Below, piece by piece: positions 1 through 64,000 of a stretch of DNA of 64,000 bases. The DNA is taken from positions 124,001 through 188,000 of the forward strand of contig DATCTN010000026.1 in assembly GCA_036567965.1 (NCBI GenBank). Reading direction: 5' to 3'. Position numbers and translations under genes: made by a program. The stretch's first letter is position 1. Each line of letters opens with the position of its first letter. The notes under the pieces are model-generated. The model had not been told where the DNA came from. It worked only from the letters and a program-made list of their open reading frames with translations, and did not search any database. Source of the DNA: Candidatus Kryptoniota bacterium (GTDB lineage Bacteria; Bacteroidota; Ignavibacteria; Kryptoniales; JAKASW01).

Positions 1-285
1 GCCTCGAAGGGGGGAGTGAGGCAACTGACCATGGCATTCTCGAATGAATGGGCGTCGAAGGGAGTTAATGTCAATGCGATCGCGCCGGGATATATCGCGA
101 CGGACAACACCGCGGCGCTTCGTGCCGATCCGGAAAGGAACAAGGCGATTCAGGACAGGATCCCGCAGGGAAGATGGGGAACGCCGGAAGACTTGATGGG
201 AACTGTCGTGTTTCTCTGTTCTGATGCTTCGAACTACCTGAACGGAAGTGTCGTGACAGTTGACGGCGGCTGGATGGGGAGATGA
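1..285 (+). CDS. kduD: 2-dehydro-3-deoxy-D-gluconate 5-dehydrogenase (KduD), 5' truncated
   Basis: This is the C-terminal part of a short-chain dehydrogenase. The reading frame is open from base 1, so the N-terminus lies outside the window. The first codons read ASKGG, the tail of the SDR YxxxK active site: the lysine is present and the tyrosine lies just upstream of base 1. [27 protein letters not shown] and the ending TVDGGWMGR are characteristic of KduD. KduD interconverts 3-deoxy-D-glycero-2,5-hexodiulosonate and 2-keto-3-deoxygluconate (KDG) with NAD(H) in pectin/uronate breakdown. The genes just downstream (KDPG aldolase, KDG kinase) use the next intermediates, which supports this over a generic 3-oxoacyl-ACP reductase. 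The family call is firm and the substrate is inferred from motif and context. Confidence 0.85.
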
Positions 286-316
286 ATTTTTCTATAAGTG
301 AAATCAGAGGAAGATA

Positions 317-976
317 ATGTCTCGAGCTGACGTAGTTCGGAGGATAATTGAGAACGGTGCGGTGGCGGTTATAAGAATGAGTGACCCTGCGAAACTTATC
401 AAAGTGGCGGAGGCAATCCACAAGGGCGGCATAAACGGGATCGAGATTACGATGACTGTCCCGGGCGCGATCAAAATAATCGAACAGGCAAGCAAGACGA
501 TTGGTCGAGAGATGAACATTGGCGTTGGCTCGGTACTTGATCCTCAAACCGCTCAGGACGCGATAAACGCGGGGGCGAATTATGTCGTGAGTCCGATATT
601 CAAAAAGGAGATCGTGGAGATCGCTCACAAGAACGATGTTCCCGCATTGCCGGGCGCATTCTCGCCAACAGAAATACAAACCGCCTTTGAAGCTGGTGCG
701 GATATCGTGAAGGTTTTTCCTGCGGACGTTGTCGGAATGGCATTCTTCAAAGGAATTCTTGCGCCGATGCCCCACTTGAAGTTGATGCCGACCGGCGGAG
801 TGACTTTGAAGAACGCGGGCGAATGGCTGAAAGCGGGCGCGTGCGCGGTCGGAGTCGGCTCGGCACTCCTCGACAAGAAAGCGATCGACGGGGAAGACTA
901 TGGACAACTCACCGAAAATGCTAGGACGCTCATGAGCAGTATCGCTCAGTTCAGGTCGTCCGTGAAGAAATCATGA
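317..976 (+). CDS. eda: 2-dehydro-3-deoxyphosphogluconate (KDPG/KHG) aldolase
   Basis: This 219-residue class I aldolase has the usual length for Eda. It cleaves KDPG to pyruvate and glyceraldehyde 3-phosphate, the last step of the Entner-Doudoroff and uronate routes, in the cytoplasm. Visible signatures are GIEITM with the catalytic glutamate (E43), PGAFSPTE (substrate contacts, T118), VKVFPAD with the Schiff-base lysine K132, and the phosphate-binding segment LMPTGG near residue 157. An AGAGGAAG ribosome site lies upstream of the ATG. It sits between kduD and the KDG kinase on the same strand with short gaps, consistent with one operon. It may also act on 4-hydroxy-2-oxoglutarate, as many family members do. 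Confidence 0.93.
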   Translation: MSRADVVRRIIENGAVAVIRMSDPAKLIKVAEAIHKGGINGIEITMTVPGAIKIIEQASKTIGREMNIGVGSVLDPQTAQDAINAGANYVVSPIFKKEIVEIAHKNDVPALPGAFSPTEIQTAFEAGADIVKVFPADVVGMAFFKGILAPMPHLKLMPTGGVTLKNAGEWLKAGACAVGVGSALLDKKAIDGEDYGQLTENARTLMSSIAQFRSSVKKS

Positions 977-1017
977 TTATTTCTAATTTGATTTACAGAA
1001 CGCGACGGAGAAAATAA

Positions 1018-2103
1018 ATGGGATTGAAAATCAAATCCGCTTCAGACTGCGAGTTCGACTTGATGTCACTCGGAGAATGCATGATCAGGCTGAGTCCACC
1101 GGGACATCAGCGGATCGAATTGACAGCAGTGTTCGAAGCTTATGCTGGCGGCGGCGAGTATAATGTCGCTTACGCGCTGTCGAGGTACGGATTGAAGACC
1201 GGCTGGGTATCGCGACTCGTGAACAATCCGCTCGGGAATTTCATACGCAATCACGCACGCGCAAGCGGAATGGACATCAGCGAAGTAATCTGGGTGCCGT
1301 ATGATGGTTCGGGGAGACAGGACAGGATCGGACTAAACTTCACTGAAGTTGGCATCGGTGTCCGCGCGAGCGTGACGATGTACGATCGCGGCAATACTGC
1401 CGTCGCTCACATGAAGCCGGGCGAAGTCGACTGGAAGCGAATATTCTCCAAACGGAAAGTACGCTGGTTCCATACGGGCGGAATATTTCCCGCGCTCAGC
1501 GACAGTTGTGCTGAAGTCGCGCTTGAGGCGATGAAAGCCGCCCACGAATCGGGTGCAGTTGTCAGTTACGATTTGAATTTCAGGAGCAACCTCTGGTCGA
1601 GCGCCCGAGCCATCGAAGTGACGAAGAAGCTGATCAAGTTCATAGATGTCCTGATCGGGAATGAAGAGGATTTTCAGAAGGTGCTCGGATTCAAAGTCGA
1701 AGGCACAGACGAGAATCTGAAGAAGCTTCCCGTCGAAGGATATAAGGCGATGGTGAAGAACGTCGTCGCGGATTATCCTCACATACAGCTTGTGGGCACG
1801 ACGCTGCGTGAAGTGGTGAGCGGCCTCGCGAACAATTGGTCCGCTATAATGTACTACGACGGAAATTTCTACGAGTCGCGGCGGTACGAGCATCTTGAGA
1901 TCGAGGACCGTGTCGGCGGCGGGGACGGGTTCTGCAGCGGTCTTGTATACGGCTTTCTGACAGGACTTACTCCGCAGGAGTGCGTGGAAATGGGCGCGGC
2001 ACACGGTGCACTTCTCCAAAGCACTCGCGGCGACACGAGTATGGTGACGATGGACGAAGTGAAGCACGTTATGAAGGGCGGGAGCGCGAGAATAAAAAGA
2101 TAG
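1018..2103 (+). CDS. kdgK: 2-dehydro-3-deoxygluconate kinase (PfkB/ribokinase family)
   Basis: This 361-residue sugar kinase of the PfkB family phosphorylates KDG to KDPG with ATP, feeding the aldolase encoded upstream. The N-terminal signature GGGEYNVA (from residue 44) contacts the sugar. The C-terminal anion-hole/catalytic motif is VGGGDGF with D303 as the expected base; in most relatives this reads GAGD, so the first G-G-G is a mild variation. MSLGECMIRLSPPG at the start is typical of KdgK. A GGAG ribosome site precedes the ATG. It is the last gene of the plus-strand uronate cluster and its stop lies only 11 bp from the stop of the convergent oxidoreductase. Other PfkB substrates cannot be excluded, but the context fits KDG well. 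Confidence 0.88.
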   Translation: MGLKIKSASDCEFDLMSLGECMIRLSPPGHQRIELTAVFEAYAGGGEYNVAYALSRYGLKTGWVSRLVNNPLGNFIRNHARASGMDISEVIWVPYDGSGRQDRIGLNFTEVGIGVRASVTMYDRGNTAVAHMKPGEVDWKRIFSKRKVRWFHTGGIFPALSDSCAEVALEAMKAAHESGAVVSYDLNFRSNLWSSARAIEVTKKLIKFIDVLIGNEEDFQKVLGFKVEGTDENLKKLPVEGYKAMVKNVVADYPHIQLVGTTLREVVSGLANNWSAIMYYDGNFYESRRYEHLEIEDRVGGGDGFCSGLVYGFLTGLTPQECVEMGAAHGALLQSTRGDTSMVTMDEVKHVMKGGSARIKR

Positions 2104-2114
2104 GAGCCTTTCTC

Positions 2115-3416
2115 TTAGCTCACTTCCTGCATCTGAGTTGTAATCCCGATTTTCTTCAAGAGCTCAAACGGAAGCTCCCCGCCCGCGAATATGAACACGA
2201 ATTCGTTCCTGATTTCCCGATCGCCTTCGGGCGTCGCGATGACGACACTCTCTTCGCGAATCTCTTTCACTTCAGAATTGAAAATCACGTTTGCTTTCTT
2301 CTTCGATATCATCTCGCCAATCTGATCCCGGTTCCGCTCTTTGATTCGAGTGAATTCCCCCTTCCGGTAAGAGAGCGTGATCGTGTTGTTCTTCTGGAGA
2401 CTCAATCCAACAGCGGCCTCTATCGCCGAGTCTCCTCCGCCCACGATCAGGATCGAATTGTTATTGTATGTCGATGTGTCTATCAATCTGTACATGACTT
2501 TCGATAATTCCTCGCCCGGCACTCCAAGTTTCCTCGGCGTTCCTCGCCTACCGAGTGCGAGTATCACGTGCCCTGCGGTTAAGGTCAAATCTGAAGTTGT
2601 GACTGTGAATATCCCATCTGCTTTCGTTATGTCGAGTACTTTTTCATTGACTTTCACATTTAACGAACACGTCGAGATTATTTGCTGCCAGACCTCCAGG
2701 AGCTTTTCCTTTTTCACTTCGGTCAGTTTCAATTTTCCCCAGATCGGCAATTCCACCGGCGCGGTCATTACTACTTTTGCGCGAGGATAATGGAGTATCG
2801 ATCCGCCGATGTCGCTTTGCTCAAGTATGATGTATCTAAAATTCTTCTCCTGCGCGCTCAGTCCCGAGGCGAGTCCGGCCGGCCCGGCACCTACGATCAC
2901 GATGTCGTACTCGGCATTTCTCGCTCGCTCCTGTGCCACGATATGCTCGACCGCTGCCTTGCCCTGGGTTACCGCATTCTTTATCAATCCGATTCCGCCG
3001 AGCTCACCGACTATATAAATTCCTTTTACACTCGTCTCGTAATTTTCGTCCACGCCCGGTAAATCGGCGTTCCGGCCGGGTTTCGCCATCAGCAGAGTAA
3101 TCGCGTTCACCGGACACGCATCCGCGCACAAGCCGTGACCAACACACTTCGCACCATGGATGAGAGTCGCTTTTCCTTCGATTATGCCGAGCACGTCTCC
3201 TTCCGGGCATGCCTTTACGCATCCGCCGCAGCCGATGCAGTTCGTGACATCAATGTGCGGGTGAACAGTCGACGCCTCGCTGAGTCCGCTGATCTTCAGT
3301 TCCTGGAATTTTTTCCGCGCCTTCTCCTCTTTGCGCTTCAGGTAGAGGACGTAGGGGACTACAGTCACAATGATCAGGAATATCGTGGCGAGCGTTGTAA
3401 TAAAAGTGTCGTTCAT
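2115..3416 (-). CDS. membrane-anchored ferredoxin-flavoprotein oxidoreductase
   Basis: This 433-residue protein is the last gene of the minus-strand redox cluster. Residues 5-26 form one transmembrane helix followed by KRKEEKARKK, which should place the rest in the cytoplasm. A two-cluster ferredoxin domain follows: C60-x2-C63-x2-C66-x3-C70, then C91-x2-H94-x2-C97-x3-C101, where a histidine replaces one expected cysteine. Next is a segment of the type GIYIVGELGG (about 133-142), normally found at the C-terminus of thioredoxin-reductase-like flavoproteins. After that come the FAD motif IVGAGPAGL (about 174) and the NAD(P) motif ILIVGGGDSA. The order suggests a circularly permuted flavoprotein. 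No CxxC redox disulfide is visible, so it is not a thioredoxin reductase. The inferred role is NAD(P)H:cytochrome or quinone electron transfer; donor and acceptor are not known. Confidence 0.8.
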   Translation of the reverse strand: MNDTFITTLATIFLIIVTVVPYVLYLKRKEEKARKKFQELKISGLSEASTVHPHIDVTNCIGCGGCVKACPEGDVLGIIEGKATLIHGAKCVGHGLCADACPVNAITLLMAKPGRNADLPGVDENYETSVKGIYIVGELGGIGLIKNAVTQGKAAVEHIVAQERARNAEYDIVIVGAGPAGLASGLSAQEKNFRYIILEQSDIGGSILHYPRAKVVMTAPVELPIWGKLKLTEVKKEKLLEVWQQIISTCSLNVKVNEKVLDITKADGIFTVTTSDLTLTAGHVILALGRRGTPRKLGVPGEELSKVMYRLIDTSTYNNNSILIVGGGDSAIEAAVGLSLQKNNTITLSYRKGEFTRIKERNRDQIGEMISKKKANVIFNSEVKEIREESVVIATPEGDREIRNEFVFIFAGGELPFELLKKIGITTQMQEVS

Positions 3417-3430
3417 GTTCGTAGTAGTAG

Positions 3431-3480
3431 TTAGCCATTAGCTCTTAGCAATTAGCCATCAGCTAACAGCTAACAGCTAA
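3431..3480. repeat. degenerate 7-bp tandem repeat
   Basis: The gap between two minus-strand genes holds seven consecutive heptamers related to TTAGCCA/TTAGCTG. On the plus strand the units read TTAGCCA, TTAGCTC, TTAGCAA, TTAGCCA, TCAGCTA, ACAGCTA, ACAGCTA and a final A. A short GTA trinucleotide run precedes them. Because the unit length is not a multiple of three and each unit contains TAG or CTA, the block places stop codons in all frames. It lies directly between the barrel-protein stop and the ferredoxin-flavoprotein start, including the region where that gene's ribosome site would be expected. Confidence 0.85.
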
Positions 3481-3483
3481 ATC

Positions 3484-5085
3484 CTAAAAGCTTATCCCAA
3501 TTTCCGCATTTATTTGTATGCTGTTCATCGTCGCGTCTATTATATCGTCAACTCCAATCGATATAAACCAGCGTGGCGAAATATAATAGTCGACGTAACC
3601 GGTAAGAGTCTGGGTCGAGTAGCTCTGCTGAACAGTGGAGACGGTTACGTTGTAGGAATCATATCGGAGAGTCAGCGAAAGTGAATAGAAGAAAGTCCGG
3701 TCGAGCTCGAACGAAAAGTCGCCGCCGTTCGTGAAAGCGCCAACAAAACTCGTGTACTGCAGTGCGGCATTCATGCCCGTCTCGAGGAGATCGCGCCCTC
3801 TTATCGTGCCTCCCAATGTGCGTTCATTTCGAGCGAATCCCTTTTCGGTCCTGAATGATCCGTTTGCAGAGAGCGTAAATTCGCCCGACAAATCTGCCGT
3901 AACGCTTCCTCTGAAACCCTGGAGAATATTCCTGTCGACAAGCGAATCGGGGATAGTTCTCATTGTCTGAAACAGATATACCTCTCGCGACGCGTCGTAC
4001 CCGAGGTTCGCAAACAGCCATTCAGCGGGATAATAGTTGACAGACAGGAAGGTGTTAGAAAAATTGAACGCGGTCTTCCTCGCTCCGTTTGAGAGCTCGC
4101 TCAGGTCTATTTCGGATGATTCATAAACCGAAGTCTTCGGGCCGAGCGAAACCATATTCTGAAGATAGAGGAAATCGCGGTCGAGCTTGCCGCCGACTGT
4201 TTGTACCCCGTAGGCGATTGTACCATCATATTGATGCGAAAAGTCTTCAGACGTGTGGTAATTAAGAAATGCGGCTGTCTTCGTTCCGCTGAAATTCAGA
4301 ACCGACGAGGGAATATTTGCCGCTGCGCCGCCTAGAAGTCCCGCGGTAAATTTGTCGATTCGGTAATAAATCTGCGCGCCGTCGAAAGTGCCCAGCCCGC
4401 CGACAAATCTTGATGTTAACCGGCCCAATCCGAATCCGAGTGGAGACTTCTCGTTTTCACGTGTCAGAGAAAAGTCGTAAAGATTTTGCTGGAAACCTTT
4501 CCTGTTGCCGTAAAGCGAATAATCATCAGGGGTCGAGTAGAATCCTCTGTCGTAAATTGACAGCGCGGTTCCGGTTCCGAATAGGTTGCCGAGTCTCATC
4601 TGCAGCATAAGTGCCGGTTGATTGAGATCGAATTTTGATTCTTCAGCGATTACGCCTTCATATTGGACTGCTATTCTTCCTGTTAAGATGTTTTCGACAG
4701 GTACACTGGACTTTTGGATTTGCGGAGCATTGCTCATCGCGTGCCGGCTCTTGTTGTTTGCTTGCTCGGACGCGATCGCCTGCGCCGATTCGTACCATAC
4801 ATCAATTGTTACTGAATCCCCCACAGTGAATTTCGAAAGTGCGCCGTGATACGATGCCGCGCTTGAGCTGTCGGCGATTGCAGTGATTATTGCGCTGCCT
4901 AGCTCGCTGCCGTTCTTGAATATGCGGGCTGTATCCCCCACCGAAATGTGATCGAGATTTCCCGCGCCCATGTAGATATTTGTCCCCGAGATGTAAGTAA
5001 TACGGGAATGAACTTCCTTCTTTTGTTGAGTCTGTGCGGAGGCAGCGCCGATCAATGATATAAGCAGGAAGATCGTTTGTTTCAT
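3484..5085 (-). CDS. outer-membrane beta-barrel protein of the cytochrome cluster
   Basis: The product is 533 residues from the ATG at 5085, chosen because it gives a clean signal peptide (MKQTIFLLISLIGAASA) and overlaps the upstream cytochrome stop as ATGA. A longer in-frame extension to 5199 would bury the signal. After the signal, about 90 residues contain a small beta-rich part (SRITYISGTNIYMG, VGDTARIF, VGDSVTIDVW), then a long region of alternating polar/aromatic strands. The last residues are AEIGISF with a terminal phenylalanine, as expected for an outer-membrane barrel recognised by BamA. I do not recognise a named family. Its place next to two multihaem cytochromes suggests an MtrB/PioB-like porin role by analogy only; no sequence relation to MtrB was established. 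Confidence 0.7.
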   Translation of the reverse strand: MKQTIFLLISLIGAASAQTQQKKEVHSRITYISGTNIYMGAGNLDHISVGDTARIFKNGSELGSAIITAIADSSSAASYHGALSKFTVGDSVTIDVWYESAQAIASEQANNKSRHAMSNAPQIQKSSVPVENILTGRIAVQYEGVIAEESKFDLNQPALMLQMRLGNLFGTGTALSIYDRGFYSTPDDYSLYGNRKGFQQNLYDFSLTRENEKSPLGFGLGRLTSRFVGGLGTFDGAQIYYRIDKFTAGLLGGAAANIPSSVLNFSGTKTAAFLNYHTSEDFSHQYDGTIAYGVQTVGGKLDRDFLYLQNMVSLGPKTSVYESSEIDLSELSNGARKTAFNFSNTFLSVNYYPAEWLFANLGYDASREVYLFQTMRTIPDSLVDRNILQGFRGSVTADLSGEFTLSANGSFRTEKGFARNERTLGGTIRGRDLLETGMNAALQYTSFVGAFTNGGDFSFELDRTFFYSLSLTLRYDSYNVTVSTVQQSYSTQTLTGYVDYYISPRWFISIGVDDIIDATMNSIQINAEIGISF

Positions 5086-5900
5086 CCGCCGCCTGTCGGG
5101 TGACAGTTGTAACAGGCGCTGCTCTGGTAGACGTAACCTCGAACGTTTGAGTGCTGTGGATCGGTTCTCCCGTGAGTGTGCTCGTGGCATGTCGTGCACG
5201 CGAGCGCCTGGAACCCGGCGGGAGTATCAGCTGTGTGACAATCCGTGCATTTGTTCCATACTCCGGGACTGTGTCTGTTTCCCGCGTGGATCGGGAAGTA
5301 AGGGTGAGGGAAAAACGCGGCTGGCTGCCATGTGAGAGAACGGTGGCATGTTCCGCACATTACCGAATAACCTGCCGCTGAGTGATTGGGCTCCTGTGTG
5401 GAATTGTATTCCGTCTGATGACACGCCACGCATTCGCTCGGAGTTCCACGATACCGGTTGCCCACATGGCACGAAAGACACGGGACCGCATCATGCGCAC
5501 CTCTGGTGGGAAACTGTGTAATGTTGTGATCGAAACTCGATTGCCATGAGATCCCGTCGATGCGGTGACATTGAGTGCAATCGGTGCCGAAACCGGCAAG
5601 CCGGTGGTCCACTGCCACTGCCGCGTCGTAATCTTTTTGATGACAGAAGTAACAGTTCTTGGGTGTGCCGGTAAATTTCAAGTCAGTGTGGCAGCTCCGG
5701 CAGGAGATCGCGCGGTGCTGGCCGTAAAGTTTGAAGCTGGTATTTGAATGGTCGAATTTCATCGGAGATGTCAGCACGGTCCAGCTGCCGGTTGTGTGGC
5801 AGTCGGTGCACTCCATCGCGATCTTCCCATGTGGAGATTCCTGTGCGAGCACGGTGGAGCACCACAATATTGTCGTGACAACGAATATAAATGGTCTCAT
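5082..5900 (-). CDS. periplasmic decahaem c-type cytochrome
   Basis: From the ATG at 5900 the product is 272 residues with a signal peptide (MRPFIFVVTTILWCSTVLAQ) and ten CxxCH haem-binding motifs: CTDCH, CRSCH, CYFCH, CTQCH, CLSCH, CVACH, CGTCH, CTDCH, CTTCH, CYNCH. Additional histidines of the type FDHSN and GQHRA, spaced between motifs, could supply distal ligands. An upstream GTG at 5933 overlaps the previous stop as GTGA, but the ATG has a GAGAGA ribosome site and a better signal peptide. The stop overlaps the start of the barrel-protein gene by four bases, suggesting translational coupling. It resembles the repeats of the neighbouring 20-haem protein and is expected to carry electrons in the periplasm or within the outer-membrane barrel. 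Confidence 0.88.
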   Translation of the reverse strand: MRPFIFVVTTILWCSTVLAQESPHGKIAMECTDCHTTGSWTVLTSPMKFDHSNTSFKLYGQHRAISCRSCHTDLKFTGTPKNCYFCHQKDYDAAVAVDHRLAGFGTDCTQCHRIDGISWQSSFDHNITQFPTRGAHDAVPCLSCHVGNRYRGTPSECVACHQTEYNSTQEPNHSAAGYSVMCGTCHRSLTWQPAAFFPHPYFPIHAGNRHSPGVWNKCTDCHTADTPAGFQALACTTCHEHTHGRTDPQHSNVRGYVYQSSACYNCHPTGGG

Positions 5901-5929
5901 TTTGAATCTCTCAATTGTCTGCTGGTGCT

Positions 5930-7564
5930 TCACGCGGAATGGCAGTCAATACATTTTGTGCCGATCGGACGATATCTTGCTGTCCTCTTGCCATCGATAA
6001 GAACTGTCGGATGACATTTCTCGCACGCGACTCCTATGTGCTTGCCGGTTAATGGGAACGATGACTGAGTGTCATGGTCGAAATTTGTCCTCGTCCAGTT
6101 TTCCGCCGTATGACATCTGCCGCAATCTGTGAAACCCTCAATCATGAATTGCCCCTTATGCTCGTCTGCGTGACAGCTCGAACATTTCATATCGAGTCCG
6201 ACATATTGAACGGGAAGCGGTTCTGCCGGCTGAGTGTGGCATTTCGAGCATGCGATCTCCGCGTGCTTCCCGCGAAGAGGGAATCTCGTCTTTTCATGCG
6301 AAAACAGGAGCGATTGCCATGACACCGTCGTATGACATGTAACACATCCGCGAGCCATTTCATTCACGAATTGCCCACCGTGAATATTTGAATGACAGGT
6401 TGTGCAATCTATTTCTCCTTTCCAGCGGAACTGGAGTTTAGACTGGGCATTCACTTTTCCCGATTGATGGCAATCGTTGCAGGCGACCGCTTTGTGGGCG
6501 CCGGTAAGAATGTACCTCGTCTTCTGATGATCGTCTATGCTGAACTCCGCAGGTTTGAAGCCCGCGTCGATGTGGCATGCGTCGCATTTCCCGCCGTCGT
6601 CTCGATCGGCAAACTGTCCGGCATGCGCGTCGGCGTGACAGTCAGAACACGCCTGGAATTTAGTAATATGAAATCCAAGCTCACCAGATATGTTTTTCTT
6701 CATAGGATTGTCCGAGTGGCACTGTGAGCATTTCAAGTCGGCGTGCTTGCCGCGCAGAGGGAAGAGCGTTTTCGAATGATCGAATTCGGCCTTTGCAACG
6801 ATCACGAAAGTTTCTGTGGTGTGACACGACGAACAAGGTTGCTTGAACTCCCCTTTGTGTGGATCGGCGTGACATGAAACGCATGACGAAAAACTCATGT
6901 GAGTGAACTTGATCGTTTTTCCGTCGGCAAGAGTCTGGTTGTGACATTGATAGCAGCCTGTGGTCCTATGCTTTCCGGTCAGCACGAAATTTGTCCTGTC
7001 ATGCGAAAAGTTATCGGCGGGTTTCCAGCGTTCTGTTGTGTGGCACGAGGAACAGTTTGAACTGAGCTGGCCCTTGTGGATGTCTTCATGGCACGACTGG
7101 CACGACGTCGACAATCCGAGATATGTTATTTTTTGTTGAGTTGCAGGAAGAAGCTTCACGTCCGCTGCCGAAATGTTGTTGGTGTTGTGGCATTGGCGAC
7201 ATGAGGTAGACTTGTGTTTACCGGTAAGAGCGAACCCTACGGCGGAGTGATTGAATGTCGCGGTATCCAGAGGCATGATCTGGTAGTTTCTGCCGAAATG
7301 TTCGTGATGGCATTCCTGGCACATCTTCAGGCTGACTGTCGCATGGTATCCCTCGCCTTGTTTTATGCGGACGTTGATCTCCTTGTGACACGATAGACAT
7401 CTGGCGTTCGAAAGCGATTTCCCTATAGTGTGGCACTGGGTGCAGTTGCTCATCCCCTCCAGGTTGGCATGAGCGGTGGTCAACTCTCCGGGAGAAATTT
7501 GCCCGTAAGAAACGCCCGCCAGTATGTCAAGAATTGATAAAATCAGGACAGTTTTTGCTGTCAT
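5930..7564 (-). CDS. 20-haem c-type cytochrome made of tri-haem modules
   Basis: This 544-residue secreted cytochrome has a signal peptide (MTAKTVLILSILDILAGVSYG) and twenty CxxCH motifs. Haem 1 is followed by six similar blocks of three haems and then a single C-terminal haem. The last five blocks open with CxxCHxxxHxGQF-like sequence, continue with CxxCH and an aromatic stretch, and close with F-H, GKH/GAH and CxxCH. The extra histidines in each block are likely distal haem ligands. Such a chain would form a long periplasmic wire. It lies between the membrane cytochrome b gene and the decahaem gene, and its stop abuts the latter. Expression needs a cytochrome c maturation system that is not encoded in this window. 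No ribosome site is obvious upstream of the ATG. Confidence 0.9.
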   Translation of the reverse strand: MTAKTVLILSILDILAGVSYGQISPGELTTAHANLEGMSNCTQCHTIGKSLSNARCLSCHKEINVRIKQGEGYHATVSLKMCQECHHEHFGRNYQIMPLDTATFNHSAVGFALTGKHKSTSCRQCHNTNNISAADVKLLPATQQKITYLGLSTSCQSCHEDIHKGQLSSNCSSCHTTERWKPADNFSHDRTNFVLTGKHRTTGCYQCHNQTLADGKTIKFTHMSFSSCVSCHADPHKGEFKQPCSSCHTTETFVIVAKAEFDHSKTLFPLRGKHADLKCSQCHSDNPMKKNISGELGFHITKFQACSDCHADAHAGQFADRDDGGKCDACHIDAGFKPAEFSIDDHQKTRYILTGAHKAVACNDCHQSGKVNAQSKLQFRWKGEIDCTTCHSNIHGGQFVNEMARGCVTCHTTVSWQSLLFSHEKTRFPLRGKHAEIACSKCHTQPAEPLPVQYVGLDMKCSSCHADEHKGQFMIEGFTDCGRCHTAENWTRTNFDHDTQSSFPLTGKHIGVACEKCHPTVLIDGKRTARYRPIGTKCIDCHSA

Positions 7565-7598
7565 CGATGCGTCATTTTAATAATTTACCAGGAGAACG

Positions 7599-7627
7599 AT
7601 TTAAAAGGGACAGAGAATTATTTTCAA
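7599..7627 (-). promoter_or_regulatory. possible sigma70-like promoter before the 20-haem gene
   Basis: On the minus strand TTGAAA and TTAAAT are separated by 17 bases, about 35 bases upstream of the cytochrome ATG. The -10 element matches the consensus in four of six positions. It lies in a 216-bp gap, so an internal promoter of the redox cluster is possible. Confidence 0.3.
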
Positions 7628-7780
7628 ATGGTCGAATTTATTTTGGAAACCGGAAAACGTTTTGTCTCTGACCGGGATCGTCCCCGTTCTGTAAAAAGGT
7701 CTAAGCTGTGAGATGCCCCTTCATTGTGGGAAGAAAATATCCAGCTGTCTGCATAGAATCAAGTGCGATGACTTGTCCGG

Positions 7781-8662
7781 TCACTTCCATATCCATGTAT
7801 ATCCCAGAGCGACCGCGACTCCGACATGCACGATCAAAATCGCCAGCATGACGATCGAGAAGGGGAGATGAATGACATGCCAGTAATGAAATACCTGCCT
7901 GAGCTTTTCAAGAGCGAGAATCCGCTGCCTGAGTACGATGCGGTCGTTTGCGACGCGAGCGATTTCGCGTACCGAATTCTCCGGGATGGAATGCTCGCGA
8001 AGAGTCTTCTTAAGCATCTTGACCCGTCTCGCTCTCGAGAAATCTACCGCGAAGAGATATAGGGTCAACCGAATCAATCCCGCTTTCGACTCGTCAAATT
8101 TATGTGTCCCGATACTTTCAATCGAATCGATGACGGAGCTGTCAAGATTGTGTTTTTCCTTTACCGATTGCAGGAGGCGGCTTCTCTCCTCCTCGAGATC
8201 TTTGGCAGTCAGTTCCTGTCCCTCTATATTTTTCGGGATGTGCCTGTAGAAATAGCGGCCGATGAAACCGCTCAGGACGACCGCCGACATGCTCCAGAAC
8301 CCGACAGCCGCAATGCCGCCGAACTTAAAAGTGGTATGGTACAAAACGAGTATGGGTCCCACAAGGCACATAAAGATATGAAATTCGAGATAATCTTTGA
8401 TCTTGCCCAGGTGAGCGAGGCGCCTCACTCTTTTTCTCGACGAGTATATCGCGACACCGATGAAAATCATGGCGGTCCCTATGATACCGTATCCATGACT
8501 CTCGAATCCGCTCGGCTTAAGTTCTTCATACAATGCATGAGTTGGCCTTTCGTCGAGAGGCAAAAGGTAGTACGTATAGTTCTTGATCCAAATCGAGACG
8601 GCGGTCAGTAAACCAACCGACACCAGGAAGATGGTGAAGATCGTATGGGGAAGTTTTTTCAT
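7781..8662 (-). CDS. two-haem transmembrane cytochrome b-like protein
   Basis: This 293-residue integral membrane protein has about five helices (near 8-28, 57-75, 93-111, 117-137 and 262-286). The third helix carries H95 and H109 and the fifth carries H265 and H279. Both pairs are fourteen positions apart, the H-x13-H pattern with which two stacked b-haems are held across a membrane in cytochrome b and ferric-reductase-type proteins. Between helices four and five lies a charged loop of about 115 residues, probably cytoplasmic because RKRVRR after helix two marks the inner side. It is the first gene of the minus-strand redox cluster, so it is a good candidate for the inner-membrane step passing electrons to the periplasmic cytochromes. 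I do not recognise a named family. Confidence 0.7.
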   Translation of the reverse strand: MKKLPHTIFTIFLVSVGLLTAVSIWIKNYTYYLLPLDERPTHALYEELKPSGFESHGYGIIGTAMIFIGVAIYSSRKRVRRLAHLGKIKDYLEFHIFMCLVGPILVLYHTTFKFGGIAAVGFWSMSAVVLSGFIGRYFYRHIPKNIEGQELTAKDLEEERSRLLQSVKEKHNLDSSVIDSIESIGTHKFDESKAGLIRLTLYLFAVDFSRARRVKMLKKTLREHSIPENSVREIARVANDRIVLRQRILALEKLRQVFHYWHVIHLPFSIVMLAILIVHVGVAVALGYTWIWK

Positions 8663-8673
8663 AGATTCAGGGA

Positions 8674-8724
8674 AGGCCGGGGCAGCCCCTGTGGGAGAAT
8701 TGTAAGATTGTAAACGGCCGGCCT
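8674..8724. repeat. GC-rich inverted repeat in the 5' leader of the redox cluster
   Basis: AGGCCGG at 8674-8680 is repeated in inverted form as CCGGCCT at 8718-8724, with 37 bases between. It starts about 12 bases upstream of the cytochrome b ATG and would lie in the leader RNA if transcription starts at the promoter proposed at 8808-8835. It could form a structure that affects translation. Confidence 0.45.
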
Positions 8725-8807
8725 GAGAGATATTTGGAGCGATATGTCAGCAAGAGTTCCTGCTTCAAGTGGTTGGATTAGTAATTGGAGCCTCGTTCAC
8801 AAAGTGC

Positions 8808-8835
8808 AATTTAGTAGACGCCCGCAAAAATTCAA
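8808..8835 (-). promoter_or_regulatory. possible sigma70-like promoter of the redox cluster
   Basis: On the minus strand TTGAAT and TAAATT are separated by 16 bases. The leader to the cytochrome b start would be about 140 bases and would contain the inverted repeat at 8674-8724. This is a pattern match only. Confidence 0.35.
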
Positions 8836-8984
8836 GAGTTTAATGGCTGGGGCAATTAAGTCGGGGCCGAAATATCTGCGTGGCCGTATGTACCGAAAGC
8901 GGCATTCGTGGTTTTGTCGCCGCTGGCACCGTTAGATTGTTCTAGAGAATCATTATATTGAAGACACATTATAAGATTGGGCAG

Positions 8985-10481
8985 ATGATGAAAGTGCTTC
9001 TTGTGTACCCCGGTTACCCCGATACATTCTGGAGTTTCAGACATGCGTTGAAATTTATCTCCAAGAAAGCGGCGTTCCCGCCACTTGGTCTCCTTACTGT
9101 TGCCGCGATGCTTCCTGAGAATTGGGAAAAGAAACTGATCGATCTTAATGTCGAGACGCTGGACGACAAACACATACTATGGGCCGATTATGTTTTTATC
9201 AGCGCTATGTCGGTACAGCGCGAATCATCGAAGGCTATAATTGCCAGGTGCAATAAGCTGGGAAGAAAAGTGGTTGCCGGTGGGCCTCTGTTCACTTCTT
9301 CGCACGACGAGTTCGAAGGGGTCGACCACTTTGTTCTTAACGAGGCCGAACTTACGCTTGCCTCTTTCGTTACCGATCTGCAGGCGGGTGACGCGAAAAA
9401 GATTTATACTTCGACGGATTGGGCTGATGTTTCCCGGACTCCTCCTCCGCTGTGGGACCTGATCAACTTCAAACATTATGCGTCGATGAACGTGCAGTAC
9501 TCGCGCGGCTGTCCATATGACTGCGAGTTCTGCGACATAACCGTTTTATACGGACGCGTACCCCGGACAAAGTCGAAAGAACAGATCGTCACCGAGCTTG
9601 ATAATCTATACGACCACGGATGGCGGGGTCCGGTCTTCTTTGTCGACGATAACTTCATCGGAAATAAAAACAAGTTGAAGCACGAGCTGCTCCCGGAGAT
9701 CATCGAGTGGGAGAAGAAGAGGAACCACCCGTTCTATTTCAACACCGAGGTATCGCTGAACTCTGCGGACGATGACGTGCTGCTGCGGATGATGGTACAG
9801 GCGGGTTTCAATGCCGTGTTCGTAGGAATTGAATCGCCGAACGAGGAGAGCCTGCAAGAATGCAAGAAAATTCCCAACAAGAATCGGAATCTCGCCGAAA
9901 GTGTGAGAAAGATCCAGAAGTTCGGAATGCAGGTTCAGGGCGGTTTCATCGTGGGATTCGACAGCGATCCATCCACGATCTTCGACCGACTCGTGGCGTT
10001 CATACAGGAAACCGGAATTGTCACAGCGATGGTCGGTTTGCTGAACGCGCCGAAAGGCACCCGGCTTTACAAGAGAATGAAGGGTGAGGGAAGACTCATA
10101 TCGCATTTCTCAGGCGACAACACAGATTTTTCGATGAACTTCATACCAAAGATGAGCCGCGAAGCACTCATCAAAGGATACAAGAACATAGTCGGGAAAA
10201 TCTATTCGCCGTCGGAGTATTACGCACGCGTGAAGAAATTCATGAAGGACTTTAAACCTCCCCAGGCGAAGGTGTTCCGTGTGAATTTCGACGACATCAA
10301 GGCACTCTTTAAATCTGCCGTGATCCTGGGAATCTTCAGGAAGGAGCGGGTGTATTACTGGCGGTTATTCTTCTGGTCGCTCTTCACGCGTCCGAAGTTA
10401 TTTCCTCTTGCGATCACCTTTTGCATTTACGGTTTTCACTTCAGAAAAATATTCGAAGATAATATAGCGAGCCTGTCCTAG
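8985..10481 (+). CDS. B12-binding radical SAM protein with DUF4070-like C-terminus
   Basis: The product is 498 residues from the ATG at 8985; a TTG at 8958 would add nine residues with no better ribosome site. The N-terminal part (VLLVYPGYPDTFW, then VAGGPL) looks like a cobalamin-binding Rossmann domain of the MMT/HpnP type. The radical SAM core follows with SRGCPYDCEFCDI, the CxxxCxxC cluster that binds [4Fe-4S] and S-adenosylmethionine. GGFIVGFDSDP is typical of the core, and the C-terminal region resembles DUF4070, which occurs in HpnP-like methylases. It therefore probably modifies a lipid or other poorly reactive carbon, but the substrate is unknown. It stands alone, divergent from the cytochromes and convergent with the GH3 gene. 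The class is secure. Confidence 0.85.
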   Translation: MMKVLLVYPGYPDTFWSFRHALKFISKKAAFPPLGLLTVAAMLPENWEKKLIDLNVETLDDKHILWADYVFISAMSVQRESSKAIIARCNKLGRKVVAGGPLFTSSHDEFEGVDHFVLNEAELTLASFVTDLQAGDAKKIYTSTDWADVSRTPPPLWDLINFKHYASMNVQYSRGCPYDCEFCDITVLYGRVPRTKSKEQIVTELDNLYDHGWRGPVFFVDDNFIGNKNKLKHELLPEIIEWEKKRNHPFYFNTEVSLNSADDDVLLRMMVQAGFNAVFVGIESPNEESLQECKKIPNKNRNLAESVRKIQKFGMQVQGGFIVGFDSDPSTIFDRLVAFIQETGIVTAMVGLLNAPKGTRLYKRMKGEGRLISHFSGDNTDFSMNFIPKMSREALIKGYKNIVGKIYSPSEYYARVKKFMKDFKPPQAKVFRVNFDDIKALFKSAVILGIFRKERVYYWRLFFWSLFTRPKLFPLAITFCIYGFHFRKIFEDNIASLS

Positions 10482-10490
10482 CAGACAGGC
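10471..10490. terminator. hairpin between convergent genes
   Basis: GCCTGTC and GACAGGC form a perfect 7-bp stem with a six-base loop that contains the TAG stop of the radical SAM gene. It lies 13 bp before the stop of the convergent GH3 gene and could serve both directions. No T-run follows, so termination is not certain. Confidence 0.45.
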
Positions 10491-10502
10491 CCGCCTGTAA
10501 TA

Positions 10503-13034
10503 TCACTCCTGAATCGTTCCCTTGAGCTTCAGGTCCCTGCTCGAACTCCCGATCATTATATCGTATTCACCGGGACGTGTTGCCCACGCGTCGGTGGTCA
10601 AGTCATAATGCGCGAAGTCGGCGCGCAAAACCTCGAACCTGACCGTCGTGCTCTCACCGGCCTTTAACGAAACCCTGGCGAATCTCTTCAACTCCTTGAC
10701 CGGTACAGGAGTCGTCGTTCCCGGATCGTGCACGTAGAGCTGGGCAATCTCGACTCCTTCCCGCTTGCCGACGTTCGCGAGTTCAAAAGTCACTTCATAA
10801 TTTCCTGATCCACTACCGCCCATTGGCTCGACTTCCAGATTCTTGTATTCGAAATCCGTGTAAGAAAGTCCGTATCCGAACGGGAAGAGCGGTTTTATGT
10901 TATACTTGTCGAAGTGCCTGTACCCGACGAAGATCCCGTCACTGTAAACTGAGACGCTGTCCTGTTTCCTGTATGAATCGTATGCCGAACAGTCTTTCCA
11001 TTGCATTGGAAATGTCACCGGCAGTTTCCCCGATGGATTGTGATTTCCCAGAAGAACGTCCGCGATCGCGTTGCCCGCTTCGTCACCGCCGAACCATGCC
11101 TCGAGGGCAGCGGGCACGTCACCGATCCATTTATTCATAAGGACCGGTGCACCCGAAATCACAACAACGATCGTATTCTTGTTTGCCCCGCAGACTTTCT
11201 TGATGAGCTCGTCCTGGTCTGCCGGCAGTGCCATGTCGTCCCTGTCGAATCCTTCGGACTCATACTGGCTGGACGTCCCGACAAAGAGGATCGCGACATC
11301 GGATTTTTTCGCGGCCTCAACAGCCTCTTTGACCGGATCTCTTCCGGAGGACTTCATTCCCAGGATTGCAAGAGCTCCCCCTTCGTCCTGGTAATACTCG
11401 AACTTCAAATCGTAGTATTTGTCTTTCTTCAACTCAAGCGAATAAGAACGCGCTATGGGCGGATGGTCCCTCCAGTCGTCGATGACCATTTTTCCGTCAA
11501 CATAGAGCCGGATGCCGTCGTCGCCCATCCCTTGCAGCTGGTAATATCCGTCTTCCTGCACTTTAAGTTTAGTGGTCCATCTCACGGAAAAATGATCCGC
11601 CGGAATTCCCTCAGCCGGAGATCTTCCGGTCCAATTGAAGTGAATCTGCTCGTCGTTTCTGGTAACCTTCGGCGTTCCATTCAATGATTGATTGTCGAAA
11701 TATTCTGCGTGTAACCCGTGGACGTTGGTATTGTCCGGAAGATAAAGGAGCGAGCTGTCGATCGGCTGGACATCTCCGTTGAGTTCGGATCCCTCCGCAA
11801 AGTTAATCTTGATTTTATCGCCGAGTTTGTTCTTTAGCGCCTCGAGCGGACTAACTGAATAAACCGGTGTCACCATCGCACTGCCGCCGCCTTGCGTTCT
11901 TGCCTCCGCGGCATTCGGTCCGATGACAGCGATAGACTTCAACTTGTCGGGATTCAGCGGCAGGATATTGTCCCTGTTCTTGAGCAGAACAATGCCTTCG
12001 ACTGCAGCCTGGTAGGCGACCTTTTGATGTTCAGGAGTATTTATGAGCGTTGAATCGGCGGACCGATTTTCATCGAACAGACCGAGCGTGAACATCACCC
12101 GGAGAATCCGCCTTACCTTTTCGTTTATTGTGCTTTCCTTCACCGTTCCGTCGTGGACCGCATCCGCGAGAGTGCCCGGATTCAGAAACTCGCCGGTCGG
12201 CATCTCCAGGTCCAGACCGCCGTTGGCGGTTGGGATCGTGCTGTGAACCGCGCCCCAGTCGGACATGACGAGGCCGTCGAATTTCCATTCGTCCTTTAGC
12301 TTGTCCTTAAGTATGTAATCGTTCTCGCTGCAGAAGTGGCCGTTAATCTTGTTGTACGCAGACATAACCGCGAGAACTTTTCCTTCTTCGACTGCGGCTT
12401 TGAAAGCTGGGAGGTAGATTTCATTCAGCGTCCGCTTGTCAATCTTCTCGTCGACAAATCCGCGTTCGAATTCCTGATTGTTCGCCGCGAAATGTTTTAC
12501 GGTAGCGGCGACCTTCTCGCTCTGTACACCCTGGATATAGCTCACAGCCATTCTCGATGCGAGGTAGGGGTCCTCGCCGTAGCTCTCGAAGTCTCTTCCG
12601 CCGATCGGCAGCCGCGCGATATTGACGCACGGCCCGAGTATGACGTCCCTTCCTTTTCCCCTCAGCTCTTCTCCGATGGATTTGCCGACACGGTTGATGA
12701 GTGAGGTGTCCCATGATGCTGCCATTGCCATGCCGGCCGGAAATGCGGTTGATCTTCCCCACCTGACGCCGAGCGGTCCATCCGACATTTTCAGTTCGGG
12801 AATTCCGAGGCGTTCGTTGGGCTTCGTCGCGAACCCGGTACCTCCAAGCATCGATAGCTTCTCGTCCATCGTCATTCTTCCCAGAAGATCTTCAACACGT
12901 TGATCTACCGGTAGGTTCGGATTTTTATAAACTGGCACAGTAGACCCCTGCGGTCTTGGTCCTGCACCCGACGTCAAGAGAGATATAGCCGCTGCAAAGA
13001 CCACTACAATTGAATCCGGAAGAAATCTGTTCAT
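10503..13034 (-). CDS. secreted beta-glucosidase, GH3 family with PA14 domain
   Basis: The product is 843 residues from the ATG at 13034, which has an AAAGGAAAG ribosome site; a GTG at 13049 is less likely. A signal peptide is visible (NRFLPDSIVVVFAAAISLL). The GH3 N-terminal domain holds KHFAANNQE and VMSDWGA with the catalytic aspartate (about residue 259 in this numbering). The second GH3 domain contains a PA14-type insertion (HGLHAEYFDNQSLNG to about LAILGMKSSG). The acid/base glutamate is probably in YESEGFDRDD. A fibronectin III-like C-terminus (FELANVGKREGVEIAQLYV) closes the protein. Such enzymes release glucose or other sugars from the non-reducing ends of beta-glucosides, and the PA14 lobe shapes the substrate pocket. 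The exact specificity (glucosidase, xylosidase, other) cannot be read here. Confidence 0.9.
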   Translation of the reverse strand: MNRFLPDSIVVVFAAAISLLTSGAGPRPQGSTVPVYKNPNLPVDQRVEDLLGRMTMDEKLSMLGGTGFATKPNERLGIPELKMSDGPLGVRWGRSTAFPAGMAMAASWDTSLINRVGKSIGEELRGKGRDVILGPCVNIARLPIGGRDFESYGEDPYLASRMAVSYIQGVQSEKVAATVKHFAANNQEFERGFVDEKIDKRTLNEIYLPAFKAAVEEGKVLAVMSAYNKINGHFCSENDYILKDKLKDEWKFDGLVMSDWGAVHSTIPTANGGLDLEMPTGEFLNPGTLADAVHDGTVKESTINEKVRRILRVMFTLGLFDENRSADSTLINTPEHQKVAYQAAVEGIVLLKNRDNILPLNPDKLKSIAVIGPNAAEARTQGGGSAMVTPVYSVSPLEALKNKLGDKIKINFAEGSELNGDVQPIDSSLLYLPDNTNVHGLHAEYFDNQSLNGTPKVTRNDEQIHFNWTGRSPAEGIPADHFSVRWTTKLKVQEDGYYQLQGMGDDGIRLYVDGKMVIDDWRDHPPIARSYSLELKKDKYYDLKFEYYQDEGGALAILGMKSSGRDPVKEAVEAAKKSDVAILFVGTSSQYESEGFDRDDMALPADQDELIKKVCGANKNTIVVVISGAPVLMNKWIGDVPAALEAWFGGDEAGNAIADVLLGNHNPSGKLPVTFPMQWKDCSAYDSYRKQDSVSVYSDGIFVGYRHFDKYNIKPLFPFGYGLSYTDFEYKNLEVEPMGGSGSGNYEVTFELANVGKREGVEIAQLYVHDPGTTTPVPVKELKRFARVSLKAGESTTVRFEVLRADFAHYDLTTDAWATRPGEYDIMIGSSSRDLKLKGTIQE

Positions 13035-13167
13035 GCTCTTTCCTTTCACAGATATTGTTCAAAGTTCGATACTGACCTGAGATTTTTCGATTCTGTATTT
13101 TAGACAAGCTTCAATTATCATTGTTCAGAGAATCCAGTTGAAATATACGAGACAAGCCTGAAAGATG

Positions 13168-13195
13168 TTGATTTTGATGGAATCCTGACTATCTT
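13168..13195 (+). promoter_or_regulatory. possible sigma70-like promoter
   Basis: TTGATT and TATCTT are separated by 16 bases, and the -10 element ends 22 bases before the TTG start of the HEGGH membrane protein gene. It would give a very short leader. Confidence 0.35.
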
Positions 13196-13217
13196 TTTAT
13201 GTTAAGAAACAAATCCC

Positions 13218-13772
13218 TTGAACAAATTCATAATTATTATACTTGACGTCATCGTGGTCGCAATAGTGGCATACTTTAGCTGGTTTCTTGCCACAGACTA
13301 CCAGACCTTCCAGGGAAGATTTCATTTGCCGTTCGTGCTGTGGGTGATCGACACTGTCGATCTTTTCATACATGAGGGCGGACACTTCTTTTTCGGATTC
13401 ATGGGGAGAATGATTTACTTCATGGGCGGGTCGTTGATGCAGATTGTCCTCCCGTCTCTTGCGGTCTGGGTCTTCCTTAAATCCGGATACCGCACGCTCA
13501 TCGCTACATTATACTGGCTCGGCCAGAATCTTGTAAATGTTTCCGTGTACATCGGCGACGCTCCATATAAAAGGCTCCCGCTCATTTCGGACAGCGCGAT
13601 ACACGACTGGAACTGGATCTTTAACCAAGCGGGAATGATGAACGAGGCCGGGACGATCTCAGGAATTGTTCTCGTTCTGGGAATTATTTCCTGTTGCGGA
13701 GCCGTGGTGACCGCGCTGTTCTTCCTCGAGGCCGATGTCCGTGCTGCCTTCTCCGCGGAAGAGAATGATTAA
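13218..13772 (+). CDS. putative membrane zinc metalloprotease (HEGGH, M50-like)
   Basis: This 184-residue membrane protein starts with a TTG, the only start that keeps the first helix (about residues 3-24). It carries H52-E53-G54-G55-H56 inside a hydrophobic segment, matching the HExxH zinc signature and its position in site-2/M50-type membrane proteases. Further hydrophobic segments lie near 65-90, 97-112 and 148-172. The length is short for RseP-type enzymes and there is no PDZ domain. The third ligand is not clear; an aspartate in VYIGDA could serve. It overlaps the Dabb gene by eight bases. The protease call is inferred from the motif and topology, and a non-enzymatic membrane protein remains possible. 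Confidence 0.55.
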   Translation: MNKFIIIILDVIVVAIVAYFSWFLATDYQTFQGRFHLPFVLWVIDTVDLFIHEGGHFFFGFMGRMIYFMGGSLMQIVLPSLAVWVFLKSGYRTLIATLYWLGQNLVNVSVYIGDAPYKRLPLISDSAIHDWNWIFNQAGMMNEAGTISGIVLVLGIISCCGAVVTALFFLEADVRAAFSAEEND

Positions 13773-14055
13773 GCACGTGGTGTTTTTCAAATTCCATCCG
13801 GGCACGCCGGATGAAGAAAAGTCGAAAATGGAAAACGGGTTGAGAAATCTTCGGTCACACATCCCCGAGATAAAGAATTTCGAATTGGGAAAAGATGTTG
13901 TTCATTCAGAGCGATCGTTCGACTTCGCGCTGATCGGTACGTTCGACGACCTGGAGTCGCTGAAGAAATACGCTGCGCACCCCGAACATCAGAAAGTTTT
14001 GAAACTTATCAACCGGATCTGCGGTAGTATCAAATCGGTGGACTTTGAAACTTAA
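13765..14055 (+). CDS. Dabb (stress-responsive A/B barrel) domain protein
   Basis: This is a 96-residue single-domain protein. The ATG at 13765 overlaps the previous stop (ATGATTAA) and yields the classic beginning MIKHVVFFKF of the dimeric alpha/beta-barrel family. Other family features are LRSHIPEIKNFELGKD, SFDFALIGTFDDLESL and YAAHPEHQ. Members include plant stress proteins and small bacterial enzymes or binding proteins; most bacterial copies have no known function. Translational coupling with the HEGGH membrane protein suggests they are made together, but no shared function is known. Confidence 0.85.
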   Translation: MIKHVVFFKFHPGTPDEEKSKMENGLRNLRSHIPEIKNFELGKDVVHSERSFDFALIGTFDDLESLKKYAAHPEHQKVLKLINRICGSIKSVDFET

Positions 14056-14097
14056 CAAACGGATGGTCTCAAGTCATATGGAGGGAACCGGTTAAGA

Positions 14098-15012
14098 ATG
14101 TCTGAAGTAATCTTAGAGACTGCGGGATTGAGCAAGAAATTCGGGAGCCGCTGGGCTGTGAAGGATCTCAACCTTCGCGTGAACGCCGGCGATGTATTCG
14201 GTTTCCTCGGACCAAATGGCGCGGGGAAGAGTACGACGATAAGGATGATTCTCACTCTGCTTGAACCGACATCGGGAAATGTGAAAATATTCGGGACCGA
14301 AGTGAGACGCAGCAGGGAGTTCGTCCTCTCGAGGGTGTGCGGAATTGTAGAGAAACCAGATTTCTACCTTTACCTCTCCGCTTACAGGAATCTGGAGATC
14401 CTCGGCTCGCTCACGCGCAAGGTCACAAAGGATGAGATTCATAACGCGCTTGAAATCGTCGGACTGAAATCGAGGGCGAAGGATCGGGTAAAAACATTTT
14501 CACACGGTATGAAGCAGAGACTCGGCATCGCGCAGGCCATCCTGACGAAACCGGAGCTAGTGATACTTGACGAGCCGACATCGGGACTCGACCCGCAGGG
14601 AATGAAGGAAGTGCGGGACCTCGTCCGCACTCTCTCGAAGGATCATGGGACAACGATACTTCTCTCCTCACATCTCCTTACCGAAGTCGAGGCGGTTGCA
14701 AACAGGATGGCTGTATTGAATCACGGAGAACTTGTTGCGCAGGGTGATGTCTCGGAGCTACTCAACGGTGACAGGACTTATTACTCCATTACGGCGACTC
14801 CGCGGGAGAAAGCGCTGGAGATCCTGCGGAAGCTCGATTGGGTCGAGGTGGCGCAGGCTGATGCCGCGATCGACGTCCACATCGATTCATCCCGTGCAGC
14901 CGAATTAAATAGAATTCTCGTCACGGGCGGTGTGGAAGTCTCTTCGTTTGCAGCCAGGCGGACGCTCGAAGATTATTTCCTGAAAATTACGGAAGGAGCG
15001 TCCGAGGTATGA
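14098..15012 (+). CDS. ABC-2 type exporter, ATP-binding subunit
   Basis: This 304-residue ATPase belongs to the CcmA/BcrA group. Walker A is GPNGAGKST, the signature region is FSHGMKQRLGIAQA (a variant of LSGGQ), and Walker B is LVILDEPTSGLDP, followed by the H-loop in LLSSHLL. The last 90 residues form the usual C-terminal extension of this group. It couples ATP hydrolysis to the permease encoded next, whose ATG overlaps its stop as ATGA. A GGAGGG ribosome site lies upstream. The substrate (drug, lipid, peptide) cannot be told. Confidence 0.9.
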   Translation: MSEVILETAGLSKKFGSRWAVKDLNLRVNAGDVFGFLGPNGAGKSTTIRMILTLLEPTSGNVKIFGTEVRRSREFVLSRVCGIVEKPDFYLYLSAYRNLEILGSLTRKVTKDEIHNALEIVGLKSRAKDRVKTFSHGMKQRLGIAQAILTKPELVILDEPTSGLDPQGMKEVRDLVRTLSKDHGTTILLSSHLLTEVEAVANRMAVLNHGELVAQGDVSELLNGDRTYYSITATPREKALEILRKLDWVEVAQADAAIDVHIDSSRAAELNRILVTGGVEVSSFAARRTLEDYFLKITEGASEV

Positions 15013-15851
15013 GTCTATTTGGAATTGAGCTTTTCAAGACATTCAGGCGCTGGCGTACGTATATCGGATTTGCCGCGGTCGCGGGGGCGGTGATCCTTCT
15101 CGAGGTAATCCTGAAATTGAACCAGGCGAAAATGGCTCACGGCTTCGCTGGCGAACTCAACGGCGATTTCATGGTCTCCGGAAATATCCTCAACGTCTGG
15201 GTAATCACCGCGCTGATCATGAACTCATTATATGTGCACGTCCCGTTTCTGATCACACTCGTCGCCGGCGATATGGTGTCGTCCGAATACACGTCGGGGA
15301 CGATCAGGTTTCTCCTTATACGTCCGCCTTCGAGGTCGAAAATTATCTTCACGAAGTACCTCGCTATGCTCTTTTACACCGCTGCCCTCATCGTTTTTCT
15401 CGCGGCTCTGTGCGTCGGGATCGGGCTCGCGTTTTTTGGAAGCGGTGACATGATCAGATTCCAGACCGGAATCCCGCACGTCGTCATCCTACAGGAACAT
15501 CTCGCGGTGTCGAGGACAATGCTCGCTTTCCTGTCGGCGATCCTCTCGATGTCCGTAGTTGGATCTCTTGCATTCCTGTTTTCGACACTCGTCGACAACT
15601 CGATCGGCCCGATTATCGGCTCGATGGCGATAGTGGTGGTCTTCTTTGTGCTGGGCAACCTTCCGTTTGATTTTGTCGATGCCATCAAGCCGTACCTGTT
15701 CACAACCTACATGAATATCTGGCAGCTGTTTCTCGATGATCCAATTAACTGGGGCGAGATATCAAAATACACGCTGGCTCTTCTCGGTCACGACGTTTTA
15801 TTTTTCGGCGTCGCGTATTTGGTTTTCGTCAGAAAGGATATAAAAAGTTGA
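15009..15851 (+). CDS. ABC-2 family permease
   Basis: This 280-residue membrane protein has about six helices, including FAAVAGAVILLEVILKL, TAALIVFLAALCVGIGLAFF and VVVFFVLGNLPF. The segment GDMVSSEYTSGTIRFLLIRP is the hallmark of ABC-2 permeases related to NatB/CcmB-type transporters. It partners with the ATPase encoded immediately upstream (4-bp overlap) in the inner membrane. Its own stop overlaps the TTG start of the LolA-like gene, so the three genes are probably translated together and the exporter may handle an envelope component. Confidence 0.85.
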   Translation: MSLFGIELFKTFRRWRTYIGFAAVAGAVILLEVILKLNQAKMAHGFAGELNGDFMVSGNILNVWVITALIMNSLYVHVPFLITLVAGDMVSSEYTSGTIRFLLIRPPSRSKIIFTKYLAMLFYTAALIVFLAALCVGIGLAFFGSGDMIRFQTGIPHVVILQEHLAVSRTMLAFLSAILSMSVVGSLAFLFSTLVDNSIGPIIGSMAIVVVFFVLGNLPFDFVDAIKPYLFTTYMNIWQLFLDDPINWGEISKYTLALLGHDVLFFGVAYLVFVRKDIKS

Positions 15852-16519
15852 CAAATTTCCTGCTCGCGGCAGTAAGTCTCCTTTTTATTTTGAATCCGGC
15901 TCAAAAGGAAGACGGGGTCCAATATCTGAAAAATGCGCTTTCCAAATTCGCGGGGATTGAAGATTACGTAGTCAATGTGAAAGTCCACATGGACATTCCT
16001 GACGTAAAATCCCCCGACATGGAAGGCACTGTTTACTACAAGGAGCCGGACAAATATAAAATGGAATCGAAAGGATTGTTCTTTCTCCCAAAAGAAGTGG
16101 GAGTATTTAATCCAAAGAAATTCGATCCGGATGCGTTTGACGTAAAGTTCGTGGACACAACGGAAGTCGATGGAGTTCCCGCCGTTCGAGTCTCGTTGAG
16201 TCCGAAGAAGGATGAGAGCGGGATGAGGGAAGTGATCCTTACGATCGATGAACGGGATTGGCTCATCCGGGAAATCGCGAGCGTGCCGTACCCGGGAAGA
16301 CAAGCGAGTGCGAAAATCACATACGACAGGTTCGGGAATTTTCAACTTCCTGTTCGAATCGATGTGAACCTCGATATCGATAAGGGTAATATGCCGATGG
16401 GGAGATTCGGCGGCGAGCAGGCGGTAAGGAGAGGATTGAAGGGGAACGTCGAAATTTATTATTCGAATTATAAGATCAATTCCGGATTGAGCGACTCAAT
16501 ATTCAAAACGGAAGAGTGA
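15848..16519 (+). CDS. LolA-like periplasmic lipoprotein-sorting domain protein
   Basis: This 223-residue secreted protein starts at a TTG that overlaps the permease stop (TTGA). MTNFLLAAVSLLFILNPAQ is a signal peptide. The body (VNVKVHMDIP, GTVYYKEPDKYKMES, IDERDWLIREI, ITYDRFGNFQLPVRI) has the pattern of outer-membrane lipoprotein carrier/LolA-LolB folds: an incomplete beta-barrel that holds acyl chains. Being the third gene of an ABC-2 export operon, it may accept a lipid or lipoprotein on the periplasmic side. It is not the canonical lolA and has no lipobox. The fold assignment is by pattern and moderately secure. Confidence 0.65.
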   Translation: MTNFLLAAVSLLFILNPAQKEDGVQYLKNALSKFAGIEDYVVNVKVHMDIPDVKSPDMEGTVYYKEPDKYKMESKGLFFLPKEVGVFNPKKFDPDAFDVKFVDTTEVDGVPAVRVSLSPKKDESGMREVILTIDERDWLIREIASVPYPGRQASAKITYDRFGNFQLPVRIDVNLDIDKGNMPMGRFGGEQAVRRGLKGNVEIYYSNYKINSGLSDSIFKTEE

Positions 16520-16554
16520 CTAGGTAGAAATCGTGAGGGGTTCAAACTTTTGAA

Positions 16555-16610
16555 AGGCTTCATTTTGACGTCCCGAAAGGACTAGAAAGGCCCGTTTGCG
16601 TTTGAAGCCT
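16555..16610. repeat. REP-like structured intergenic element
   Basis: AGGCTTCA at 16555-16562 pairs with TGAAGCCT at 16603-16610 (8 bp). Inside it, GTCC at 16570 and GGAC at 16579 enclose CGAAA as a second small hairpin. The element lies between the LolA-like gene and a small membrane protein gene. Its nested palindromes resemble dispersed palindromic elements, but no second copy is present here. A small structured RNA is the alternative. Confidence 0.4.
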
Positions 16611-16666
16611 GCGCGCCCTATTTTCGGTTGTTGAGTGTTAGCAAACAATAAGAAGTGAGGCCGAGC

Positions 16667-16855
16667 ATGAAAAGTCGTGTTATAACCTTCTCCATTATGG
16701 TTGCAGCTGTCAGTTTCGCAATTGGACTGGTCGGCAAACTGACCGGGCACCATTTCTTTGTTTCAAATTCCACCTGGCATGAGTTTGCGCAAACCGTCCT
16801 GCTCTTCGCGATTGCGTGGGGAGTCGGTGAGCTGGCTTTTGCCAGAAGGGACTAA
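16667..16855 (+). CDS. small two-helix membrane protein
   Basis: This 62-residue hypothetical protein starts at the ATG at 16667, preceded by a GTGAGG ribosome site. It has two hydrophobic segments (VITFSIMVAAVSFAIGLVG and FAQTVLLFAIAWGVGELAF) joined by a polar turn with GHHFFVSNSTWHE. No family is recognised. A good ribosome site and a hairpin right after the stop support expression. It is flanked by non-coding sequence and belongs to neither neighbouring operon with certainty. Confidence 0.6.
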   Translation: MKSRVITFSIMVAAVSFAIGLVGKLTGHHFFVSNSTWHEFAQTVLLFAIAWGVGELAFARRD

Positions 16856-16859
16856 GACG

Positions 16860-16879
16860 GTCGGGCAACTTTGCCCGAC
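16860..16879 (+). terminator. hairpin after the small membrane protein
   Basis: GTCGGGCAA and TTGCCCGAC form a perfect inverted repeat starting five bases after the stop codon; realistically the stem is eight pairs with a four-base loop. No T-run follows, so it could be a weak terminator or an mRNA 3'-end stabiliser. Confidence 0.5.
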
Positions 16880-16995
16880 TTAGCCGGCAGCACGGATATT
16901 TTCCTCGTCCGTGGCAATCAGCAACGGATATGACCGCCATGACGAGAACCCAATCCCACTCGACTCGTCGAATCCAGCACCACGAAGCGAGTTTC

Positions 16996-17024
16996 TTGAT
17001 AAACTTTCACACCTCAAGTATATT
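16996..17024 (+). promoter_or_regulatory. strong sigma70-like promoter of the mutS operon
   Basis: TTGATA and TATATT, each one base from consensus, are separated by exactly 17 bases. The start point would be near 17031, about 20 bases before the TTG start of the zinc-ribbon microprotein and upstream of mutS. Confidence 0.65.
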
Positions 17025-17051
17025 TTAAACGCAATCAAGAGAGAGGAAGAA

Positions 17052-17177
17052 TTGAAATTCGGAAACCTTCCGGGTGCTTGTCGTTGCGGGGGGAGACTTG
17101 AGCTACGAGCCTGCGGATCTTTCTTTTCATGTTGTGCATACCCCTGTGAGGCAATAGACCTGATCGGATCGAAATGA
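17052..17177 (+). CDS. topoisomerase-type zinc-ribbon microprotein upstream of mutS
   Basis: This 41-residue protein begins at a TTG directly behind the ribosome site AGAGAGG. Its stop overlaps the mutS ATG as ATGA, so the two are probably translationally coupled. The sequence has C10-R-C12-GGRLELR, then C21, then GSFFSC and CAYPC (C27, C28, C32). This closely follows the zinc ribbon found repeated at the C-terminus of bacterial topoisomerase I (CxxCGGxL..G.F..C..YP.C), with one residue missing between the first cysteines. A GTG at 16911 in the same frame would give 88 residues, but the promoter at 16996-17024 lies inside that version. A DNA-binding or MutS-associated role is inference. Confidence 0.55.
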   Translation: MKFGNLPGACRCGGRLELRACGSFFSCCAYPCEAIDLIGSK

Positions 17178-19816
17178 GCAAGGGCCAGTCGATAACGCCG
17201 CTCATGGTCCAGTACAGGAAGGTCAAGGATCGCTACCCCGACGCGATAGTGTTATTTAGGATGGGCGATTTCTATGAAACGTTTGAGGAGGACGCGCGGA
17301 TCGCGAGCTCGGTGCTCTCAATTACACTCACGCGTAGGGCTAATGGTGCCGCTTCCGATATCCCTCTTGCGGGTTTTCCACATCACGCCATCAATCAGTA
17401 TTTGCCAAAGCTCGTGAAGGCCGGCTACAGGGTCGCTGTATGTGAACAGCTCGAGGATCCAAAATTCGCGAAAGGAATCGTGAAGCGGGATATCGTGGAA
17501 GTTGTTACTCCGGGCGTGAATTTCTCGGCGGATTCGTCGAAACAAAACAATTACTTCGCTTCATTGATATCCGACGACCGTGAATTCGGTCTCGCATTTT
17601 GCGACGCGACAACCGGCGAATTTAATTATTCACACGGAGACCTGAACCGTCTCGAAAGTTACCTGGCAAGGATCGAACCGCTCGAAGTCGTCATCCCGAG
17701 GGATATGGTGGATACTCTGGCTCCTTTCATTGAGGGACCTCTCAAGAAGGTCACGTTAACCCGGAGAGACGATTATATATTCAATTATGATTATGCCTAC
17801 GACAAGCTTGTTCATCATTTCAAGGTCCAGAGCCTGAAAGGTTTCGGGCTGGAATCAAAACCTCTCGCCGTAGAAGCGGCGGGCGCCGCGCTCGATTATC
17901 TCGCGGAAACTCAAAACGGCAACCTGGCCCACGTCGTCGGGTTGTCTGAATTCAGTCTTGCAGGGTTTCTCGAGATCAACAGGACCAGCCGGAAGCATCT
18001 TGAAATTGCAGAGAGCTCCTGCGAAGGCGGGCCAACTCTGGTGTCCACCTGCGATTTCACACTCACTTCAATGGGCTCAAGACTTCTCCGGCGGGTCTTT
18101 CTTCAGCCGTTGCTGAGTCCTCCGGACATAAATGCCAGGCTTGATGCTGTTGAAGAGATCGTCGATAACCGGGATGTTCGCGGGAGGCTCTCGGATATTT
18201 TGGGAGGGTTCGGGGATCTTGAAAGACTCGTCGCGCGTATATCGACAAAGAGAGCATCGCCGCGAGAAGTCGGCGCACTCCGTGAAATGCTCAGGCGGAT
18301 TCCCAATATCAAGACGGAGCTCGAGAAACTGAACGCAAGAGATTTGAAAGAAGCCTCCAATGAGATCAACACCGAAGCGCAACTCCTGGCGATCCTTGAA
18401 AAGTCACTCTCAGATGAACTACCTGCCTCGGTTTCCGATGGCGGCATAATAAGGAAAGGTTATAACACGGAGCTCGACGAGATCCGCTCGTTCTCGCTGG
18501 ACGCAAAGGGATGGATCGCCCGGCTTCAAGTCTCTGAAAGGCAACGAACGGGTATCTCGTCATTGAAGGTCGATTATAATTCTGTGTTTGGGTATTATAT
18601 CGAAGTCACGAATTCGAACCTTTCCCGCGTGCCCGCCGACTACGTGAGGAAACAGACTCTTGTGAATGCCGAGCGCTTCATTACGCAGGAGCTGAAGGAG
18701 TATGAAGAGAAGGTCCTGCACGCTGAAGAGAAAATTCAGAAGCTCGAGCTCCAGCTATTTGAAGAGATTCGCGACGAGATTATCGCTCACTCAGCCTCGC
18801 TGCTGATGACATCGAGAGCAATCGCCCTTGTCGACATGATGATTTCTTTTGCCAGAGCCGCTGTTGAGAACGACTATGTGAGACCGGTCGTCGACGACTC
18901 GATCGATCTCGAAATCACGGATGGAAGGCATCCGATGGTGGAACGCGTTCTTCCCAGCGGGGAAAGTTTTGTACCGAACGGGATTTTGTTGTCGGAAGGA
19001 AAAGATCAGATCGTATTGATAACCGGTCCGAATATGGCGGGCAAGAGCGTTTATATCAGGCAGGTTGCGCTGATAGTGTTGATGGCACAGGCAGGATCGT
19101 TTGTTCCCGCAAAAAGTGCCCGCATCGGTGTTGTCGACAAGATATTCACACGTGTCGGAGCTTCGGACAGCATTACTTCAGGTGAGAGCACATTCATGGT
19201 CGAGATGCAGGAAGCGGCAAATATTCTGAACAACGCGACTCCGAGGAGTCTTGTAATTCTCGACGAAATCGGGAGAGGGACAAGCACATTCGACGGCGTG
19301 TCCATCGCCTGGTCAATAGTAGAATATCTTCATCAGAATCCGGCAAGATCAGCGCGGACTCTATTCGCTACACACTACCACGAGTTGAACGAGCTTGCCG
19401 AACTTTACACTCATGTCAAGAACTTCAAAGCAGATGTCAGGGAATACGGTGGTAAGGTTGTTTTCCTTCACAAGATTGTGGAAGGAAGCGCAGATCACAG
19501 TTACGGAATTCATGTCGCGGAGATGGCGGGAATTCCGCGCGCTGTTACATCACGTGCAAAGGAGATCCTGAAAAATCTCGAATCGTTCGAGGTATCCGCC
19601 ACCGAATCGGCGTCCGAGAGCCATGTGGGACCAAAGATGCCGCGTGCGAAAAAAGTCCTCTCGAGGAATAAAGAGGGCGATCTCCAAATTGAGATGTTCC
19701 AGTTAGGCGACGAAGAGCTGAGGAAGAAGATAAGGGACGTGGATGTTAACAATCTTACGCCCGTTGAAGCACTTAATAAAATTGCGGAAATAAAAAAGAT
19801 ACTAGAAAAGGAGTAA
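17174..19816 (+). CDS. mutS: DNA mismatch repair protein MutS
   Basis: This 880-residue protein has the usual MutS1 length and domain order. The mismatch-recognition motif is F33-Y34-E35 in RMGDFYETF. The connector, lever and clamp domains follow. The ATPase has Walker A TGPNMAGKS (about 617), DEIGRGTSTFDG (Walker B/D-loop, about 694) and the ATHYHELNEL histidine motif. It binds base mismatches and small loops and recruits MutL. The C-terminal part (EMFQLGDEELRKKI to the end) is the dimerisation helix region. It is followed after three bases by herA and, further down, by a UvrD-type helicase in the same direction. mutL is not in the window. Confidence 0.97.
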   Translation: MSKGQSITPLMVQYRKVKDRYPDAIVLFRMGDFYETFEEDARIASSVLSITLTRRANGAASDIPLAGFPHHAINQYLPKLVKAGYRVAVCEQLEDPKFAKGIVKRDIVEVVTPGVNFSADSSKQNNYFASLISDDREFGLAFCDATTGEFNYSHGDLNRLESYLARIEPLEVVIPRDMVDTLAPFIEGPLKKVTLTRRDDYIFNYDYAYDKLVHHFKVQSLKGFGLESKPLAVEAAGAALDYLAETQNGNLAHVVGLSEFSLAGFLEINRTSRKHLEIAESSCEGGPTLVSTCDFTLTSMGSRLLRRVFLQPLLSPPDINARLDAVEEIVDNRDVRGRLSDILGGFGDLERLVARISTKRASPREVGALREMLRRIPNIKTELEKLNARDLKEASNEINTEAQLLAILEKSLSDELPASVSDGGIIRKGYNTELDEIRSFSLDAKGWIARLQVSERQRTGISSLKVDYNSVFGYYIEVTNSNLSRVPADYVRKQTLVNAERFITQELKEYEEKVLHAEEKIQKLELQLFEEIRDEIIAHSASLLMTSRAIALVDMMISFARAAVENDYVRPVVDDSIDLEITDGRHPMVERVLPSGESFVPNGILLSEGKDQIVLITGPNMAGKSVYIRQVALIVLMAQAGSFVPAKSARIGVVDKIFTRVGASDSITSGESTFMVEMQEAANILNNATPRSLVILDEIGRGTSTFDGVSIAWSIVEYLHQNPARSARTLFATHYHELNELAELYTHVKNFKADVREYGGKVVFLHKIVEGSADHSYGIHVAEMAGIPRAVTSRAKEILKNLESFEVSATESASESHVGPKMPRAKKVLSRNKEGDLQIEMFQLGDEELRKKIRDVDVNNLTPVEALNKIAEIKKILEKE

Positions 19817-19819
19817 CAG

Positions 19820-21340
19820 ATGGCTTTTTCGGGAAAAGTCGTTTCGGTTCGCGGAGCCACGATGATCGGGGAAACAAGCATCACCAACGAATTCAGCGTC
19901 GGGGCATATATATCCGTCGTGTTGGCTGAGAGTAAAATACTCGGGGTCGTCACGTCGATGGAACTCAGCTCGCCGGAGACCGTCAGGTTCTCGACGAACC
20001 TGTTCGGTAAATTCAGCGGCGGGCGGTTTGAGCGCGGGACCGAAGAACTTCCGTTCGCGGGCGCGCCGATCGAGCTTCCGTCAGAAGCCGATCTCGACCT
20101 CATCTTCAACACAAACAGGCGGTACGATTTTACACTCGGCACGATCTCGCTCCTGAACGAGAAGAAGAATTACATCGACCCGGACAAATTTTTCAGCAGG
20201 CACGTCGCGATAGTTGGCGCAACCGGTTCCGGAAAGTCGTGCGCGGTAGCGTCAATTCTGCAGAAAGTTGCCAAACTTCCGGGCGCAAGAATAATTCTGC
20301 TCGATCTTCACGATGAGTACGCAGACGCGTTCGGAGACATGGCTGAACGTGTCAACATCGGCGAGTTTGAACTTCCCTACTGGGCGATGAATTTTGACGA
20401 GCTCGTCGAAACGTTTATTGATCCCGACGACCCTGCTGCGAGAAGCGAGACCGTCGTAATGTCGGAAATCGTCCTGAACAGTAAGCGGATGAAGAACCTC
20501 GCTTACAAAGACTCGATAACAGTCGACTCGCCCGTATACTTCGATCTGGCCGATGTGAAGGTGAGGATGCAGGCGCTCGACACCGAGCGTCTTCCGAACG
20601 GGAAGGAAGGTCCGTTCTATGGGAACTTCACGAGATTTGTTTTCAAGTTCGATACGAAGTTGAACGACAAACGCTTCGAGTTTCTCTTCAAGCCGAAGAG
20701 TTTCAAGACCTCGGAATCCTTCGCCCCGTTTCTAGAGTCGTTGTTCGGATTGAAATCGGGCAAATCGGTCGTGGTGCTCAATCTGAACAGTGTTCCGCAG
20801 GAAGTGATAAACGCACTCGTCTCTCTCCTCGCGCGTCTCGTCTTCGATTTCAATATGTGGAATCCATACCGTGCCAACCTGCCTATCCTGCTTGTGCTGG
20901 AAGAGGCGCACAATTATCTCAACATGCGCAGCTCATCGCAGACTGCGCGCCGCACAATCGAGCGGGTCGTGAAGGAAGGGAGGAAATATGGCGTCAGCTG
21001 TATGGTTGTAAGCCAGCGACCGATCGACGTTGCCGAATCGATCCTTTCGCAATGCAGCAATTTCGTCGCTATGCGCTTGTCTAACCCGGACGACCAGGCC
21101 TACGTTGCAAAGCTGGTCCCCGAGTCGATGGCCGATCTCCTGGACATCATCCCGGCCCTGAAGCAAGGTGAGTGCCTGCTCCTCGGAGACGCGTCGATAG
21201 TCCCGATGAGAACTAAGATCGATGCTCCAAATCCATTTCCGAGAAGCAAGGACGTCGAATTCTACACGAAGTGGAGCATCCTTCCTCCCGCCGTCGATCT
21301 CGCTGCCGTCGTGGATAGATGGAGAAGGATCAGCAACTGA
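19820..21340 (+). CDS. herA: HerA-like hexameric DNA-translocating ATPase
   Basis: This 506-residue ATPase has a HAS-barrel-like N-terminus (GKVVSVRGATMIGETSI), Walker A GATGSGKS near residue 133, Walker B LLVLEEAHN near 357, and RRTIERVVKEGRKYG with a likely arginine finger, followed by SCMVVSQRP (sensor). FVAMRLSNPDDQAYVAKLVP is typical of HerA/FtsK-related motors. In archaea HerA works with the nuclease NurA in end resection, and bacterial copies pair with NurA or with defence effectors. No NurA-like nuclease is encoded nearby; the neighbours are mutS (3 bp upstream) and a SpoIIE phosphatase whose ATG overlaps this stop (TGATG). The role in this operon is open: repair or genome protection. 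Confidence 0.88.
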   Translation: MAFSGKVVSVRGATMIGETSITNEFSVGAYISVVLAESKILGVVTSMELSSPETVRFSTNLFGKFSGGRFERGTEELPFAGAPIELPSEADLDLIFNTNRRYDFTLGTISLLNEKKNYIDPDKFFSRHVAIVGATGSGKSCAVASILQKVAKLPGARIILLDLHDEYADAFGDMAERVNIGEFELPYWAMNFDELVETFIDPDDPAARSETVVMSEIVLNSKRMKNLAYKDSITVDSPVYFDLADVKVRMQALDTERLPNGKEGPFYGNFTRFVFKFDTKLNDKRFEFLFKPKSFKTSESFAPFLESLFGLKSGKSVVVLNLNSVPQEVINALVSLLARLVFDFNMWNPYRANLPILLVLEEAHNYLNMRSSSQTARRTIERVVKEGRKYGVSCMVVSQRPIDVAESILSQCSNFVAMRLSNPDDQAYVAKLVPESMADLLDIIPALKQGECLLLGDASIVPMRTKIDAPNPFPRSKDVEFYTKWSILPPAVDLAAVVDRWRRISN

Positions 21341-22572
21341 TGAATCAAAGGCAGCTTTTTCATGCCATCGAGAAGATGGCGCTGAAAGATTACAAGAGCG
21401 ACGAGGACTTGTTGCAAGGCGTGGTCGAGGAAATCATGAACTCGGATCAGATCAGGATAAAAGGCGGACGGGTCTGGAAACTCATCCCGAGGAAGAACAC
21501 ATATATTCTCGTCAAGCAAATCGGGAAAGTCAAGATGATGGCCGACGAGTATGCGATAAAGGTGTCGGAGTATCCCGACTTTGTGAAGATCGGCAATCAG
21601 AAGACGCTCCTCAGCTCAGAAGCGAATCCGGATTTGCGAAAGAGAGGTATTGCGGAGTACTCCGCGACGGGAGTCGGTGAAAAAGTAAGAGTAAAAGGGA
21701 TTCATCTCTATCCATACATCCTTGCGTTCAATTCGGACGGAGTCGATCAAACACTTTTCGACACCTTGAACGTGATCGGAAGCGCGATCACCGGCGTGCT
21801 TCGGGAGAGGCGGGCACTCGCGCGGACGAAACAGCTCGAGCAAGATCTCGATAGGGCTCGTGAGATCCAGCGGAGTATACTTCCCGAACACGAACAGAAA
21901 TTCGGATCATACGAGATTTTTGGAGTCTCGATTCCCGAACGGGTCGTGGGAGGAGACTTTTTCGATTACCTTCCGGCGGGCGAGGAACACGAACGGCTCG
22001 GCGTAGCGGTCGGCGACGCGGCCAGCAAGGGACTGAGTGCCGCCGTCGAAGCGCTTTATGTTTCCGGCGCACTCAAGATGGGGGTCGAGCTCCAAACCAA
22101 CATGGCCTCTCTCGTAAAGAAGGTCAATAACCTTGTCAATTCAGCTTTTTCAGATTCGAGGTTCGTGACACTTTTTTACGGCGAATTCTCGGACGGGAAG
22201 AGCAGCCTTTTCCTTTACGTGAACGCCGGACACAACTCGCCCATGTTTATCAAAAAGTCGAAAGGCGATGTCGCCCTCCTTCAGCCGACGGGTCCCGCGC
22301 TCGGGATCGCGCCGAACGCGCAATACAAAATAGGTAACGTGAACTTCGAGGTGGGTGACGTCCTGCTCATTTATACTGACGGAATATCCGAGGCTCACGA
22401 CGCGAACTTCGCACTTTATGGCGAAGACAGACTAAAGGCCCAGCTTGTTGAGCTGGCTCAATTCGAGCCTCGGAAGATTTGTTACCAAATTCTGGAAGAC
22501 GTTCAGAAATTCTCCACTTCAGCGACGTATACTGACGACAAGACACTCGTCGTCATCAAAAGACTAAGCTGA
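21340..22572 (+). CDS. SpoIIE/RsbU-type PP2C serine phosphatase
   Basis: The product is 410 residues from the ATG at 21340, which overlaps the herA stop as TGATG; an in-frame ATG at 21319 is the alternative. The N-terminal 160 residues are of unknown fold (IRIKGGRVWKL, YAIKVSEYPDFVK), then a coiled linker (RALARTKQLEQDLDRAREIQ) leads into the phosphatase domain. Metal-binding motifs are VVGGDFFDYL (about 201), VGDAASKGLSAA, LIYTDGISEA and TDDKTLVV. Such enzymes dephosphorylate anti-sigma-factor antagonists in partner-switching pathways or act in other serine/threonine signalling. The histidine kinase encoded 73 bp downstream could be part of the same circuit. The partner is unknown. Confidence 0.88.
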   Translation: MNQRQLFHAIEKMALKDYKSDEDLLQGVVEEIMNSDQIRIKGGRVWKLIPRKNTYILVKQIGKVKMMADEYAIKVSEYPDFVKIGNQKTLLSSEANPDLRKRGIAEYSATGVGEKVRVKGIHLYPYILAFNSDGVDQTLFDTLNVIGSAITGVLRERRALARTKQLEQDLDRAREIQRSILPEHEQKFGSYEIFGVSIPERVVGGDFFDYLPAGEEHERLGVAVGDAASKGLSAAVEALYVSGALKMGVELQTNMASLVKKVNNLVNSAFSDSRFVTLFYGEFSDGKSSLFLYVNAGHNSPMFIKKSKGDVALLQPTGPALGIAPNAQYKIGNVNFEVGDVLLIYTDGISEAHDANFALYGEDRLKAQLVELAQFEPRKICYQILEDVQKFSTSATYTDDKTLVVIKRLS

Positions 22573-22645
22573 AGGGCGCGATTTCGGACGCGCGAACGCG
22601 ATCAGAATCTGATTCATGGAATCCGTGACAGGAAATCTTAGCTAA

Positions 22646-24262
22646 ATGATTCTCACGATATATAAGATCGCTGTTTTTGCGATCACGATTTCGATAACCC
22701 TCTATACGATCTATCGACAGCGGCGCGGTGGATACGGCGTGGTTGCCGGCTGGAAAAATATTCCCATCGGTCTTAGCCTGATCTCTCTTGGAATGGCAAT
22801 GGAAGCGCTAAAAGGAATCGTCACAATACCTGACGTCATTAATCTTCCTTACGATGTTGTAAGCTATTTCGGGTTGTTTCTTCTCGGCATCTTCTTTATC
22901 GGATACGGTTTTATCAGGCTTGTACCTGAGATGGATGACTACGTAAGAACGCTTGCCGACAAAAAATTTGTCGAGCAGAATAAGGTTTTCACGAAACACA
23001 TCTTAAAACTTCAGGAGAACAGCGTCGCGCTCGCCTCTCCGGGCAGCGTGCAGGATGTCCTCCAGAGAATCGTCTCGAACGCGCAGGAGGTCACGGGCGC
23101 GCATCTATCCGCACTCATGCTTTTCAACACGGGGTCCGACACGCTCAATTCTTCCAATTACTCGGGAGGCGGAGGCGGCGTGCTGGAGAAGCTTGTCGAC
23201 ATTTACGACATCGACCTCAGAATCATAGAACTGCCCCGCGTGGAAATGGATTTTCTTAAGAAGCTGGCACGCACCAGAAAGCCGTACATCGGTACGGACT
23301 TGTCCGAGTTGATCGGGTTCTTTGTCGGCGAACGAGAGATCCCGCAATTCGCCGACCAGCTTGGGATGAAGCGGTTCGTGCTCGTCCCGCTGCACGTCGA
23401 CCATATTCCGGAGGGATTCCTCTGCTATGTCTTCACGGGAGAAGAGTATTCCGAAATCCTTCTGGAGCTTTTCGCCCACCAGTGCTCGCTCGCAATGCGA
23501 AACGCGAAACTGTTCGACGAGATGCAGCAGAACACGATCGCGCTTGAAGTCCAGCGGAGGAAGGCCGAAAACGCGAACAGGGCGAAATCTGAATTCCTTG
23601 CCAACATGAGTCACGAACTCAGGACGCCGCTGAACGCGATCATCGGGTTCGGGGAAGTGCTGCAGACCGACATGAATGAGATGCCGCAGGATATGGCAAG
23701 ACAGTTCATCGGCCACATCAGCAGCAGCGGGAGGCATTTGCTCGAGTTGGTTAACGACCTCCTCGATCTTTCGAGGCTCGAGATCGGGCGGTTGAAGCTG
23801 GAGAAGACAAGGTTCCAGGTCTACGACGAGCTGATGCAAGCAGTTAAGATCGTTGAGCCGATGGCGCTGGAAAAGAAAATCGAGATCGTGACGGACATAG
23901 ACGAGTCTGTCGGAGAAATATTTGCCGACGCGCAGAAGATGAGGCAGATAGTGATCAATCTCCTCTCGAACGCGGTGAAGTTCAGCCACTTCGGCGGCAA
24001 GATCAACCTTAATGCGTGGAAGAACGAGACTGCGATTCATTTCTGCGTGGAAGATTTCGGAATGGGAATAAAGAGCGAAGACATAGAAAGGCTCTTCAAG
24101 CCGTTCGAGCAGCTTCAGCAGAACCCGTACGCAAAGAAGTATCGCGGCGTCGGGCTGGGACTCGCTTTGTCCAGGCGTCTTGTCGAGCTCCACGGCGGCA
24201 GAGTCTGGGCCGAAAGCGAACCGGGCAAGGGCTCGAAGTTCTATTTCACGATTCCACAGTAA
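22646..24262 (+). CDS. membrane sensor histidine kinase with GAF domain
   Basis: This is a 538-residue kinase. The N-terminus has three helices (ILTIYKIAVFAITISITLY, GLSLISLGMAMEALKGIV, YFGLFLLGIFFIGYGFI), then a coiled stretch and a GAF-like domain (about 130-290). HisKA follows with the phosphoacceptor in NMSHELRTPLNA (about H322), then HATPase_c with NLLSNAVKFS (N box), DFGMGIKSED (G1) and GVGLGLALS (G2). No receiver domain is fused and no response-regulator gene is adjacent. The stop overlaps the helicase start by one base (TAATG), which is unusual company for a sensor kinase. Signal and regulator are unknown. Confidence 0.93.
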   Translation: MILTIYKIAVFAITISITLYTIYRQRRGGYGVVAGWKNIPIGLSLISLGMAMEALKGIVTIPDVINLPYDVVSYFGLFLLGIFFIGYGFIRLVPEMDDYVRTLADKKFVEQNKVFTKHILKLQENSVALASPGSVQDVLQRIVSNAQEVTGAHLSALMLFNTGSDTLNSSNYSGGGGGVLEKLVDIYDIDLRIIELPRVEMDFLKKLARTRKPYIGTDLSELIGFFVGEREIPQFADQLGMKRFVLVPLHVDHIPEGFLCYVFTGEEYSEILLELFAHQCSLAMRNAKLFDEMQQNTIALEVQRRKAENANRAKSEFLANMSHELRTPLNAIIGFGEVLQTDMNEMPQDMARQFIGHISSSGRHLLELVNDLLDLSRLEIGRLKLEKTRFQVYDELMQAVKIVEPMALEKKIEIVTDIDESVGEIFADAQKMRQIVINLLSNAVKFSHFGGKINLNAWKNETAIHFCVEDFGMGIKSEDIERLFKPFEQLQQNPYAKKYRGVGLGLALSRRLVELHGGRVWAESEPGKGSKFYFTIPQ

Positions 24263-26235
24263 TGGATTCCAAAAAGTACACGATAAAAAAAAGCGCCGTC
24301 GGTGAGGCGCAGCGAAGAGTCTTCAAGATAAACTATGAAGGCGACCTGAACCCCGATCAGCTCGAGGTTGTCAGGACCGTCGACAGCCCCGTCCTCGTGA
24401 TCGCCGGCGCAGGCACGGGCAAGACGAAAACTCTTACTTACCGTGTGGCATATCTTGTCGAACTTGGCGGCAATCCACAATCGATACTACTCCTCACATT
24501 CACCCGCAAAGCGGCTAACGAGATGCTGAAACGCGCGGGGGCACTTTTGAAATCTGCTTCCGCAGACCAGGTCGCGGGCGGAACATTCCATTCCTTCGCG
24601 AACGTGACTCTCAGGCATTACGCCAAGGTTCTCGGTTACGGGGAACAGTTCACGATACTCGACGACTCCGATGCCGCGGATGTCGTAAACTTGCTTCGCA
24701 CCCGCATGAGCCCCGAGAAGAAATCTAAAAGATTTCCGAAAAAGGAAACCCTCGTCGACATTTACAGTCGGTCCGAAAACACTCTTGTCAAAATTGAAGA
24801 AATAGTCTTCAAGGATTATCCGAGATTCGTCGAGCAGCTGGATGACATACTCAAGCTCAAGAATCAGTACGAGGAGTACAAACGGAAATATAACCTGATG
24901 GATTATGATGACCTGCTGAAGAATCTCCGTGAGCTGTTAATCCAAAATGACCCGGTGAGAAAAGCGGTGGCCGGAAAATTCAACTTCGTGATGGTCGATG
25001 AGTTCCAGGACACGAACAAAGTCCAGGGAGAGATCGTCAGGCTTCTCGGGATGGAAAAACAAAACGTGATGGTGGTCGGCGATGACGCACAGAGCATCTA
25101 CTCCTTTCGCGGCGCGAATTTCAGGAACATATTCGATTTCCCGACATATTTTCCGGAATGCAAGATCATAAAGCTCACAGAGAATTACAGGTCGACACAG
25201 GGAATACTTAATTTCTCGAACAAGATCATAGATGCGGCAAAAGAGAAATATGAGAAGGAACTCTATTCCAGAAAGAGGGCCGGCGAGAAACCGGCGATCA
25301 TTTCAGCCGAAAATGAAAACGTGCAATCGAAATTTGTTGTCCAGAGAATCCTCGAGCTGCGTGAAGCAGGAGTGGCGCTGAACGACATCGCGGTCCTCTT
25401 CAGATCGTCTTATCTATCGTTTGATCTGGAAATTGAATTGACTCGCGCGAATATACCTTACGTGAAATTCGGCGGGATGAAGCTCGTTGAATCGGCGCAC
25501 GTGAAGGACGTCGTTGCGTTTCTAAGGATAATGGACAATCCACAGGACGCCGTGGGGTGGCACAGGATACTCCTTCTTCACCCGGGAGTGGGTCCGCGCG
25601 TAGCAGAAAAAGTCCTCGATAGGATCGCACAGGGCGGCGGTGCAACTGATGACTCCGAGACCAAGGTGCCGTCGAGCATTTCAGAGCTGATGGAATTCAT
25701 TACAGAAGAAGGTGGCAAATCGAATCACCCTGTCGACAAGGTCGAATCGGTGTTGCGGTATTACCAGCCGCTTATGAGACAGAAATACGACGATTATCAG
25801 GAGCGCGAAAAGGATTTAGTGATGTTCGCGTCGATTGCTGAACGTTACAGGTCGCTTCAAAATTTTCTTGCGGACCTTGCGCTTGAGCCGCCGACTGAAA
25901 GTGTCATCGAAATGGGAGAAAGCGACCGCGAGGAGGAACAGCTGAATCTCTCGACGATCCATTCCGCGAAGGGACTGGAATGGAACAGCGTGTTCGTCAT
26001 ATGGGCGCTTGACGGCAAATTCCCCTCCGTCCATGCGGGCGAAGACGATGACGAGCTTGAAGAAGAGCGAAGATTAATGTATGTCGCGTGCACGAGAGCG
26101 AAAGAGAACCTGTACGTCACATACCCGATGAACATTTACGACAGGGAAAGCGGGAAGATATTCACCAAGCCGAGCAGGTTCATAGACGTCGTGCCTCCGG
26201 AATTCTTCGAGAAGTGGAATCTGGATTTCGAATAG
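24262..26235 (+). CDS. uvrD: UvrD/PcrA-type superfamily 1 DNA helicase
   Basis: The product is 657 residues from the ATG at 24262. A longer frame to 24016 overlaps the kinase and is rejected. The Q motif is LNPDQLEVV, Walker A GAGTGKTKTL (about 48-57), motif II VDEFQDTN (about 244), motif III QSIYSFRGA, motif V TIHSAKGLEW and motif VI RLMYVACTRAKENL. This is the 3'-to-5' SF1A helicase group that acts in nucleotide excision repair, mismatch repair and replication-fork clearance. It is somewhat shorter than E. coli UvrD and lacks an obvious C-terminal extension. Its place in the operon headed by mutS favours a repair role. Another SF1A member (Rep, PcrA) is possible. Confidence 0.92.
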   Translation: MDSKKYTIKKSAVGEAQRRVFKINYEGDLNPDQLEVVRTVDSPVLVIAGAGTGKTKTLTYRVAYLVELGGNPQSILLLTFTRKAANEMLKRAGALLKSASADQVAGGTFHSFANVTLRHYAKVLGYGEQFTILDDSDAADVVNLLRTRMSPEKKSKRFPKKETLVDIYSRSENTLVKIEEIVFKDYPRFVEQLDDILKLKNQYEEYKRKYNLMDYDDLLKNLRELLIQNDPVRKAVAGKFNFVMVDEFQDTNKVQGEIVRLLGMEKQNVMVVGDDAQSIYSFRGANFRNIFDFPTYFPECKIIKLTENYRSTQGILNFSNKIIDAAKEKYEKELYSRKRAGEKPAIISAENENVQSKFVVQRILELREAGVALNDIAVLFRSSYLSFDLEIELTRANIPYVKFGGMKLVESAHVKDVVAFLRIMDNPQDAVGWHRILLLHPGVGPRVAEKVLDRIAQGGGATDDSETKVPSSISELMEFITEEGGKSNHPVDKVESVLRYYQPLMRQKYDDYQEREKDLVMFASIAERYRSLQNFLADLALEPPTESVIEMGESDREEEQLNLSTIHSAKGLEWNSVFVIWALDGKFPSVHAGEDDDELEEERRLMYVACTRAKENLYVTYPMNIYDRESGKIFTKPSRFIDVVPPEFFEKWNLDFE

Positions 26236-26553
26236 AAATATGCCGCGTCTCTTAAGCCCTCCGTAGTATCGCGCAAATTCCAAATTCAGTAAGCGGTTCC
26301 TGAATGACATGCAATCAATTCTTGTCATTCCGGGGATTCTGAGGAACAATTGGTTAGTGACGACGAAGAATCTTCTGAAGGGCTCATCCATATTCCCGCT
26401 TTGTAAAAATATCGGAGTCTCCTTCACATATTCGTTGAGACTCCGCAGGCAGCTCATACTGACTCTTATCCTGAGATCCTTGAGGACTACCTGCCGTCTT
26501 GCAAGTACTATTTCTTGGTGCATGGCTGAGACTAAAAAGTCGTTAGCAGTACT
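26236..26553. other. non-coding region with inverted repeats (318 bp)
   Basis: This stretch lies between the convergent helicase and membrane-protein genes, and no convincing gene is seen. Short open frames on both strands have no ribosome site and no recognisable protein pattern. It contains a perfect 9-bp inverted repeat (26413-26421 with 26437-26445) and a shorter one (GATTCT at 26335, AGAATC at 26367). The stretch around 26320-26375 has the look of a decayed dispersed repeat. Confidence 0.6.
26413..26445. terminator. 9-bp hairpin in convergent intergenic region
   Basis: CGGAGTCTC and GAGACTCCG form a perfect 9-bp stem with a 15-base loop. It lies between two convergent genes, so it may help end transcription in either direction, though no T-run follows on the plus strand. 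Confidence 0.4.
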
Positions 26554-27006
26554 TTACTGACCCGACAGGTTTTGATCGTCGCGATGAACGGTCCATAGCT
26601 CGCCTACCGCACTCGCGTCGCTGATCCATTCGCCGACAGCCAGCCGAAGAACGAAACAATATGCGTAGAACATGAGCAAAGGGAGATAATGAAGCCCGGT
26701 ATCAAGTATTACGTTGCCAGTCGAGAGGAAAGCGAGCACTGTTGGAATGCCGACCACGACGACAAAGGAAATTATCCATCCGCGATTATGATTCTTGTAC
26801 AGAACATATAGCATGTAAGGAGCGAACGTGACTGCAAGGATGGTCAAAATTATGATTGAAACCGGAATGAAGACTCCACGAGGTATTACGAAACCACCAC
26901 CATATAACAGTATCGTATAACGATTATAGGAGAGCCAATAATGAAGTCGACTCAATCGTTTAATATCAATCCGTGGTTGAATCGTATTAGATGTTCCGGT
27001 TATCAT
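26554..27006 (-). CDS. hypothetical membrane protein
   Basis: This 150-residue protein has three clear hydrophobic segments (PVSIIILTILAVTFAPYMLYVLY, WIISFVVVVGIPTVLAF and YLPLLMFYAYCFVLRLAVG) after a polar N-terminus of about 45 residues, and a short acidic tail. The ATG is preceded by AGGTGAGA at a distance of about eleven bases. I recognise no family. It is separated by 48 bp from the DMT permease gene upstream on the same strand, so it may be the last gene of that unit. Confidence 0.55.
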   Translation of the reverse strand: MITGTSNTIQPRIDIKRLSRLHYWLSYNRYTILLYGGGFVIPRGVFIPVSIIILTILAVTFAPYMLYVLYKNHNRGWIISFVVVVGIPTVLAFLSTGNVILDTGLHYLPLLMFYAYCFVLRLAVGEWISDASAVGELWTVHRDDQNLSGQ

Positions 27007-27054
27007 TTTTCTGATCTCACCTGCACGGATAAAGCTCTTGCATTTTCACGCGGC

Positions 27055-27903
27055 TTAACCCAGTAGCTCCGAAGCCAGGAGTCCGGCGATGATCAGTCCG
27101 CCGCCTATCGCTCCGATCGGCCCGACGAATTCCCCAAATGCGAAGAATGCTATGACATTCGCCATCACCGGCTCCATCGAAAATATGACGGCTGCTTTTG
27201 TCGGCGTCGTTTCACGCTGATACTTAGTCTGCAGATATGTCGAGAAGACCGTCGCCAGAATGGAAGTGTACAGGATCGCCCATACGAAACCCGCCGTGAC
27301 ATGAATGTGCATCGTTTCGACGAACGGTGCGGCCGCGAGTGCGAGCAGTGCCGTCACCGAGAGCTGGAGGAAAGTCAGTTTCGATGGATCGTGCTTCTTG
27401 CCGTAGATGTCGAGATACACAATGTATATCGCGTATGTGATTGCGCAGAATAGTGTGAGTATGTCTCCTATGTTGAACCTTTGTCCGTTCGGAGAAGTGA
27501 GAAGGTACAACCCGACTGCAACCAGTCCAACTCCTATCAAATTTCCGCGTGTCGGAGATTTTCTCTCGATGACCCCCTGCGCAATCGGAGTGAATGCTAC
27601 AAGAAGTCCGGTAATGAATGCCGATTTTGAAGCAGTCGTGTACTTGAGACCGACAGTCTGAAGGGCGAATCCCACCATCAGAAGAATCCCCAGGAACAAT
27701 CCTCCCAGAAGCGTCGCTTTATCCATCTTGAAGTAGTTCTTCCGGTAAATCAACGGGAAAATGAGCGACGCTATTCCAAACCTTAAAGCGAGAAAAGTGA
27801 GCGGGGATGAATCGGTAAGGGCAAACTTGACTACGGCGAATGTACCGCCCCAGACCAGTGTTATAGAAAGAAGGACGAGCTCCGGTTTACGGGATCGGGA
27901 CAT
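27055..27903 (-). CDS. EamA/DMT-family transporter
   Basis: This 282-residue inner-membrane protein has ten predicted helices arranged as two EamA repeats. The first begins LVLLSITLVWGGTFAVVKF and contains PLTFLALRFGIASLIF; the second begins GDILTLFCAITYAIYIVY and ends GGGLIIAGLLASELLG. Members export amino acids, nucleotides or other small metabolites, and the substrate here cannot be predicted. Its ATG lies inside the end of the upstream UbiA-family gene (17-bp overlap on the same strand), so it is cotranscribed with it. Confidence 0.9.
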   Translation of the reverse strand: MSRSRKPELVLLSITLVWGGTFAVVKFALTDSSPLTFLALRFGIASLIFPLIYRKNYFKMDKATLLGGLFLGILLMVGFALQTVGLKYTTASKSAFITGLLVAFTPIAQGVIERKSPTRGNLIGVGLVAVGLYLLTSPNGQRFNIGDILTLFCAITYAIYIVYLDIYGKKHDPSKLTFLQLSVTALLALAAAPFVETMHIHVTAGFVWAILYTSILATVFSTYLQTKYQRETTPTKAAVIFSMEPVMANVIAFFAFGEFVGPIGAIGGGLIIAGLLASELLG

Positions 27904-28810
27904 ATCTGAAAATGAAATCGATCAGCGGCTGCCTGTAATAAATGATTGTCACAACGGAGATGATGTAGAAAACTATATTTACGACCGTCGGCTTGTCTGT
28001 AAGCAAAACCTTCGTCGGGTTTTCGCCGAGCCCGGATTTGTGGATGAGATAAAGGTATCGGAATATTCCGTAGACGACAAAGACGGTCGTGAATATCAGC
28101 GCCTCGGTCCCGAAAGCGCGTACCGTTCTCTCCGACACGGTATAAAGGGCGTAAGTAATGATTACGCTCGCCGCGGATATCGAAAGGATCTGGTCAATCA
28201 AGCTGAGATCGTATTTCGCCAGGACCTTCCGGGATGATTCGTCTCCCGTGACGTTCACGTATTCTCCCCGTCTCTTAGCGACTCCTAGGAAAATCGATAT
28301 GAAGAGAGTCGTCATGACGAGCCAGCTGGAAATCTTCACCCCGATCGCAAATCCGCCCGCGGTTATTCTTATGATGAATCCGATTGCGATGACGAACACG
28401 TCGAGAAGCACGACTTGCTTGAGGAGAAATGAATAGAATAGGTTAAGTATGATGTACAAAACGATTGCCGCACGAGCCGAGGGAGCGATCGACGCAAAAG
28501 TCTGGAGTGAAAACGTTATCAAGAGCAGGAGGAGCGCGAATGCCCAGCCGTTCAAGACCGGAATTTCACCCGAGGCGATCGGGCGGTTTCGCTTGACCGG
28601 ATGAATCCTATCTAGCTCGCGATCAGCAATGTCATTTATCACGTACACGCCCGAAGCGGCAAAACAGAATGAGACAAAGGTGACTATTGTCTCGGTCAAC
28701 ATTGGAAGGTTGAAAAGGTTCTTCGAGAAAATGAGCGGGACAAGGACGAAGACATTCTTTACCCACTGCTCCGTTCTCATCAGTCTTATGTATCTTCGAA
28801 TGCTCATCAT
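27887..28810 (-). CDS. UbiA prenyltransferase, decaprenyl-phosphate phosphoribosyltransferase type
   Basis: The product is 307 residues from the first of two adjacent ATGs (28810). YIRLMRTEQWVKNVFVLVP is the characteristic start of the decaprenyl-phosphate phosphoribosyltransferase-like branch. The first aspartate-rich motif lies in YVINDIADRELDRIHP, followed by KRNRPIASGEI. About nine helices are visible. In actinobacteria this enzyme joins phosphoribose to a polyprenyl phosphate, giving the precursor of arabinan. In other Gram-negatives the product is less clear but probably a lipid-linked pentose for envelope glycans. No epimerase partner (DprE1/2) is adjacent. Family secure, substrate inferred. 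Confidence 0.85.
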   Translation of the reverse strand: MMSIRRYIRLMRTEQWVKNVFVLVPLIFSKNLFNLPMLTETIVTFVSFCFAASGVYVINDIADRELDRIHPVKRNRPIASGEIPVLNGWAFALLLLLITFSLQTFASIAPSARAAIVLYIILNLFYSFLLKQVVLLDVFVIAIGFIIRITAGGFAIGVKISSWLVMTTLFISIFLGVAKRRGEYVNVTGDESSRKVLAKYDLSLIDQILSISAASVIITYALYTVSERTVRAFGTEALIFTTVFVVYGIFRYLYLIHKSGLGENPTKVLLTDKPTVVNIVFYIISVVTIIYYRQPLIDFIFRYVPIP

Positions 28811-28826
28811 TGCGATTTGACTTTCC

Positions 28827-28856
28827 AATTTAGCCAACTGAAGGCTTGTATTACAA
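28827..28856 (-). promoter_or_regulatory. possible sigma70-like promoter before the UbiA gene
   Basis: On the minus strand TTGTAA and TAAATT are separated by 18 bases, and the -10 element ends 16 bases upstream of the ATG. It would give a very short leader. Confidence 0.35.
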
Positions 28857-28864
28857 ATTAGAGA

Positions 28865-28924
28865 AAGGGCAGGCGAAGGGCCGCTCGCCCTTAACATCTG
28901 TCTCTTTCCGAAGCGACCCTTCGC
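28865..28924. repeat. imperfect long inverted repeat in divergent intergenic region
   Basis: The segment at 28873-28887 (GCGAAGGGCCGCT core) is matched in inverted form by 28909-28924, whose complement reads GCGAAGGGTCGCT. A second, competing hairpin joins AAGGGC at 28865 and GCCCTT at 28887. It lies between the divergent UbiA and TauE genes and resembles REP-type palindromes. Confidence 0.45.
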
Positions 28925-29040
28925 ACAGTGGTTGGATTCAGCCGTCGGAAGCGTAGAATGATTGTTACAGATTCAAAACAGCTCATTACGAACCTCCTCT
29001 CCATTTTGTTTTTTCTCCTCAGGCAAAATATATTCAACCC

Positions 29041-29925
29041 ATGTTTCTTACGTATCTTTTGATGTTTCTCATCGCTATCTTCGCGGGATTCTTCGGGGCA
29101 CTTGTCGGCGTCGGCGGTGGAGTTATAATCGTGCCGGCTCTCTCTCTTGTTTTCCACCTCCCGATCCACATGGCCATCGCTGCCAGCATCGTATCCGTCA
29201 TTGCGACATCAATCGCCGGTGCGCTTTCTTATGTCGAGCAGGAAATCACGAACATCAAACTCGGAATGTTCCTCGAGATTGCGACAACCACGGGAGCTCT
29301 TATAGGTGCGCTCATCGGAGTCCTCCTGAACGGCTGGATCCTGAGCATGATTTTTGGTGGGCTTATCTGCTATATGGCAATTATCTCATACAAGACAAGG
29401 AGTTCTGAAGAGAAGATGATCTCTTCGGGCGGTTATTCCTTGGAGTCGAGCGACAAAATTGCGGTCGCCTTGAAATTGCACGGAAAATACCACGACCAGG
29501 CCATGAAGACCGAAGTACATTATCACGCCACAAGGACGATCGAAGGAAGCCTTGTTTCCTCGCTGGCTGGAATTGGGTCCGGACTTCTCGGGATCGGCGG
29601 CGGAGTCATAAAAGTCGCGGCAATGAATTCATTCATGGGAATCCCGATGAAAGCGGCTGTCGCGACAAGCAAATTCATGATCGGGGTAACCGCCGCGACA
29701 AGCGCCGTGGTCTACTTCCTCGCCGGGGGTATCGATATATATGTGGTCGCCCCGGTCGCGCTCGGAACAATGCTGGGCGCGACGTTAGGGAGCTCGGTAA
29801 TGAACAAACTCCACAGCAAGGTCATCAAGACGATCTTCTTCTTCCTCATGATTTATCTCGGCTATCAAATGATCGCGAAGGGTGTGCTTCTGAAATTCAA
29901 TTTCAACCTTCCTGGTACACTATGA
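29041..29925 (+). CDS. TauE/SafE-family sulfite/sulfonate exporter
   Basis: This 294-residue membrane protein has eight helices in two halves. Each half carries the family's glycine-rich motif: FFGALVGVGGGVIIVPAL near the start and GIGSGLLGIGGGVIKVAAM near residue 180. A soluble segment of about 50 residues (TRSSEEKMIS to HYHATRTIEG) joins the halves. The family moves sulfur-containing organic or inorganic anions (sulfite, sulfoacetate, thiosulfate) across the inner membrane. The DUF1634 gene that overlaps its stop (ATGA) is a common companion of this transporter. The actual substrate is not known. Confidence 0.9.
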   Translation: MFLTYLLMFLIAIFAGFFGALVGVGGGVIIVPALSLVFHLPIHMAIAASIVSVIATSIAGALSYVEQEITNIKLGMFLEIATTTGALIGALIGVLLNGWILSMIFGGLICYMAIISYKTRSSEEKMISSGGYSLESSDKIAVALKLHGKYHDQAMKTEVHYHATRTIEGSLVSSLAGIGSGLLGIGGGVIKVAAMNSFMGIPMKAAVATSKFMIGVTAATSAVVYFLAGGIDIYVVAPVALGTMLGATLGSSVMNKLHSKVIKTIFFFLMIYLGYQMIAKGVLLKFNFNLPGTL

Positions 29926-30320
29926 AAGATAATGCTCGCCGAACCGAAGAGGCAGAAGGCCGCGCGCTTACAAAAGTTGTTGCTTTTATCCTCGGAACCG
30001 GAATGTATACGACTGTCGCTCTCTACCTTGCGGGGCTCATCCTCCTTTTCGCGAAAGGCGGAACAGCACCCGCTTTGTCGCGCCAGTATTTCCATTCCTT
30101 CGGAGATTTTTTCTCGGGCCTGGTCACTCTCGATGCGAGAGCGTTTCTGTATCTCGGCACCATAACTCTCTTGCTTACTCCAGTGAGTCGTGTGTTTATT
30201 TCAATATTTGCATTCTGGAGAGAGAGGGATTTCAAATTCGTAGGTATAACCCTGATCGTGTTTCTCGTGATAGTCGCCAGCGTTCTTGTAGGGAGCGTCT
30301 TCAAGATTAATCTCGGGTGA
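29922..30320 (+). CDS. DUF1634 membrane protein, TauE partner
   Basis: This 132-residue protein has three helices (VVAFILGTGMYTTVALYLAGLILLF, FLYLGTITLLLTPVSRVFISIF, FVGITLIVFLVIVASVLVG). The order and spacing, including LLLTPVSRV and the WRERDFKF turn, match DUF1634, which is typically encoded with TauE/SafE permeases. Its ATG overlaps the permease stop by four bases. A helper or second subunit of the exporter is the natural inference. The biochemical role is unknown. Confidence 0.85.
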   Translation: MKDNARRTEEAEGRALTKVVAFILGTGMYTTVALYLAGLILLFAKGGTAPALSRQYFHSFGDFFSGLVTLDARAFLYLGTITLLLTPVSRVFISIFAFWRERDFKFVGITLIVFLVIVASVLVGSVFKINLG

Positions 30321-30393
30321 CGTTTTCGCCCCGCTCGTTCTCTAAGGTCAGAAACGTGTAGATTAGTCTCTTTGACGAGAGCAGGAAAGGAAA

Positions 30394-30422
30394 TTGATTT
30401 TAACTCCCGTTATTGCTAAAAT
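30394..30422 (+). promoter_or_regulatory. sigma70-like promoter before sppA
   Basis: TTGATT and TAAAAT are separated by exactly 17 bases. The predicted start near 30429 gives a leader of about 36 bases to the sppA ATG. The -35 flank (TTGATTTTAACTCC) recurs almost identically before the YtxH gene. Confidence 0.6.
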
Positions 30423-30464
30423 ACTGTCCAATGAAGACTTATCAAGTTGACCAATCGGGCTCCA

Positions 30465-31358
30465 ATGAAGAAATCGACTAAGGTTTTTCTGTGGATTCTC
30501 GGTATCGTTTTATTGGGGAGCGTCTTCATGGCTGTCCTCTTGAGCGGCGGCGGATCTGAAGAAAGTGAGTACGATCTTTCCGGTCCCGGTTCCAAAATAG
30601 CAGTCGCTAACATTACGGGTACAATCCTATCTTCTCGCGAAATCGTTTCAAGCCTGATGTCGCTGTCCGAGAACAGGAGCGTGAAGGCAATACTCCTTCG
30701 TGTCGACAGTCCCGGTGGCGGGGTCGCTGCAAGCCAGGAAATTTTTGAAGAGGTAAAATATATAAGTGATTCCGTCAAGCCTGTCGTCGTGTCCATGGGC
30801 GCCCTTGCCGCAAGCGGTGGATACTATGTGAGCTGTCCTGCAACGAGGATCGTCGCTAACCCTGGAACTGTGACCGGAAGCATCGGTGTGATCGCGATGT
30901 TCCCCAATTACGGGAAGCTGATGGAAAAACTCGGACTTGACATGAATGTCATCAAAAGCGGGGAGTTCAAGGATTCGGGATCTCCTTTCAGAAAGATGAC
31001 AGATCAGGATAAACAGTATTTCCAGGGAGTTGTCAACGACACCTACAGTCAGTTCATTGCAGTGGTGTCAAGAGAAAGAAAGATCGACATAAACCAATTG
31101 AAGAAGATCGCGGACGGGCGAGTCTTTACAGGTTCCCAGGCGCTGAAACTGGGGCTCGTCGATACTCTCGGCTCTTTCGAAGACGCGATAAAGATCGCGG
31201 CGAACCTCGGCGGCATAAAAGGGAAACCGATTGTGGTCGAGGCGAGAAGGCAAAGAACTCTTTCCGACCTCATCTTCGGCGACCTCCTTTCGAAGTTTCA
31301 CTTCCTGGAAAAAGACTTTGAGGAGCAGCCCGTCCTACAGTATAGATTTTTGCAGTAA
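30465..31358 (+). CDS. sppA: signal peptide peptidase SppA (short form)
   Basis: The product is 297 residues from the ATG at 30465, which gives MKKSTKVFLWILGIVLLGSV, one membrane anchor. This is the single-domain 36-kDa type (as in Bacillus), not the tandem E. coli type. The ClpP-like fold shows LLRVDSPGGG (oxyanion strand), the nucleophile in GALAASGGYY (S117), and the general-base lysine in SGEFKDSGSP (K169). The enzyme degrades leftover signal peptides in the membrane. A TTG start 18 bases upstream is possible. A good promoter lies 43 bases before the ATG. HU follows on the same strand. Confidence 0.93.
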   Translation: MKKSTKVFLWILGIVLLGSVFMAVLLSGGGSEESEYDLSGPGSKIAVANITGTILSSREIVSSLMSLSENRSVKAILLRVDSPGGGVAASQEIFEEVKYISDSVKPVVVSMGALAASGGYYVSCPATRIVANPGTVTGSIGVIAMFPNYGKLMEKLGLDMNVIKSGEFKDSGSPFRKMTDQDKQYFQGVVNDTYSQFIAVVSRERKIDINQLKKIADGRVFTGSQALKLGLVDTLGSFEDAIKIAANLGGIKGKPIVVEARRQRTLSDLIFGDLLSKFHFLEKDFEEQPVLQYRFLQ

Positions 31359-31391
31359 TCCGGAGTACCCCTTCGGAAAAAGGAGAATATA

Positions 31392-31730
31392 ATGAGCGTT
31401 ACTAAAGCTGATATTGTCGAAGAAATTGCTTTGCAAACCGGTCTCACGAAGATTGAGACTCAGGCTGTGGTCGAGGGATTCCTCGCGTCCGTGCGGAACG
31501 CACTGGCGGAAGGAAAGGCTATCGAGATCAGGGGATTCGGAAGTTTCAAGATCAGGAAACGAAAAGGACGAATGGCGCGCAATCCGAAAACAGGTCAGGC
31601 ATATCCTGTGAAGGAACAGTTTGTGCCCTACTTCAAAGTGTCTAAGGAGTTCAAGGCTTTTGTCGACGAACATCTCGGCAAGAATATTGCGCCTGACAAG
31701 GGAAGCGTAGAGGAGGCAGCCCAGAAGTGA
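31392..31730 (+). CDS. HU/IHF-family DNA-binding protein
   Basis: This 112-residue histone-like protein has the standard HU core followed by a C-terminal extension of about 20 residues (NIAPDKGSVEEAAQK). Core signatures are TKADIVEEIA, EIRGFGSFKIRKRKGRMARNPKTG (the DNA-clasping arm, broken here by FKI) and VPYFKVSKEFK. The arm proline of HU/IHF aligns with RNPKTG. The ribosome site is AAAGGAG. It packs and bends DNA. The last bases overlap the next gene's GTG (GTGA), an uncommon arrangement for a nucleoid protein. Confidence 0.93.
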   Translation: MSVTKADIVEEIALQTGLTKIETQAVVEGFLASVRNALAEGKAIEIRGFGSFKIRKRKGRMARNPKTGQAYPVKEQFVPYFKVSKEFKAFVDEHLGKNIAPDKGSVEEAAQK

Positions 31731-32683
31731 AGTCGGGTTTTTGTCCGAAGTGCGGCACAGAAGTCTCGTCAGAGTTTGCTTTTTGTCCGAAGTGCGGATT
31801 CAAACTCCCTGAGATTGAGCATGGACCGGTCGAAGAGACAACTGCCGTTTCCACCGGTGCGGCTCTTATCTGTCCGACCTGCGGATTCGTGAATTCTCCT
31901 CGCGCGCTGTCTTGTGAGTCGTGCGGCACTTCCCTGAAGAGCGTATCGAGAGTTTCAATTGAGAAGGCCGAACAGACTGGATCGGAACCACAGCCCGAAC
32001 GAATCACCCGGCAGGAATCAAAAGATCAGCTCCCGAAGCAAAAGCGCGACAAGACTCAAAAAGAAAAACCGCAGCAAAACGTCCGAAAGAAATTTCATCT
32101 CGAGCCGTTCCAGGTCGCTGTAATAGTCGCAGCAGTATTTCTCGGCGCGGTGCTTACATACGGAATCATGACCTCGTCGAAACCCTCTCAGTCACAGCAG
32201 GATGATTCTAGCACACAGCAGGCTGCCGGCTCCACTCAACCGAGTGCTGACATTCTGCAGGCGATCGACAGACTCAGACAGGTTGTCGACAAGAATCCGT
32301 CCGATCTTGTTTCTACACTCAAGCTTGCGAACATGCTCCAGGACAACACTTTTTACGATCAAGCTGCGATTTATTACAAGCGATATCTCGACAAGGTTCC
32401 GACCAACGACGACGCGCGCGTGGATTATGGCGTCACATTATTTGAAGGCGGCAGGACACAGGATGCCATCGCACAGCTGAACCAGGCTATAAAGAACAAT
32501 CCTAAGCATCAGGTTGCATACTTCAATCTCGGAATAGTATATCTTAATGCGCAGGAAATCGACAAGGCGACAGACGCCTTCAAGAAATGCGTTACGATAG
32601 ATCCGACGACAGATATCGGAAAGAAAGCCAAACAGACTTTGGACGAACACATGAACATTCCTAACCAGCAGGAGGTGAAGTAG
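31727..32683 (+). CDS. double zinc-ribbon, single-helix, TPR protein
   Basis: This 318-residue protein begins at a GTG that overlaps the HU stop and has AGGAGG ten bases upstream. The N-terminus holds two zinc-ribbon units: CPKCGTE with CPKCGFK, and CPTCGFV with CESCGTS. A charged linker (QKRDKTQKEK) leads to one helix (FQVAVIVAAVFLGAVLTYGIM), then a low-complexity S/Q stretch and about four TPR-like repeats (TLKLANMLQDNTFYDQAAIYYKR and following). The ribbons should be cytoplasmic and the TPRs periplasmic. The architecture suggests a scaffold linking the two sides of the inner membrane. No function is known. Confidence 0.8.
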   Translation: MKSGFCPKCGTEVSSEFAFCPKCGFKLPEIEHGPVEETTAVSTGAALICPTCGFVNSPRALSCESCGTSLKSVSRVSIEKAEQTGSEPQPERITRQESKDQLPKQKRDKTQKEKPQQNVRKKFHLEPFQVAVIVAAVFLGAVLTYGIMTSSKPSQSQQDDSSTQQAAGSTQPSADILQAIDRLRQVVDKNPSDLVSTLKLANMLQDNTFYDQAAIYYKRYLDKVPTNDDARVDYGVTLFEGGRTQDAIAQLNQAIKNNPKHQVAYFNLGIVYLNAQEIDKATDAFKKCVTIDPTTDIGKKAKQTLDEHMNIPNQQEVK

Positions 32684-32684
32684 T

Positions 32685-32780
32685 ATGCCGAGTGGCAAGA
32701 AAAGAAAACGCCACAAGATGGCGACTCACAAGCGCAAGAAACGTCTCCGTAAGATGCGCCACAAGAAAAAGATCCGTTAG
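32685..32780 (+). CDS. AURKAIP1/COX24-like basic mini-protein (probable ribosomal protein)
   Basis: This is a 31-residue protein: MPSGKKRKRHKMATHKRKKR followed by LRKMRHKKKIR. It is made almost only of lysine, arginine and histidine, in the KxxHKxxKRxxR pattern of the AURKAIP1/COX24 domain. Homologous tiny proteins are annotated across Bacteroidota, and the mitochondrial relative is ribosomal protein mS38. The ATG lies two bases after the preceding stop, and AGGAGG at the end of that gene serves as ribosome site. It is too short for most automatic gene calls. A ribosome-bound role is inferred from family and composition. Confidence 0.8.
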   Translation: MPSGKKRKRHKMATHKRKKRLRKMRHKKKIR

Positions 32781-32790
32781 TATTTGACGC

Positions 32791-32829
32791 CTGCGCCGCG
32801 GTTCACCGTTACAGGAGGCCGCGGTGCGG
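32791..32829 (+). terminator. GC-rich hairpin after the mini-protein gene
   Basis: CTGCGCCGCGG at 32791-32801 pairs with CCGCGGTGCGG at 32819-32829 (eleven pairs, two of them G-U). The 17-base loop contains an AGGAGG. There is no T-run, so it may be an attenuator or a weak terminator before the hydrolase gene. Confidence 0.45.
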
Positions 32830-32853
32830 CATCTCATTTAGAAGAAAGCCAAC

Positions 32854-33735
32854 ATGAATTTTCTGAAAAAGTTTTCAGCCGCCGTCGTGGCGGTCGTGGT
32901 CGTCGTCTTTACTCTAGGTTGGGGATTCTGGGCGCATCCTGTAATCAGCAAGGAGGCGGTCGGCCTCCTACCGGAACCGCTTAAGAATTTCTATTCCGCC
33001 AACGTCGATTATCTCTCCAAACATTCTTCTGATCCCGACATCCGGCGGAATGAGGACAAGAATGAGGGTTACTATCATTATATAGACATCGACAAGTACG
33101 GGAAATATCCGAATTTCGATATTCCGCATTCTTACGATGCAGCGGTAAAGAAATACGGAGCAGATACAGTGATGAAGAATGGAGTCGTGCCGTGGCGGGT
33201 TGGGTGGATCACCGACAGCCTTACAGCCGCAATGAAATCGGGAAACGTTGCGGAGGTGCTTCATTTCTCCACCGATCTTTCTCACTATGTCGCGGATATG
33301 CACGTCCCGCTTCACGCGACAGAGAATTATGACGGACAGATGACCGGCAACATCGGTGTGCATGCTCGATGGGAAAGCGGAATTCCGGAACACTTCGGCA
33401 GCACCTACAACTTCACCGGGATCGATAGCGCTAGCTATATCGATAATCCCGTTGAACATGCATTCGGGATAATAATGCACAGTTATTCACTCATTGGCAA
33501 GGTGTTCGGAGCCGACAGTCTGGCAAAATCCGAAATACCGAAGGATCAATTATACCGGGTTGAAGAAAGAGGCGGGCGAAAAACATATATATATTCCGAA
33601 GATTATTATACTAAATTCAATTCCGCTCTCGATGGGATGGTTGAATCGCAGATGCGGAAGGCGGCTAAAGAGGTCGCCTCTTATTGGTACACAGCCTGGG
33701 TGAACGCAGGTAAGCCTAAATTCTGGTCAAACTGA
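32854..33735 (+). CDS. S1/P1 nuclease / zinc-dependent phospholipase C superfamily protein
   Basis: This is a 293-residue secreted protein. The signal peptide (FSAAVVAVVVVVFTLG) should end just before WGFWAHPVIS, so that a tryptophan and histidine at the mature N-terminus act as zinc ligands, as in this superfamily. Further ligands are probably SSDPD, HYIDID, and the block HFSTDLSHYVADMHVPLHA ending in HARWES. The spacing matches the trinuclear zinc site of S1/P1 nucleases and PLC. Whether it cleaves nucleic acids, phospholipids or another phosphate ester cannot be told. It is followed after six bases by trpB2. Confidence 0.8.
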   Translation: MNFLKKFSAAVVAVVVVVFTLGWGFWAHPVISKEAVGLLPEPLKNFYSANVDYLSKHSSDPDIRRNEDKNEGYYHYIDIDKYGKYPNFDIPHSYDAAVKKYGADTVMKNGVVPWRVGWITDSLTAAMKSGNVAEVLHFSTDLSHYVADMHVPLHATENYDGQMTGNIGVHARWESGIPEHFGSTYNFTGIDSASYIDNPVEHAFGIIMHSYSLIGKVFGADSLAKSEIPKDQLYRVEERGGRKTYIYSEDYYTKFNSALDGMVESQMRKAAKEVASYWYTAWVNAGKPKFWSN

Positions 33736-33741
33736 TCAAAG

Positions 33742-35118
33742 ATGAAAAGAAAAGAAACTTTAAATCGAATTCAATTAGCTGAACGGGAAATCCCGAAGAA
33801 GTGGTATAACATATCGGCGGACATGAAGGAGAAGCCGCTTCCTCCGCTCGACCCGCAGACTCACAAACCGGTTGGCCCCGATGCGCTTGCCGTGATATTT
33901 CCGAATGCCCTCATCGAGCAGGAAGTCACGGAGAAGTTATTCGTGAAGATCCCGGAAGAAGTTCTGAAGATTTATCTGAAGTGGAGGCCTACTCCGCTTG
34001 TGAGGGCTCGCGGGTTGGAGGAACTTCTCGAGACTCCGGCCCATATTTACTACAAGAACGAATCTGTAAGCCCGACGGGGAGCCACAAGCCTAACACGGC
34101 CGTTGCGCAGGCTTATTACAACAAACTTGAAGGTGTGAAGCGGCTTTGCACGGAGACGGGCGCAGGCCAGTGGGGAAGCGCGCTGGCAATGGCGTGCAAC
34201 CATTTCCAGCTTGGATGCAAAGTGTTCATGGTCAGATCTTCTTACGAGCAGAAGCCATATCGACGTGCCATGATGCACCTGTGGGGCGCTGATGTCACCG
34301 CAAGTCCGAGCGACGAGACGAACTCAGGCAAACATTTCCTCGAGCGCGATCCGGACTCCTCCGGCAGCCTGGGTATGGCGATCAGCGAGGCGGTGGAAGT
34401 GGCGGCGAGCGATCCTGAAACAAAGTATGCCCTTGGCAGCGTCTTGAATCATGTCCTCCTCCACCAAACGATCATCGGTGAGGAAGCAATGAAGCAACTC
34501 GAGAGAGCCGGAGAATATCCCGACACACTCATCGCTTGTGTCGGCGGCGGATCGAACTTCGGCGGCTTCGCTTTCCCGTTTATCCGGGAAATCCTCCAGG
34601 ATAAACCGCGCGCGAAGAAAATGCGGGTCATCGCGGTGGAACCTTCCGCGTGTCCGACACTCACGCGCGGGTCGTTCACCTACGATTACGGCGACTCGTC
34701 CGGTCTAACACCCCTTCTGTCGATGTACACGCTGGGCCACGATTTTGTTCCTGCTGCAATTCACGCCGGCGGACTTCGATACCATGGCGCCTCGCCCCTC
34801 GTGTCTGCGCTTGTAAATCAGAAGATCGTTCAGGCTGTCGCGTATTCCCAGAATGAAGTCTTCGATGCCGCCGTGAAGTTTACGAGGAGCGAAGGCATTG
34901 TTCCTGCTCCGGAGTCCGCACACGCGATACGCGCGGCAATCGACGAAGCTCTCCGCGCAAAGTCGGAGGACAAAGAAGATGTCGTGGTGTTCAATCTCTC
35001 CGGACACGGCTACTTCGACATGAGCGCGTACGATGCTTATATGCAGGGCCAGCTGGAAGACGTACCGGTTGATGAAGAAGATCTCAAGCGCTATTTGAGT
35101 CAGATAAAATCGCTTTAA
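33742..35118 (+). CDS. trpB: tryptophan synthase beta chain, TrpB2 type
   Basis: This 458-residue PLP enzyme is longer than the ordinary TrpB. The extended N-terminus (KWYNISADM, PLDPQTHKPVGPDAL) and GAGQWGS are hallmarks of the TrpB2 subgroup. The PLP lysine is K116 in TGSHKPN, and the phosphate loop is VGGGSNFGG. It makes tryptophan from indole and serine. TrpB2 proteins usually work without a classical TrpA or act in indole salvage. No other trp genes are near, which supports a stand-alone salvage role, although a main trp operon may exist elsewhere. Confidence 0.93.
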   Translation: MKRKETLNRIQLAEREIPKKWYNISADMKEKPLPPLDPQTHKPVGPDALAVIFPNALIEQEVTEKLFVKIPEEVLKIYLKWRPTPLVRARGLEELLETPAHIYYKNESVSPTGSHKPNTAVAQAYYNKLEGVKRLCTETGAGQWGSALAMACNHFQLGCKVFMVRSSYEQKPYRRAMMHLWGADVTASPSDETNSGKHFLERDPDSSGSLGMAISEAVEVAASDPETKYALGSVLNHVLLHQTIIGEEAMKQLERAGEYPDTLIACVGGGSNFGGFAFPFIREILQDKPRAKKMRVIAVEPSACPTLTRGSFTYDYGDSSGLTPLLSMYTLGHDFVPAAIHAGGLRYHGASPLVSALVNQKIVQAVAYSQNEVFDAAVKFTRSEGIVPAPESAHAIRAAIDEALRAKSEDKEDVVVFNLSGHGYFDMSAYDAYMQGQLEDVPVDEEDLKRYLSQIKSL

Positions 35119-35325
35119 GTCTCCGCGCAAAGACTTCTCAATAGTCCGACAACAAGTTCATTCTCAAGTAGGTTCTCTGTCTTTTGAGCAAACGTCATTT
35201 CCCAGCAGTGAGCTGTTGGGGAAGATAAGGGAATCTTGCGAAGACCTTTTCTAAGAAACGAGTGAAACTCAATAGAATCGTTGCTCGTCCTGGAAGAATC
35301 TTTGCGGGGTTGCCAATCCGTTTTC

Positions 35326-35354
35326 TTGATTTTTACTCCATGCGTAGATAACTT
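35326..35354 (+). promoter_or_regulatory. possible sigma70-like promoter before the YtxH gene
   Basis: TTGATT and TAACTT are separated by 17 bases, 32 bases before the ATG. The flank TTGATTTTTACTCC matches the sppA promoter in 13 of 14 positions. The rest of the 268-bp gap (35119-35386) shows only a weak 6-bp hairpin at 35117-35136 and no gene. Confidence 0.45.
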
Positions 35355-35386
35355 GAAAAATAGAAAAAATCCATAGGAGGTGTATC

Positions 35387-35767
35387 ATGGCACAGGATGA
35401 CAATGGTCTGACGAAGGGTTTGCTCCTCGGATTCATCGCCGGAAGCGTCATCGGAGCGGTAACGGCGCTGCTTCTCGCACCGAAGTCGGGCAAAGAGCTG
35501 CGCGGCGATATCAAGAAAAAGACTGACGAATTGAAAGAGGCGACACAGGCGCAGTTGATGAAAGCAAAAGCGAAAGCTGAGGATCTGGTGAATGAAGGGA
35601 AGAAGCGTTCCGAGGAAATGGTAAGTGAGGCAAGACGCCGAGCCGGAACACTAATCTCCGATGCCGAACGCGTAATCGAACAGGCGAAGGGCGAAGGCGG
35701 AAAGCTCAAAGCCGCCTTAAAAGCCGGAACCGAAGCCTTCAAGGATGAGCGAAGCAAGAATAGCTAA
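35387..35767 (+). CDS. YtxH-domain envelope stress-type protein
   Basis: This 126-residue protein has an excellent ribosome site (AGGAGGTG) six bases before its ATG. One N-terminal helix (GLLLGFIAGSVIGAVTALLLAP) ends in the family signature APKSGKELR, followed by a long, lysine- and glutamate-rich amphipathic helix with apolipoprotein-like heptads. YtxH (formerly GvpP-like) proteins are often induced by stress, but their mechanism is not known. The strong ribosome site and promoter suggest high expression. The DUF948 gene follows after 12 bp, a frequent pairing. Confidence 0.88.
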   Translation: MAQDDNGLTKGLLLGFIAGSVIGAVTALLLAPKSGKELRGDIKKKTDELKEATQAQLMKAKAKAEDLVNEGKKRSEEMVSEARRRAGTLISDAERVIEQAKGEGGKLKAALKAGTEAFKDERSKNS

Positions 35768-35779
35768 GAGGGGAATGTC

Positions 35780-36166
35780 GTGACAACTGTTTTTCTGTTA
35801 GTTGCCTCGATCGCCCTTCTCGCAGTCGCAGGCGCAAGCGTCTATGCGATTGTGATGATGAAGGATGCGAGGCAGGTACTCAATCAGCTCGAAGTGTCCC
35901 TCCGGGAAATTTCCGAAAAGTCGGGTCCGCTTCTTGAAAATTCCGGCGTGATCACGGGCAAGATCCGCACGATTGCGGAGAGCGTCGATGGCGAGGTGAC
36001 CAATGTCAAGGGGGCGCTGGATTCTGTAGTCGATGCCGTTGAAGACTTGGTCGAACTTGAACGAAATGTCAAATCCAAGATTGAAGATCCAATAATGGAC
36101 ACTGCAGGATATTTTGCCGCGCTCGCCAGGGGCGTCAGGGTATTCTTGCGCGTACTTAAAAGCTAA
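35780..36166 (+). CDS. DUF948 membrane-anchored coiled-coil protein
   Basis: This 128-residue protein starts at a GTG with GAGGGG upstream. It has an N-terminal helix (VFLLVASIALLAVAGASVYAIVMM) and then a helical region (VLNQLEVSLREISEKSG, IRTIAESVDGEVTNVKGALDSVVDAVEDLVELE) with hydrophobic spacing of a coiled coil, as in DUF948 proteins. These resemble a short t-SNARE or methyl-accepting helical bundle and are usually encoded next to YtxH proteins, as here. No biochemical role is established. Confidence 0.85.
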   Translation: MTTVFLLVASIALLAVAGASVYAIVMMKDARQVLNQLEVSLREISEKSGPLLENSGVITGKIRTIAESVDGEVTNVKGALDSVVDAVEDLVELERNVKSKIEDPIMDTAGYFAALARGVRVFLRVLKS

Positions 36167-36250
36167 CCTTAGCCGGGCATCCTGTTCCATCCGGCTTCTC
36201 CCGCGAGGATCCGTTAGGACCAAGCTTCCTGACCGGGAAAAGGAGATTGT

Positions 36251-38368
36251 ATGAAGGATTATCTTCCAGCGAGCTTGCGCAACATTGCATTAATCGGCCA
36301 CGGCGGTTCAGGCAAGACCACTCTCGCCGAGGCCGTTCTGTTTGCTTCAGGTGTCACCACCAGAATGGGTTCGGTTGCCGAAGGCAATACCGTATCCGAC
36401 TACAACCATGATGAAATCGAAAGAAAGATCTCGATAAGCACTTCGCTTATCCACACCGAATGGTCCGGTAAAACACAGTCGGGACGCGACCTGAAGATCA
36501 ATATTCTCGATCCTCCGGGATACCCGGACTTTCTCGGAGAAATCAAGGCAGCTCTCCGTGTGTCAGACGCCGCATTGGTTCTCGTGAAGACAGTCGAAGG
36601 GATTGAAGTCGGGACTGAAATTGACTGGGCCTTTACAAAAGAGTACAAGACACCGGCGCTCTTCGTCATAAACAAAGTCGATTCCGAACATTCGAGTTTT
36701 GAGAAGACACTCCAGCAGATCCGCGACAGGCTGTCACACGATGTCGCGGTGGTTGAATTCCCAGCGAACGAGGGAGCGGGATTCGACAGCGTTGTGGATG
36801 TCCTGAGGATGAAGCTCCTTAAGTTCGATAAGAACGCAAGAGGAAAATACACCGAGTCTGACATTCCGGCAGCTCTCAGGGAAAAGGCTGACAAGTGCAG
36901 GGAAGAACTTACGGAAAAGCTTTCCGAAACCGATGAAAACCTCCTCAACGTATTTCTCGAGAACGGCGCGCTGACAGACGAGCAGATAGCTGCCGGCCTG
37001 AAGAAGGCGATACTCGACAGAAAGATCTTCCCCGTGTTCGCGGCCTCAGGCCAGCAGCTCGCAGGTGTCGCATCGATTCTGGATTTCGTATCTGATTATG
37101 CCCCGTCACCCGACCTCGTTCCGCCTGTGACAGGCTACAAAGCAGGCAATGCAAAAGAGGAAATCAAAATTGCTTGCGACCCGGGAGCCGATACGTCGCT
37201 GTTCGTTTTCAAAACAATTTCGGAAAGAAATATCGGAGAGCTGTCCCTCTTCAAAGTGTACTCCGGTGTGGTTATGCCGGGAATGGATTTAGTCAACCAG
37301 GCCAACGGTAAGGGCGAACGTCTCGGTACTCTTTATGTCCTGAACGGCAAGGACCGGAAGGAGATTTCAAAGGTTATCGCGGGCGACATCGCGGCAGTTG
37401 TGAAGCTTAAGGACACTCATACGAACAATACTCTGAGCGGCAGGAATCTTCCCGTCGTCCTGAAGAAAATAGATTTTCCTGAACCGATAATGCGTGTCGC
37501 AATCGTCTCGAAGAATCGTCACGATGAAGACAAAGTCGCGTCCGGATTGCATGCACTCCATGAAGAGGATCCGACATTTCTCGTCGAGGTGGACTCCGAG
37601 CTCAGCCAGACTGTGATGAGCGGCCAGGGCGAAATGCACTTGCAGGTCGTCGTAAGACGACTCAAGGAACGGTACGGCGTCGATGTCGACATGGTCGAGC
37701 CCGACATACCGTACCGCGAGACCATCAAAGGTGTCGTCGCCGATTCCGAATACAAACACAAGAAGCAATCCGGCGGACGCGGACAGTACGGTCACGTGCA
37801 CCTGAAACTCGAGCCGAAACCGCGCGGAGGCGGTTTCGAATTCGTCGACGCGGTTGTCGGCGGCGTCGTACCGGGCAGGTTCATCCCGGCGGTCGAAAAG
37901 GGAGTGATCGAAGCGATGGAACAGGGCGTGATGTCCGGACATAAAGTTGTCGACGTCCGCGTGACATTGCACGACGGTTCCTCCCATCCCGTTGATTCCG
38001 ACGAAATCTCATTCAAGATCGCCGGCTCGATGGCGTTCAAGAAAGGATTCAGGGAGGCGAAACCGGTGCTTCTCGAACCGATATACGAACTCGAAGTTCT
38101 CGTGCCCGACGAGCATATGGGTGATATCATGGGCGATATTTCCGGGAGACGCGGAAAGATACTGGGCATGGACGCCGAAGGAAACAACCAAAAGATCCGC
38201 GCGCAGGTACCGCTGAAGGAACTTTATAAGTACGCCAATGTGGTGCGCAGCATGACCCAGGGACGCGGAGTCTTCCGTCAGAAATTCTCTCACTACGAGG
38301 AAGTCCCGAAGGAAGTGGCGGAGAAAATCATCGCCGAAGCGCAGAAAGAAAAAGTCGAGCAGGAATAG
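36251..38368 (+). CDS. elongation factor G-like GTPase (EF-G paralogue)
   Basis: This 705-residue translational GTPase has all five EF-G domains. G1 is GHGGSGKTT (17-25), G3 is D87-PPGY-PDF, and G4 is NKVD. The usual G3 is DTPGHxDF; here the catalytic histidine is replaced by tyrosine (Y91) and threonine by proline. This places it in the EF-G-like/EF-G2 group rather than the main FusA. Domain IV and V motifs (GQYGHVHLKLEPK, HDGSSHPVDSDEISFKIAGSMAFKKG, MGDIMGDISGRRG) are intact. The usual neighbours of true fusA (rpsL, rpsG, tuf) are absent, which supports a paralogue. The ribosome site AAAAGGAG is good. Its cellular role is unclear. Confidence 0.88.
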   Translation: MKDYLPASLRNIALIGHGGSGKTTLAEAVLFASGVTTRMGSVAEGNTVSDYNHDEIERKISISTSLIHTEWSGKTQSGRDLKINILDPPGYPDFLGEIKAALRVSDAALVLVKTVEGIEVGTEIDWAFTKEYKTPALFVINKVDSEHSSFEKTLQQIRDRLSHDVAVVEFPANEGAGFDSVVDVLRMKLLKFDKNARGKYTESDIPAALREKADKCREELTEKLSETDENLLNVFLENGALTDEQIAAGLKKAILDRKIFPVFAASGQQLAGVASILDFVSDYAPSPDLVPPVTGYKAGNAKEEIKIACDPGADTSLFVFKTISERNIGELSLFKVYSGVVMPGMDLVNQANGKGERLGTLYVLNGKDRKEISKVIAGDIAAVVKLKDTHTNNTLSGRNLPVVLKKIDFPEPIMRVAIVSKNRHDEDKVASGLHALHEEDPTFLVEVDSELSQTVMSGQGEMHLQVVVRRLKERYGVDVDMVEPDIPYRETIKGVVADSEYKHKKQSGGRGQYGHVHLKLEPKPRGGGFEFVDAVVGGVVPGRFIPAVEKGVIEAMEQGVMSGHKVVDVRVTLHDGSSHPVDSDEISFKIAGSMAFKKGFREAKPVLLEPIYELEVLVPDEHMGDIMGDISGRRGKILGMDAEGNNQKIRAQVPLKELYKYANVVRSMTQGRGVFRQKFSHYEEVPKEVAEKIIAEAQKEKVEQE

Positions 38369-38375
38369 AAACCGA

Positions 38376-38400
38376 AATCCCGGATCGAGTGTCCGGGATT
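38376..38400 (+). terminator. hairpin between the EF-G-like and HIT genes
   Basis: AATCCCGGA and TCCGGGATT form a perfect 9-bp stem with a seven-base loop, seven bases after the EF-G-like stop. CTTATTC follows, which is only partly T-rich. Probable terminator or attenuator. Confidence 0.6.
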
Positions 38401-38416
38401 CTTATTCAGGAGCGGA

Positions 38417-38923
38417 ATGAATAGACTCTGGACGCCGTGGCGATCGAAATATATTGAATCGTTTTCCGACAAGGACGACGGCTCGCCTAAGAAATGCATC
38501 TTCTGTGATAAGGTTTCGGGCACTGACGACGAAAAGAACCTTGTCATTCATCGCGGGACGCATTCCCTGATTATGCTGAATCTCTATCCGTACAACAGCG
38601 GTCACCTGATGGTTGTACCTTTTTCTCATAAGTCGGAATTTGGCGAGCTGACCGCCGATGAAAATGCTGACGTTATGAAGGAGACGCAGTTGGCGATGAA
38701 GCTGCTGCTTGCGACCTCGCATCCCGATGGATTCAATTTCGGGGCAAATTTCGGAAGGGTCAGCGGCGCCGGGATCGCGGACCATGTGCATTTTCACATC
38801 GTGCCACGATGGAACGGCGATACTAATTTCATGCCGGTCCTCGGTGAAACTAAGATCATTTCGGAAGACCTGACGGATACGTACAGGAAGTTGACCGCCG
38901 CGCTTCGTACGGCGAAAGTGTAA
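38417..38923 (+). CDS. HIT-family nucleotide hydrolase/phosphorylase
   Basis: This 168-residue protein carries the histidine triad H123-V-H125-F-H127-IVP, where the middle histidine forms the nucleotidyl intermediate. MNRLWTPWRSKYI is typical of the Ap4A-phosphorylase-like HIT branch found in many bacteria. CIFC near residue 27 forms a half zinc site. NLYPYNSGHLMVVP is the conserved nucleotide-binding stretch. It probably cleaves dinucleoside polyphosphates or AMP-linked adducts. Its stop is followed by 121 bp before wecB, which starts a separate unit. Confidence 0.92.
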   Translation: MNRLWTPWRSKYIESFSDKDDGSPKKCIFCDKVSGTDDEKNLVIHRGTHSLIMLNLYPYNSGHLMVVPFSHKSEFGELTADENADVMKETQLAMKLLLATSHPDGFNFGANFGRVSGAGIADHVHFHIVPRWNGDTNFMPVLGETKIISEDLTDTYRKLTAALRTAKV

Positions 38924-39044
38924 GAACCTCTATCCCCGATTCTCGAAGAGGGCTGGTAAGAAACATGCGGGGAACATTCCTCAAGCCACGAATCTTTCAC
39001 GTTAAAGAATTAAATTGGGTGACAAACCCAGGTTCTGATTTAGA

Positions 39045-40181
39045 ATGAAGCGAAAAGTCCTGTTCATATTCGGCACGAGACCCGAGGCGATAAAGATGGC
39101 GCCGCTCGTAAAGGCGCTGTACAAATCGGAATCCTTCATAGCCAGGACATGCGTTACCGCGCAGCACCGGCAGATGCTCGACCAGGTGCTCAGGATATTC
39201 CGGATAAAACCCGATCATGACCTGAACATCATGACCGAAAATCAGACTCTCTTCGATTTGACTGCGAGGATCATGACGAAACTGCGCGTCGTGCTCGATG
39301 TAGAGAAGCCTGACATGGTTGTTGTCCAGGGAGATACTACGACTACATTTGTCGCGTCGGTCGCCGCATACTACATGAAAATTGAAATCGCACACCTTGA
39401 AGCCGGGTTGAGGACGGGAAACAAATATGCACCGTTTCCTGAAGAAGTGAACAGAAGACTGACAAGTGTCGTAGCCGACATTCATCTTGCACCGACATCC
39501 TGGGCAAAAGAGAACCTGATCAAAGAAAACATACCGGAGGGATCCATTTTCGTGACGGGTAATACCGTCGTCGACGCGTTATTCCATGTAGTGGATTCGC
39601 TTAAGAAGTCCGGTGAGGCATTCGGACCGCTTTTTAAAGGAATAGATCTGGAGAAGAGGATTATCCTCATCACCGGTCACCGGCGCGAGAATTTCGGAGA
39701 AGGCTTCAGAAACATCTGTGAATCGGTCAGGGAGCTTGCCGTCAAATTTCCCGACGCAGAGTTCGTTTACCCGGTTCATTTCAATCCAAACGTACGCCAG
39801 CCAGTAAACAAGATCCTGAGCGGGATTTCTAACGTCCACCTTATCGAACCGCTTGACTACGAGCCCTTCGTCTTCGCGATGGAGAAATCTTATTTGATCC
39901 TGACTGATTCCGGAGGCGTTCAGGAAGAAGCACCGTCGCTCGGAAAGCCCGTCCTTGTTATGAGGGACGCGACCGAGAGGCCCGAGGCGGTTGAGGCGGG
40001 AACGGTGAAACTCGTCGGAACAGACAAGATGAAGATTATCGGAGGCGTATCGACTCTTCTCACCGACCCCGGAGAGTATTTGATCATGAGCCGCGCGCAT
40101 AACCCTTACGGCGATGGGAAGGCCTCTCAAAGAATCGTCGCAATCCTCGAAGATCATTTCAAGAAAAAAGATCACAAGTGA
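39045..40181 (+). CDS. wecB: UDP-N-acetylglucosamine 2-epimerase (non-hydrolysing)
   Basis: This 378-residue enzyme has the WecB/MnaA GT-B fold. Signatures are IFGTRPEAIKMAPLVKAL at the N-terminus, VVQGDTTTTF, HLEAGLRTG, PEEVNRR, ITGHRRENFG and TDSGGVQEEAPSLGKP. It converts UDP-GlcNAc to UDP-ManNAc for surface polysaccharides or glycan linkers. It opens a compact run with a HAD phosphatase (2 bp later), a membrane GT-C-like protein and a Gfo/Idh dehydrogenase, which together suggest an envelope sugar pathway. The UDP-ManNAc dehydrogenase WecC is not adjacent. Confidence 0.95.
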   Translation: MKRKVLFIFGTRPEAIKMAPLVKALYKSESFIARTCVTAQHRQMLDQVLRIFRIKPDHDLNIMTENQTLFDLTARIMTKLRVVLDVEKPDMVVVQGDTTTTFVASVAAYYMKIEIAHLEAGLRTGNKYAPFPEEVNRRLTSVVADIHLAPTSWAKENLIKENIPEGSIFVTGNTVVDALFHVVDSLKKSGEAFGPLFKGIDLEKRIILITGHRRENFGEGFRNICESVRELAVKFPDAEFVYPVHFNPNVRQPVNKILSGISNVHLIEPLDYEPFVFAMEKSYLILTDSGGVQEEAPSLGKPVLVMRDATERPEAVEAGTVKLVGTDKMKIIGGVSTLLTDPGEYLIMSRAHNPYGDGKASQRIVAILEDHFKKKDHK

Positions 40182-40182
40182 A

Positions 40183-40842
40183 ATGAAGAAGAAATATTCT
40201 CTTGTAATATTCGACATCGACGGTACGCTTGCGGACACGAGCCGTCTTATCTTCGATTCATTTAATCACGTGGCAAAGAAGTATAGATCGAAAGTGTTCA
40301 CTCCGCAGGAAATCATGTCGTATTTCGGTCCACCCGAGGAAGTGGCACTTAAGAACATAATCGGTGAAGAAAATTTCGATTCTGTCTGGCGCGATTACCT
40401 CGATTACTACCGGGAGCACTCGGACGATTCGACCATATTTCCTGGAATTAAGAAACTATTGACCGAGCTGAAGTCATCCGGCTGTCGGCTTGCAGTTTTT
40501 ACAGGCAAGGGAAGTCATACGACAGAAATAACCCTGAGTTACCACGGGCTTCGCGATTTATTCGACGTAATCGTTACCGGTTCTATGCTGAAGAATCATA
40601 AGCCGGATCCTGAAGGAGTTGAGTTTGCTTTAAAGGCTCTCGGCATCGCGGCGGGGGACGCGGTATTAGTCGGAGACTCGCGTTCGGATTTCAAAGCCGC
40701 TGCCGCCGCGAGGATTCATTTCATTGCCGCTGTATATGACTCGCTTGCGGCAAACCGTTTCGATAATATCGATTGTGCGAAAGTGACGACAGTAGACCAG
40801 TTGTCTTCTCTACTCTTGTCCGAGAGAAACGGAAACGAATGA
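40183..40842 (+). CDS. HAD-superfamily phosphatase (phosphoglycolate phosphatase-like)
   Basis: The product is 219 residues from the ATG at 40183; an upstream extension overlapping wecB is rejected. HAD motif I is D11-I-D13-GTLADT, motif II VFTGKG, motif III the lysine in NHKPDPEG and motif IV VGDSRSDFKAA. A helical cap lies between residues 18 and 90, as in PGP/PPase-type (subclass I) enzymes. The substrate could be phosphoglycolate, pyrophosphate or a sugar phosphate of the surrounding pathway. Its stop overlaps the next ATG (ATGA). Confidence 0.88.
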   Translation: MKKKYSLVIFDIDGTLADTSRLIFDSFNHVAKKYRSKVFTPQEIMSYFGPPEEVALKNIIGEENFDSVWRDYLDYYREHSDDSTIFPGIKKLLTELKSSGCRLAVFTGKGSHTTEITLSYHGLRDLFDVIVTGSMLKNHKPDPEGVEFALKALGIAAGDAVLVGDSRSDFKAAAAARIHFIAAVYDSLAANRFDNIDCAKVTTVDQLSSLLLSERNGNE

Positions 40843-42200
40843 GAATGGAAATCTCCCGTCCCGATAGATATTCGCGTTATCTGACAGCTGCCGCGCTTAT
40901 CATAGCGCTTGCCACATACTGGCGATTCAGGGAGATCGATCTCTCGACGGTCTACGCATACGTCGCGCGGCATGATGTCGTTCGAGCCGCACTGCTTACC
41001 GATCTCTCTTCTTCACGCTCGATCCTGTGGGATTTCTTTGGATTATTGAACAGGTTCCTAACGCCGGGATCGATCGAGTTTCTCAGAATAGCAGGGTTGG
41101 TAATTACCGTGTTAAATTTTGTGCTCCTCTCGTTGATGCTCGGGTACGTTCTCGGTCAGTGGGTGTGGGGAACGCTTTTGATTTTCCTGCTGGCTTTGTC
41201 GCCTCCAGCGATAATCGCTGCGGTGACGGGCGGCCCCGCGGCTGTCGCGGCGACACTCGTAATTCTCTACCTTCTTGCGCTCTACCGAAACCAATACATC
41301 TTTGGAGGACTTCTCGCCGCCGCCGCGCTCGCAGCTGGATTGCCCGGACTCATAATGTTTCTCGTCGTGGTCCTCGACTTGCTTCAGAATACCCAGGATC
41401 GAGCCAGGATCATACCTAAACTCCTGTCGGCAAGCGGCGCTTTTCTCGCGGTCACCGTCCTGATTTATTTCTACTCTTTGTATGCAGGTGAGGCGGGCCT
41501 TCTCACTATACCGCTTGGCGATCATGATCTCAACTGGAATCTTGCTGGAGCGGTTCCGCTTGTCCTGCTGGGCGCATTTGATATCGCAGGTGTCGTCTAT
41601 CTGATGGTGAAGAACAGATTCGACGTGTATAAAACGCATTTTCACACCTTTATGTTGTGGGTGACGTTCTGCGCATTGTCGGTAGTGCAGCCGACAACTC
41701 TTAATTTATTTTGCGCCCTCGTCGTCTCGTCTGTTCTTGCTGCATTCTTTCTCCAGGGATTCGCTTCTCTTTGGAAATGGAAATACGTATCGACGGGAAC
41801 ATTTGTCTTCGTCGTTTCACTTGTGTTCCTCTTCGGTGATATGTATGGGAGCAACAAGTACCTGGGAGACAAGATTTCCATCGAGACATTTGAGCAAGAT
41901 GAGGCGGTCGACCAGGTGGTGAAAACGATCAGGACTGCGAGCGGGGGAGCCCGGATCGTAACTAATTTCGCCGCCGCTCAATTCGCAGTACGATTGCACA
42001 AGCCGGTAATTGAGATCCACAGCGCTTTTCTCCCGATAGAGAATTTTCAAGACGGCGGGTACGGAACCATTTACATTGCAAGCAACATCAGTAAAGCAGA
42101 CACACTTTTGAGCGGCTGCAAGGAGCTGTTTGCCACAACCTACACTGAAGATGGTAGGACGCTTCACCTCCAGGTCATCAATTGCGAGGAAACGAAATGA
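40839..42200 (+). CDS. polytopic membrane protein, GT-C glycosyltransferase-like topology
   Basis: The product is 453 residues from the ATG at 40839, which overlaps the HAD stop. About ten hydrophobic helices (from YLTAAALIIALATYW to GTFVFVVSLVFLFGDMYG) are followed by a soluble C-terminal domain of about 100 residues (VVKTIRTASGGARIVTN to LHLQVINCEE). A periplasmic first loop after helix one (REIDLSTVYAYVARHDVVR) containing acidic residues resembles the layout of polyprenyl-sugar-using GT-C transferases such as ArnT/PMT. The exact DD/DE motif of that group is not clear, so this is a topology-based guess. It lies between sugar genes and is translationally coupled to both. Confidence 0.6.
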   Translation: MRMEISRPDRYSRYLTAAALIIALATYWRFREIDLSTVYAYVARHDVVRAALLTDLSSSRSILWDFFGLLNRFLTPGSIEFLRIAGLVITVLNFVLLSLMLGYVLGQWVWGTLLIFLLALSPPAIIAAVTGGPAAVAATLVILYLLALYRNQYIFGGLLAAAALAAGLPGLIMFLVVVLDLLQNTQDRARIIPKLLSASGAFLAVTVLIYFYSLYAGEAGLLTIPLGDHDLNWNLAGAVPLVLLGAFDIAGVVYLMVKNRFDVYKTHFHTFMLWVTFCALSVVQPTTLNLFCALVVSSVLAAFFLQGFASLWKWKYVSTGTFVFVVSLVFLFGDMYGSNKYLGDKISIETFEQDEAVDQVVKTIRTASGGARIVTNFAAAQFAVRLHKPVIEIHSAFLPIENFQDGGYGTIYIASNISKADTLLSGCKELFATTYTEDGRTLHLQVINCEETK

Positions 42201-43192
42201 CTGACAAAATCAAGATTGGAGTGGTCGGTGTGGGCCATCTCGGACAAACCCATGCCCGTCTGCTGAAACAGATTGACTTGTTTGACCTGGCAGGAGTCTA
42301 TGATATCGATTCGGCCAAGGCAACAAAGATTTCGGACGAGTTGGGCATCAGGGCTTTTTCGTCTATAGACGAAGTGAAGAGATATGTCGACGCCGTATCA
42401 ATAGTCGCACCTACCAGCGCTCACTTTGATCTCGCTGTCGATTTCATGCGGAGCGGGAAAGCGTGTTTCATCGAAAAGCCTGTGACCACGACGGTTGATG
42501 AAGCGGAAACTATAATGAAGATCGCGGCTGATAAAAAGGTCAAGGTGCAGGTGGGACACATTGAGAGATTCAACCCGGCTGTCCTCGCTCTTTCAAAGAT
42601 CAAGCTGGATCCGATGTTCATCGAATCGCATCGTCTCGCGCAGTTCAAGCCGCGCGGGATCGATGTCGCAGTCGTTCTCGATCTCATGGTCCACGACATC
42701 GACCTTATTTTGAATTTCATCAAGAGCCCCGTTGTGAGGGTTGACGCGTCGGGCGTTGGTGTAATCTCTGACACCGTCGATATCGCAAACGCCAGATTGA
42801 AATTTGAAAATGGTGCGGTCGCTAACCTGACCTCGAGCAGGATATCTCAGCGGCAGATGAGAAAAATGAGGCTGTTCCAACGTGACGCTTACATTTCCAT
42901 GGACTTCGCCGACGGCATCGCCGAGGTCTACAGGGCAGTAAAACCGGAGGAAGCTCCAGCCGGTTTTAATCTTGGAACAATAGGAATCGGCAAATCCGAA
43001 CGAATCGTTACTTACGAGCAGCCGGAGGCACCACAGGTCAACTCGTTGAAGCTTGAACTCGAGCTGTTTGCAAAGAGCATTCAGGAAGATATTCCAACTT
43101 CAGTCGGTCCTGAAGACGCACTTAAAGTCATGGTTGTTGCTGATACGATTGTAAAACAAATTGAAGAGTCGAAGTCGAAATTGAAAATCTGA
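42197..43192 (+). CDS. Gfo/Idh/MocA-family oxidoreductase
   Basis: The product is 331 residues from the ATG at 42197, which has GAGGA upstream and overlaps the previous stop. The NAD(P) motif is IGVVGVGHLGQTHA (residues 7-20). EKPVTTT carries the family's catalytic lysine, and HIERFNPAV and MVHDIDLIL line the substrate site. Such enzymes oxidise or reduce sugars, often UDP-sugars such as UDP-GlcNAc (GnnA, WlbA). With wecB and a HAD phosphatase in the same run, a nucleotide-sugar substrate is plausible, possibly for lipid A or surface glycan. Substrate not proven. Confidence 0.88.
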   Translation: MTDKIKIGVVGVGHLGQTHARLLKQIDLFDLAGVYDIDSAKATKISDELGIRAFSSIDEVKRYVDAVSIVAPTSAHFDLAVDFMRSGKACFIEKPVTTTVDEAETIMKIAADKKVKVQVGHIERFNPAVLALSKIKLDPMFIESHRLAQFKPRGIDVAVVLDLMVHDIDLILNFIKSPVVRVDASGVGVISDTVDIANARLKFENGAVANLTSSRISQRQMRKMRLFQRDAYISMDFADGIAEVYRAVKPEEAPAGFNLGTIGIGKSERIVTYEQPEAPQVNSLKLELELFAKSIQEDIPTSVGPEDALKVMVVADTIVKQIEESKSKLKI

Positions 43193-43196
43193 ACCG

Positions 43197-44645
43197 ATGA
43201 AGAAGAAGGAGTCTCACATAACGATAAACGAACCGATCCTGGATAAGATCGGTAAAATCGCGGATGACGAAAAGGTGACGGCTTACGTAGTCGGCGGCTA
43301 TGTCAGGGACATGATCATATCTCTTAATGAGCCTGCCATTTACGATTCCCCTGCCAAGGACATCGATATTGTGGTTCTGGGCGATCCTGTTCCATTTTCT
43401 AAAAAAGTGTATGAGAAGTTGAATGCTTCGGGTCTTGTCGTATTCGAAAGGTTTCGGACTTCTCAAATGATGGCGGGAAAAGTAAAGGTTGAGATAGTGG
43501 GTGCCAGAAAAGAGAAGTATGATTCGAATTCCAGGAAGCCTCAGGTCGAGGCGGCAACATTGGAAGACGATCTCGCGCGCAGAGATTTCACAATCAATGC
43601 GATGGCAGTGGCGTTGAATGGCCCTCACGTCGGGTCAAGAACGCAATCATTGGTCGATCCGTTTCACGGTGCTGAAGCGATTTCCAATCACACGGTGGAC
43701 ACTCCTCTCGATCCCGAAGAAACGTTCGGTGAAGATCCGCTCAGGATCCTGAGGGCGATCAGATTTGCATCCCGCTTCAACTTCTCTGTGTCACCCAGAG
43801 TCTATAACGCAATCAAGTCGATGAAGGAAAGGTTGTCGATAGTCTCACAGGAGCGAATCACCGATGAGTTCCTGAAGATCCTCGCGGGGTCCAGGCCGTC
43901 TGTGGGATTGCGGCTCATGCAGGAAACAGGCATCATGAAGATTGTCTTTCCTGAGATCAGTGACATGCCCGGCGTGGAGCAGCGGCAGGACCATCACCAT
44001 AAAGATGTATTTCTCCATTCGATGAGTGTGGTGGACAGTCTTGCGGGTGTCAGCCAGGACGTATGGCTGAGATTCGCCGGACTCGTACACGATATCGCGA
44101 AACCGGCGACAAAGAAATTCGTCGACGGTATCGGCTGGACTTTCCACGGCCATGACGAGATCGGCGCGCGGTGGATGAAGAAAATATTTCACCGGCTGCG
44201 AATGCCGATGGAGCACCTGCCCTATGTTGAGAAACTCGTCCGCCTCCACCTCCGTCCGATGGCACTCGCTGTTGAAGGGGTGACCGACTCAGCGATCAGG
44301 CGCCTGCTCTTCGAAGCGGGAAATGATTTCGATGATCTCATGAAACTTTGCCGCGCCGACATCACGAGCAAGAACAGAAATCTCGTCGCAGAGTACTCAT
44401 CCAACTACGACCTTGTCGAGAAACGTGCTAGGGAAGTGGAAGAAAAGGACAGGATCAAGAACTGGAAACCGCCTGTGAACGGTGATGAGATCATGCAGCT
44501 CTTCGGACTTAAGCCCGGGAGAGAAGTCGGTGTATTGAAGAAGCTGGTTGAAAGCGCGGTTCTCGACGGGATTATTCCGAACGATCATGATTCTGCGGTC
44601 GATTATCTCAAGTCGCAACGCACAAAAATCCCTCCCCGAAAGTGA
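43197..44645 (+). CDS. cca: CCA tRNA nucleotidyltransferase with HD domain
   Basis: This is a 482-residue class II nucleotidyltransferase. The N-terminus contains YVVGGYVRDM (residues 30-39) and the metal-binding DIDIVVLG. RRDFTINAMA and EDPLRILRAIRFASRF are the amino-acid template/neck motifs. An HD phosphohydrolase domain follows (LVHDIAKPAT near 298, and FHGHDEIGA). It adds or repairs the 3'-CCA end of tRNA. An A-adding poly(A) polymerase of the same family is the alternative. It begins four bases after the dehydrogenase stop, so it is probably cotranscribed with the sugar genes by position only. Confidence 0.92.
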   Translation: MKKKESHITINEPILDKIGKIADDEKVTAYVVGGYVRDMIISLNEPAIYDSPAKDIDIVVLGDPVPFSKKVYEKLNASGLVVFERFRTSQMMAGKVKVEIVGARKEKYDSNSRKPQVEAATLEDDLARRDFTINAMAVALNGPHVGSRTQSLVDPFHGAEAISNHTVDTPLDPEETFGEDPLRILRAIRFASRFNFSVSPRVYNAIKSMKERLSIVSQERITDEFLKILAGSRPSVGLRLMQETGIMKIVFPEISDMPGVEQRQDHHHKDVFLHSMSVVDSLAGVSQDVWLRFAGLVHDIAKPATKKFVDGIGWTFHGHDEIGARWMKKIFHRLRMPMEHLPYVEKLVRLHLRPMALAVEGVTDSAIRRLLFEAGNDFDDLMKLCRADITSKNRNLVAEYSSNYDLVEKRAREVEEKDRIKNWKPPVNGDEIMQLFGLKPGREVGVLKKLVESAVLDGIIPNDHDSAVDYLKSQRTKIPPRK

Positions 44646-44721
44646 AACAGTCGGGCAAGTCATCCGTCTAAATAATAGAGGCATATCTCAAAGCTGAATT
44701 TTAAATTCTGAGGAGTTTTAA

Positions 44722-46092
44722 ATGTTGAAGAAGATGATTATTCCTTGTGTTATAGCCGTATTTGCTCAAGTGGCTTTCGGACAACAGAGTGCTGCTGGAA
44801 GGCCGCTCAGCCTTCAGGACTGTATTAAGCTTGCGTTAAATCGGAATACATCCGTGTTGCAGGCTCAGTATCAAGCTGAAAGCCAGGACGCGAAGGTATT
44901 GAGCGCGTATGGGGGTCTTCTCCCGACGGTAAGCGGGAACGGCCAGTTTGCATACACCGACCAGCGCTCTCCTGTTGGTTACAGGAGCCTTCAGGGAATC
45001 CTGATACCGACAACGGGCGGAGTCAACATCAACCGGCAGTACCAGGCATGGGTCACTGCGGACTATACTCTGTTCAATGGCTTTGCGAATTACTCGACAG
45101 TCAATCAAGCCAATTCCGCAGGCGAGTCGATGGATTTAGGCTACGAGCGCGCAAGGCAGACAGCCGTATATCAGACAACTCAGAATTATCTTGCTGTCTT
45201 CAATTTTCGAGATCAACTCCAGATCAGCCGGGATAATCTAACGAGAGATCAGCAGCAACTTGAGAGTATAAAGGAATCTAACACCGTCGGCTCAGCCTCA
45301 CTTGCCCAGGTGTACCAGCAACAGGCAACCGTGAGTCAGGATGAGTATGCGCTGGTGCAGGCACAAAATGCATACGATCAGGCGCAGGCAGCTCTTCGAT
45401 TTTTCCTCGCGATCCCTGTGACGGACACGGTCACTTTTGCGGACCCATCGGTCAAAAGCGAGATAGATACCACTGAATTCGTGCAGGTCAATCAGCAATT
45501 CAGCTTGATTCCTCAACTCATGGGTAAGGCATTGGATACCAGGTCCGACTATCAAGCCGCCCAGTACAGCCTCGATGCCTCAAAATCATCTTTGTCGATT
45601 GCCAATGCGGAGTATTCACCGACTATAAGTTTGTTTACCCAATATCAATTGAGCGGGCCGCAGTTGACAGGTGCGGGCACGGATAACCTAGCCCAGAACA
45701 AGAGTTTTTACGGAGGTCTATCGATCTCTATCCCAATCTTCAACGGGTTCGTAACTCAATCCAACATCCAGCAGGCGGGAGTCGCTGTGAAAGCGTCTGA
45801 ACAAACTCTCGATGCCACAAAGCGTCAAGTGGCGCTCGATGTGTACCAGGCGTTATTGAATCTCAACGCGTCTGAGAAAGGTTACCTTGCCGCATTGAAT
45901 GCTGTCGCGGCTGCCAAAATCAATCTGGAGACGGAGCAGGAGAAATTCAGGATTGGCGGCGCTACGCTCCTTGACGTCCTTACTGCTAACGCACAATATA
46001 CGCTGGCGTTGTCAAGCAGAGTCGTCGCTGCTTACACTTATATACAGGCGAAGGAGCAGATGGAATTTGCTGTCGGAACAATTAACTACTGA
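44722..46092 (+). CDS. TolC-family outer-membrane efflux protein
   Basis: This 456-residue secreted protein has a signal peptide (MIIPCVIAVFAQVAFG). LSLQDCIKLALNRNTSVLQAQ begins the first of two TolC repeats, and the helical blocks with NGFANYSTV and NGFVTQSNIQQAGV are the conserved TolC turn regions. GGATLLDVLTANAQYTLA marks the end of the second repeat. It forms a trimeric outer-membrane channel. The ribosome site is GAGGAG. It is the first gene of an efflux operon with an HlyD adaptor, an ATPase and two permeases. Confidence 0.93.
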   Translation: MLKKMIIPCVIAVFAQVAFGQQSAAGRPLSLQDCIKLALNRNTSVLQAQYQAESQDAKVLSAYGGLLPTVSGNGQFAYTDQRSPVGYRSLQGILIPTTGGVNINRQYQAWVTADYTLFNGFANYSTVNQANSAGESMDLGYERARQTAVYQTTQNYLAVFNFRDQLQISRDNLTRDQQQLESIKESNTVGSASLAQVYQQQATVSQDEYALVQAQNAYDQAQAALRFFLAIPVTDTVTFADPSVKSEIDTTEFVQVNQQFSLIPQLMGKALDTRSDYQAAQYSLDASKSSLSIANAEYSPTISLFTQYQLSGPQLTGAGTDNLAQNKSFYGGLSISIPIFNGFVTQSNIQQAGVAVKASEQTLDATKRQVALDVYQALLNLNASEKGYLAALNAVAAAKINLETEQEKFRIGGATLLDVLTANAQYTLALSSRVVAAYTYIQAKEQMEFAVGTINY

Positions 46093-46100
46093 GGAATACA

Positions 46101-47387
46101 ATGGCGAAGAATAGCAACAAGAAAAAGAAGATTTTTATTTTGAGCGGGGCTGGAATACTGGTCCTGATTTTGGTCGCGGCGATAGTGATAGGCGGAAAGA
46201 AGGAACCTGTCATATCGGTCCAGACTGAGAAGGTCGCGCTCCGTACCATCACACAGGTTGTTACTGCTTCAGGCGACGTCGAACCGAAAGTTCTTGTCAA
46301 AATAAGTCCCGAAGTCAGCGGCGAAATAGTGGACCTTCCCGTCGTTGAGGGTCAGAAAGTGGCACAGGGACAGGTGATCGTGAAAATACGTCCTGATACC
46401 TACATCGCACAGGTTCAGCAGAGCCAGGCATATCTACAATCGCAGCTTGGCTCCCAGGATTTGGCGAAGGCGAACTACGACAATTCGACTTCCAATTACA
46501 AACGGGCACAGGAGCTGTATAAGAAGAATTTGATGAGCGATCAGGATCTCGAATCCGCGAAGACTCAGTTCGAAGTCAACAAAGCGACTTTCGAGTCTGC
46601 AAAGGCAAATGTGGCTTCGGCTCAAGCGCAGCTGGCCCAGGCGCAGGACGCTTTTAGCAAGACCACTATCCACGCGCCGATGGACGGAATCGTCAGTGTG
46701 CTGAATTCGAAACTCGGCGAACGGGTTGTCGGCACGAGTATGATGGCTGGAACGGAGATCATGGATATCGCAGACATGAATAGCATGGAAGCTCAGGTCA
46801 ATGTGGACGAAAACGATGTCGTGCTTGTCGCCGTTGGTGACACCTCGCTTTTGTCCGTTGACGCTTATCCCAACAAGAAGATAAAAGGGGTAGTTTATCA
46901 GATTGCATCCTCCGGGACCACCACCGGTGCCGGAACCCAGGATCAGGTTACAAATTTTTTGGTGAAAATAAAGATTATCGAGAAAGACGCCGAACTGAAA
47001 CCCGGCATGTCTGTTACTGCCAACATTCAGACCGCTACTCATCACGATGTCTTGTCGGTTCCGATTCAGAGCGTCACTGTCAGGATGCCGAAAGCAACAG
47101 AAGCCAAAGATCAGGGTGCTTCGTCCAACGTCAACAACGCAAAACCGAACGAAAAACATGAAACAGTCAGCGAATGCGTATTTTTGGTTGATAAGGGAGT
47201 TGCGAAAACTGTGACGGTAAAGCGAGGTATCGCCGACGATAATTACGTGGAGATAACATCAGGCCTCAAAGAAGGTGAGGAAGTTGTGAGTGGAAATTTC
47301 GTCGCGATTAGCCGGGAACTTAATGACGGCTCAAAAGTTAGAGTAGATAATAATAAGTCGTTGGCGACAAAAGCGATCGGAGGATAA
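46101..47387 (+). CDS. HlyD/MacA-family periplasmic adaptor
   Basis: This 428-residue protein is anchored by one helix ([22 protein letters not shown]). [33 protein letters not shown] is split into the two halves of a biotinyl-lipoyl-like domain, and the coiled-coil hairpin ([19 protein letters not shown] to AQAQDAFSK) joins them. [18 protein letters not shown] closes the lipoyl fold. The C-terminal beta-barrel and MP domains follow. It bridges the MacB-like pump and TolC. It starts nine bases after the tolC stop, with GAGG nearby. Confidence 0.92.
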
Positions 47388-47388
47388 G

Positions 47389-48135
47389 ATGGCGTCGTCG
47401 GATAAAGTCATTGAGCTGCTAAAAGTAAGTAAAGTGTACGATATGGGTGCCGAAGTTCAGGTCCAGGCACTCAAAGACATCGACCTTATAATCAACAGAG
47501 GTGAGTATGTCTCGATAATGGGCCCGTCGGGTTCGGGCAAGACGACGCTTATGAACATTCTGGGTTGTCTCGATACACCGACAAGCGGTAAGTACATGTT
47601 CAATGGCGTTGATGTCAGCGATATGGACGACAACGAGCTCGCTAAGATTCGCAACCAGGGAATCGGCTTCGTTTTCCAGACATTCAATTTGATTCCGCGT
47701 TCAGATGCACTGCATAACGTGGAATTACCTCTGATATATAGTGGTGTGCCTGCATCTGACAGAAAAGACCGGGCACTCAAAACCCTCGAAATGGTCGGGC
47801 TTGCCGAACGGGTCCACCATAAACCAAATGAGCTTTCCGGCGGGCAGCGCCAGCGTGTTGCGATTGCGAGAGCTCTTATTAATGATCCGGCGATCATTCT
47901 CGCCGACGAACCAACCGGGAATTTGGATTCGAAAACGGGCGACGAGATAATGCTGTTCATGGAAGAGTTGCACAATAAAGGGATCACGATAATTCTTGTA
48001 ACTCATGAAGAATATATCGCCGAACATTCCAAGAGGATAATTAGAATTAGGGATGGCATGATAGAAAGCGATCTGCCTTTGGAAAAGAACGGAAAAGTTC
48101 ACACTTTCCATGAGGCAGAGAAGGTGCGACAGTGA
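47389..48135 (+). CDS. MacB/LolD-type ABC transporter ATPase
   Basis: This 248-residue ATPase begins two bases after the adaptor stop. Walker A is GPSGSGKTT (45-53), the Q-loop lies in [11 protein letters not shown], the signature is [15 protein letters not shown], and Walker B is [26 protein letters not shown] holds the switch histidine. This is the MacB/LolD class that drives mechanotransmission rather than classical transport through the membrane. It works with the two FtsX-like permeases encoded next. Its stop overlaps the following GTG. Confidence 0.93.
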
Positions 48136-49358
48136 CTTTTTGGAGTGAGTTTAATGAGGGGCTGAAACTTTCGTTTGCCGCGCTGATGGCAAACAAAATA
48201 AGAGCGGCATTGACTATGGTCAGCATATTTATAGGAATCGTTGCCGTGACTCTCATGGGCGCCGCAATTACGGGACTCACAAACTCGTTCAATAAGAGCT
48301 TCCAATTCATGGGGGTTGATGTCTTATACATTGACAAATGGCAGTGGGGCTTTGGCGGAGGCGAATGGTGGAAATATCGAAACCGTAAAGACCTGAAGCC
48401 CGAGTACGCGGAAAGAATACAGCAAGAGGCGACATTAGCTGCTGCTGTTGCACCGTCAGTTGATGAAGGTGGAATCATAAAATATAGAGACAAAGTGGCG
48501 AACAGCGTTGACATCAACGGAACTACTGCGGCGTATGCCGATGTAAGTAACATGAGCCTTGATGAGGGAAGATTCTTTACCACGGAGGAAGACCGCGGCA
48601 ATAGACCTTTGGCCGTTTTAGGCGGCGACGTCGCCGATGCTCTATTCCAAAACAGAGATCCGATCGGAGAGACGATCAAGATCAACGGATTGCCATTCCG
48701 TGTCATTGGTGTCAGGAGTAAAGAGGGAAGTTTTATGGGAATGTTCAGTCTTGACAACATCGTGTTCATCCCAATTGGTCAGTTCCAGAATATTTACGGG
48801 ACTCACTACTCCGCAACGATCGATGTTCGCGCTTCCAGCGTAGATGATCTGGATAACTCAAAGGAGGAATTGCGTGGTATAATGAGAAAGATCAGAGGTC
48901 TGGCTCCTTACCAGGAGGATGATTTCTCGATCAACCAGCAGGACCAGTTCACAAACGCATTTGACCAAATGATAATGACTGTCGGTATTGTAGGCCTTTT
49001 TGTCACTGCGCTCGCACTTTTCGTAGGCGGGATCGGAATAATGAACATAATGTTTGTCAGCGTTACGGAAAGGACCAAGGAGATCGGTATTAGAAAAGCT
49101 CTCGGTGCGCCGAGACGCACAATTCTGCTGCAATTTCTGCTCGAGGCTGTACTCATTTGTTTGGTAGGTGGACTTGCGGGACTTGCAGCATCGTACCCGT
49201 TAAGCATGCTCCTCGACAAATTCCTGGCGACGTCAATGCCTCTATCGCTTGCAATTACCGGGATTTTGATATCGCTTGTAGTAGGTGTCATCTCGGGACT
49301 CGTGCCGGCGCTCAGGGCGTCGAAACTCGATCCAGTCGATGCGTTGCGATACGAATAA
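48132..49358 (+). CDS. MacB-like permease 1 (FtsX family)
   Basis: This 408-residue permease starts at a GTG overlapping the ATPase stop (GTGA). One N-terminal helix ([23 protein letters not shown]) is followed by a large periplasmic domain (MacB_PCD type, about 210 residues), then three C-terminal helices. [33 protein letters not shown] is the conserved FtsX cytoplasmic loop. The C-terminal end [19 protein letters not shown] is standard. It moves molecules from periplasm to TolC by a bellows mechanism. Substrate unknown. Confidence 0.92.
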
Positions 49359-49452
49359 GGATAGCTAGTGCAGACTCTAAAGGACTGCTCAGGAAATGGT
49401 TACCAGGAATCTCGCTTACCGGCGGGAATAAAATAGGCGGAGACACCGAGCT

Positions 49453-50691
49453 ATGAATAAGAATTTCATTTTGTCTGAGTGGCGAGAAAGTTTTGCAATG
49501 GCGATCTTTGCGATCCGCGCTAACAAGCTTCGTTCTAGCCTTACACTCCTGGGGATTGTAGTGGGTGTCTTCTCGATCATTGCAGTCAACACGGCGATGA
49601 CAGTTCTCCAAAACTACGTCGTATCGAAGTTGAATTCCTTGGGATCGAACACCTTTGTGGTCCGGAAATTTCCCGCTTTCTACACTAGCGATTGGGATAA
49701 ATACAGGAATCGAAAAGACATCACGTATGAACAGGCAATGGAATTAAGTAGGCAGGCTACTCTTGCAAAGAGCGTGGGAGTATTGTCGGGCACGGGAGCG
49801 AAGATCGTTCACTATCGCGATCAGAAAACGAATCCCAATGTGTCACTACTTGGCATTACTCCTGATATCTCATCAGCGCGGAACGAAATAATCGCAGAGG
49901 GCAGATCGATTGGTGAAAACGATATTGAAACTGAACAACCAGTGTGCGTCCTCGATCCGAATTTGGCCAAATCACTTTTTCTACATTCCGATCCGATTGG
50001 TGAACAGGTGACGATTGATGGCATCGGTTACACCGTTGTCGGTGTCATCGAAGACCAAGGGAACATGATTGGCCAGTTTTACTCTTTAGAAGTTCCAATC
50101 ACGACCTTCTTCGCGAGGTATGGAAAGGTGAGGAGGAGCATGAACATCTACGTGCAGGCCAAAAGCCAGGAAGTGTTAAGTGAATCTCAGGAACAGGCTG
50201 AAGGGATATTGCGCACGATCCGGCAGGTCCCGCCGGGAAAAGATGATGACTTTGATATTATTTCTAACGCGTCGATGGTAGGTCAATTCGACAAGGTGAC
50301 TCTTTACGTGAAAATCGGGGCAATAGTTGTAAGCGCGATCGCCCTCCTTGCCGCCGGCGTCGGCATTATGAATATCATGCTTGTCGGCGTCACCGAACGC
50401 ACTAGAGAAATCGGCGTCAGAAAATCCGTCGGTGCGACGAAGCGCAACATACTGATTCAATTCTTGTTGGAAGCGATAGTGCTTTGCGAAGTTGGAGGAG
50501 TGATCGGCATCCTTCTGGGCCTGCTCGGTGGAAACATGGCGGCACTTCTATTGCATTTGCAGGCGGCGTTCCCGGTCGACTGGGCAATCATTGGGCTCGT
50601 CGTGTGCTCGATGGTCGGCGTTACGTTCGGGGTTTACCCCGCATATAAAGCCGCAAGCGTCGATCCGATCGAGTCGCTCAGATACGAATGA
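49453..50691 (+). CDS. MacB-like permease 2 (FtsX family)
   Basis: This 412-residue permease is a paralogue of the one just upstream, with the same plan: helix (LRSSLTLLGIVVGVFSIIAV), periplasmic domain, three helices and the loop GVGIMNIMLVGVTERTREIGVRKSVGAT. It ends VYPAYKAASVDPIESLRYE. The periplasmic domains of the two differ clearly, so the transporter may be a heterodimer with one shared ATPase. A 94-bp gap precedes it, with no clear promoter. It is the last gene of the operon. Confidence 0.92.
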   Translation: MNKNFILSEWRESFAMAIFAIRANKLRSSLTLLGIVVGVFSIIAVNTAMTVLQNYVVSKLNSLGSNTFVVRKFPAFYTSDWDKYRNRKDITYEQAMELSRQATLAKSVGVLSGTGAKIVHYRDQKTNPNVSLLGITPDISSARNEIIAEGRSIGENDIETEQPVCVLDPNLAKSLFLHSDPIGEQVTIDGIGYTVVGVIEDQGNMIGQFYSLEVPITTFFARYGKVRRSMNIYVQAKSQEVLSESQEQAEGILRTIRQVPPGKDDDFDIISNASMVGQFDKVTLYVKIGAIVVSAIALLAAGVGIMNIMLVGVTERTREIGVRKSVGATKRNILIQFLLEAIVLCEVGGVIGILLGLLGGNMAALLLHLQAAFPVDWAIIGLVVCSMVGVTFGVYPAYKAASVDPIESLRYE

Positions 50692-50728
50692 TAAGAAAAT
50701 AAAAAGACAAAGGTCAATAGTCGCAAAA

Positions 50729-50770
50729 GATAAGTTGTAACAAGGACAGGTCGCGCAGTACCAGCTTATC
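50729..50770. terminator. hairpin between convergent genes
   Basis: GATAAGTTG at 50729 pairs with CAGCTTATC at 50762-50770 (nine pairs, one G-U) with a 24-base loop. It lies between the efflux operon and the convergent Rossmann-protein gene and could act in both directions. Weak support. Confidence 0.3.
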
Positions 50771-50793
50771 TAGCTTTGACGTTTGCCTTTTCA

Positions 50794-52500
50794 TCACGTC
50801 TTCATCCGGAGTCCTTTTTCCTCGTAAGAGAAAATCCAACCTACCACTTTCCCCGGTTCGATCGTTTCGAAATTGTCCCAGTATTCTCTCGTATAGATGT
50901 ACCTCGAACTCGTGTCGCCTGACGGAATCGGAACGATCATCTTTCTAATTTCGTCGAACCGGTTCTTCCAGCGGCTCATGTTTCTTATCCTCAGGTCTAC
51001 CCAACCGTCATGTGCCCAGGCATCGATGGACTTCTGATTTGCCTGGAGGACATTTTCTCCCCTGAACGGCGGTATTTTTATTTCCTCGCCTCTGAGCAAT
51101 TCGGTCCCGTTGGGAAGAAGTATCGGTATCCCGATTGAGATTATCTCGCTGCGTAGTTTCTTCTCCCGTTTGATAAGATCGAGTGCTTCCTCAGACATTT
51201 TTTCGGGTGAAGTGGCAGCAATCTTGTCGAAATTCTCGTAGAGCCTGAGGATGATGTAAGATTCGTAAAGAAGTTTTGAAAGTCTGGGAGGTCCAAGAAG
51301 TTCGAATGCGACGCTGTCCACTTTGTGTTTCTCTTCAAGCTCTTTCATCTTCGTGAATGCCGAATGGAACATATAACCGGCACGATATGTCGGTGCCAGG
51401 GTCGCGTTATCGAGGGCATTTATTATGTCGTGGCCGGTATTTCCTCCCTTTATTTCAAAAATGACATCTTCGGCAATTTCTTCGGGAGTAACGTATTCCA
51501 TTTGACCCGGTGTCGTTATCGCCTCGAACTCCCCTTTGGAGAAAAGCCCGTTCTCGCCTGTATCGATGAATACCGACTTCAATCGTTCGGTTGTTACTTT
51601 GGTTTTCTCGGCGTTTTTCAGCTCGAGAACTTTGGTGATTTTATATGGGTCGTCGGGCGAACAATCCTGGAGCATGATCGGCTTGCCCCTTCTCATGATT
51701 TCTCCGAACGCGACGCGCTTCCACGCGATCGCGGCGGTCGGCTTGATTTCCTTCGTGATCGGCGCGTCGGGAGTTCTTCCCATGAGGAACATCAGAAGCG
51801 TATGAGCGCCCGCGACGGCAGACTTGCTCAGGAGAACGCTGCTCGGCTTCTCCTCGCTGTGAGTGTACGGAATGTTGAGTCCCATTCCGCCTGTTCCGCT
51901 GGTGCCGATCTTGACGTACACCTTCGTGCTCGCCTCATGCATCGAGCGGTACAATATCTGGATGTGCCTGATTAATTGAGGGGTGTATTCAGTGCACAGC
52001 AGCCTTTCCACTGAATCATAAAGACTGTTTTCGGTTCCGCTTTTCGCTTTGTCAAGCTCCTTCAGCACCGCCCGGCTCGTCTGAAACAGGTCCTGGTATG
52101 CGATCGCCGTTGCTGAGTTGATGCAATCGACTACAACTTCCGGCCTGTAATCAGTGAGAAGATTGTAAAGTGTACTTGCCTTGAGGACTTCCTCGGACAA
52201 TTCGCCGAGCATATCGGCGATCAGGACTCTTCTTCGTGCAGAATCGCCAAGTACCTCATCGCGCGGGATGTCTTTAAGTTCCTCCCGCATGAAAATGTTT
52301 CCATGAAATGGCACAAAAAAATCCGGGTCAAGATCCGGAAATTCTTTTCTCAATAGAGTTACTGCTTCAGTGGCTTCGCTCTTGAGAAGCGAGGTAACTA
52401 TAATCTTGTCCGGTTTTTCCGGGACAAGTTTGCGGCAGATTGCCGAGCCCACTAAGCCCCAGCCGCCGAGAACAAGGACGGTTTTTCCTTTGATCTCCAT
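50794..52500 (-). CDS. large NAD(P)-binding Rossmann-fold protein of unknown function
   Basis: This is a 568-residue soluble protein. KTVLVLGGWGLVGSAICRKL is an extended-SDR style dinucleotide motif (GGxGLVG), followed by an acceptor strand (KIIVTSLLK). The family's second half is not a normal SDR: there is no YxxxK in the usual place, and the protein is about twice the usual length. VYVKIGTSGTGGMGLNIPYTHSE and GGNTGHDIINALDN are notable glycine-rich segments. AAGGA lies seven bases before the ATG. I do not recognise a characterised relative. It is transcribed divergently from fadL and convergently with the efflux operon, alone. Confidence 0.7.
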   Translation of the reverse strand: MEIKGKTVLVLGGWGLVGSAICRKLVPEKPDKIIVTSLLKSEATEAVTLLRKEFPDLDPDFFVPFHGNIFMREELKDIPRDEVLGDSARRRVLIADMLGELSEEVLKASTLYNLLTDYRPEVVVDCINSATAIAYQDLFQTSRAVLKELDKAKSGTENSLYDSVERLLCTEYTPQLIRHIQILYRSMHEASTKVYVKIGTSGTGGMGLNIPYTHSEEKPSSVLLSKSAVAGAHTLLMFLMGRTPDAPITKEIKPTAAIAWKRVAFGEIMRRGKPIMLQDCSPDDPYKITKVLELKNAEKTKVTTERLKSVFIDTGENGLFSKGEFEAITTPGQMEYVTPEEIAEDVIFEIKGGNTGHDIINALDNATLAPTYRAGYMFHSAFTKMKELEEKHKVDSVAFELLGPPRLSKLLYESYIILRLYENFDKIAATSPEKMSEEALDLIKREKKLRSEIISIGIPILLPNGTELLRGEEIKIPPFRGENVLQANQKSIDAWAHDGWVDLRIRNMSRWKNRFDEIRKMIVPIPSGDTSSRYIYTREYWDNFETIEPGKVVGWIFSYEEKGLRMKT

Positions 52501-52575
52501 TCGGGGTTCCTTTCATTTTGCCACACAAAATAACTGTCAGGTGCACTTCGCGCAAGATTCCGCCGCATGACCGTT

Positions 52576-52590
52576 GGGTTGCCCGCATGG
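52576..52590. repeat. intergenic 15-mer shared with 58955-58969
   Basis: GGGTTGCCCGCATGG here and GGGTTGCCTGCATGG at 58955-58969 differ at one base. Both lie in intergenic DNA upstream of plus-strand genes. At the second site the 15-mer fills the loop side of a 10-bp hairpin. Confidence 0.45.
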
Positions 52591-52613
52591 ATTTCAAGCC
52601 GAAGGGCCGTCGA

Positions 52614-52642
52614 TTGCATTTGTTTCGCTCGTCCGTTAAAAT
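52614..52642 (+). promoter_or_regulatory. sigma70-like promoter before the fadL-type gene
   Basis: TTGCAT and TAAAAT are separated by exactly 17 bases. The -10 element ends 34 bases before the GTG start, and AAGGAGG sits six bases upstream of that start. Confidence 0.6.
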
Positions 52643-52676
52643 AGCCGAGTTGCAAAATCTAAAAAGGAGGTAGTCA

Positions 52677-53921
52677 GTGGCTTGCACAAGAAGACTAATG
52701 GCACTTATTGCCGTTATGTGTTTGAGTACCTCGGCGGCTTTCGCCAGCGGTTATCAGCTTAACGAACACGGTGCCAGGGCTGTTTCAATGGGAGGCGCTT
52801 TCGTAGCGCGGGCTTGGGACCCGTCCGCGATCTATTTCAACCCAGCGGGACTGAGTTACGTCAAAGGATTCAATATCATGGTCGGGGGGACCCTCATCCT
52901 TCCAAGCACGACATTTACCGGGCCTTATCCGAACAATACCGAATCGAAGATGAATCCGCTTTCGTTCTTTCCGCCTAACGCCTACATAACCTACAATTTC
53001 GGTAACGGGCTGGCGGCGGGAATCGGCGCTTACACGCCTGAAGGTCTAGGCACCGATTGGCCGACGAACTGGGTCGGCAGGTTCATCATTACGAAAATCA
53101 ACCTCCAGTCGTTCAACATCAACCCGACTGTTTCATATTCGTACCAGGATGTCGTTTCAGTCGGAATCGGTTTCGATTACGCGCTCGGTAACGTCACACT
53201 TGAACGAGTTGCGAATACTCCATTCAGCGATTCAACCGGTACACCGATTACGCCGTTCGTCCACATGGACGGAAGCGCGAAAGGAACCGGCTTCAATTTC
53301 GGACTTATGGTGAAACCGATCGATAATATCTCCATAGGGTTTTCTTACCGAAGTAAGATCGATTACAAAGTCGATAATGGTACGGCGACTTTTTCAAACG
53401 CAGGGATTCTTGCCAGCCAGCTTCCCGGCGGAGCAGTATCGACATCGGTGCCATTTCCGGAAACCTGGTATCTTGGCATAGCCTATAAGGGGGAGAACTA
53501 TTCTATCGAAGCCGACTACCAGTACGTCGCATGGAGCGCTTATCAGCAGCTGACGCTCGCCTTCAAGACTGTTACTACTCTCCAGCAAAACCTGTCGATA
53601 ACCGGCGACTACGGCAATACTTACATCATGCGCGTCGGCGGAGAGTATTTGCTGAACGATATGTGGTCGCTGCGGGGCGGAGTATTCTACGATAAGAATC
53701 CCATCCCGGATGCGTACGATCTCCCTTTGCTCCCCGATGCGGACCGACTCGGTCTCAATCTGGGTGTCGGAGTTAACGTCACGAAAAATATTTCCGTTGA
53801 CGCTTCATATATGTTCCTTCCATTTAAGCAGAGGACGATCACTACCTCCGCGTTCGGCTTCAACGGGACGTACAACACGACTGCAAGTTTGATCGGCGTC
53901 GACGTGACGTACCAGTTTTAG
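52677..53921 (+). CDS. FadL/OmpP1/TodX-family outer-membrane transporter
   Basis: This 414-residue outer-membrane protein starts at a GTG with a perfect AAGGAGG ribosome site. The signal peptide (LMALIAVMCLSTSAAFA) is followed by SGYQLNEHGARAVSMGGAF and DPSAIYFNPAGL, the N-terminal hatch and strand motif of the FadL family. The barrel ends in DVTYQF with a terminal phenylalanine. These channels take up long-chain fatty acids or hydrophobic aromatics by lateral diffusion. The SGNH lipoprotein gene follows after 32 bp, and this pairing suggests lipid release and uptake at the cell surface. Confidence 0.93.
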   Translation: MACTRRLMALIAVMCLSTSAAFASGYQLNEHGARAVSMGGAFVARAWDPSAIYFNPAGLSYVKGFNIMVGGTLILPSTTFTGPYPNNTESKMNPLSFFPPNAYITYNFGNGLAAGIGAYTPEGLGTDWPTNWVGRFIITKINLQSFNINPTVSYSYQDVVSVGIGFDYALGNVTLERVANTPFSDSTGTPITPFVHMDGSAKGTGFNFGLMVKPIDNISIGFSYRSKIDYKVDNGTATFSNAGILASQLPGGAVSTSVPFPETWYLGIAYKGENYSIEADYQYVAWSAYQQLTLAFKTVTTLQQNLSITGDYGNTYIMRVGGEYLLNDMWSLRGGVFYDKNPIPDAYDLPLLPDADRLGLNLGVGVNVTKNISVDASYMFLPFKQRTITTSAFGFNGTYNTTASLIGVDVTYQF

Positions 53922-53953
53922 TTTGCTCTAACAAAAAATCACGAGGAGCAACA

Positions 53954-55354
53954 ATGAAAAGTTTTGAATTGAGTTTTAAATCGATATTGATGTTGACTGT
54001 GGCTGCCTTTGTGTTTGGGTCATGCGGCGACTTCAAGAAGTCAAGCGTTGTGACCCCGCCTTCTCTTGGCAGCGTAGATTTCACCCGATTCGTTTCGCTT
54101 GGCAACTCGTTAACAGCGGGATACCAGAGCGGTGCGCTGTATGAATCCGCGCAGAAATACAGCTTTCCGGCGCAAATCGCCCGCCAGGCAGGAGTAGCGG
54201 ATTCGGCGTTTCAGCAGCCGCTCATAAGCGAACCCGGAATCGGTGGACGCATGAAAATTCTTAACCTTAACGGACCTGTCATCGGCACCGATCCGCCAGA
54301 CGCAGGAACACCTCTCAACACGCTCCTGTCAAGACCCTACAACAATCTCGGAGTCCCGGGAGCAGTCCTCTTCGACCTTACCGACACAGCGAGTTTCGCC
54401 GGCAAAGCAATGCCGCCCAGGAGCAACCCGTTCTTCCAAATTGTTCTAAGGAGCTCGGGCTTCGGAAGCAGCCCCGTAGCGCAAGCGTCGGCTCTCCATC
54501 CGACTTTCATGACCGTTTGGATCGGTGCCAACGATGTTCTTGGCTACGCGACTTCCGGAGGTACTGTCGGGACGATGGGACCAGGCTCAGGACCGACCGA
54601 CGTGCCGACATTTTCGTATTTGTACAATCAGACAATGAGCGCGGTCCTTTCGGGTGCTTCAGGCGCGAAGATTGCCGTTGCGAATATTCCGGACGTAACA
54701 GGAATCCCCTTCTTCACCACGATCCCCGACAGTTTCCCGAATCCGCAGACCGGAAAAGCTATCGGGCCGTTCATTGTCGAACGGCATCATGCCGACGGCA
54801 CTCTGCACGCAGAACCGATCAACGCACGTACGGATTACATACTGCTGACCGCCATCGATTCGTTGAACGCCAAGGTGGGAGTGCCAGCTCCTTATGGCAC
54901 AGGGCGACCGCTTCCCGATGAGTACGTACTCGATTCGTCGGAGGTTGCCACCGTCGAGACTGCGATCGATGGTTATAATGCGGCAATAGCCAACTTCGCA
55001 TCCAACAATTCCGCCAAAGTAGTTCTGGTGGACGCTCACACAGCGCTTCAGAATTTTGCAAAGTATGGCTTCGTCGGACAGGGAGTAGTGTTGAACGCAA
55101 GTTATATAAGCGGAGGCTTCTTCGGACTCGACGGTGTCCACCCGACATCGCAAGGTTATGCGTACGTTGCAAACATCTTCATCGGCGCAATCAATCAGCA
55201 TTTTGGCTCGAACATTTCTCTTGTGCCGATTTCCAGCGTGCCGAGTTCAATCGTGCTCGGTAAGAGAACTGCGCAAGAGATCATGTGGCCGGAGATTCAT
55301 TACTCCGACCTGAGACAAATGCTCGGGCTGATCCAGCAGAACGGCAGCCGTTAG
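53954..55354 (+). CDS. SGNH/GDSL-family lipoprotein hydrolase
   Basis: This 466-residue lipoprotein has a lipobox FGSC with the acylated C24. The SGNH block I reads SLGNSLTAG (S52 nucleophile; the usual GDSL aspartate is asparagine), block III is IGANDVL, and block V is DGVHPTSQGYA with the catalytic Asp/His pair. The insert between blocks III and V is long (over 200 residues). The product is expected on the outer or inner leaflet of the outer membrane as an esterase or lipase. It is paired with the FadL-type porin (32 bp apart, ribosome site GAGGAG). A good terminator follows. Confidence 0.88.
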   Translation: MKSFELSFKSILMLTVAAFVFGSCGDFKKSSVVTPPSLGSVDFTRFVSLGNSLTAGYQSGALYESAQKYSFPAQIARQAGVADSAFQQPLISEPGIGGRMKILNLNGPVIGTDPPDAGTPLNTLLSRPYNNLGVPGAVLFDLTDTASFAGKAMPPRSNPFFQIVLRSSGFGSSPVAQASALHPTFMTVWIGANDVLGYATSGGTVGTMGPGSGPTDVPTFSYLYNQTMSAVLSGASGAKIAVANIPDVTGIPFFTTIPDSFPNPQTGKAIGPFIVERHHADGTLHAEPINARTDYILLTAIDSLNAKVGVPAPYGTGRPLPDEYVLDSSEVATVETAIDGYNAAIANFASNNSAKVVLVDAHTALQNFAKYGFVGQGVVLNASYISGGFFGLDGVHPTSQGYAYVANIFIGAINQHFGSNISLVPISSVPSSIVLGKRTAQEIMWPEIHYSDLRQMLGLIQQNGSR

Positions 55355-55377
55355 AACTTAAATCCTCGACATATTTC

Positions 55378-55402
55378 AAGCCCCGCTTTTTTTGCGGGGC
55401 TT
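55378..55402 (+). terminator. rho-independent terminator after the SGNH gene
   Basis: AAGCCCCGC and GCGGGGCTT form a perfect 9-bp stem with a loop of seven T, followed by ATTTTATG. It ends the fadL-lipase operon 23 bases after the stop. Confidence 0.85.
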
Positions 55403-55431
55403 ATTTTATGTAAATTGTGTCTTACTGTGAT

Positions 55432-55728
55432 ATGTCGATACTAGTTTGTCCAAATTGTCATTCTACTAATCTACGGCGAAGCCACAGTCGCAACGCAGGT
55501 GAAAGATTCCTGAAACTGTTTCGACGGAGACCTTACAGGTGCAAGGATTGCGGCTGGAGAGGCGAGCTTGTTTCCTCCGCACTGGTATCGTCGAAAGTCA
55601 ATAAGAAGAGTAGTTATTTGTTTGCGGCGCTCTTCTTTATTGTAATTGTCGTTCTGTTGATTGTGTTCAACGCCCGCCCCGATGTCATCGAATCAATCGT
55701 GAAAAACTTATTCGGTCAGACGAAATGA
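55432..55728 (+). CDS. zinc-ribbon single-helix membrane protein upstream of purL
   Basis: The product is 98 residues from the ATG at 55432; a GTG at 55417 would add five residues. CPNCHSTNL and [11 protein letters not shown] form one zinc ribbon separated by a basic stretch ([12 protein letters not shown]). One helix ([18 protein letters not shown]) and a short tail follow. The stop overlaps the purL ATG by four bases (ATGA). It resembles small zinc-ribbon membrane proteins without assigned role. Coupling with purL is clear in the sequence, its meaning is not. Confidence 0.65.
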
Positions 55729-57980
55729 ATCAGGAAGCGAATCTCGAGTCCGCCCGGGAGATGGGCCTGACTCCGGAGGAGTTCGAAAACATAAAAAAAA
55801 TACTGGGCAGAAATCCGACCTTCACCGAGATTGGAATCTATTCGGTAATGTGGTCGGAACACGCCAGCTACAAAAACTCCATTCTGCAGATCAAGAAACT
55901 GCCTCGTTCCGGCAAGAATTTGCTTGTGAGCGCCGGTGAAGAAAATGCAGGGCTGGTAGACATAGGCGACGGTCTCGCTGTCGCGTTTAAAATCGAAAGC
56001 CACAACCATCCGAGCGCGGTGGAACCGTATCAGGGTGCAGCCACAGGAGTCGGCGGCATACTGCGTGACATTTTTACAATGGGGGCGCGGCCGGTCGCTG
56101 TACTCGACTCTCTTCGGTTCGGAAATCCGGACAATCCACGGGTCAAATACCTTTTCGAGAATGTGGTGAAGGGAATCGCCGACTATGGCAACGCATTTGG
56201 AGTTCCTACGGTCGCCGGCGAAGTTTATTTTGACGAGTGTTATGACGAGAACCCGCTCGTTAATCCTATGGCAGTCGGTATCGTCAGGCATGACAGGATA
56301 GCTAAGGCGTCGGCAAAGGGCGTCGGAAATCTCGTGATGATTGTCGGATCGTCGACGGGCAGGGACGGGATCCATGGAGCGACATTTGCCTCGGAAGATA
56401 TCTCCGAAGCGTCTGAAGCCAAGCGGCCGTCAGTACAGGTCGGAGATCCCTTCACGGAAAAACTCCTGCTCGAAGCGACCCTTGAGGCAATCGACGCAGG
56501 TCTCGTGGTGGGTATACAGGATATGGGAGCGGCGGGAATTGCCTGCTCGACATCTGAAATGAGCGCGAGGGCAGGAACGGGCATGGATGTCAATCTCGAT
56601 CTCGTTCCGCTGAGGGAATCCGACATGTCGGCCTATGAAATCATGCTGTCGGAATCTCAAGAGCGAATGCTGGTTGTCGTGAAACCGAGCGATGAAAACG
56701 CAATAAAGAATATCTTTTCAAAGTGGGACCTGAACGCGGAGGTCGTAGGGAAAGTCACGGGCGACGGCATTCTCAGGATTAGCCGCTATGGAAAAACTGA
56801 AGCCGAGATTCCCTCCAAGACACTTGCGCTCGGCGAAGGAGCACCGGTATACGTCCGCGAGAGTAAAAGGCCCGAATACCTTGATAAGCTTGAGCGCTTC
56901 GATCCAGCCGGTCTGAATGAACCCGGAAATTACCACGATGTTCTGCTGAAACTTCTTGGTTCTCCGAACATCGCCGCGAAGAATTATGTCTTCGAACAAT
57001 ACGATTACATGGTGGGAACAAATACCGTCGTGCTGCCAGGCGAAGGCGACTCGTCTGTGATCCGCCTGGACAGGTGGGCCGGAACCGTAGAAGGCAAAAA
57101 ACGCGGGCTGGCCTTCAAGACCGATTGCAGCGGGCGATATGTTTATCTCGATCCGAAAGCGGGTGCCGAACATGCCGTTACGGAGGCCGCGAGAAACGTG
57201 GCGTGCGTCGGCGCGAAACCAATAGCGATAACAAATTGTCTGAACTTCGGAAACCCGTACAAGCCGGACGTCTATTACCAGTTTGAGAAGGTGATCGAAG
57301 GGATCGCGAAGGCTTGCAGGGAATTTGACACGCCTGTGACGGGAGGAAATGTCAGCTTTTACAATGAGAGTCCCAACCGGACGGTGTATCCGACGCCTGT
57401 GATCGGCATGCTCGGAATAATTGATGACACGTCAAAAGCATTAAGGTCGCATTTCGTGAAGCCAGGTGATGTCATTGCCGTTGCAGGCGAATCAAGCGAT
57501 GCAATGGGAGGAAGCGAATATCTCAGCCTGATCCATAATGTTGTCGCCGGAAAACTGCCGCAGGTGAATTACGATCTTGAAAAGAAGCTTCATAGATTTC
57601 TTCGGCAATCTGCCATGGCGGGTATCCTGAATTCGGCACATGATGTTTCCGAAGGAGGCCTAGCGGTCGCGCTCGCTGAATGTTGTATCAGTAATCCCGA
57701 GAGTTTGATTGGGGCGAAAACATCAATCCCGTCAACAATGAGAGAGGACTTCAATCTTTTTGGCGAGGGCGGTGGAAGAGTTGTTATTACATTTGATCCG
57801 AAGATGAGGGACTCGGTGGAAGTTGCTGCTTCCTCGGTGGGTCTGACTCTTAAGAGTATAGGCGTGGTCACCGGCGACCGGCTGCAGATCAACGATTCGG
57901 TCGACGCTCCCGTAACGGAGCTCGCCTCGACTTATTATGGTGTTCTCCCATCGAAGTTCGCTATCTCATTTGCGCTATAG
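55725..57980 (+). CDS. purL: phosphoribosylformylglycinamidine synthase subunit PurL
   Basis: This 751-residue enzyme has the small (Bacillus-type) PurL length, so separate PurS and PurQ subunits are expected elsewhere. Catalytic H46 lies in [38 protein letters not shown] contains the ATP-binding region and is split here by motif: KIESHNHP, then [26 protein letters not shown] and [17 protein letters not shown] mark the two AIRS-like halves. It converts FGAR to FGAM in purine synthesis using ammonia from PurQ. It overlaps the zinc-ribbon gene at its start. The YihY gene begins near its end. Confidence 0.96.
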
Positions 57981-58011
57981 CTTGAAAAATCTTTTCCAGT
58001 TTTCTTCGAAA

Positions 58012-58875
58012 ATGCTCAAGCCGTTTGTGTCTTACCTGACAGCCGCGTCGCAGAGCGCGCGTTCCCACGAGATATTCTTCTACTCTTCAGCACTCTCCTT
58101 CCAGGTCGTTCTTTGCCTGATACCCACTGTGTTTCTCGTGATGTGGGCGCTCGGCACGTTCCTTTCACGCGAGACACTCCTGAAGCAGCTCGAAACAATC
58201 ATAACGTTCGCGCTTCCTCAAAGGCCGCGCTCGGGCGACGATATCAAAGAGATGGTTCTCGACCGCGCAAGGGTATTTACACAGCACAGGAGACTTTTCG
58301 GAGTAGTAGGGTTCGTCGGATTCTTCTGGACGTCGCTCGCTCTCATAGGCACCCTGCGGAATACGATATTCCATGTCGTCGGCATCGATGTCAAACGCCC
58401 GTTTCTCCGCCGAACGATATACGATCTAAGAATGCTTCTCATCGCCGGATTCTTCTTTACCGCAAGTACGGTGGTGACCACGCTCTTCTCGGGAGTACGT
58501 CAGGCGGCGATGCAGCTTCCGCCCGGCGAAATGAGATTCACGCTTGTTAAAGTCGGCCTGCCGGCTGTGTCCGCGTTCGGCCTCACCGTCCTCCTTTACT
58601 TCTCGATTTACAGATTCCTCTCGTTCGGAAAATTAAAATCGGCGCCGGCACTGTTCGGTGCCTTTTGGGCGGCAGTCCTTTATGAGGTCGCGAAGAACTT
58701 TTTCGCATTATACATCACGAAAATTGGAAATCTCGGAGAAGTGTACGGCGCTTTGGAAATCGGCATCGGACTCCTCCTTTGGATTTTCTATTCCACCTGC
58801 GTCTTCATATTCGGCGTGGAGCTTGCGATAGTGAACTCCAAACGGAAAGCCCTCCTTATGGGAGCACCCGCATGA
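58012..58875 (+). CDS. YihY/BrkB-family membrane protein
   Basis: The product is 287 residues from the ATG at 58012. Two earlier in-frame starts exist (57937, 57982), the first inside purL, and none has a clear ribosome site. Six helices are visible. SHEIFFYSSALSFQVVLCLIPTVFLVMWALG is the family's first helix pair region, and LPAVSAFGLTVLLYFSIYRFLS and GALEIGIGLLLWIFYSTCVFIFGVELA are conserved in the YihY (formerly misnamed ribonuclease BN) family. The role is uncertain; suggested functions include transport or envelope maintenance. Confidence 0.85.
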   Translation: MLKPFVSYLTAASQSARSHEIFFYSSALSFQVVLCLIPTVFLVMWALGTFLSRETLLKQLETIITFALPQRPRSGDDIKEMVLDRARVFTQHRRLFGVVGFVGFFWTSLALIGTLRNTIFHVVGIDVKRPFLRRTIYDLRMLLIAGFFFTASTVVTTLFSGVRQAAMQLPPGEMRFTLVKVGLPAVSAFGLTVLLYFSIYRFLSFGKLKSAPALFGAFWAAVLYEVAKNFFALYITKIGNLGEVYGALEIGIGLLLWIFYSTCVFIFGVELAIVNSKRKALLMGAPA

Positions 58876-58947
58876 TCGGTCGATGCAACGCGATCCGTCG
58901 CTTTACAATTTTCAATCAGACATCATGTTGTATCGGTCCGTCAGCCT

Positions 58948-58980
58948 TTCCTTCGGGTTGCCTGCATGGTCCCGAAGGAA
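58948..58980. repeat. 10-bp hairpin element upstream of glgP
   Basis: TTCCTTCGGG at 58948-58957 pairs perfectly with CCCGAAGGAA at 58971-58980. The 13-base loop carries GCCTGCATGG, part of the 15-mer also found at 52576. It is 40 bases upstream of the glgP start and may be a dispersed palindrome or a leader structure. Confidence 0.5.
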
Positions 58981-59019
58981 GAAACCGTTTCGTCAAGAAT
59001 TAAATTCAGAGTTAAGAAA

Positions 59020-61134
59020 ATGTCACAAAAAATTTTTCATTTTGCGGTTGAAAGAAAAAAAGTTTACGAACTCGCTTACAACTTACGCTGGACTTACAAC
59101 TGTCGAGTCCAGAACTTCTTCGCTAAGCTTAGCCCGCGCGTATGGGAACATTCGAACCATAATCCGATTCAAGTGCTTAATGAAATAAGCGAAGAGGAAT
59201 TGCGATCAAGGTTAATGAACAAGGAATTGCGCGACGAGTTGAATGTGTCCTACGATTCGCTTCAGAATTATCTGAAGATTGTCCGTAAACCTGTTCCTGC
59301 TTTCAAACGTTTTGACAAGCATCCGGTTGCCTACTTCAGCGCTGAAGTCGGGCTCCACGAGAGTATTCCTGTCTATTCCGGCGGTCTCGGCGTGCTTTCG
59401 GGCGATCATACAAAAAGCGCAAGCGATATCGGACTGAATTTCGTCGCCGTGACTCTCTTCTACCGGCAGGGATATTTCGTACAGAAGATCAGCAGCGACG
59501 GTTATCAGCAGGAAGAGTACCGTGAGACAGATTTTCACCGGCTGCCGATCGTCCCCGTTACGGATGAAGGTGGAAACATGGTGAAGGTCCAAGTGCAGAT
59601 TGGAAGAAGCACAATTTCAGTAGGCGCATACAAAGCCGTTGTAGGTCGCTCCCTCCTTTATCTCCTGGAGACAAATCTGCCTGAAAACGAGGAACATTAC
59701 CGAGACCTGACCGCACGAGTATATGGCGGTGACAGCACAACGAGGATCCTGCAGGAGATCGTGCTGGGTATCGGTGGAACGAAATTCCTGAAAGAACTCG
59801 AGCTGGAGCCGGCCGTATACCACATGAACGAGGGACATTCCGCGTTCCTCACGCTGGAACTTCTGCACGAGCAGCTGTTGTCGGGCAAGCCGCTTGAGCG
59901 CGCGATTGAAGAAGTGAAGAAGAAATGTGTCTTCACAACTCATACTCCGGTAGCGGCCGGCCATGACAGGTTCACACTGGACCTGATCAATTTCAGCCTG
60001 AGCGGTTTCATTTCATCGTTCGGAATTACGCCCGACGATTTCATGAAGTTCGGCCGCGTTAATCCTGACGACAAAACTGAGACGTTCTGCATGACGGTCC
60101 TCGCTCTGAAGATGAGCAGGGGAGCAAACGCGGTAAGCGAACTCAACGGGAAAATCAGCAGACAGATGTGGACGGCGCTCTACCCGGGGCGAAAGCCGAA
60201 CGAGGTGCCCATAGGTCATATCACGAATGGCATTCACAGTTCGACATGGATTTCTCATGAAGCGTGCGCGCTCTACGAAAAGCTTCTGGGACCGAACTGG
60301 CTCGGGAAGCTCGATCGTCCGTCAGAGTGGAAAGCTGCTGTCGACAGGATCCCTGACGAGGAACTTTGGGCATTGAGATATGCGCTTCGCAGGAGTCTCA
60401 TTGAGTTTGTCAGACGCCGGCTGAAAAGGCAGCTCCTGAGGTACGGCAATTCATCGGGCTGGGCGGAGAAGACTCTTTCGCCCGACGCACTGACGATCGG
60501 TTTTTCGAGACGGTTCGCAACTTACAAGCGCGCGCCGCTAATTTTCTCGGACATGGAGAGAGCAGCCAGGCTTTTCGGTGACCCGAAGCTCCCGATTCAG
60601 ATAATCTTCAGCGGAAAGGCTCACCCGCGCGACGACGCAGGGAAGTCTTACATCCAGCAAATGATGCACCTTAGCCGCGATCCGCGATTTACCGGCAAGG
60701 TTGTGTTTGTCGAAGATTATGATATGGGTGTCGCACGACATCTTGTTTCAGGATGCGACATCTGGCTGAATAACCCCCGACGCCCTCTCGAAGCAAGCGG
60801 GACGAGCGGCGAGAAAGTCATCCTGAACGGCGGATTGAATTGCAGCGTGATGGACGGTTGGTGGCGTGAAGCATGCAATGGGAAAAATGGCTTTCAAATC
60901 GGTGAGGACAAAGACTTGCAGGTCTCAGTTGAAGAACAAGATAGAATTGATTCCGTAAATTTGTACGACGTCATAGAGAGCAAGATTGTACCTCTTTTTT
61001 ATGATCGTGACGCTTCCGGACTTCCTCTGAAATGGCTGAAGATGGTGAGGGAATCGATTCGGACAATCGCGCCGGTGTACAACACTGCACGAATGGTGAG
61101 AGAATACGTGAATAGCTACTATATACAAAAATGA
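59020..61134 (+). CDS. glgP: alpha-glucan (glycogen/maltodextrin) phosphorylase
   Basis: The product is 704 residues from the ATG at 59020; an in-frame ATG at 58966 would add 18 residues within the hairpin region. The N-terminus is a DUF3417-type domain (YELAYNLRWTYN), followed by YFSAEVGLHESIPVYSGGLG, HMNEGHSAFLTLE and FTTHTPVAAGHDRF. SGTSGEKVILNGGLN bears the PLP-binding lysine. This is the short phosphorylase type found in many thermophiles and Bacteroidota. It releases glucose 1-phosphate from alpha-1,4-glucans. Transketolase and phosphoglucose isomerase follow, forming a carbohydrate block. Confidence 0.94.
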   Translation: MSQKIFHFAVERKKVYELAYNLRWTYNCRVQNFFAKLSPRVWEHSNHNPIQVLNEISEEELRSRLMNKELRDELNVSYDSLQNYLKIVRKPVPAFKRFDKHPVAYFSAEVGLHESIPVYSGGLGVLSGDHTKSASDIGLNFVAVTLFYRQGYFVQKISSDGYQQEEYRETDFHRLPIVPVTDEGGNMVKVQVQIGRSTISVGAYKAVVGRSLLYLLETNLPENEEHYRDLTARVYGGDSTTRILQEIVLGIGGTKFLKELELEPAVYHMNEGHSAFLTLELLHEQLLSGKPLERAIEEVKKKCVFTTHTPVAAGHDRFTLDLINFSLSGFISSFGITPDDFMKFGRVNPDDKTETFCMTVLALKMSRGANAVSELNGKISRQMWTALYPGRKPNEVPIGHITNGIHSSTWISHEACALYEKLLGPNWLGKLDRPSEWKAAVDRIPDEELWALRYALRRSLIEFVRRRLKRQLLRYGNSSGWAEKTLSPDALTIGFSRRFATYKRAPLIFSDMERAARLFGDPKLPIQIIFSGKAHPRDDAGKSYIQQMMHLSRDPRFTGKVVFVEDYDMGVARHLVSGCDIWLNNPRRPLEASGTSGEKVILNGGLNCSVMDGWWREACNGKNGFQIGEDKDLQVSVEEQDRIDSVNLYDVIESKIVPLFYDRDASGLPLKWLKMVRESIRTIAPVYNTARMVREYVNSYYIQK

Positions 61135-61149
61135 AAGACGTTTTTTGCC

Positions 61150-63144
61150 ATGACTAAAACTGATGAACTTTGCATAAATACAATTAGGTTTCTGGCGGTC
61201 GACGCGGTGCAAAAAGCAAATTCGGGACATCCGGGGATGCCTATGGGGACGGCGCCCATCGGCTACACTTTGTGGACGAAATATCTCAAGCACAATCCGC
61301 GCAACCCGAAATGGTTCGATCGCGACCGGTTCGTGCTTTCGGCCGGTCATGGCTCGATGCTCCTGTATTCTCTGCTCCATCTTACCGGATATGATGTTAC
61401 ACTTGAAGATTTGAAGAGTTTCAGACAGTACGGAAGTATCACACCGGGTCATCCTGAATATGGAATTACGCCGGGTGTCGAGACGACGACAGGTCCACTC
61501 GGCCAGGGCCTTAGCAACGCGGTCGGGATGGCCATCGCCGAAGCATATATGGCCGCATACTTTAATCGTGAGGGGTTCAATCTCGTAGATCATTATGCGT
61601 ACGTCATTGCCAGTGACGGCGACATGATGGAAGGCGTGACGAGTGAAGCGGCTTCAACCGCGGGTCATCTCAAGCTCGGCAAGCTGATCGTTTTTTACGA
61701 TGATAATGGAATTACGATAGAAGGTCATACGAGCCTCGCGTTCAGCGAGGATGTACTGGCAAGATATGCGGCGTATGGCTGGCACACACAGCGCATCGAA
61801 GACGGCAACGACATCGAGGCGATAGGAAATGCGATTGAAACGGCGAAAAGTGTAACCGGCATGCCGTCGGTCATCGGAGTGAGGACGCATATCGGGTATG
61901 GTTCGCCGGGGAGACAGGACACCGCCGAAGCTCACGGTCAGCCGCTCGGCGAGAAGGAAGTAGAAGCGACGAAGAAAAATCTCGGATGGCCGCTTCAGCC
62001 GACATTTCTAATCCCCGCTGAAGCGCTGAATGTATTCAGAAAGTCTGTGGACAAAGGCCGGGAGAGCGAATCCGGATGGAATCAGCTTCTTGAAAAGTAC
62101 AGGAAGCAGTTCCCCGACCTCGGCGCAGAATTCCTCGCCTGGCTTTCCGGTGATGTGCCCGCCGCCGCACTTAACGATCTCCCTGGGTTTGATCCAGCGG
62201 CCGGTGCGGTTGCGACTCGCACCGCGTCAGGAAAAGTCATGAGCGCGTTCGAACCCAAAATTAAAAATTTTCTCGGCGGCGCTGCGGACCTCTCACCCTC
62301 GACTGACACATGCGTCAAAGGGCTTGGAGACTTCTCGTCGACATCAAGGACGGGTCGCAATTTCCACTTCGGCATCCGCGAACACGGCATGGGTGCGATA
62401 ATCAACGGCATGGCAGTGCACGGTGGACTGATACCGTTCGGCTCGACATTCTTTGTGTTCACGGACTACATGCGGCCGCCGATGAGGCTCGCAGCAATTT
62501 CCCATTTCAGGACTGTGTACGTCTTCACTCACGACAGCATCGGCCTGGGAGAAGACGGGCCGACCCACCAGCCTGTGGAACATTTCATGCTCATGAGGGC
62601 GATACCGAATTTCGTGATGATCAGACCTGCCGATGCGAATGAGACCGTCGAGGCGTGGAAATATATTCTCGGATACAAGAAAGGGCCGATCGCGCTCGTG
62701 CTGACGAGACAGAAGATCCCGGTCATCGACAGATCGAAATACGCGGCCGAATCCGAACTCCGGCGCGGAGCCTATGTTCTCGCCGACACCGGCAACCCGG
62801 AAGCCATCATAATAGCGACGGGAAGTGAAGTCCATGTCGCCCTTAAAGCTTACGAGGAGCTCGCGTCGAAAGGCGCAAAAGTAAGGCTCGTCAGTATGCC
62901 GAGTTGGGAAATTTTCGATACGCAGGACGCAGCGTACAGAGAATCTGTCCTTCCTGCAAAGGTCTGGCGGAGGGTTTCAATTGAGGCGGGCATTACGAAA
63001 GGTTGGAGCCGGTATGTCGGTGACCGCGGGATCAGCATCGGAGTCGACCGGTTCGGTTCGTCCGCGCCTGTTGATGTCGTAATGCGGGAATACGGAATAA
63101 CAAGTGCCGCAGTCAACGAAGCAGTTGAGAAGCTCCTGAAATAG
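61150..63144 (+). CDS. tkt: transketolase
   Basis: This 664-residue ThDP enzyme is full length. [16 protein letters not shown] and [15 protein letters not shown] form the substrate channel, [17 protein letters not shown] follows, and SDGDMMEG with [10 protein letters not shown] is the ThDP/metal motif (GDG...N). The pyrimidine domain carries [16 protein letters not shown] with the catalytic glutamate, and [17 protein letters not shown]. It exchanges two-carbon units in the non-oxidative pentose phosphate path. It begins 15 bases after glgP. A partial phosphoglucose isomerase gene follows after 34 bp. Confidence 0.96.
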
Positions 63145-63178
63145 TTGCTGCTCAAAATCTAATTCAAACGAAAGCGCC

Positions 63179-64000
63179 ATGTCGATCAAATATGAATTTG
63201 CAGCAGGAAAATACCAGTCTGACTTCTCAAGCGCGCTGACTCAATTGTCGGGCGAGAATTTCCTCGCGAGACTCTGGGAAAAAGATGGATCTCTCTGGTC
63301 TGATGAACCGGCGCATAGGGCGGTTGCACTTAACAGGCTTGGCTGGCTCAACCTTCCTTCGAGGATGATTCGGGAAGCAAGTGTTCTTGAGGATTACGCA
63401 AGCGCTGAATCTTATAGGAAATTCACTCACATCGTCCACCTCGGGATGGGAGGGAGCAGCCTCGCGCCTGAAGTCCTGTTCCGAAGTATAGCCTCTGCTG
63501 AAGGATATCCCGAGTTGACTGTTCTCGACTCAACCGATCCCGATCAGATCGAGTCGGTATTGCAGAAGATCAAATTGGAATCATCACTCTTTATCGTAGC
63601 CTCCAAGTCCGGCACAACCATCGAGACGCATTCACTCGCGAAGTTCTTTTATGAAACGATGTTGAATCGATATCCGGAAAACATTGCGAGTCACTTCATC
63701 GCAATAACTGATCCGGGTACTGCCTTGCAGACCGCAGGCGAAGCGAAGTACGCGCGCGTCTTCCTGAACCCGCCCGACATCGGCGGTCGTTACTCGGCGT
63801 TGAGTTATTTCGGATTAGTGCCTTTCGCGCTGATCGGAGGCGATCTCACGCGATTCCTCCGGAAAAGTGTGGAAGAGGAAAATGCTTGCGGACCAACAAT
63901 GCCGACCCCGGATTGCAGCGCCGTCCAACTTGGAGCATTCCTTGGAGCTCTCTGTAGCGCGGGCGCCAACAAGTTGACGATCGAAACGAGTCCGACAATT
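63179..64000 (+). CDS. pgi: glucose-6-phosphate isomerase, 3' truncated
   Basis: This frame is open from the ATG at 63179 to the window end (274 codons), so the C-terminal part is missing. LARLWEKDGSLWSDEP, HLGMGGSSLAPEVLF, VASKSGTTIET and PPDIGGRYSALSYFGL match the phosphoglucose isomerase half of bifunctional transaldolase-isomerase proteins. The transaldolase half is absent: there is no upstream frame for it between the transketolase stop and this start. It interconverts glucose 6-phosphate and fructose 6-phosphate, linking glgP-derived sugar to glycolysis and the pentose phosphate path. No strong ribosome site is seen. Confidence 0.85.
   Translation, partial: MSIKYEFAAGKYQSDFSSALTQLSGENFLARLWEKDGSLWSDEPAHRAVALNRLGWLNLPSRMIREASVLEDYASAESYRKFTHIVHLGMGGSSLAPEVLFRSIASAEGYPELTVLDSTDPDQIESVLQKIKLESSLFIVASKSGTTIETHSLAKFFYETMLNRYPENIASHFIAITDPGTALQTAGEAKYARVFLNPPDIGGRYSALSYFGLVPFALIGGDLTRFLRKSVEEENACGPTMPTPDCSAVQLGAFLGALCSAGANKLTIETSPTI

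Follow-up and report, generated by a model that had tools for sequence, protein, structure and literature searches.

Three families of inner-membrane entry points, CymA, CbcL/MtrH/MtoC and ImcH, have been reviewed for bacterial extracellular electron transfer, and all three act on quinones (PMC6295460). The conduits closest to the one analysed here belong to the PCC3 group, which consists of a porin, a multihaem cytochrome (MHC) with a variable number of haems (10–85), a second MHC with about 21 haems, and an inner-membrane protein of about 300 amino acids (PMC5566968; PMC10734462). PCC3 was described as a set of four genes in Alpha-, Beta- and Gammaproteobacteria, with the hypothesis of a link to quinones, and the signature of its inner-membrane protein, shared with PCC4, comprises five helices, SGXXG on transmembrane helix (TM) 4, and WX3HX13H on TM3 and TM5 (PMC5566968). 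Published work on PCC3 leans toward a function in Fe(II) oxidation, and there is no biochemistry for any member (PMC12442390). In Ignavibacteria, OmbB-like and MtrB-like conduits have been reported. Additionally, unclassified porin–cytochrome clusters in Bacteroidetes were mentioned in two studies, neither of which describes the module presented below.

Gene content of the cluster and its likeness to PCC3

The window, i.e., the whole 64,000-nucleotide stretch of the Candidatus Kryptoniota contig that was analysed, carries five genes on its minus strand. In the order of transcription, they encode a membrane cytochrome b (7781..8662, 293 aa), a 20-haem c-type cytochrome (5930..7564, 544 aa), a 10-haem c-type cytochrome (5082..5933, 283 aa), an outer-membrane beta-barrel (3484..5085, 533 aa), and a membrane-anchored ferredoxin-flavoprotein (2115..3416, 433 aa). 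The cluster had been read in this way in an earlier note made from the DNA alone, and all five open reading frames were recovered, with CXXCH motifs numbering exactly 20 in the 544-aa cytochrome and 10 in the 283-aa one, as that note had counted. Of the two overlapping starts that it proposed, there is no doubt about the ATGA between the 10-haem gene and the barrel gene, whereas the GTGA between the two cytochrome genes depends on the use of a GTG start at 5933. An alternative ATG at 5900, 33 bp downstream of the GTG, marks the beginning of the signal peptide and is at least as likely to be the start of the 10-haem gene; with this start, the overlap becomes a gap of about 30 bp. The cluster also contains gaps of 216 bp downstream of the cytochrome b gene and 67 bp upstream of the flavoprotein gene, because of which the five genes can be regarded only as a putative operon. 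The latter gap (3417-3483) contains degenerate TTAGC/GCTAA repeats.

Both hydropathy and the AlphaFold2 model (pLDDT 86.5) assigned five helices to the cytochrome b, and its four invariant histidines are arranged in two pairs, H95-X13-H109 and H265-X13-H279, in agreement with its first description as a two-haem membrane protein. The sequence SGFIG (131-135) and the motif W261-X3-H265-X13-H279 are also present. The protein thus has the length, the five helices and the motifs of the PCC3 inner-membrane signature, with one deviation: the tryptophan of the TM3 motif, retained in most relatives, is Y91 in the window protein. None of the Pfam families reached the cut-off with this protein, and in a Foldseek search its model was not recognised as a described fold (best E 0.6). 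No meaningful match to a PDB sequence was obtained for the cytochrome b, the barrel or either MHC. A quinol oxidase with c-type haems, such as CymA, CbcL or ImcH, was rejected as an identity of the cytochrome b, since the protein has no CXXCH and matched no family of this type above the cut-off.

As in PCC3, the beta-barrel gene is clustered with the genes of large MHCs. Additionally, the module resembles PCC3 in the five-helix protein of about 300 aa with SGXXG and WX3HX13H, in the low number of residues per haem, in the presence of repeats and, to judge by haem counts, perhaps in its variable MHC. The two differ in the first MHC, which has 20 or 23 haems in the window family and 21, 24 or 27 in PCC3 (adjoining but unequal values), in the barrel, for which 22 strands are predicted as compared to up to 42 in PCC3, and in the hosts, which are Bacteroidota rather than Proteobacteria. 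Moreover, the window module has an obligate flavoprotein, whereas PCC3 was described as four genes. Matched with proteobacterial PCC3 by the published description and motifs, the window cluster looks like a PCC3-type porin–cytochrome conduit. What appears to be new in comparison with published PCC3 is the obligate flavoprotein, the distribution throughout Bacteroidota, and a series of cytochrome lengths increasing by three haems. We found no paper linking a flavoprotein to PCC3 in the open-licence literature, which is weak as evidence of absence.

The earlier note had also stated that no part of the cluster reads as a classical MtrCAB, Pcc or Cyc2 system, and had suggested a distinct conduit. 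The first statement held as far as curated models go: profile searches detected no MtrA/B/C, OmcA or Pcc/Omb family above the cut-off. The second was overstated, as the four core parts appear to match published PCC3. The cluster shares with MtrCAB, MtoAB and PioAB the general design of a cytochrome–porin conduit, and the DmsE/MtrA model gives a weak score for the 20-haem protein, but the scores were below the cut-offs (49.6 of 192.2 bits for DmsE, 17.7 of 209.3 bits for OmcA/MtrC), the barrel matched no MtrB/PioB family, and the cytochromes have no lipobox. Classical MtrCAB and Omb/Pcc were rejected for want of a family match above the cut-off, and Cyc2, in which a one-haem protein is fused to a barrel, was rejected as the window barrel has no CXXCH.

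The barrel and the multihaem cytochromes

The barrel has a signal peptide and ends with GISF, confirming the C-terminal F. When modelled alone, without the cytochromes (pLDDT 81.5), it formed 22 strands from residue 133 onward, preceded by a small N-terminal beta domain. Its Foldseek matches were outer-membrane barrels (ushers, porins and receptors), and MtrB was absent among the 50 matches listed.

Both cytochromes have a signal peptide and no lipobox; for want of the latter, we rejected the idea that the window encodes a lipoprotein MHC like MtrC. The 20-haem protein has 27 aa per haem and is predicted to span the periplasm as a partner of the cytochrome b. Haem numbers of the first MHC are 20 or 23 in 58 of the 65 distinct clusters, and we infer that this nearly fixed number reflects a limit set by the width of the periplasm. 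The second MHC, predicted to be barrel-associated or extracellular, varies from 10 haems in the window to 85 in relatives, as would be expected if the periplasm width limited only the first one. The window protein starts with QESPHG and ends with GYVYxSxACYxCHPxG, and in most relatives the SPHG start and the GYxYxSxACYxCHPxG end are kept, with a variable middle. The number of haems in this MHC fits 10+3n in 51/65 distinct cases, or in 40/54 without the 10-haem forms. The associated binomial values take related sequences as independent and overstate the significance of the fit, and the haem counts of relatives come from draft assemblies and mechanical ORF calls; in several of the drafts, a contig break separates the cytochrome b gene from the barrel gene. 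The window 10-haem protein is the n=0 form of the series, and in a 58-haem example the spacing of motifs repeats with a period of about 32-15-23 residues. The largest protein, encoded next to the barrel in a Bacteroidetes metagenome-assembled genome (L191), has 2140 aa and 85 CXXCH motifs, which equals the largest count quoted for PCC3.

Conservation and co-inheritance of the module

A search of 149 class genomes detected the cytochrome b in 40 of them and the barrel in 35; the loci that were fetched had the same gene set. More than 30 of the class genomes kept the gene content and order, mostly in two arrangements, and so did the majority of 80 further loci where the contig extended far enough. 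The latter were the best 80 of 532 relatives detected when the cytochrome b alignment was used to scan named genomes, and they represented Ignavibacteria, Melioribacteraceae, Saprospiraceae, Cyclobacteriaceae, Prolixibacteraceae and Flavobacteriaceae (Bacteroidota), as well as Chlorobiota metagenome-assembled genomes and one of Caldithrix. Chance association of the genes is ruled out by this synteny in dozens of genomes. The barrel was conserved with the cytochromes, contrary to what would be expected of an unrelated porin, and the genes in related genomes were clustered rather than scattered singly. The five genes are thus adjacent elsewhere too, but their order is not always that of the window: in 51 complete distinct loci, the flavoprotein gene was last, as in the window, in 16, second in 34, and divergent in 1.

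In the cytochrome b tree, each of the arrangements formed a single well-supported group. The genus of the window contains both of them, and the module is also carried by the Emticicia oligotrophica plasmid pEMTOL02. The host genome has a second, solitary copy of the barrel (L015:1455-2882; G000:C26:36455-37882), which is broken at its 5' end and is 56% identical to the barrel of a same-genus module of the flavoprotein-second type. The presence of both arrangements in one genus, the additional barrel copy in the host, and the plasmid copy in Emticicia point to gene transfer and replacement of the module. Near the solitary barrel gene, we noticed a gene for a nine-haem cytochrome and a gene that reads as a flavin oxidoreductase.

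Of 297 genomes sampled across the phylum, 27 had the flavoprotein, in all 27 together with an intact cytochrome b, so that the flavoprotein never occurred alone; the barrel was found in 25 of the 27. These counts refer to matches with E<1e-70 for the cytochrome b and E<1e-140 for the flavoprotein, cut-offs that were chosen after viewing the gap between strong and weak scores, and weak matches were left out. The only cytochrome b without the flavoprotein, in genome G125, has an in-frame stop and lies beside a barrel fragment. This locus (L103; G125:C56:38001-55000) is a decayed module, with a TAA within the cytochrome b frame and a short piece of the barrel. The perfect co-occurrence with intact cytochrome b indicates that the flavoprotein is a core part of the module. 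The distances of four of the proteins, namely the cytochrome b, the flavoprotein, the barrel and the 20-haem cytochrome, were correlated (Mantel r 0.83-0.94, permutation maximum 0.21). Taken together, the gene content, order, co-inheritance and protein properties give good support to the trans-envelope electron conduit proposed in the earlier note.

The flavoprotein and the predicted route of electrons

The ferredoxin-flavoprotein has a single TM helix at its N-terminus with a basic stretch after it, two 4Fe-4S motifs, CxxCxxCxxxCP (C60-C70) and CxxHxxCxxxCP (C91-C101), and a Pyr_redox_3 FAD-NAD(P) domain, which matches YpdA/Bdr and ferredoxin–NADP reductases of the thioredoxin reductase type. 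His94, which replaces cysteine at the second position of the second motif, was invariant in 18/18 aligned sequences, and flavoprotein-second members have an additional Cys-to-Ser change in the first motif. A role of this protein in cytochrome maturation was rejected, as by the positive-inside rule it faces the cytoplasm, and inspection of its flavin domain revealed no redox-active CxxC of thioredoxin reductases.

We consider it probable, with some reserve, that the module is a PCC3-type conduit with a cytoplasmic flavoprotein end, in which quinones are bypassed and electrons flow mainly outward. At the cytoplasmic face, NAD(P)H or reduced ferredoxin would reduce the flavoprotein at its FAD and Fe-S clusters, from which the electrons would pass across the inner membrane, bypassing quinones, through the two b haems of the cytochrome b to the 20-haem cytochrome of fixed length spanning the periplasm. 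The 10-haem cytochrome, assembled with the 22-strand barrel in a putative complex, would then lead them through this barrel to an extracellular acceptor.

It is unlikely, though worth weighing, that the same conduit is linked to quinones, with the cytochrome b acting as a quinol oxidoreductase and the flavoprotein as a side branch or regulator. He et al. likened the PCC3 membrane protein to quinone-active cytochrome b subunits (PMC5566968), and some members of the cytochrome b family have weak Pfam matches to cytochrome b561 and DUF4405; against this reading stand the perfect co-occurrence of the flavoprotein with intact cytochrome b and the gene neighbours of shorter relatives on plasmids. 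Nine plasmid loci (L119-L125, L207, L208) carry cytochrome b relatives of shorter length, with profile E values from 6e-14 to 2e-27, and in 9/9 loci an adjoining gene has the annotation of a 2Fe-2S or FAD oxidoreductase. This oxidoreductase is of NAD(P)H type, with FAD, NAD and 2Fe-2S domains confirmed by Pfam in both proteins tested. In 8/9 loci, the cytochrome b relatives also adjoin a heptahaem cytochrome that matches the N-terminal part of the 20-haem protein. These modules, found in Proteobacteria and Cytophagales, share with the window a homologous cytochrome b family, an MHC similar to the N-terminal half of the 20-haem protein, and a flavoprotein, but they have no barrel and no large MHC, and their flavoprotein is a 2Fe-2S FNR-type protein of another fold. 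Besides Emticicia, the plasmid search found only this shorter module, and we found no description of its function in the literature. So two structurally different flavoproteins partner one cytochrome b family, which suggests that NAD(P)H (or ferredoxin), and not quinol, supplies the electrons. There is about an even chance that the whole picture holds throughout the phylum, i.e., that an NAD(P)H- or ferredoxin-dependent flavoprotein–cytochrome b conduit bypasses quinones, lengthens its outer cytochrome by trihaem steps, and has a cytochrome b family that recruited two flavoproteins.

As to the direction, the opposite flow, from Fe(II), Mn(II) or partner cells through the barrel-adjacent MHC to the flavoprotein and on to NAD(P)+ or ferredoxin, seems improbable. 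It would be in line with the Fe(II) and Mn(II) oxidisers among published PCC3 carriers (PMC5566968) and with the kinship of the flavin domain to ferredoxin–NADP reductases. However, the neighbouring genes point to the use of sugar acids and polysaccharides: judged from their translations, the genes on the flavoprotein side, where a sugar kinase gene is convergent with the flavoprotein gene, appear to be those of sugar-acid catabolism, and the next minus-strand gene upstream of the cluster appears to encode a beta-glucosidase. Moreover, the host draft genome (4.15 Mb) encodes one COX1-family oxidase, and electrons imported from Fe(II) would have to climb to the potential of NADP+, with the membrane potential acting against them. 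Thus, from the heterotrophic setting and the energetics, we favour the outward direction, which in a sugar-using heterotroph would serve redox balancing or extracellular respiration. No energy would be conserved by exporting NAD(P)H electrons in this way, except through coupling at some other point.

If this outward, NAD(P)H-fed reading is true, the conduit represents a different route of electron disposal, and many Bacteroidota, including cultured Maribellus, Arenibacter, Maribacter and Emticicia, are predicted to exchange electrons with their surroundings. PCC3 would gain a testable cytoplasmic partner and cultured hosts.

Very improbable, in our estimation, is a reductase for redox or metal homeostasis, reducing Fe, Cu or Mn at the cell surface for uptake or detoxification and not for respiration. 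Several of the shorter plasmid modules with cytochrome b and MHC relatives do lie among copper-resistance genes, and Emticicia, Maribacter and Arenibacter, the genera of several carriers, are known to be aerobic. On the other hand, the genes flanking the module vary by locus, with no recurrent neighbour in the ORF maps, and such a task would hardly seem to call for MHCs with as many as 85 haems. Partial relatives of the cytochrome b were also encountered in five IMG/VR contigs (L209-L213), two of them of about 327 kb, which are possibly mis-binned cellular DNA.

Follow-up and report, generated by a model that had tools for sequence, protein, structure and literature searches.

The window (the whole 64,000-nucleotide stretch of DNA that was analysed) carries five co-directional genes on its minus strand, whose coordinates are listed in Table 1. 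In their reading order they code a membrane protein with the features of a di-haem b-type protein, a 20-haem cytochrome, a second multihaem cytochrome, a predicted 22-strand outer-membrane barrel and a [4Fe-4S]/FAD reductase. The start codon of the barrel gene overlaps the stop codon of the preceding 10-haem gene (ATGA). No molybdopterin or other terminal reductase was recognised in the five-gene set by Pfam or NCBIfam searches.

Table 1. Genes of the five-gene set and repeat units of the 20-haem protein, with their positions in the window.
Feature	Position	Strand	Remarks
Predicted inner-membrane protein, 293 aa	7781..8662	minus	HX13H pairs His 95/109 and 265/279; SGFIG at 131
20-haem cytochrome, predicted to be exported, 544 aa	5930..7564	minus	ATG start; signal-peptide-like N-terminus
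N-terminal tri-haem cap, residues 22-86	7307..7501	minus	haems 41, 56, 82; His 32, 74, 89
Module M1, residues 100-175, 3 haems	7040..7267	minus	candidate distal His 106, 117, 163
Module M2, residues 182-248, 3 haems	6821..7021	minus	candidate distal His 188, 199, 236
Module M3, residues 257-331, 3 haems	6572..6796	minus	candidate distal His 263, 274, 314
Module M4, residues 340-411, 3 haems	6332..6547	minus	candidate distal His 346, 357, 395
Module M5, residues 417-485, 3 haems	6110..6316	minus	candidate distal His 423, 434, 469
Module M6, incomplete, residues 492-542, 2 haems	5939..6091	minus	candidate distal His 497, 509
Second multihaem cytochrome, 10 haems	5082..5900	minus	ORF from GTG 5933; ATG 5900 looks like the start
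Predicted outer-membrane beta-barrel, 533 aa	3484..5085	minus	22 predicted strands (about 133-532) and a small N-terminal beta domain
FAD/[4Fe-4S] protein, 433 aa	2115..3416	minus	N-terminal hydrophobic helix, two ferredoxin motifs, YpdA/thioredoxin-reductase-like FAD/NAD(P) domain

The 20-haem protein has exactly 20 CxxCH motifs, each taken here as a putative haem site, at residues 41, 56, 82, 122, 155, 171, 204, 228, 244, 279, 306, 327, 362, 387, 407, 439, 461, 481, 514 and 538. These positions agree with the first-pass annotation, which had counted 20 haems spaced as 1+6x3+1. All 40 cysteines lie inside the motifs, the histidines number 43, and the spacing from first to last motif is 25.1 residues per haem. 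Pfam identified Cytochrome_C7 (PF14522; 3.9e-21), whose gathering cut-off is passed over five stretches of the protein (75.1 versus 24.8 bits), and Cytochrom_c3_2 (1.2e-18). Six further Cytochrom_c3_2 matches lie outside the window in the same genome (G000, contigs C21, C27, C28, C30 and C31), which points to additional multihaem cytochromes in this bacterium.

The best NCBIfam matches include the DmsE-family decahaem cytochromes (TIGR03508; 49.6 bits versus a cut-off of 192.2), ExtO/ExtN (35.9 and 35.5 versus 200) and HmcA (18.9 versus 400). The Geobacter c7 family nanowire_3heme (TIGR04257, GSU1996) scores 25.3 versus 40. Assignment to the DmsE, ExtN/O, HmcA, GSU2203 or OmcA/MtrC families was rejected as every NCBIfam score is below its cut-off, and a DmsE-type protein would have 10 haems instead of 20. 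The identity of the top matches could suggest that the protein serves as electron donor to a reductase of the DmsE, selenite/tellurite or Hmc-like kind, soluble or periplasmic, with no extracellular route. We consider this very improbable: the scores are far under the cut-offs, and the gene set has a barrel but no recognised terminal reductase. The AlphaFold2 model of the 20-haem protein is good locally (pLDDT 83.7) and has a low pTM (0.45), as expected for an extended chain; it is consistent with a linear wire but does not prove it. A PDB sequence search gave no match below E 0.01, Foldseek returned a single row at chance level and VIA-align weak rows only (Z up to 3.4), so that no solved homologue is claimed. 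We take Geobacter GSU1996 to be the nearest solved tri-haem tandem.

The protein had been described as six tandem tri-haem modules. A tri-haem internal repeat is indeed present: with C/H columns masked, mean identity among its six modules is 22.8%, far above the 6.8% mean (sd 0.9, maximum 9.6%) of 1000 within-module shuffles, and the self-similarity on which that description depended is thus found. Its first block (haems 56, 82 and 122), however, differs in kind. It starts with CLSCHKEI..GYH..CQECHHEH and is part of a separate N-terminal cap found in other proteins too. The sequence divides more naturally as 3+5x3+2 (a cap with three haems, five 3-haem modules and a last module with two), the full module having the order F-H, G(K/A)H, CxxCH, CxxCHxxxHxG(Q), CxxCH. 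BLASTP searches with residues 1-135 matched the cap to 7-haem cytochromes encoded on plasmids of Sphingomonas (E 1e-14) and Glaciecola (E 7e-12), which the later modules also match more weakly. On both plasmids (L140:7971-11457 and L142:2312-5669) a gene for a [2Fe-2S] protein is followed by one for a small HX13H membrane protein and, immediately after it, by the 7-haem cytochrome gene. Cap-bearing cytochromes are found next to HX13H membrane proteins on Alpha- and Gammaproteobacterial plasmids, and the cap may be a docking end for membrane proteins of this type. This would place the N-terminus of the 20-haem protein at the inner membrane and its C-terminus towards the outer membrane. The Glaciecola plasmid set adjoins a NiFe hydrogenase operon.

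Additional histidines in regular positions had also been proposed, and they are real: 20 histidines outside the motifs are conserved, 19 of them in all 69 orthologues of the alignment and His 163 in 68. The other three non-motif histidines of the window protein are present in 2, 1 and 7 of the 69 sequences. The conserved residues are distributed as three in the cap, three in each of the five complete modules and two in the last module. The 1:1 ratio between 20 CxxCH motifs and 20 other conserved histidines provides one candidate distal ligand per haem, and all 20 haems are probably bis-histidine.

The regularity of the repeat had been attributed to recent internal duplication. For the 20-haem protein this was rejected. 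Of 522 modules from 87 distinct orthologues, 505 were closest to the module at the same position in another species, 16 to a module at some other position of another protein and a single one to a module of the same protein. Mean identity is 32% between same-position modules of different proteins versus 23% between different modules of one protein. Tandem Repeats Finder detected no module-length tandem DNA repeat in the 20-haem gene, the only repeat between positions 5000 and 7600 of the window having a 9-base unit. The closeness of same-position modules across species shows that the duplication is older than the spread of the family.

Relatives of the protein were confirmed by an alignment-based scan of genome contigs, which yielded 530, while a single-sequence scan confirmed none. 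The haem number is 20 in 17/17 proteins of a first orthologue set, and a 20-motif ORF is found in 75 of 80 named loci, which are the best 80 of the 530 confirmed relatives and are skewed to close relatives. The exceptions are L077 (19 motifs, its ORF beginning past the first one), L081 (split ORF), L093 (19), L129 (18) and L119 (23). The 23 haems of L119, found also in an Emticicia plasmid protein, correspond to one extra module. Such constancy bears on the possibility of a charge store, in which the 20-haem protein would be soluble in the periplasm and act as a capacitor for respiratory electrons, the role suggested for GSU1996. The tri-haem tandem build resembles that of GSU1996, to which the cited portions of PMC10138318 give a capacitor role, and the number of residues per haem is low. 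Nevertheless, a constant haem number and a constant link to an inner-membrane haem protein and a barrel fit a length-constrained bridge better, and GSU1996 is described as having one His-Met haem per domain (PMC10138318) while a conserved histidine candidate exists here for all 20 haems. We regard the capacitor role as improbable.

The second multihaem cytochrome is much less constant. The window protein and those nearest to it have 10 haems, and the number elsewhere reaches 67; the window protein has 23.7 residues per haem from first to last motif. A set of 70 partners and partner-like proteins was assembled from 55 complete ORFs of the named loci and 15 proteins from the window and further genomes, the latter including second copies and three proteins located elsewhere (G011c, G002c, G001c). 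Seventeen contig-cut partners, three loci without a downstream cytochrome and the five loci lacking a 20-motif ORF were left aside; L037, with its pair of overlapping ORFs, and L035, at the end of a contig, are excluded from the partner counts. The haem number follows a 3n+1 rule in 50/70 proteins when only CxxCH is considered and in 63/70 when CxxxCH and CxxxxCH are counted too, in sequences that share kinship and are not independent trials. The seven that deviate are L062, where the assembly has a gap, L075, L105 and L107, which lack the last motif, L099, whose usual C-terminus is missing, and L094 and L130, which have unusual motifs. The partner of L130, from a Marinimicrobia MAG (11505-15011), has five CxxxxCH and 37 CxxCH motifs, four of the CxxxxCH being about 125 residues apart.

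In five genomes from the same genus as the window, the partner has 15, 18, 22, 24 and 30 CxxCH motifs, showing that its length changes between close relatives. Recent duplication does occur, in this neighbouring gene and in genomes other than that of the window: the best module-pair identity reaches 0.99 in G054 and 0.97 in L060, L108 and L128, compared to only 0.38 in the window, and the G054 partner DNA has a 420-base tandem unit (88% match). Partners with 61 to 67 CxxCH motifs are single polypeptides encoded immediately 3′ of the 20-haem gene (L116:6407-11557, L072:11563-16128, L110:11506-16173 and L032:4563-9749). The partner of L037 is found as two overlapping ORFs in frames that differ from each other, with 29 and 24 haems (7192-9978 and 9644-11503), which can be an assembly error, a pseudogene or a true split. 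Inspection by eye of the C-terminus of the window partner recognised no cell-surface sorting signal. With only 10 haems, this partner may merely span the outer membrane.

The 293-residue membrane protein has no Pfam or NCBIfam match. Its hydropathy fits five helices, and its histidine pairs occur as YX3HX13H at residue 91 and WX3HX13H at 261, with Tyr instead of Trp in helix 3. Two HX13H motifs are found in 68/69 homologues and SGxxG also in 68/69; from these motifs the protein likely holds two b-haems. The barrel was modelled with a pLDDT of 84.2 and a pTM of 0.67, its strands being counted in the predicted strand list. It aligns with an outer-membrane TonB-dependent receptor barrel (Z 19.1, rmsd 4.9, 342 aligned residues), and MtrB is absent among the 50 rows listed for each structure search. 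The FAD/[4Fe-4S] protein matches Pyr_redox_3 (1.9e-47) and Fer4_10 (1.6e-10) in Pfam and, under its cut-off, YpdA in NCBIfam (1.4e-54). Cluster cysteines 60, 66, 70, 91, 97 and 101 are kept in at least 95% of 67 sequences, and its N-terminal helix, as read from the sequence, would anchor the protein to the membrane. In L118 (8696-11578), a contig labelled Alphaproteobacteria, the FAD/Fe-S enzyme and the 20-haem protein are encoded in a single 960-aa frame, a fusion or a missed stop.

Within the best 80 of 530 relatives, tblastn found the membrane protein near the 20-haem gene in 73/80 loci, the FAD/Fe-S protein in 71/80 and the barrel in 53/80; many of these loci are short contigs or cut by contig ends. 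By their record titles, the named relatives include Ignavibacteria, Melioribacteraceae, Bacteroidales, Prolixibacter, Calditrichota, KSB1, Zixibacteria and Eisenbacteria. A phylum-wide sample (E <= 1e-60) has the 20-haem protein in 38/395 genomes and 31/170 genera. In the isolate Emticicia oligotrophica DSM 17448 the set lies on the 100-kb plasmid pEMTOL02 (L139, NC_018749.1 71543-97369) with the maturation gene ccsA: genes for CcsA, the membrane protein, the FAD protein, the 23-haem and a 40-haem cytochrome and the barrel are consecutive. The roles of the membrane, FAD and barrel genes were assigned by position, and that of the membrane protein on further evidence as well. Its presence on a plasmid suggests that the conduit may be mobile.

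The organization described above is best explained by an outward conduit in which a PCC3-type porin-cytochrome system has the 20-haem protein as its periplasmic bridge of fixed length, a reading that we consider probable. Electrons from NAD(P)H or ferredoxin would enter the membrane-anchored FAD/[4Fe-4S] enzyme and be carried across the inner membrane by the pair of b-haems in the HX13H protein. They would then be passed to the N-terminal tri-haem cap and run along 20 bis-histidine haems to the C-terminal end at the outer membrane. There the second multihaem cytochrome, possibly held in the 22-strand barrel, would receive them and deliver them to an extracellular acceptor (a mineral, an electrode, humics or a partner cell). 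The bridge would be held at 20 (rarely 23) haems because the width of the periplasm is constant, while the outer cytochrome would be free to vary by whole tri-haem modules, from the 10 haems of the window protein to as many as 67. A point against this reading is that part of the group lacks the conduit: in the phylum sample the 20-haem protein was found in 38 of 395 genomes.

The same conduit could work in reverse: a cathode, Fe(II), Mn(II) or Fe(0) would donate electrons at the barrel, and these would reach quinones, or NAD(P)+ via the FAD enzyme. PCC3 was found in iron oxidisers and is drawn as inward in the cited part of PMC5566968, and the genome of the window also encodes a haem-copper oxidase (on contig C30, one of those with a Cytochrom_c3_2 match). 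One relative (L115) is the iron-corroding Prolixibacter denitrificans DSM 27267; its corrosion is put down to nitrite in a 2021 paper (PMC8368055, in the portion cited), which weakens the best example for electron uptake, and it was dropped as proof. In addition, the conserved pyridine-nucleotide/[4Fe-4S] enzyme (71 of the best 80 of 530 relatives) points to a strongly reducing donor on the inner side. Inward flow is the main rival reading, which we hold to be rather unlikely.

Taking the outward conduit further, we propose a Bacteroidota-centred system with its own NAD(P)H/ferredoxin input enzyme, a bridge that the width of the periplasm keeps at 20 haems and an outer wire quantised as 3n+1 (n = 3 to 22) that is lengthened by duplication of a tri-haem module of ~70 residues. 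Wire length would be genetically adjustable and differ even between close relatives. This combined proposal is tentative, its chances being slightly below even.

PCC3 was proposed in 2017 for Proteobacteria and comprises a porin, extracellular and periplasmic cytochromes and a membrane protein (He et al. 2017, PMC5566968; here and below as given in the cited portions of the papers). Its extracellular cytochromes have a median of 34 haems (up to 85) and the periplasmic ones a median of 21, at 22-39 residues per haem; the porins have up to 42 strands. The inner-membrane protein has ~300 aa and five helices, with SGXXG in helix 4 and WX3HX13H in helices 3 and 5. A 2023 survey of Gallionellaceae (PMC10734462) reported periplasmic proteins of 21, 24 or 27 haems and a second cytochrome of 10-35. 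The set described here resembles PCC3, by comparison with the published description rather than by sequence alignment, in having an HX13H membrane protein, a predicted periplasmic and a variable multihaem protein and a predicted barrel. The window membrane protein (293 aa) has SGFIG and two HX13H with one Tyr-for-Trp change. The 22-strand barrel model has homologues in 53 of the 80 named loci (best 80 of 530), the predicted periplasmic protein has 20 haems, close to 21, and a second cytochrome has 10 in the window and 10-67 in relatives. Both cytochromes also share few residues per haem (25.1 and 23.7, inside the range of 22-39). PCC3 cytochromes are modelled as long and linear, a shape that the 20-haem protein may share. 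The differences are the Bacteroidota-centred lineage, a periplasmic member of 20 haems (23 in two cases) as opposed to 21, 24 or 27, the 3n+1 rule of the outer member, 22 predicted barrel strands versus up to 42 and the conserved FAD/[4Fe-4S] reductase, a gene that the cited PCC3 description does not mention. The kind of conduit and the idea of a variable-length wire are already known. No description of a Bacteroidota PCC3 form, of the FAD/Fe-S partner, of the count of one histidine per haem or of the 3n+1 rule was found in the open-access literature searched. The results extend PCC3-like conduits to Ignavibacteria, Bacteroidales and related phyla and supply a candidate electron-entry enzyme (FAD/[4Fe-4S]) for a model published, in the portions cited, without one.

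Other systems share single aspects of this organization. The Geobacter dodecahaem 'nanowire' GSU1996 is likewise one polypeptide of tandem tri-haem c7-like domains with haems in line, but it has 12 haems in four domains, each with a His-Met haem, whereas the protein studied here has 20 haems, 20 conserved histidines and a cap (PMC10138318, in part). The MtrCAB, MtoAB and DmsE decahaem conduits follow the same logic of a periplasmic multihaem protein, a barrel and an outer cytochrome. MtrA of 6r2q is the best VIA-align row, a weak one (Z 3.4, rmsd 3.1, 69 residues); these systems differ by their 10 haems versus 20 here and by the DmsE score far under its cut-off. A Burkholderiales pair of 24 and 49 haems beside a porin is also alike, with a conserved smaller protein and a larger one that varies by insertion and deletion of CxxCH domains, yet it belongs to another phylum and its larger protein has no 3n+1 rule reported in the portions of PMC7399161 cited. 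The distinction made here between a bridge of fixed length and a wire of variable length is the most testable part of the results: natural variants of 10 to 67 haems, with the same module and the same bridge, allow the effect of wire length on extracellular electron transfer to be tested across strains.
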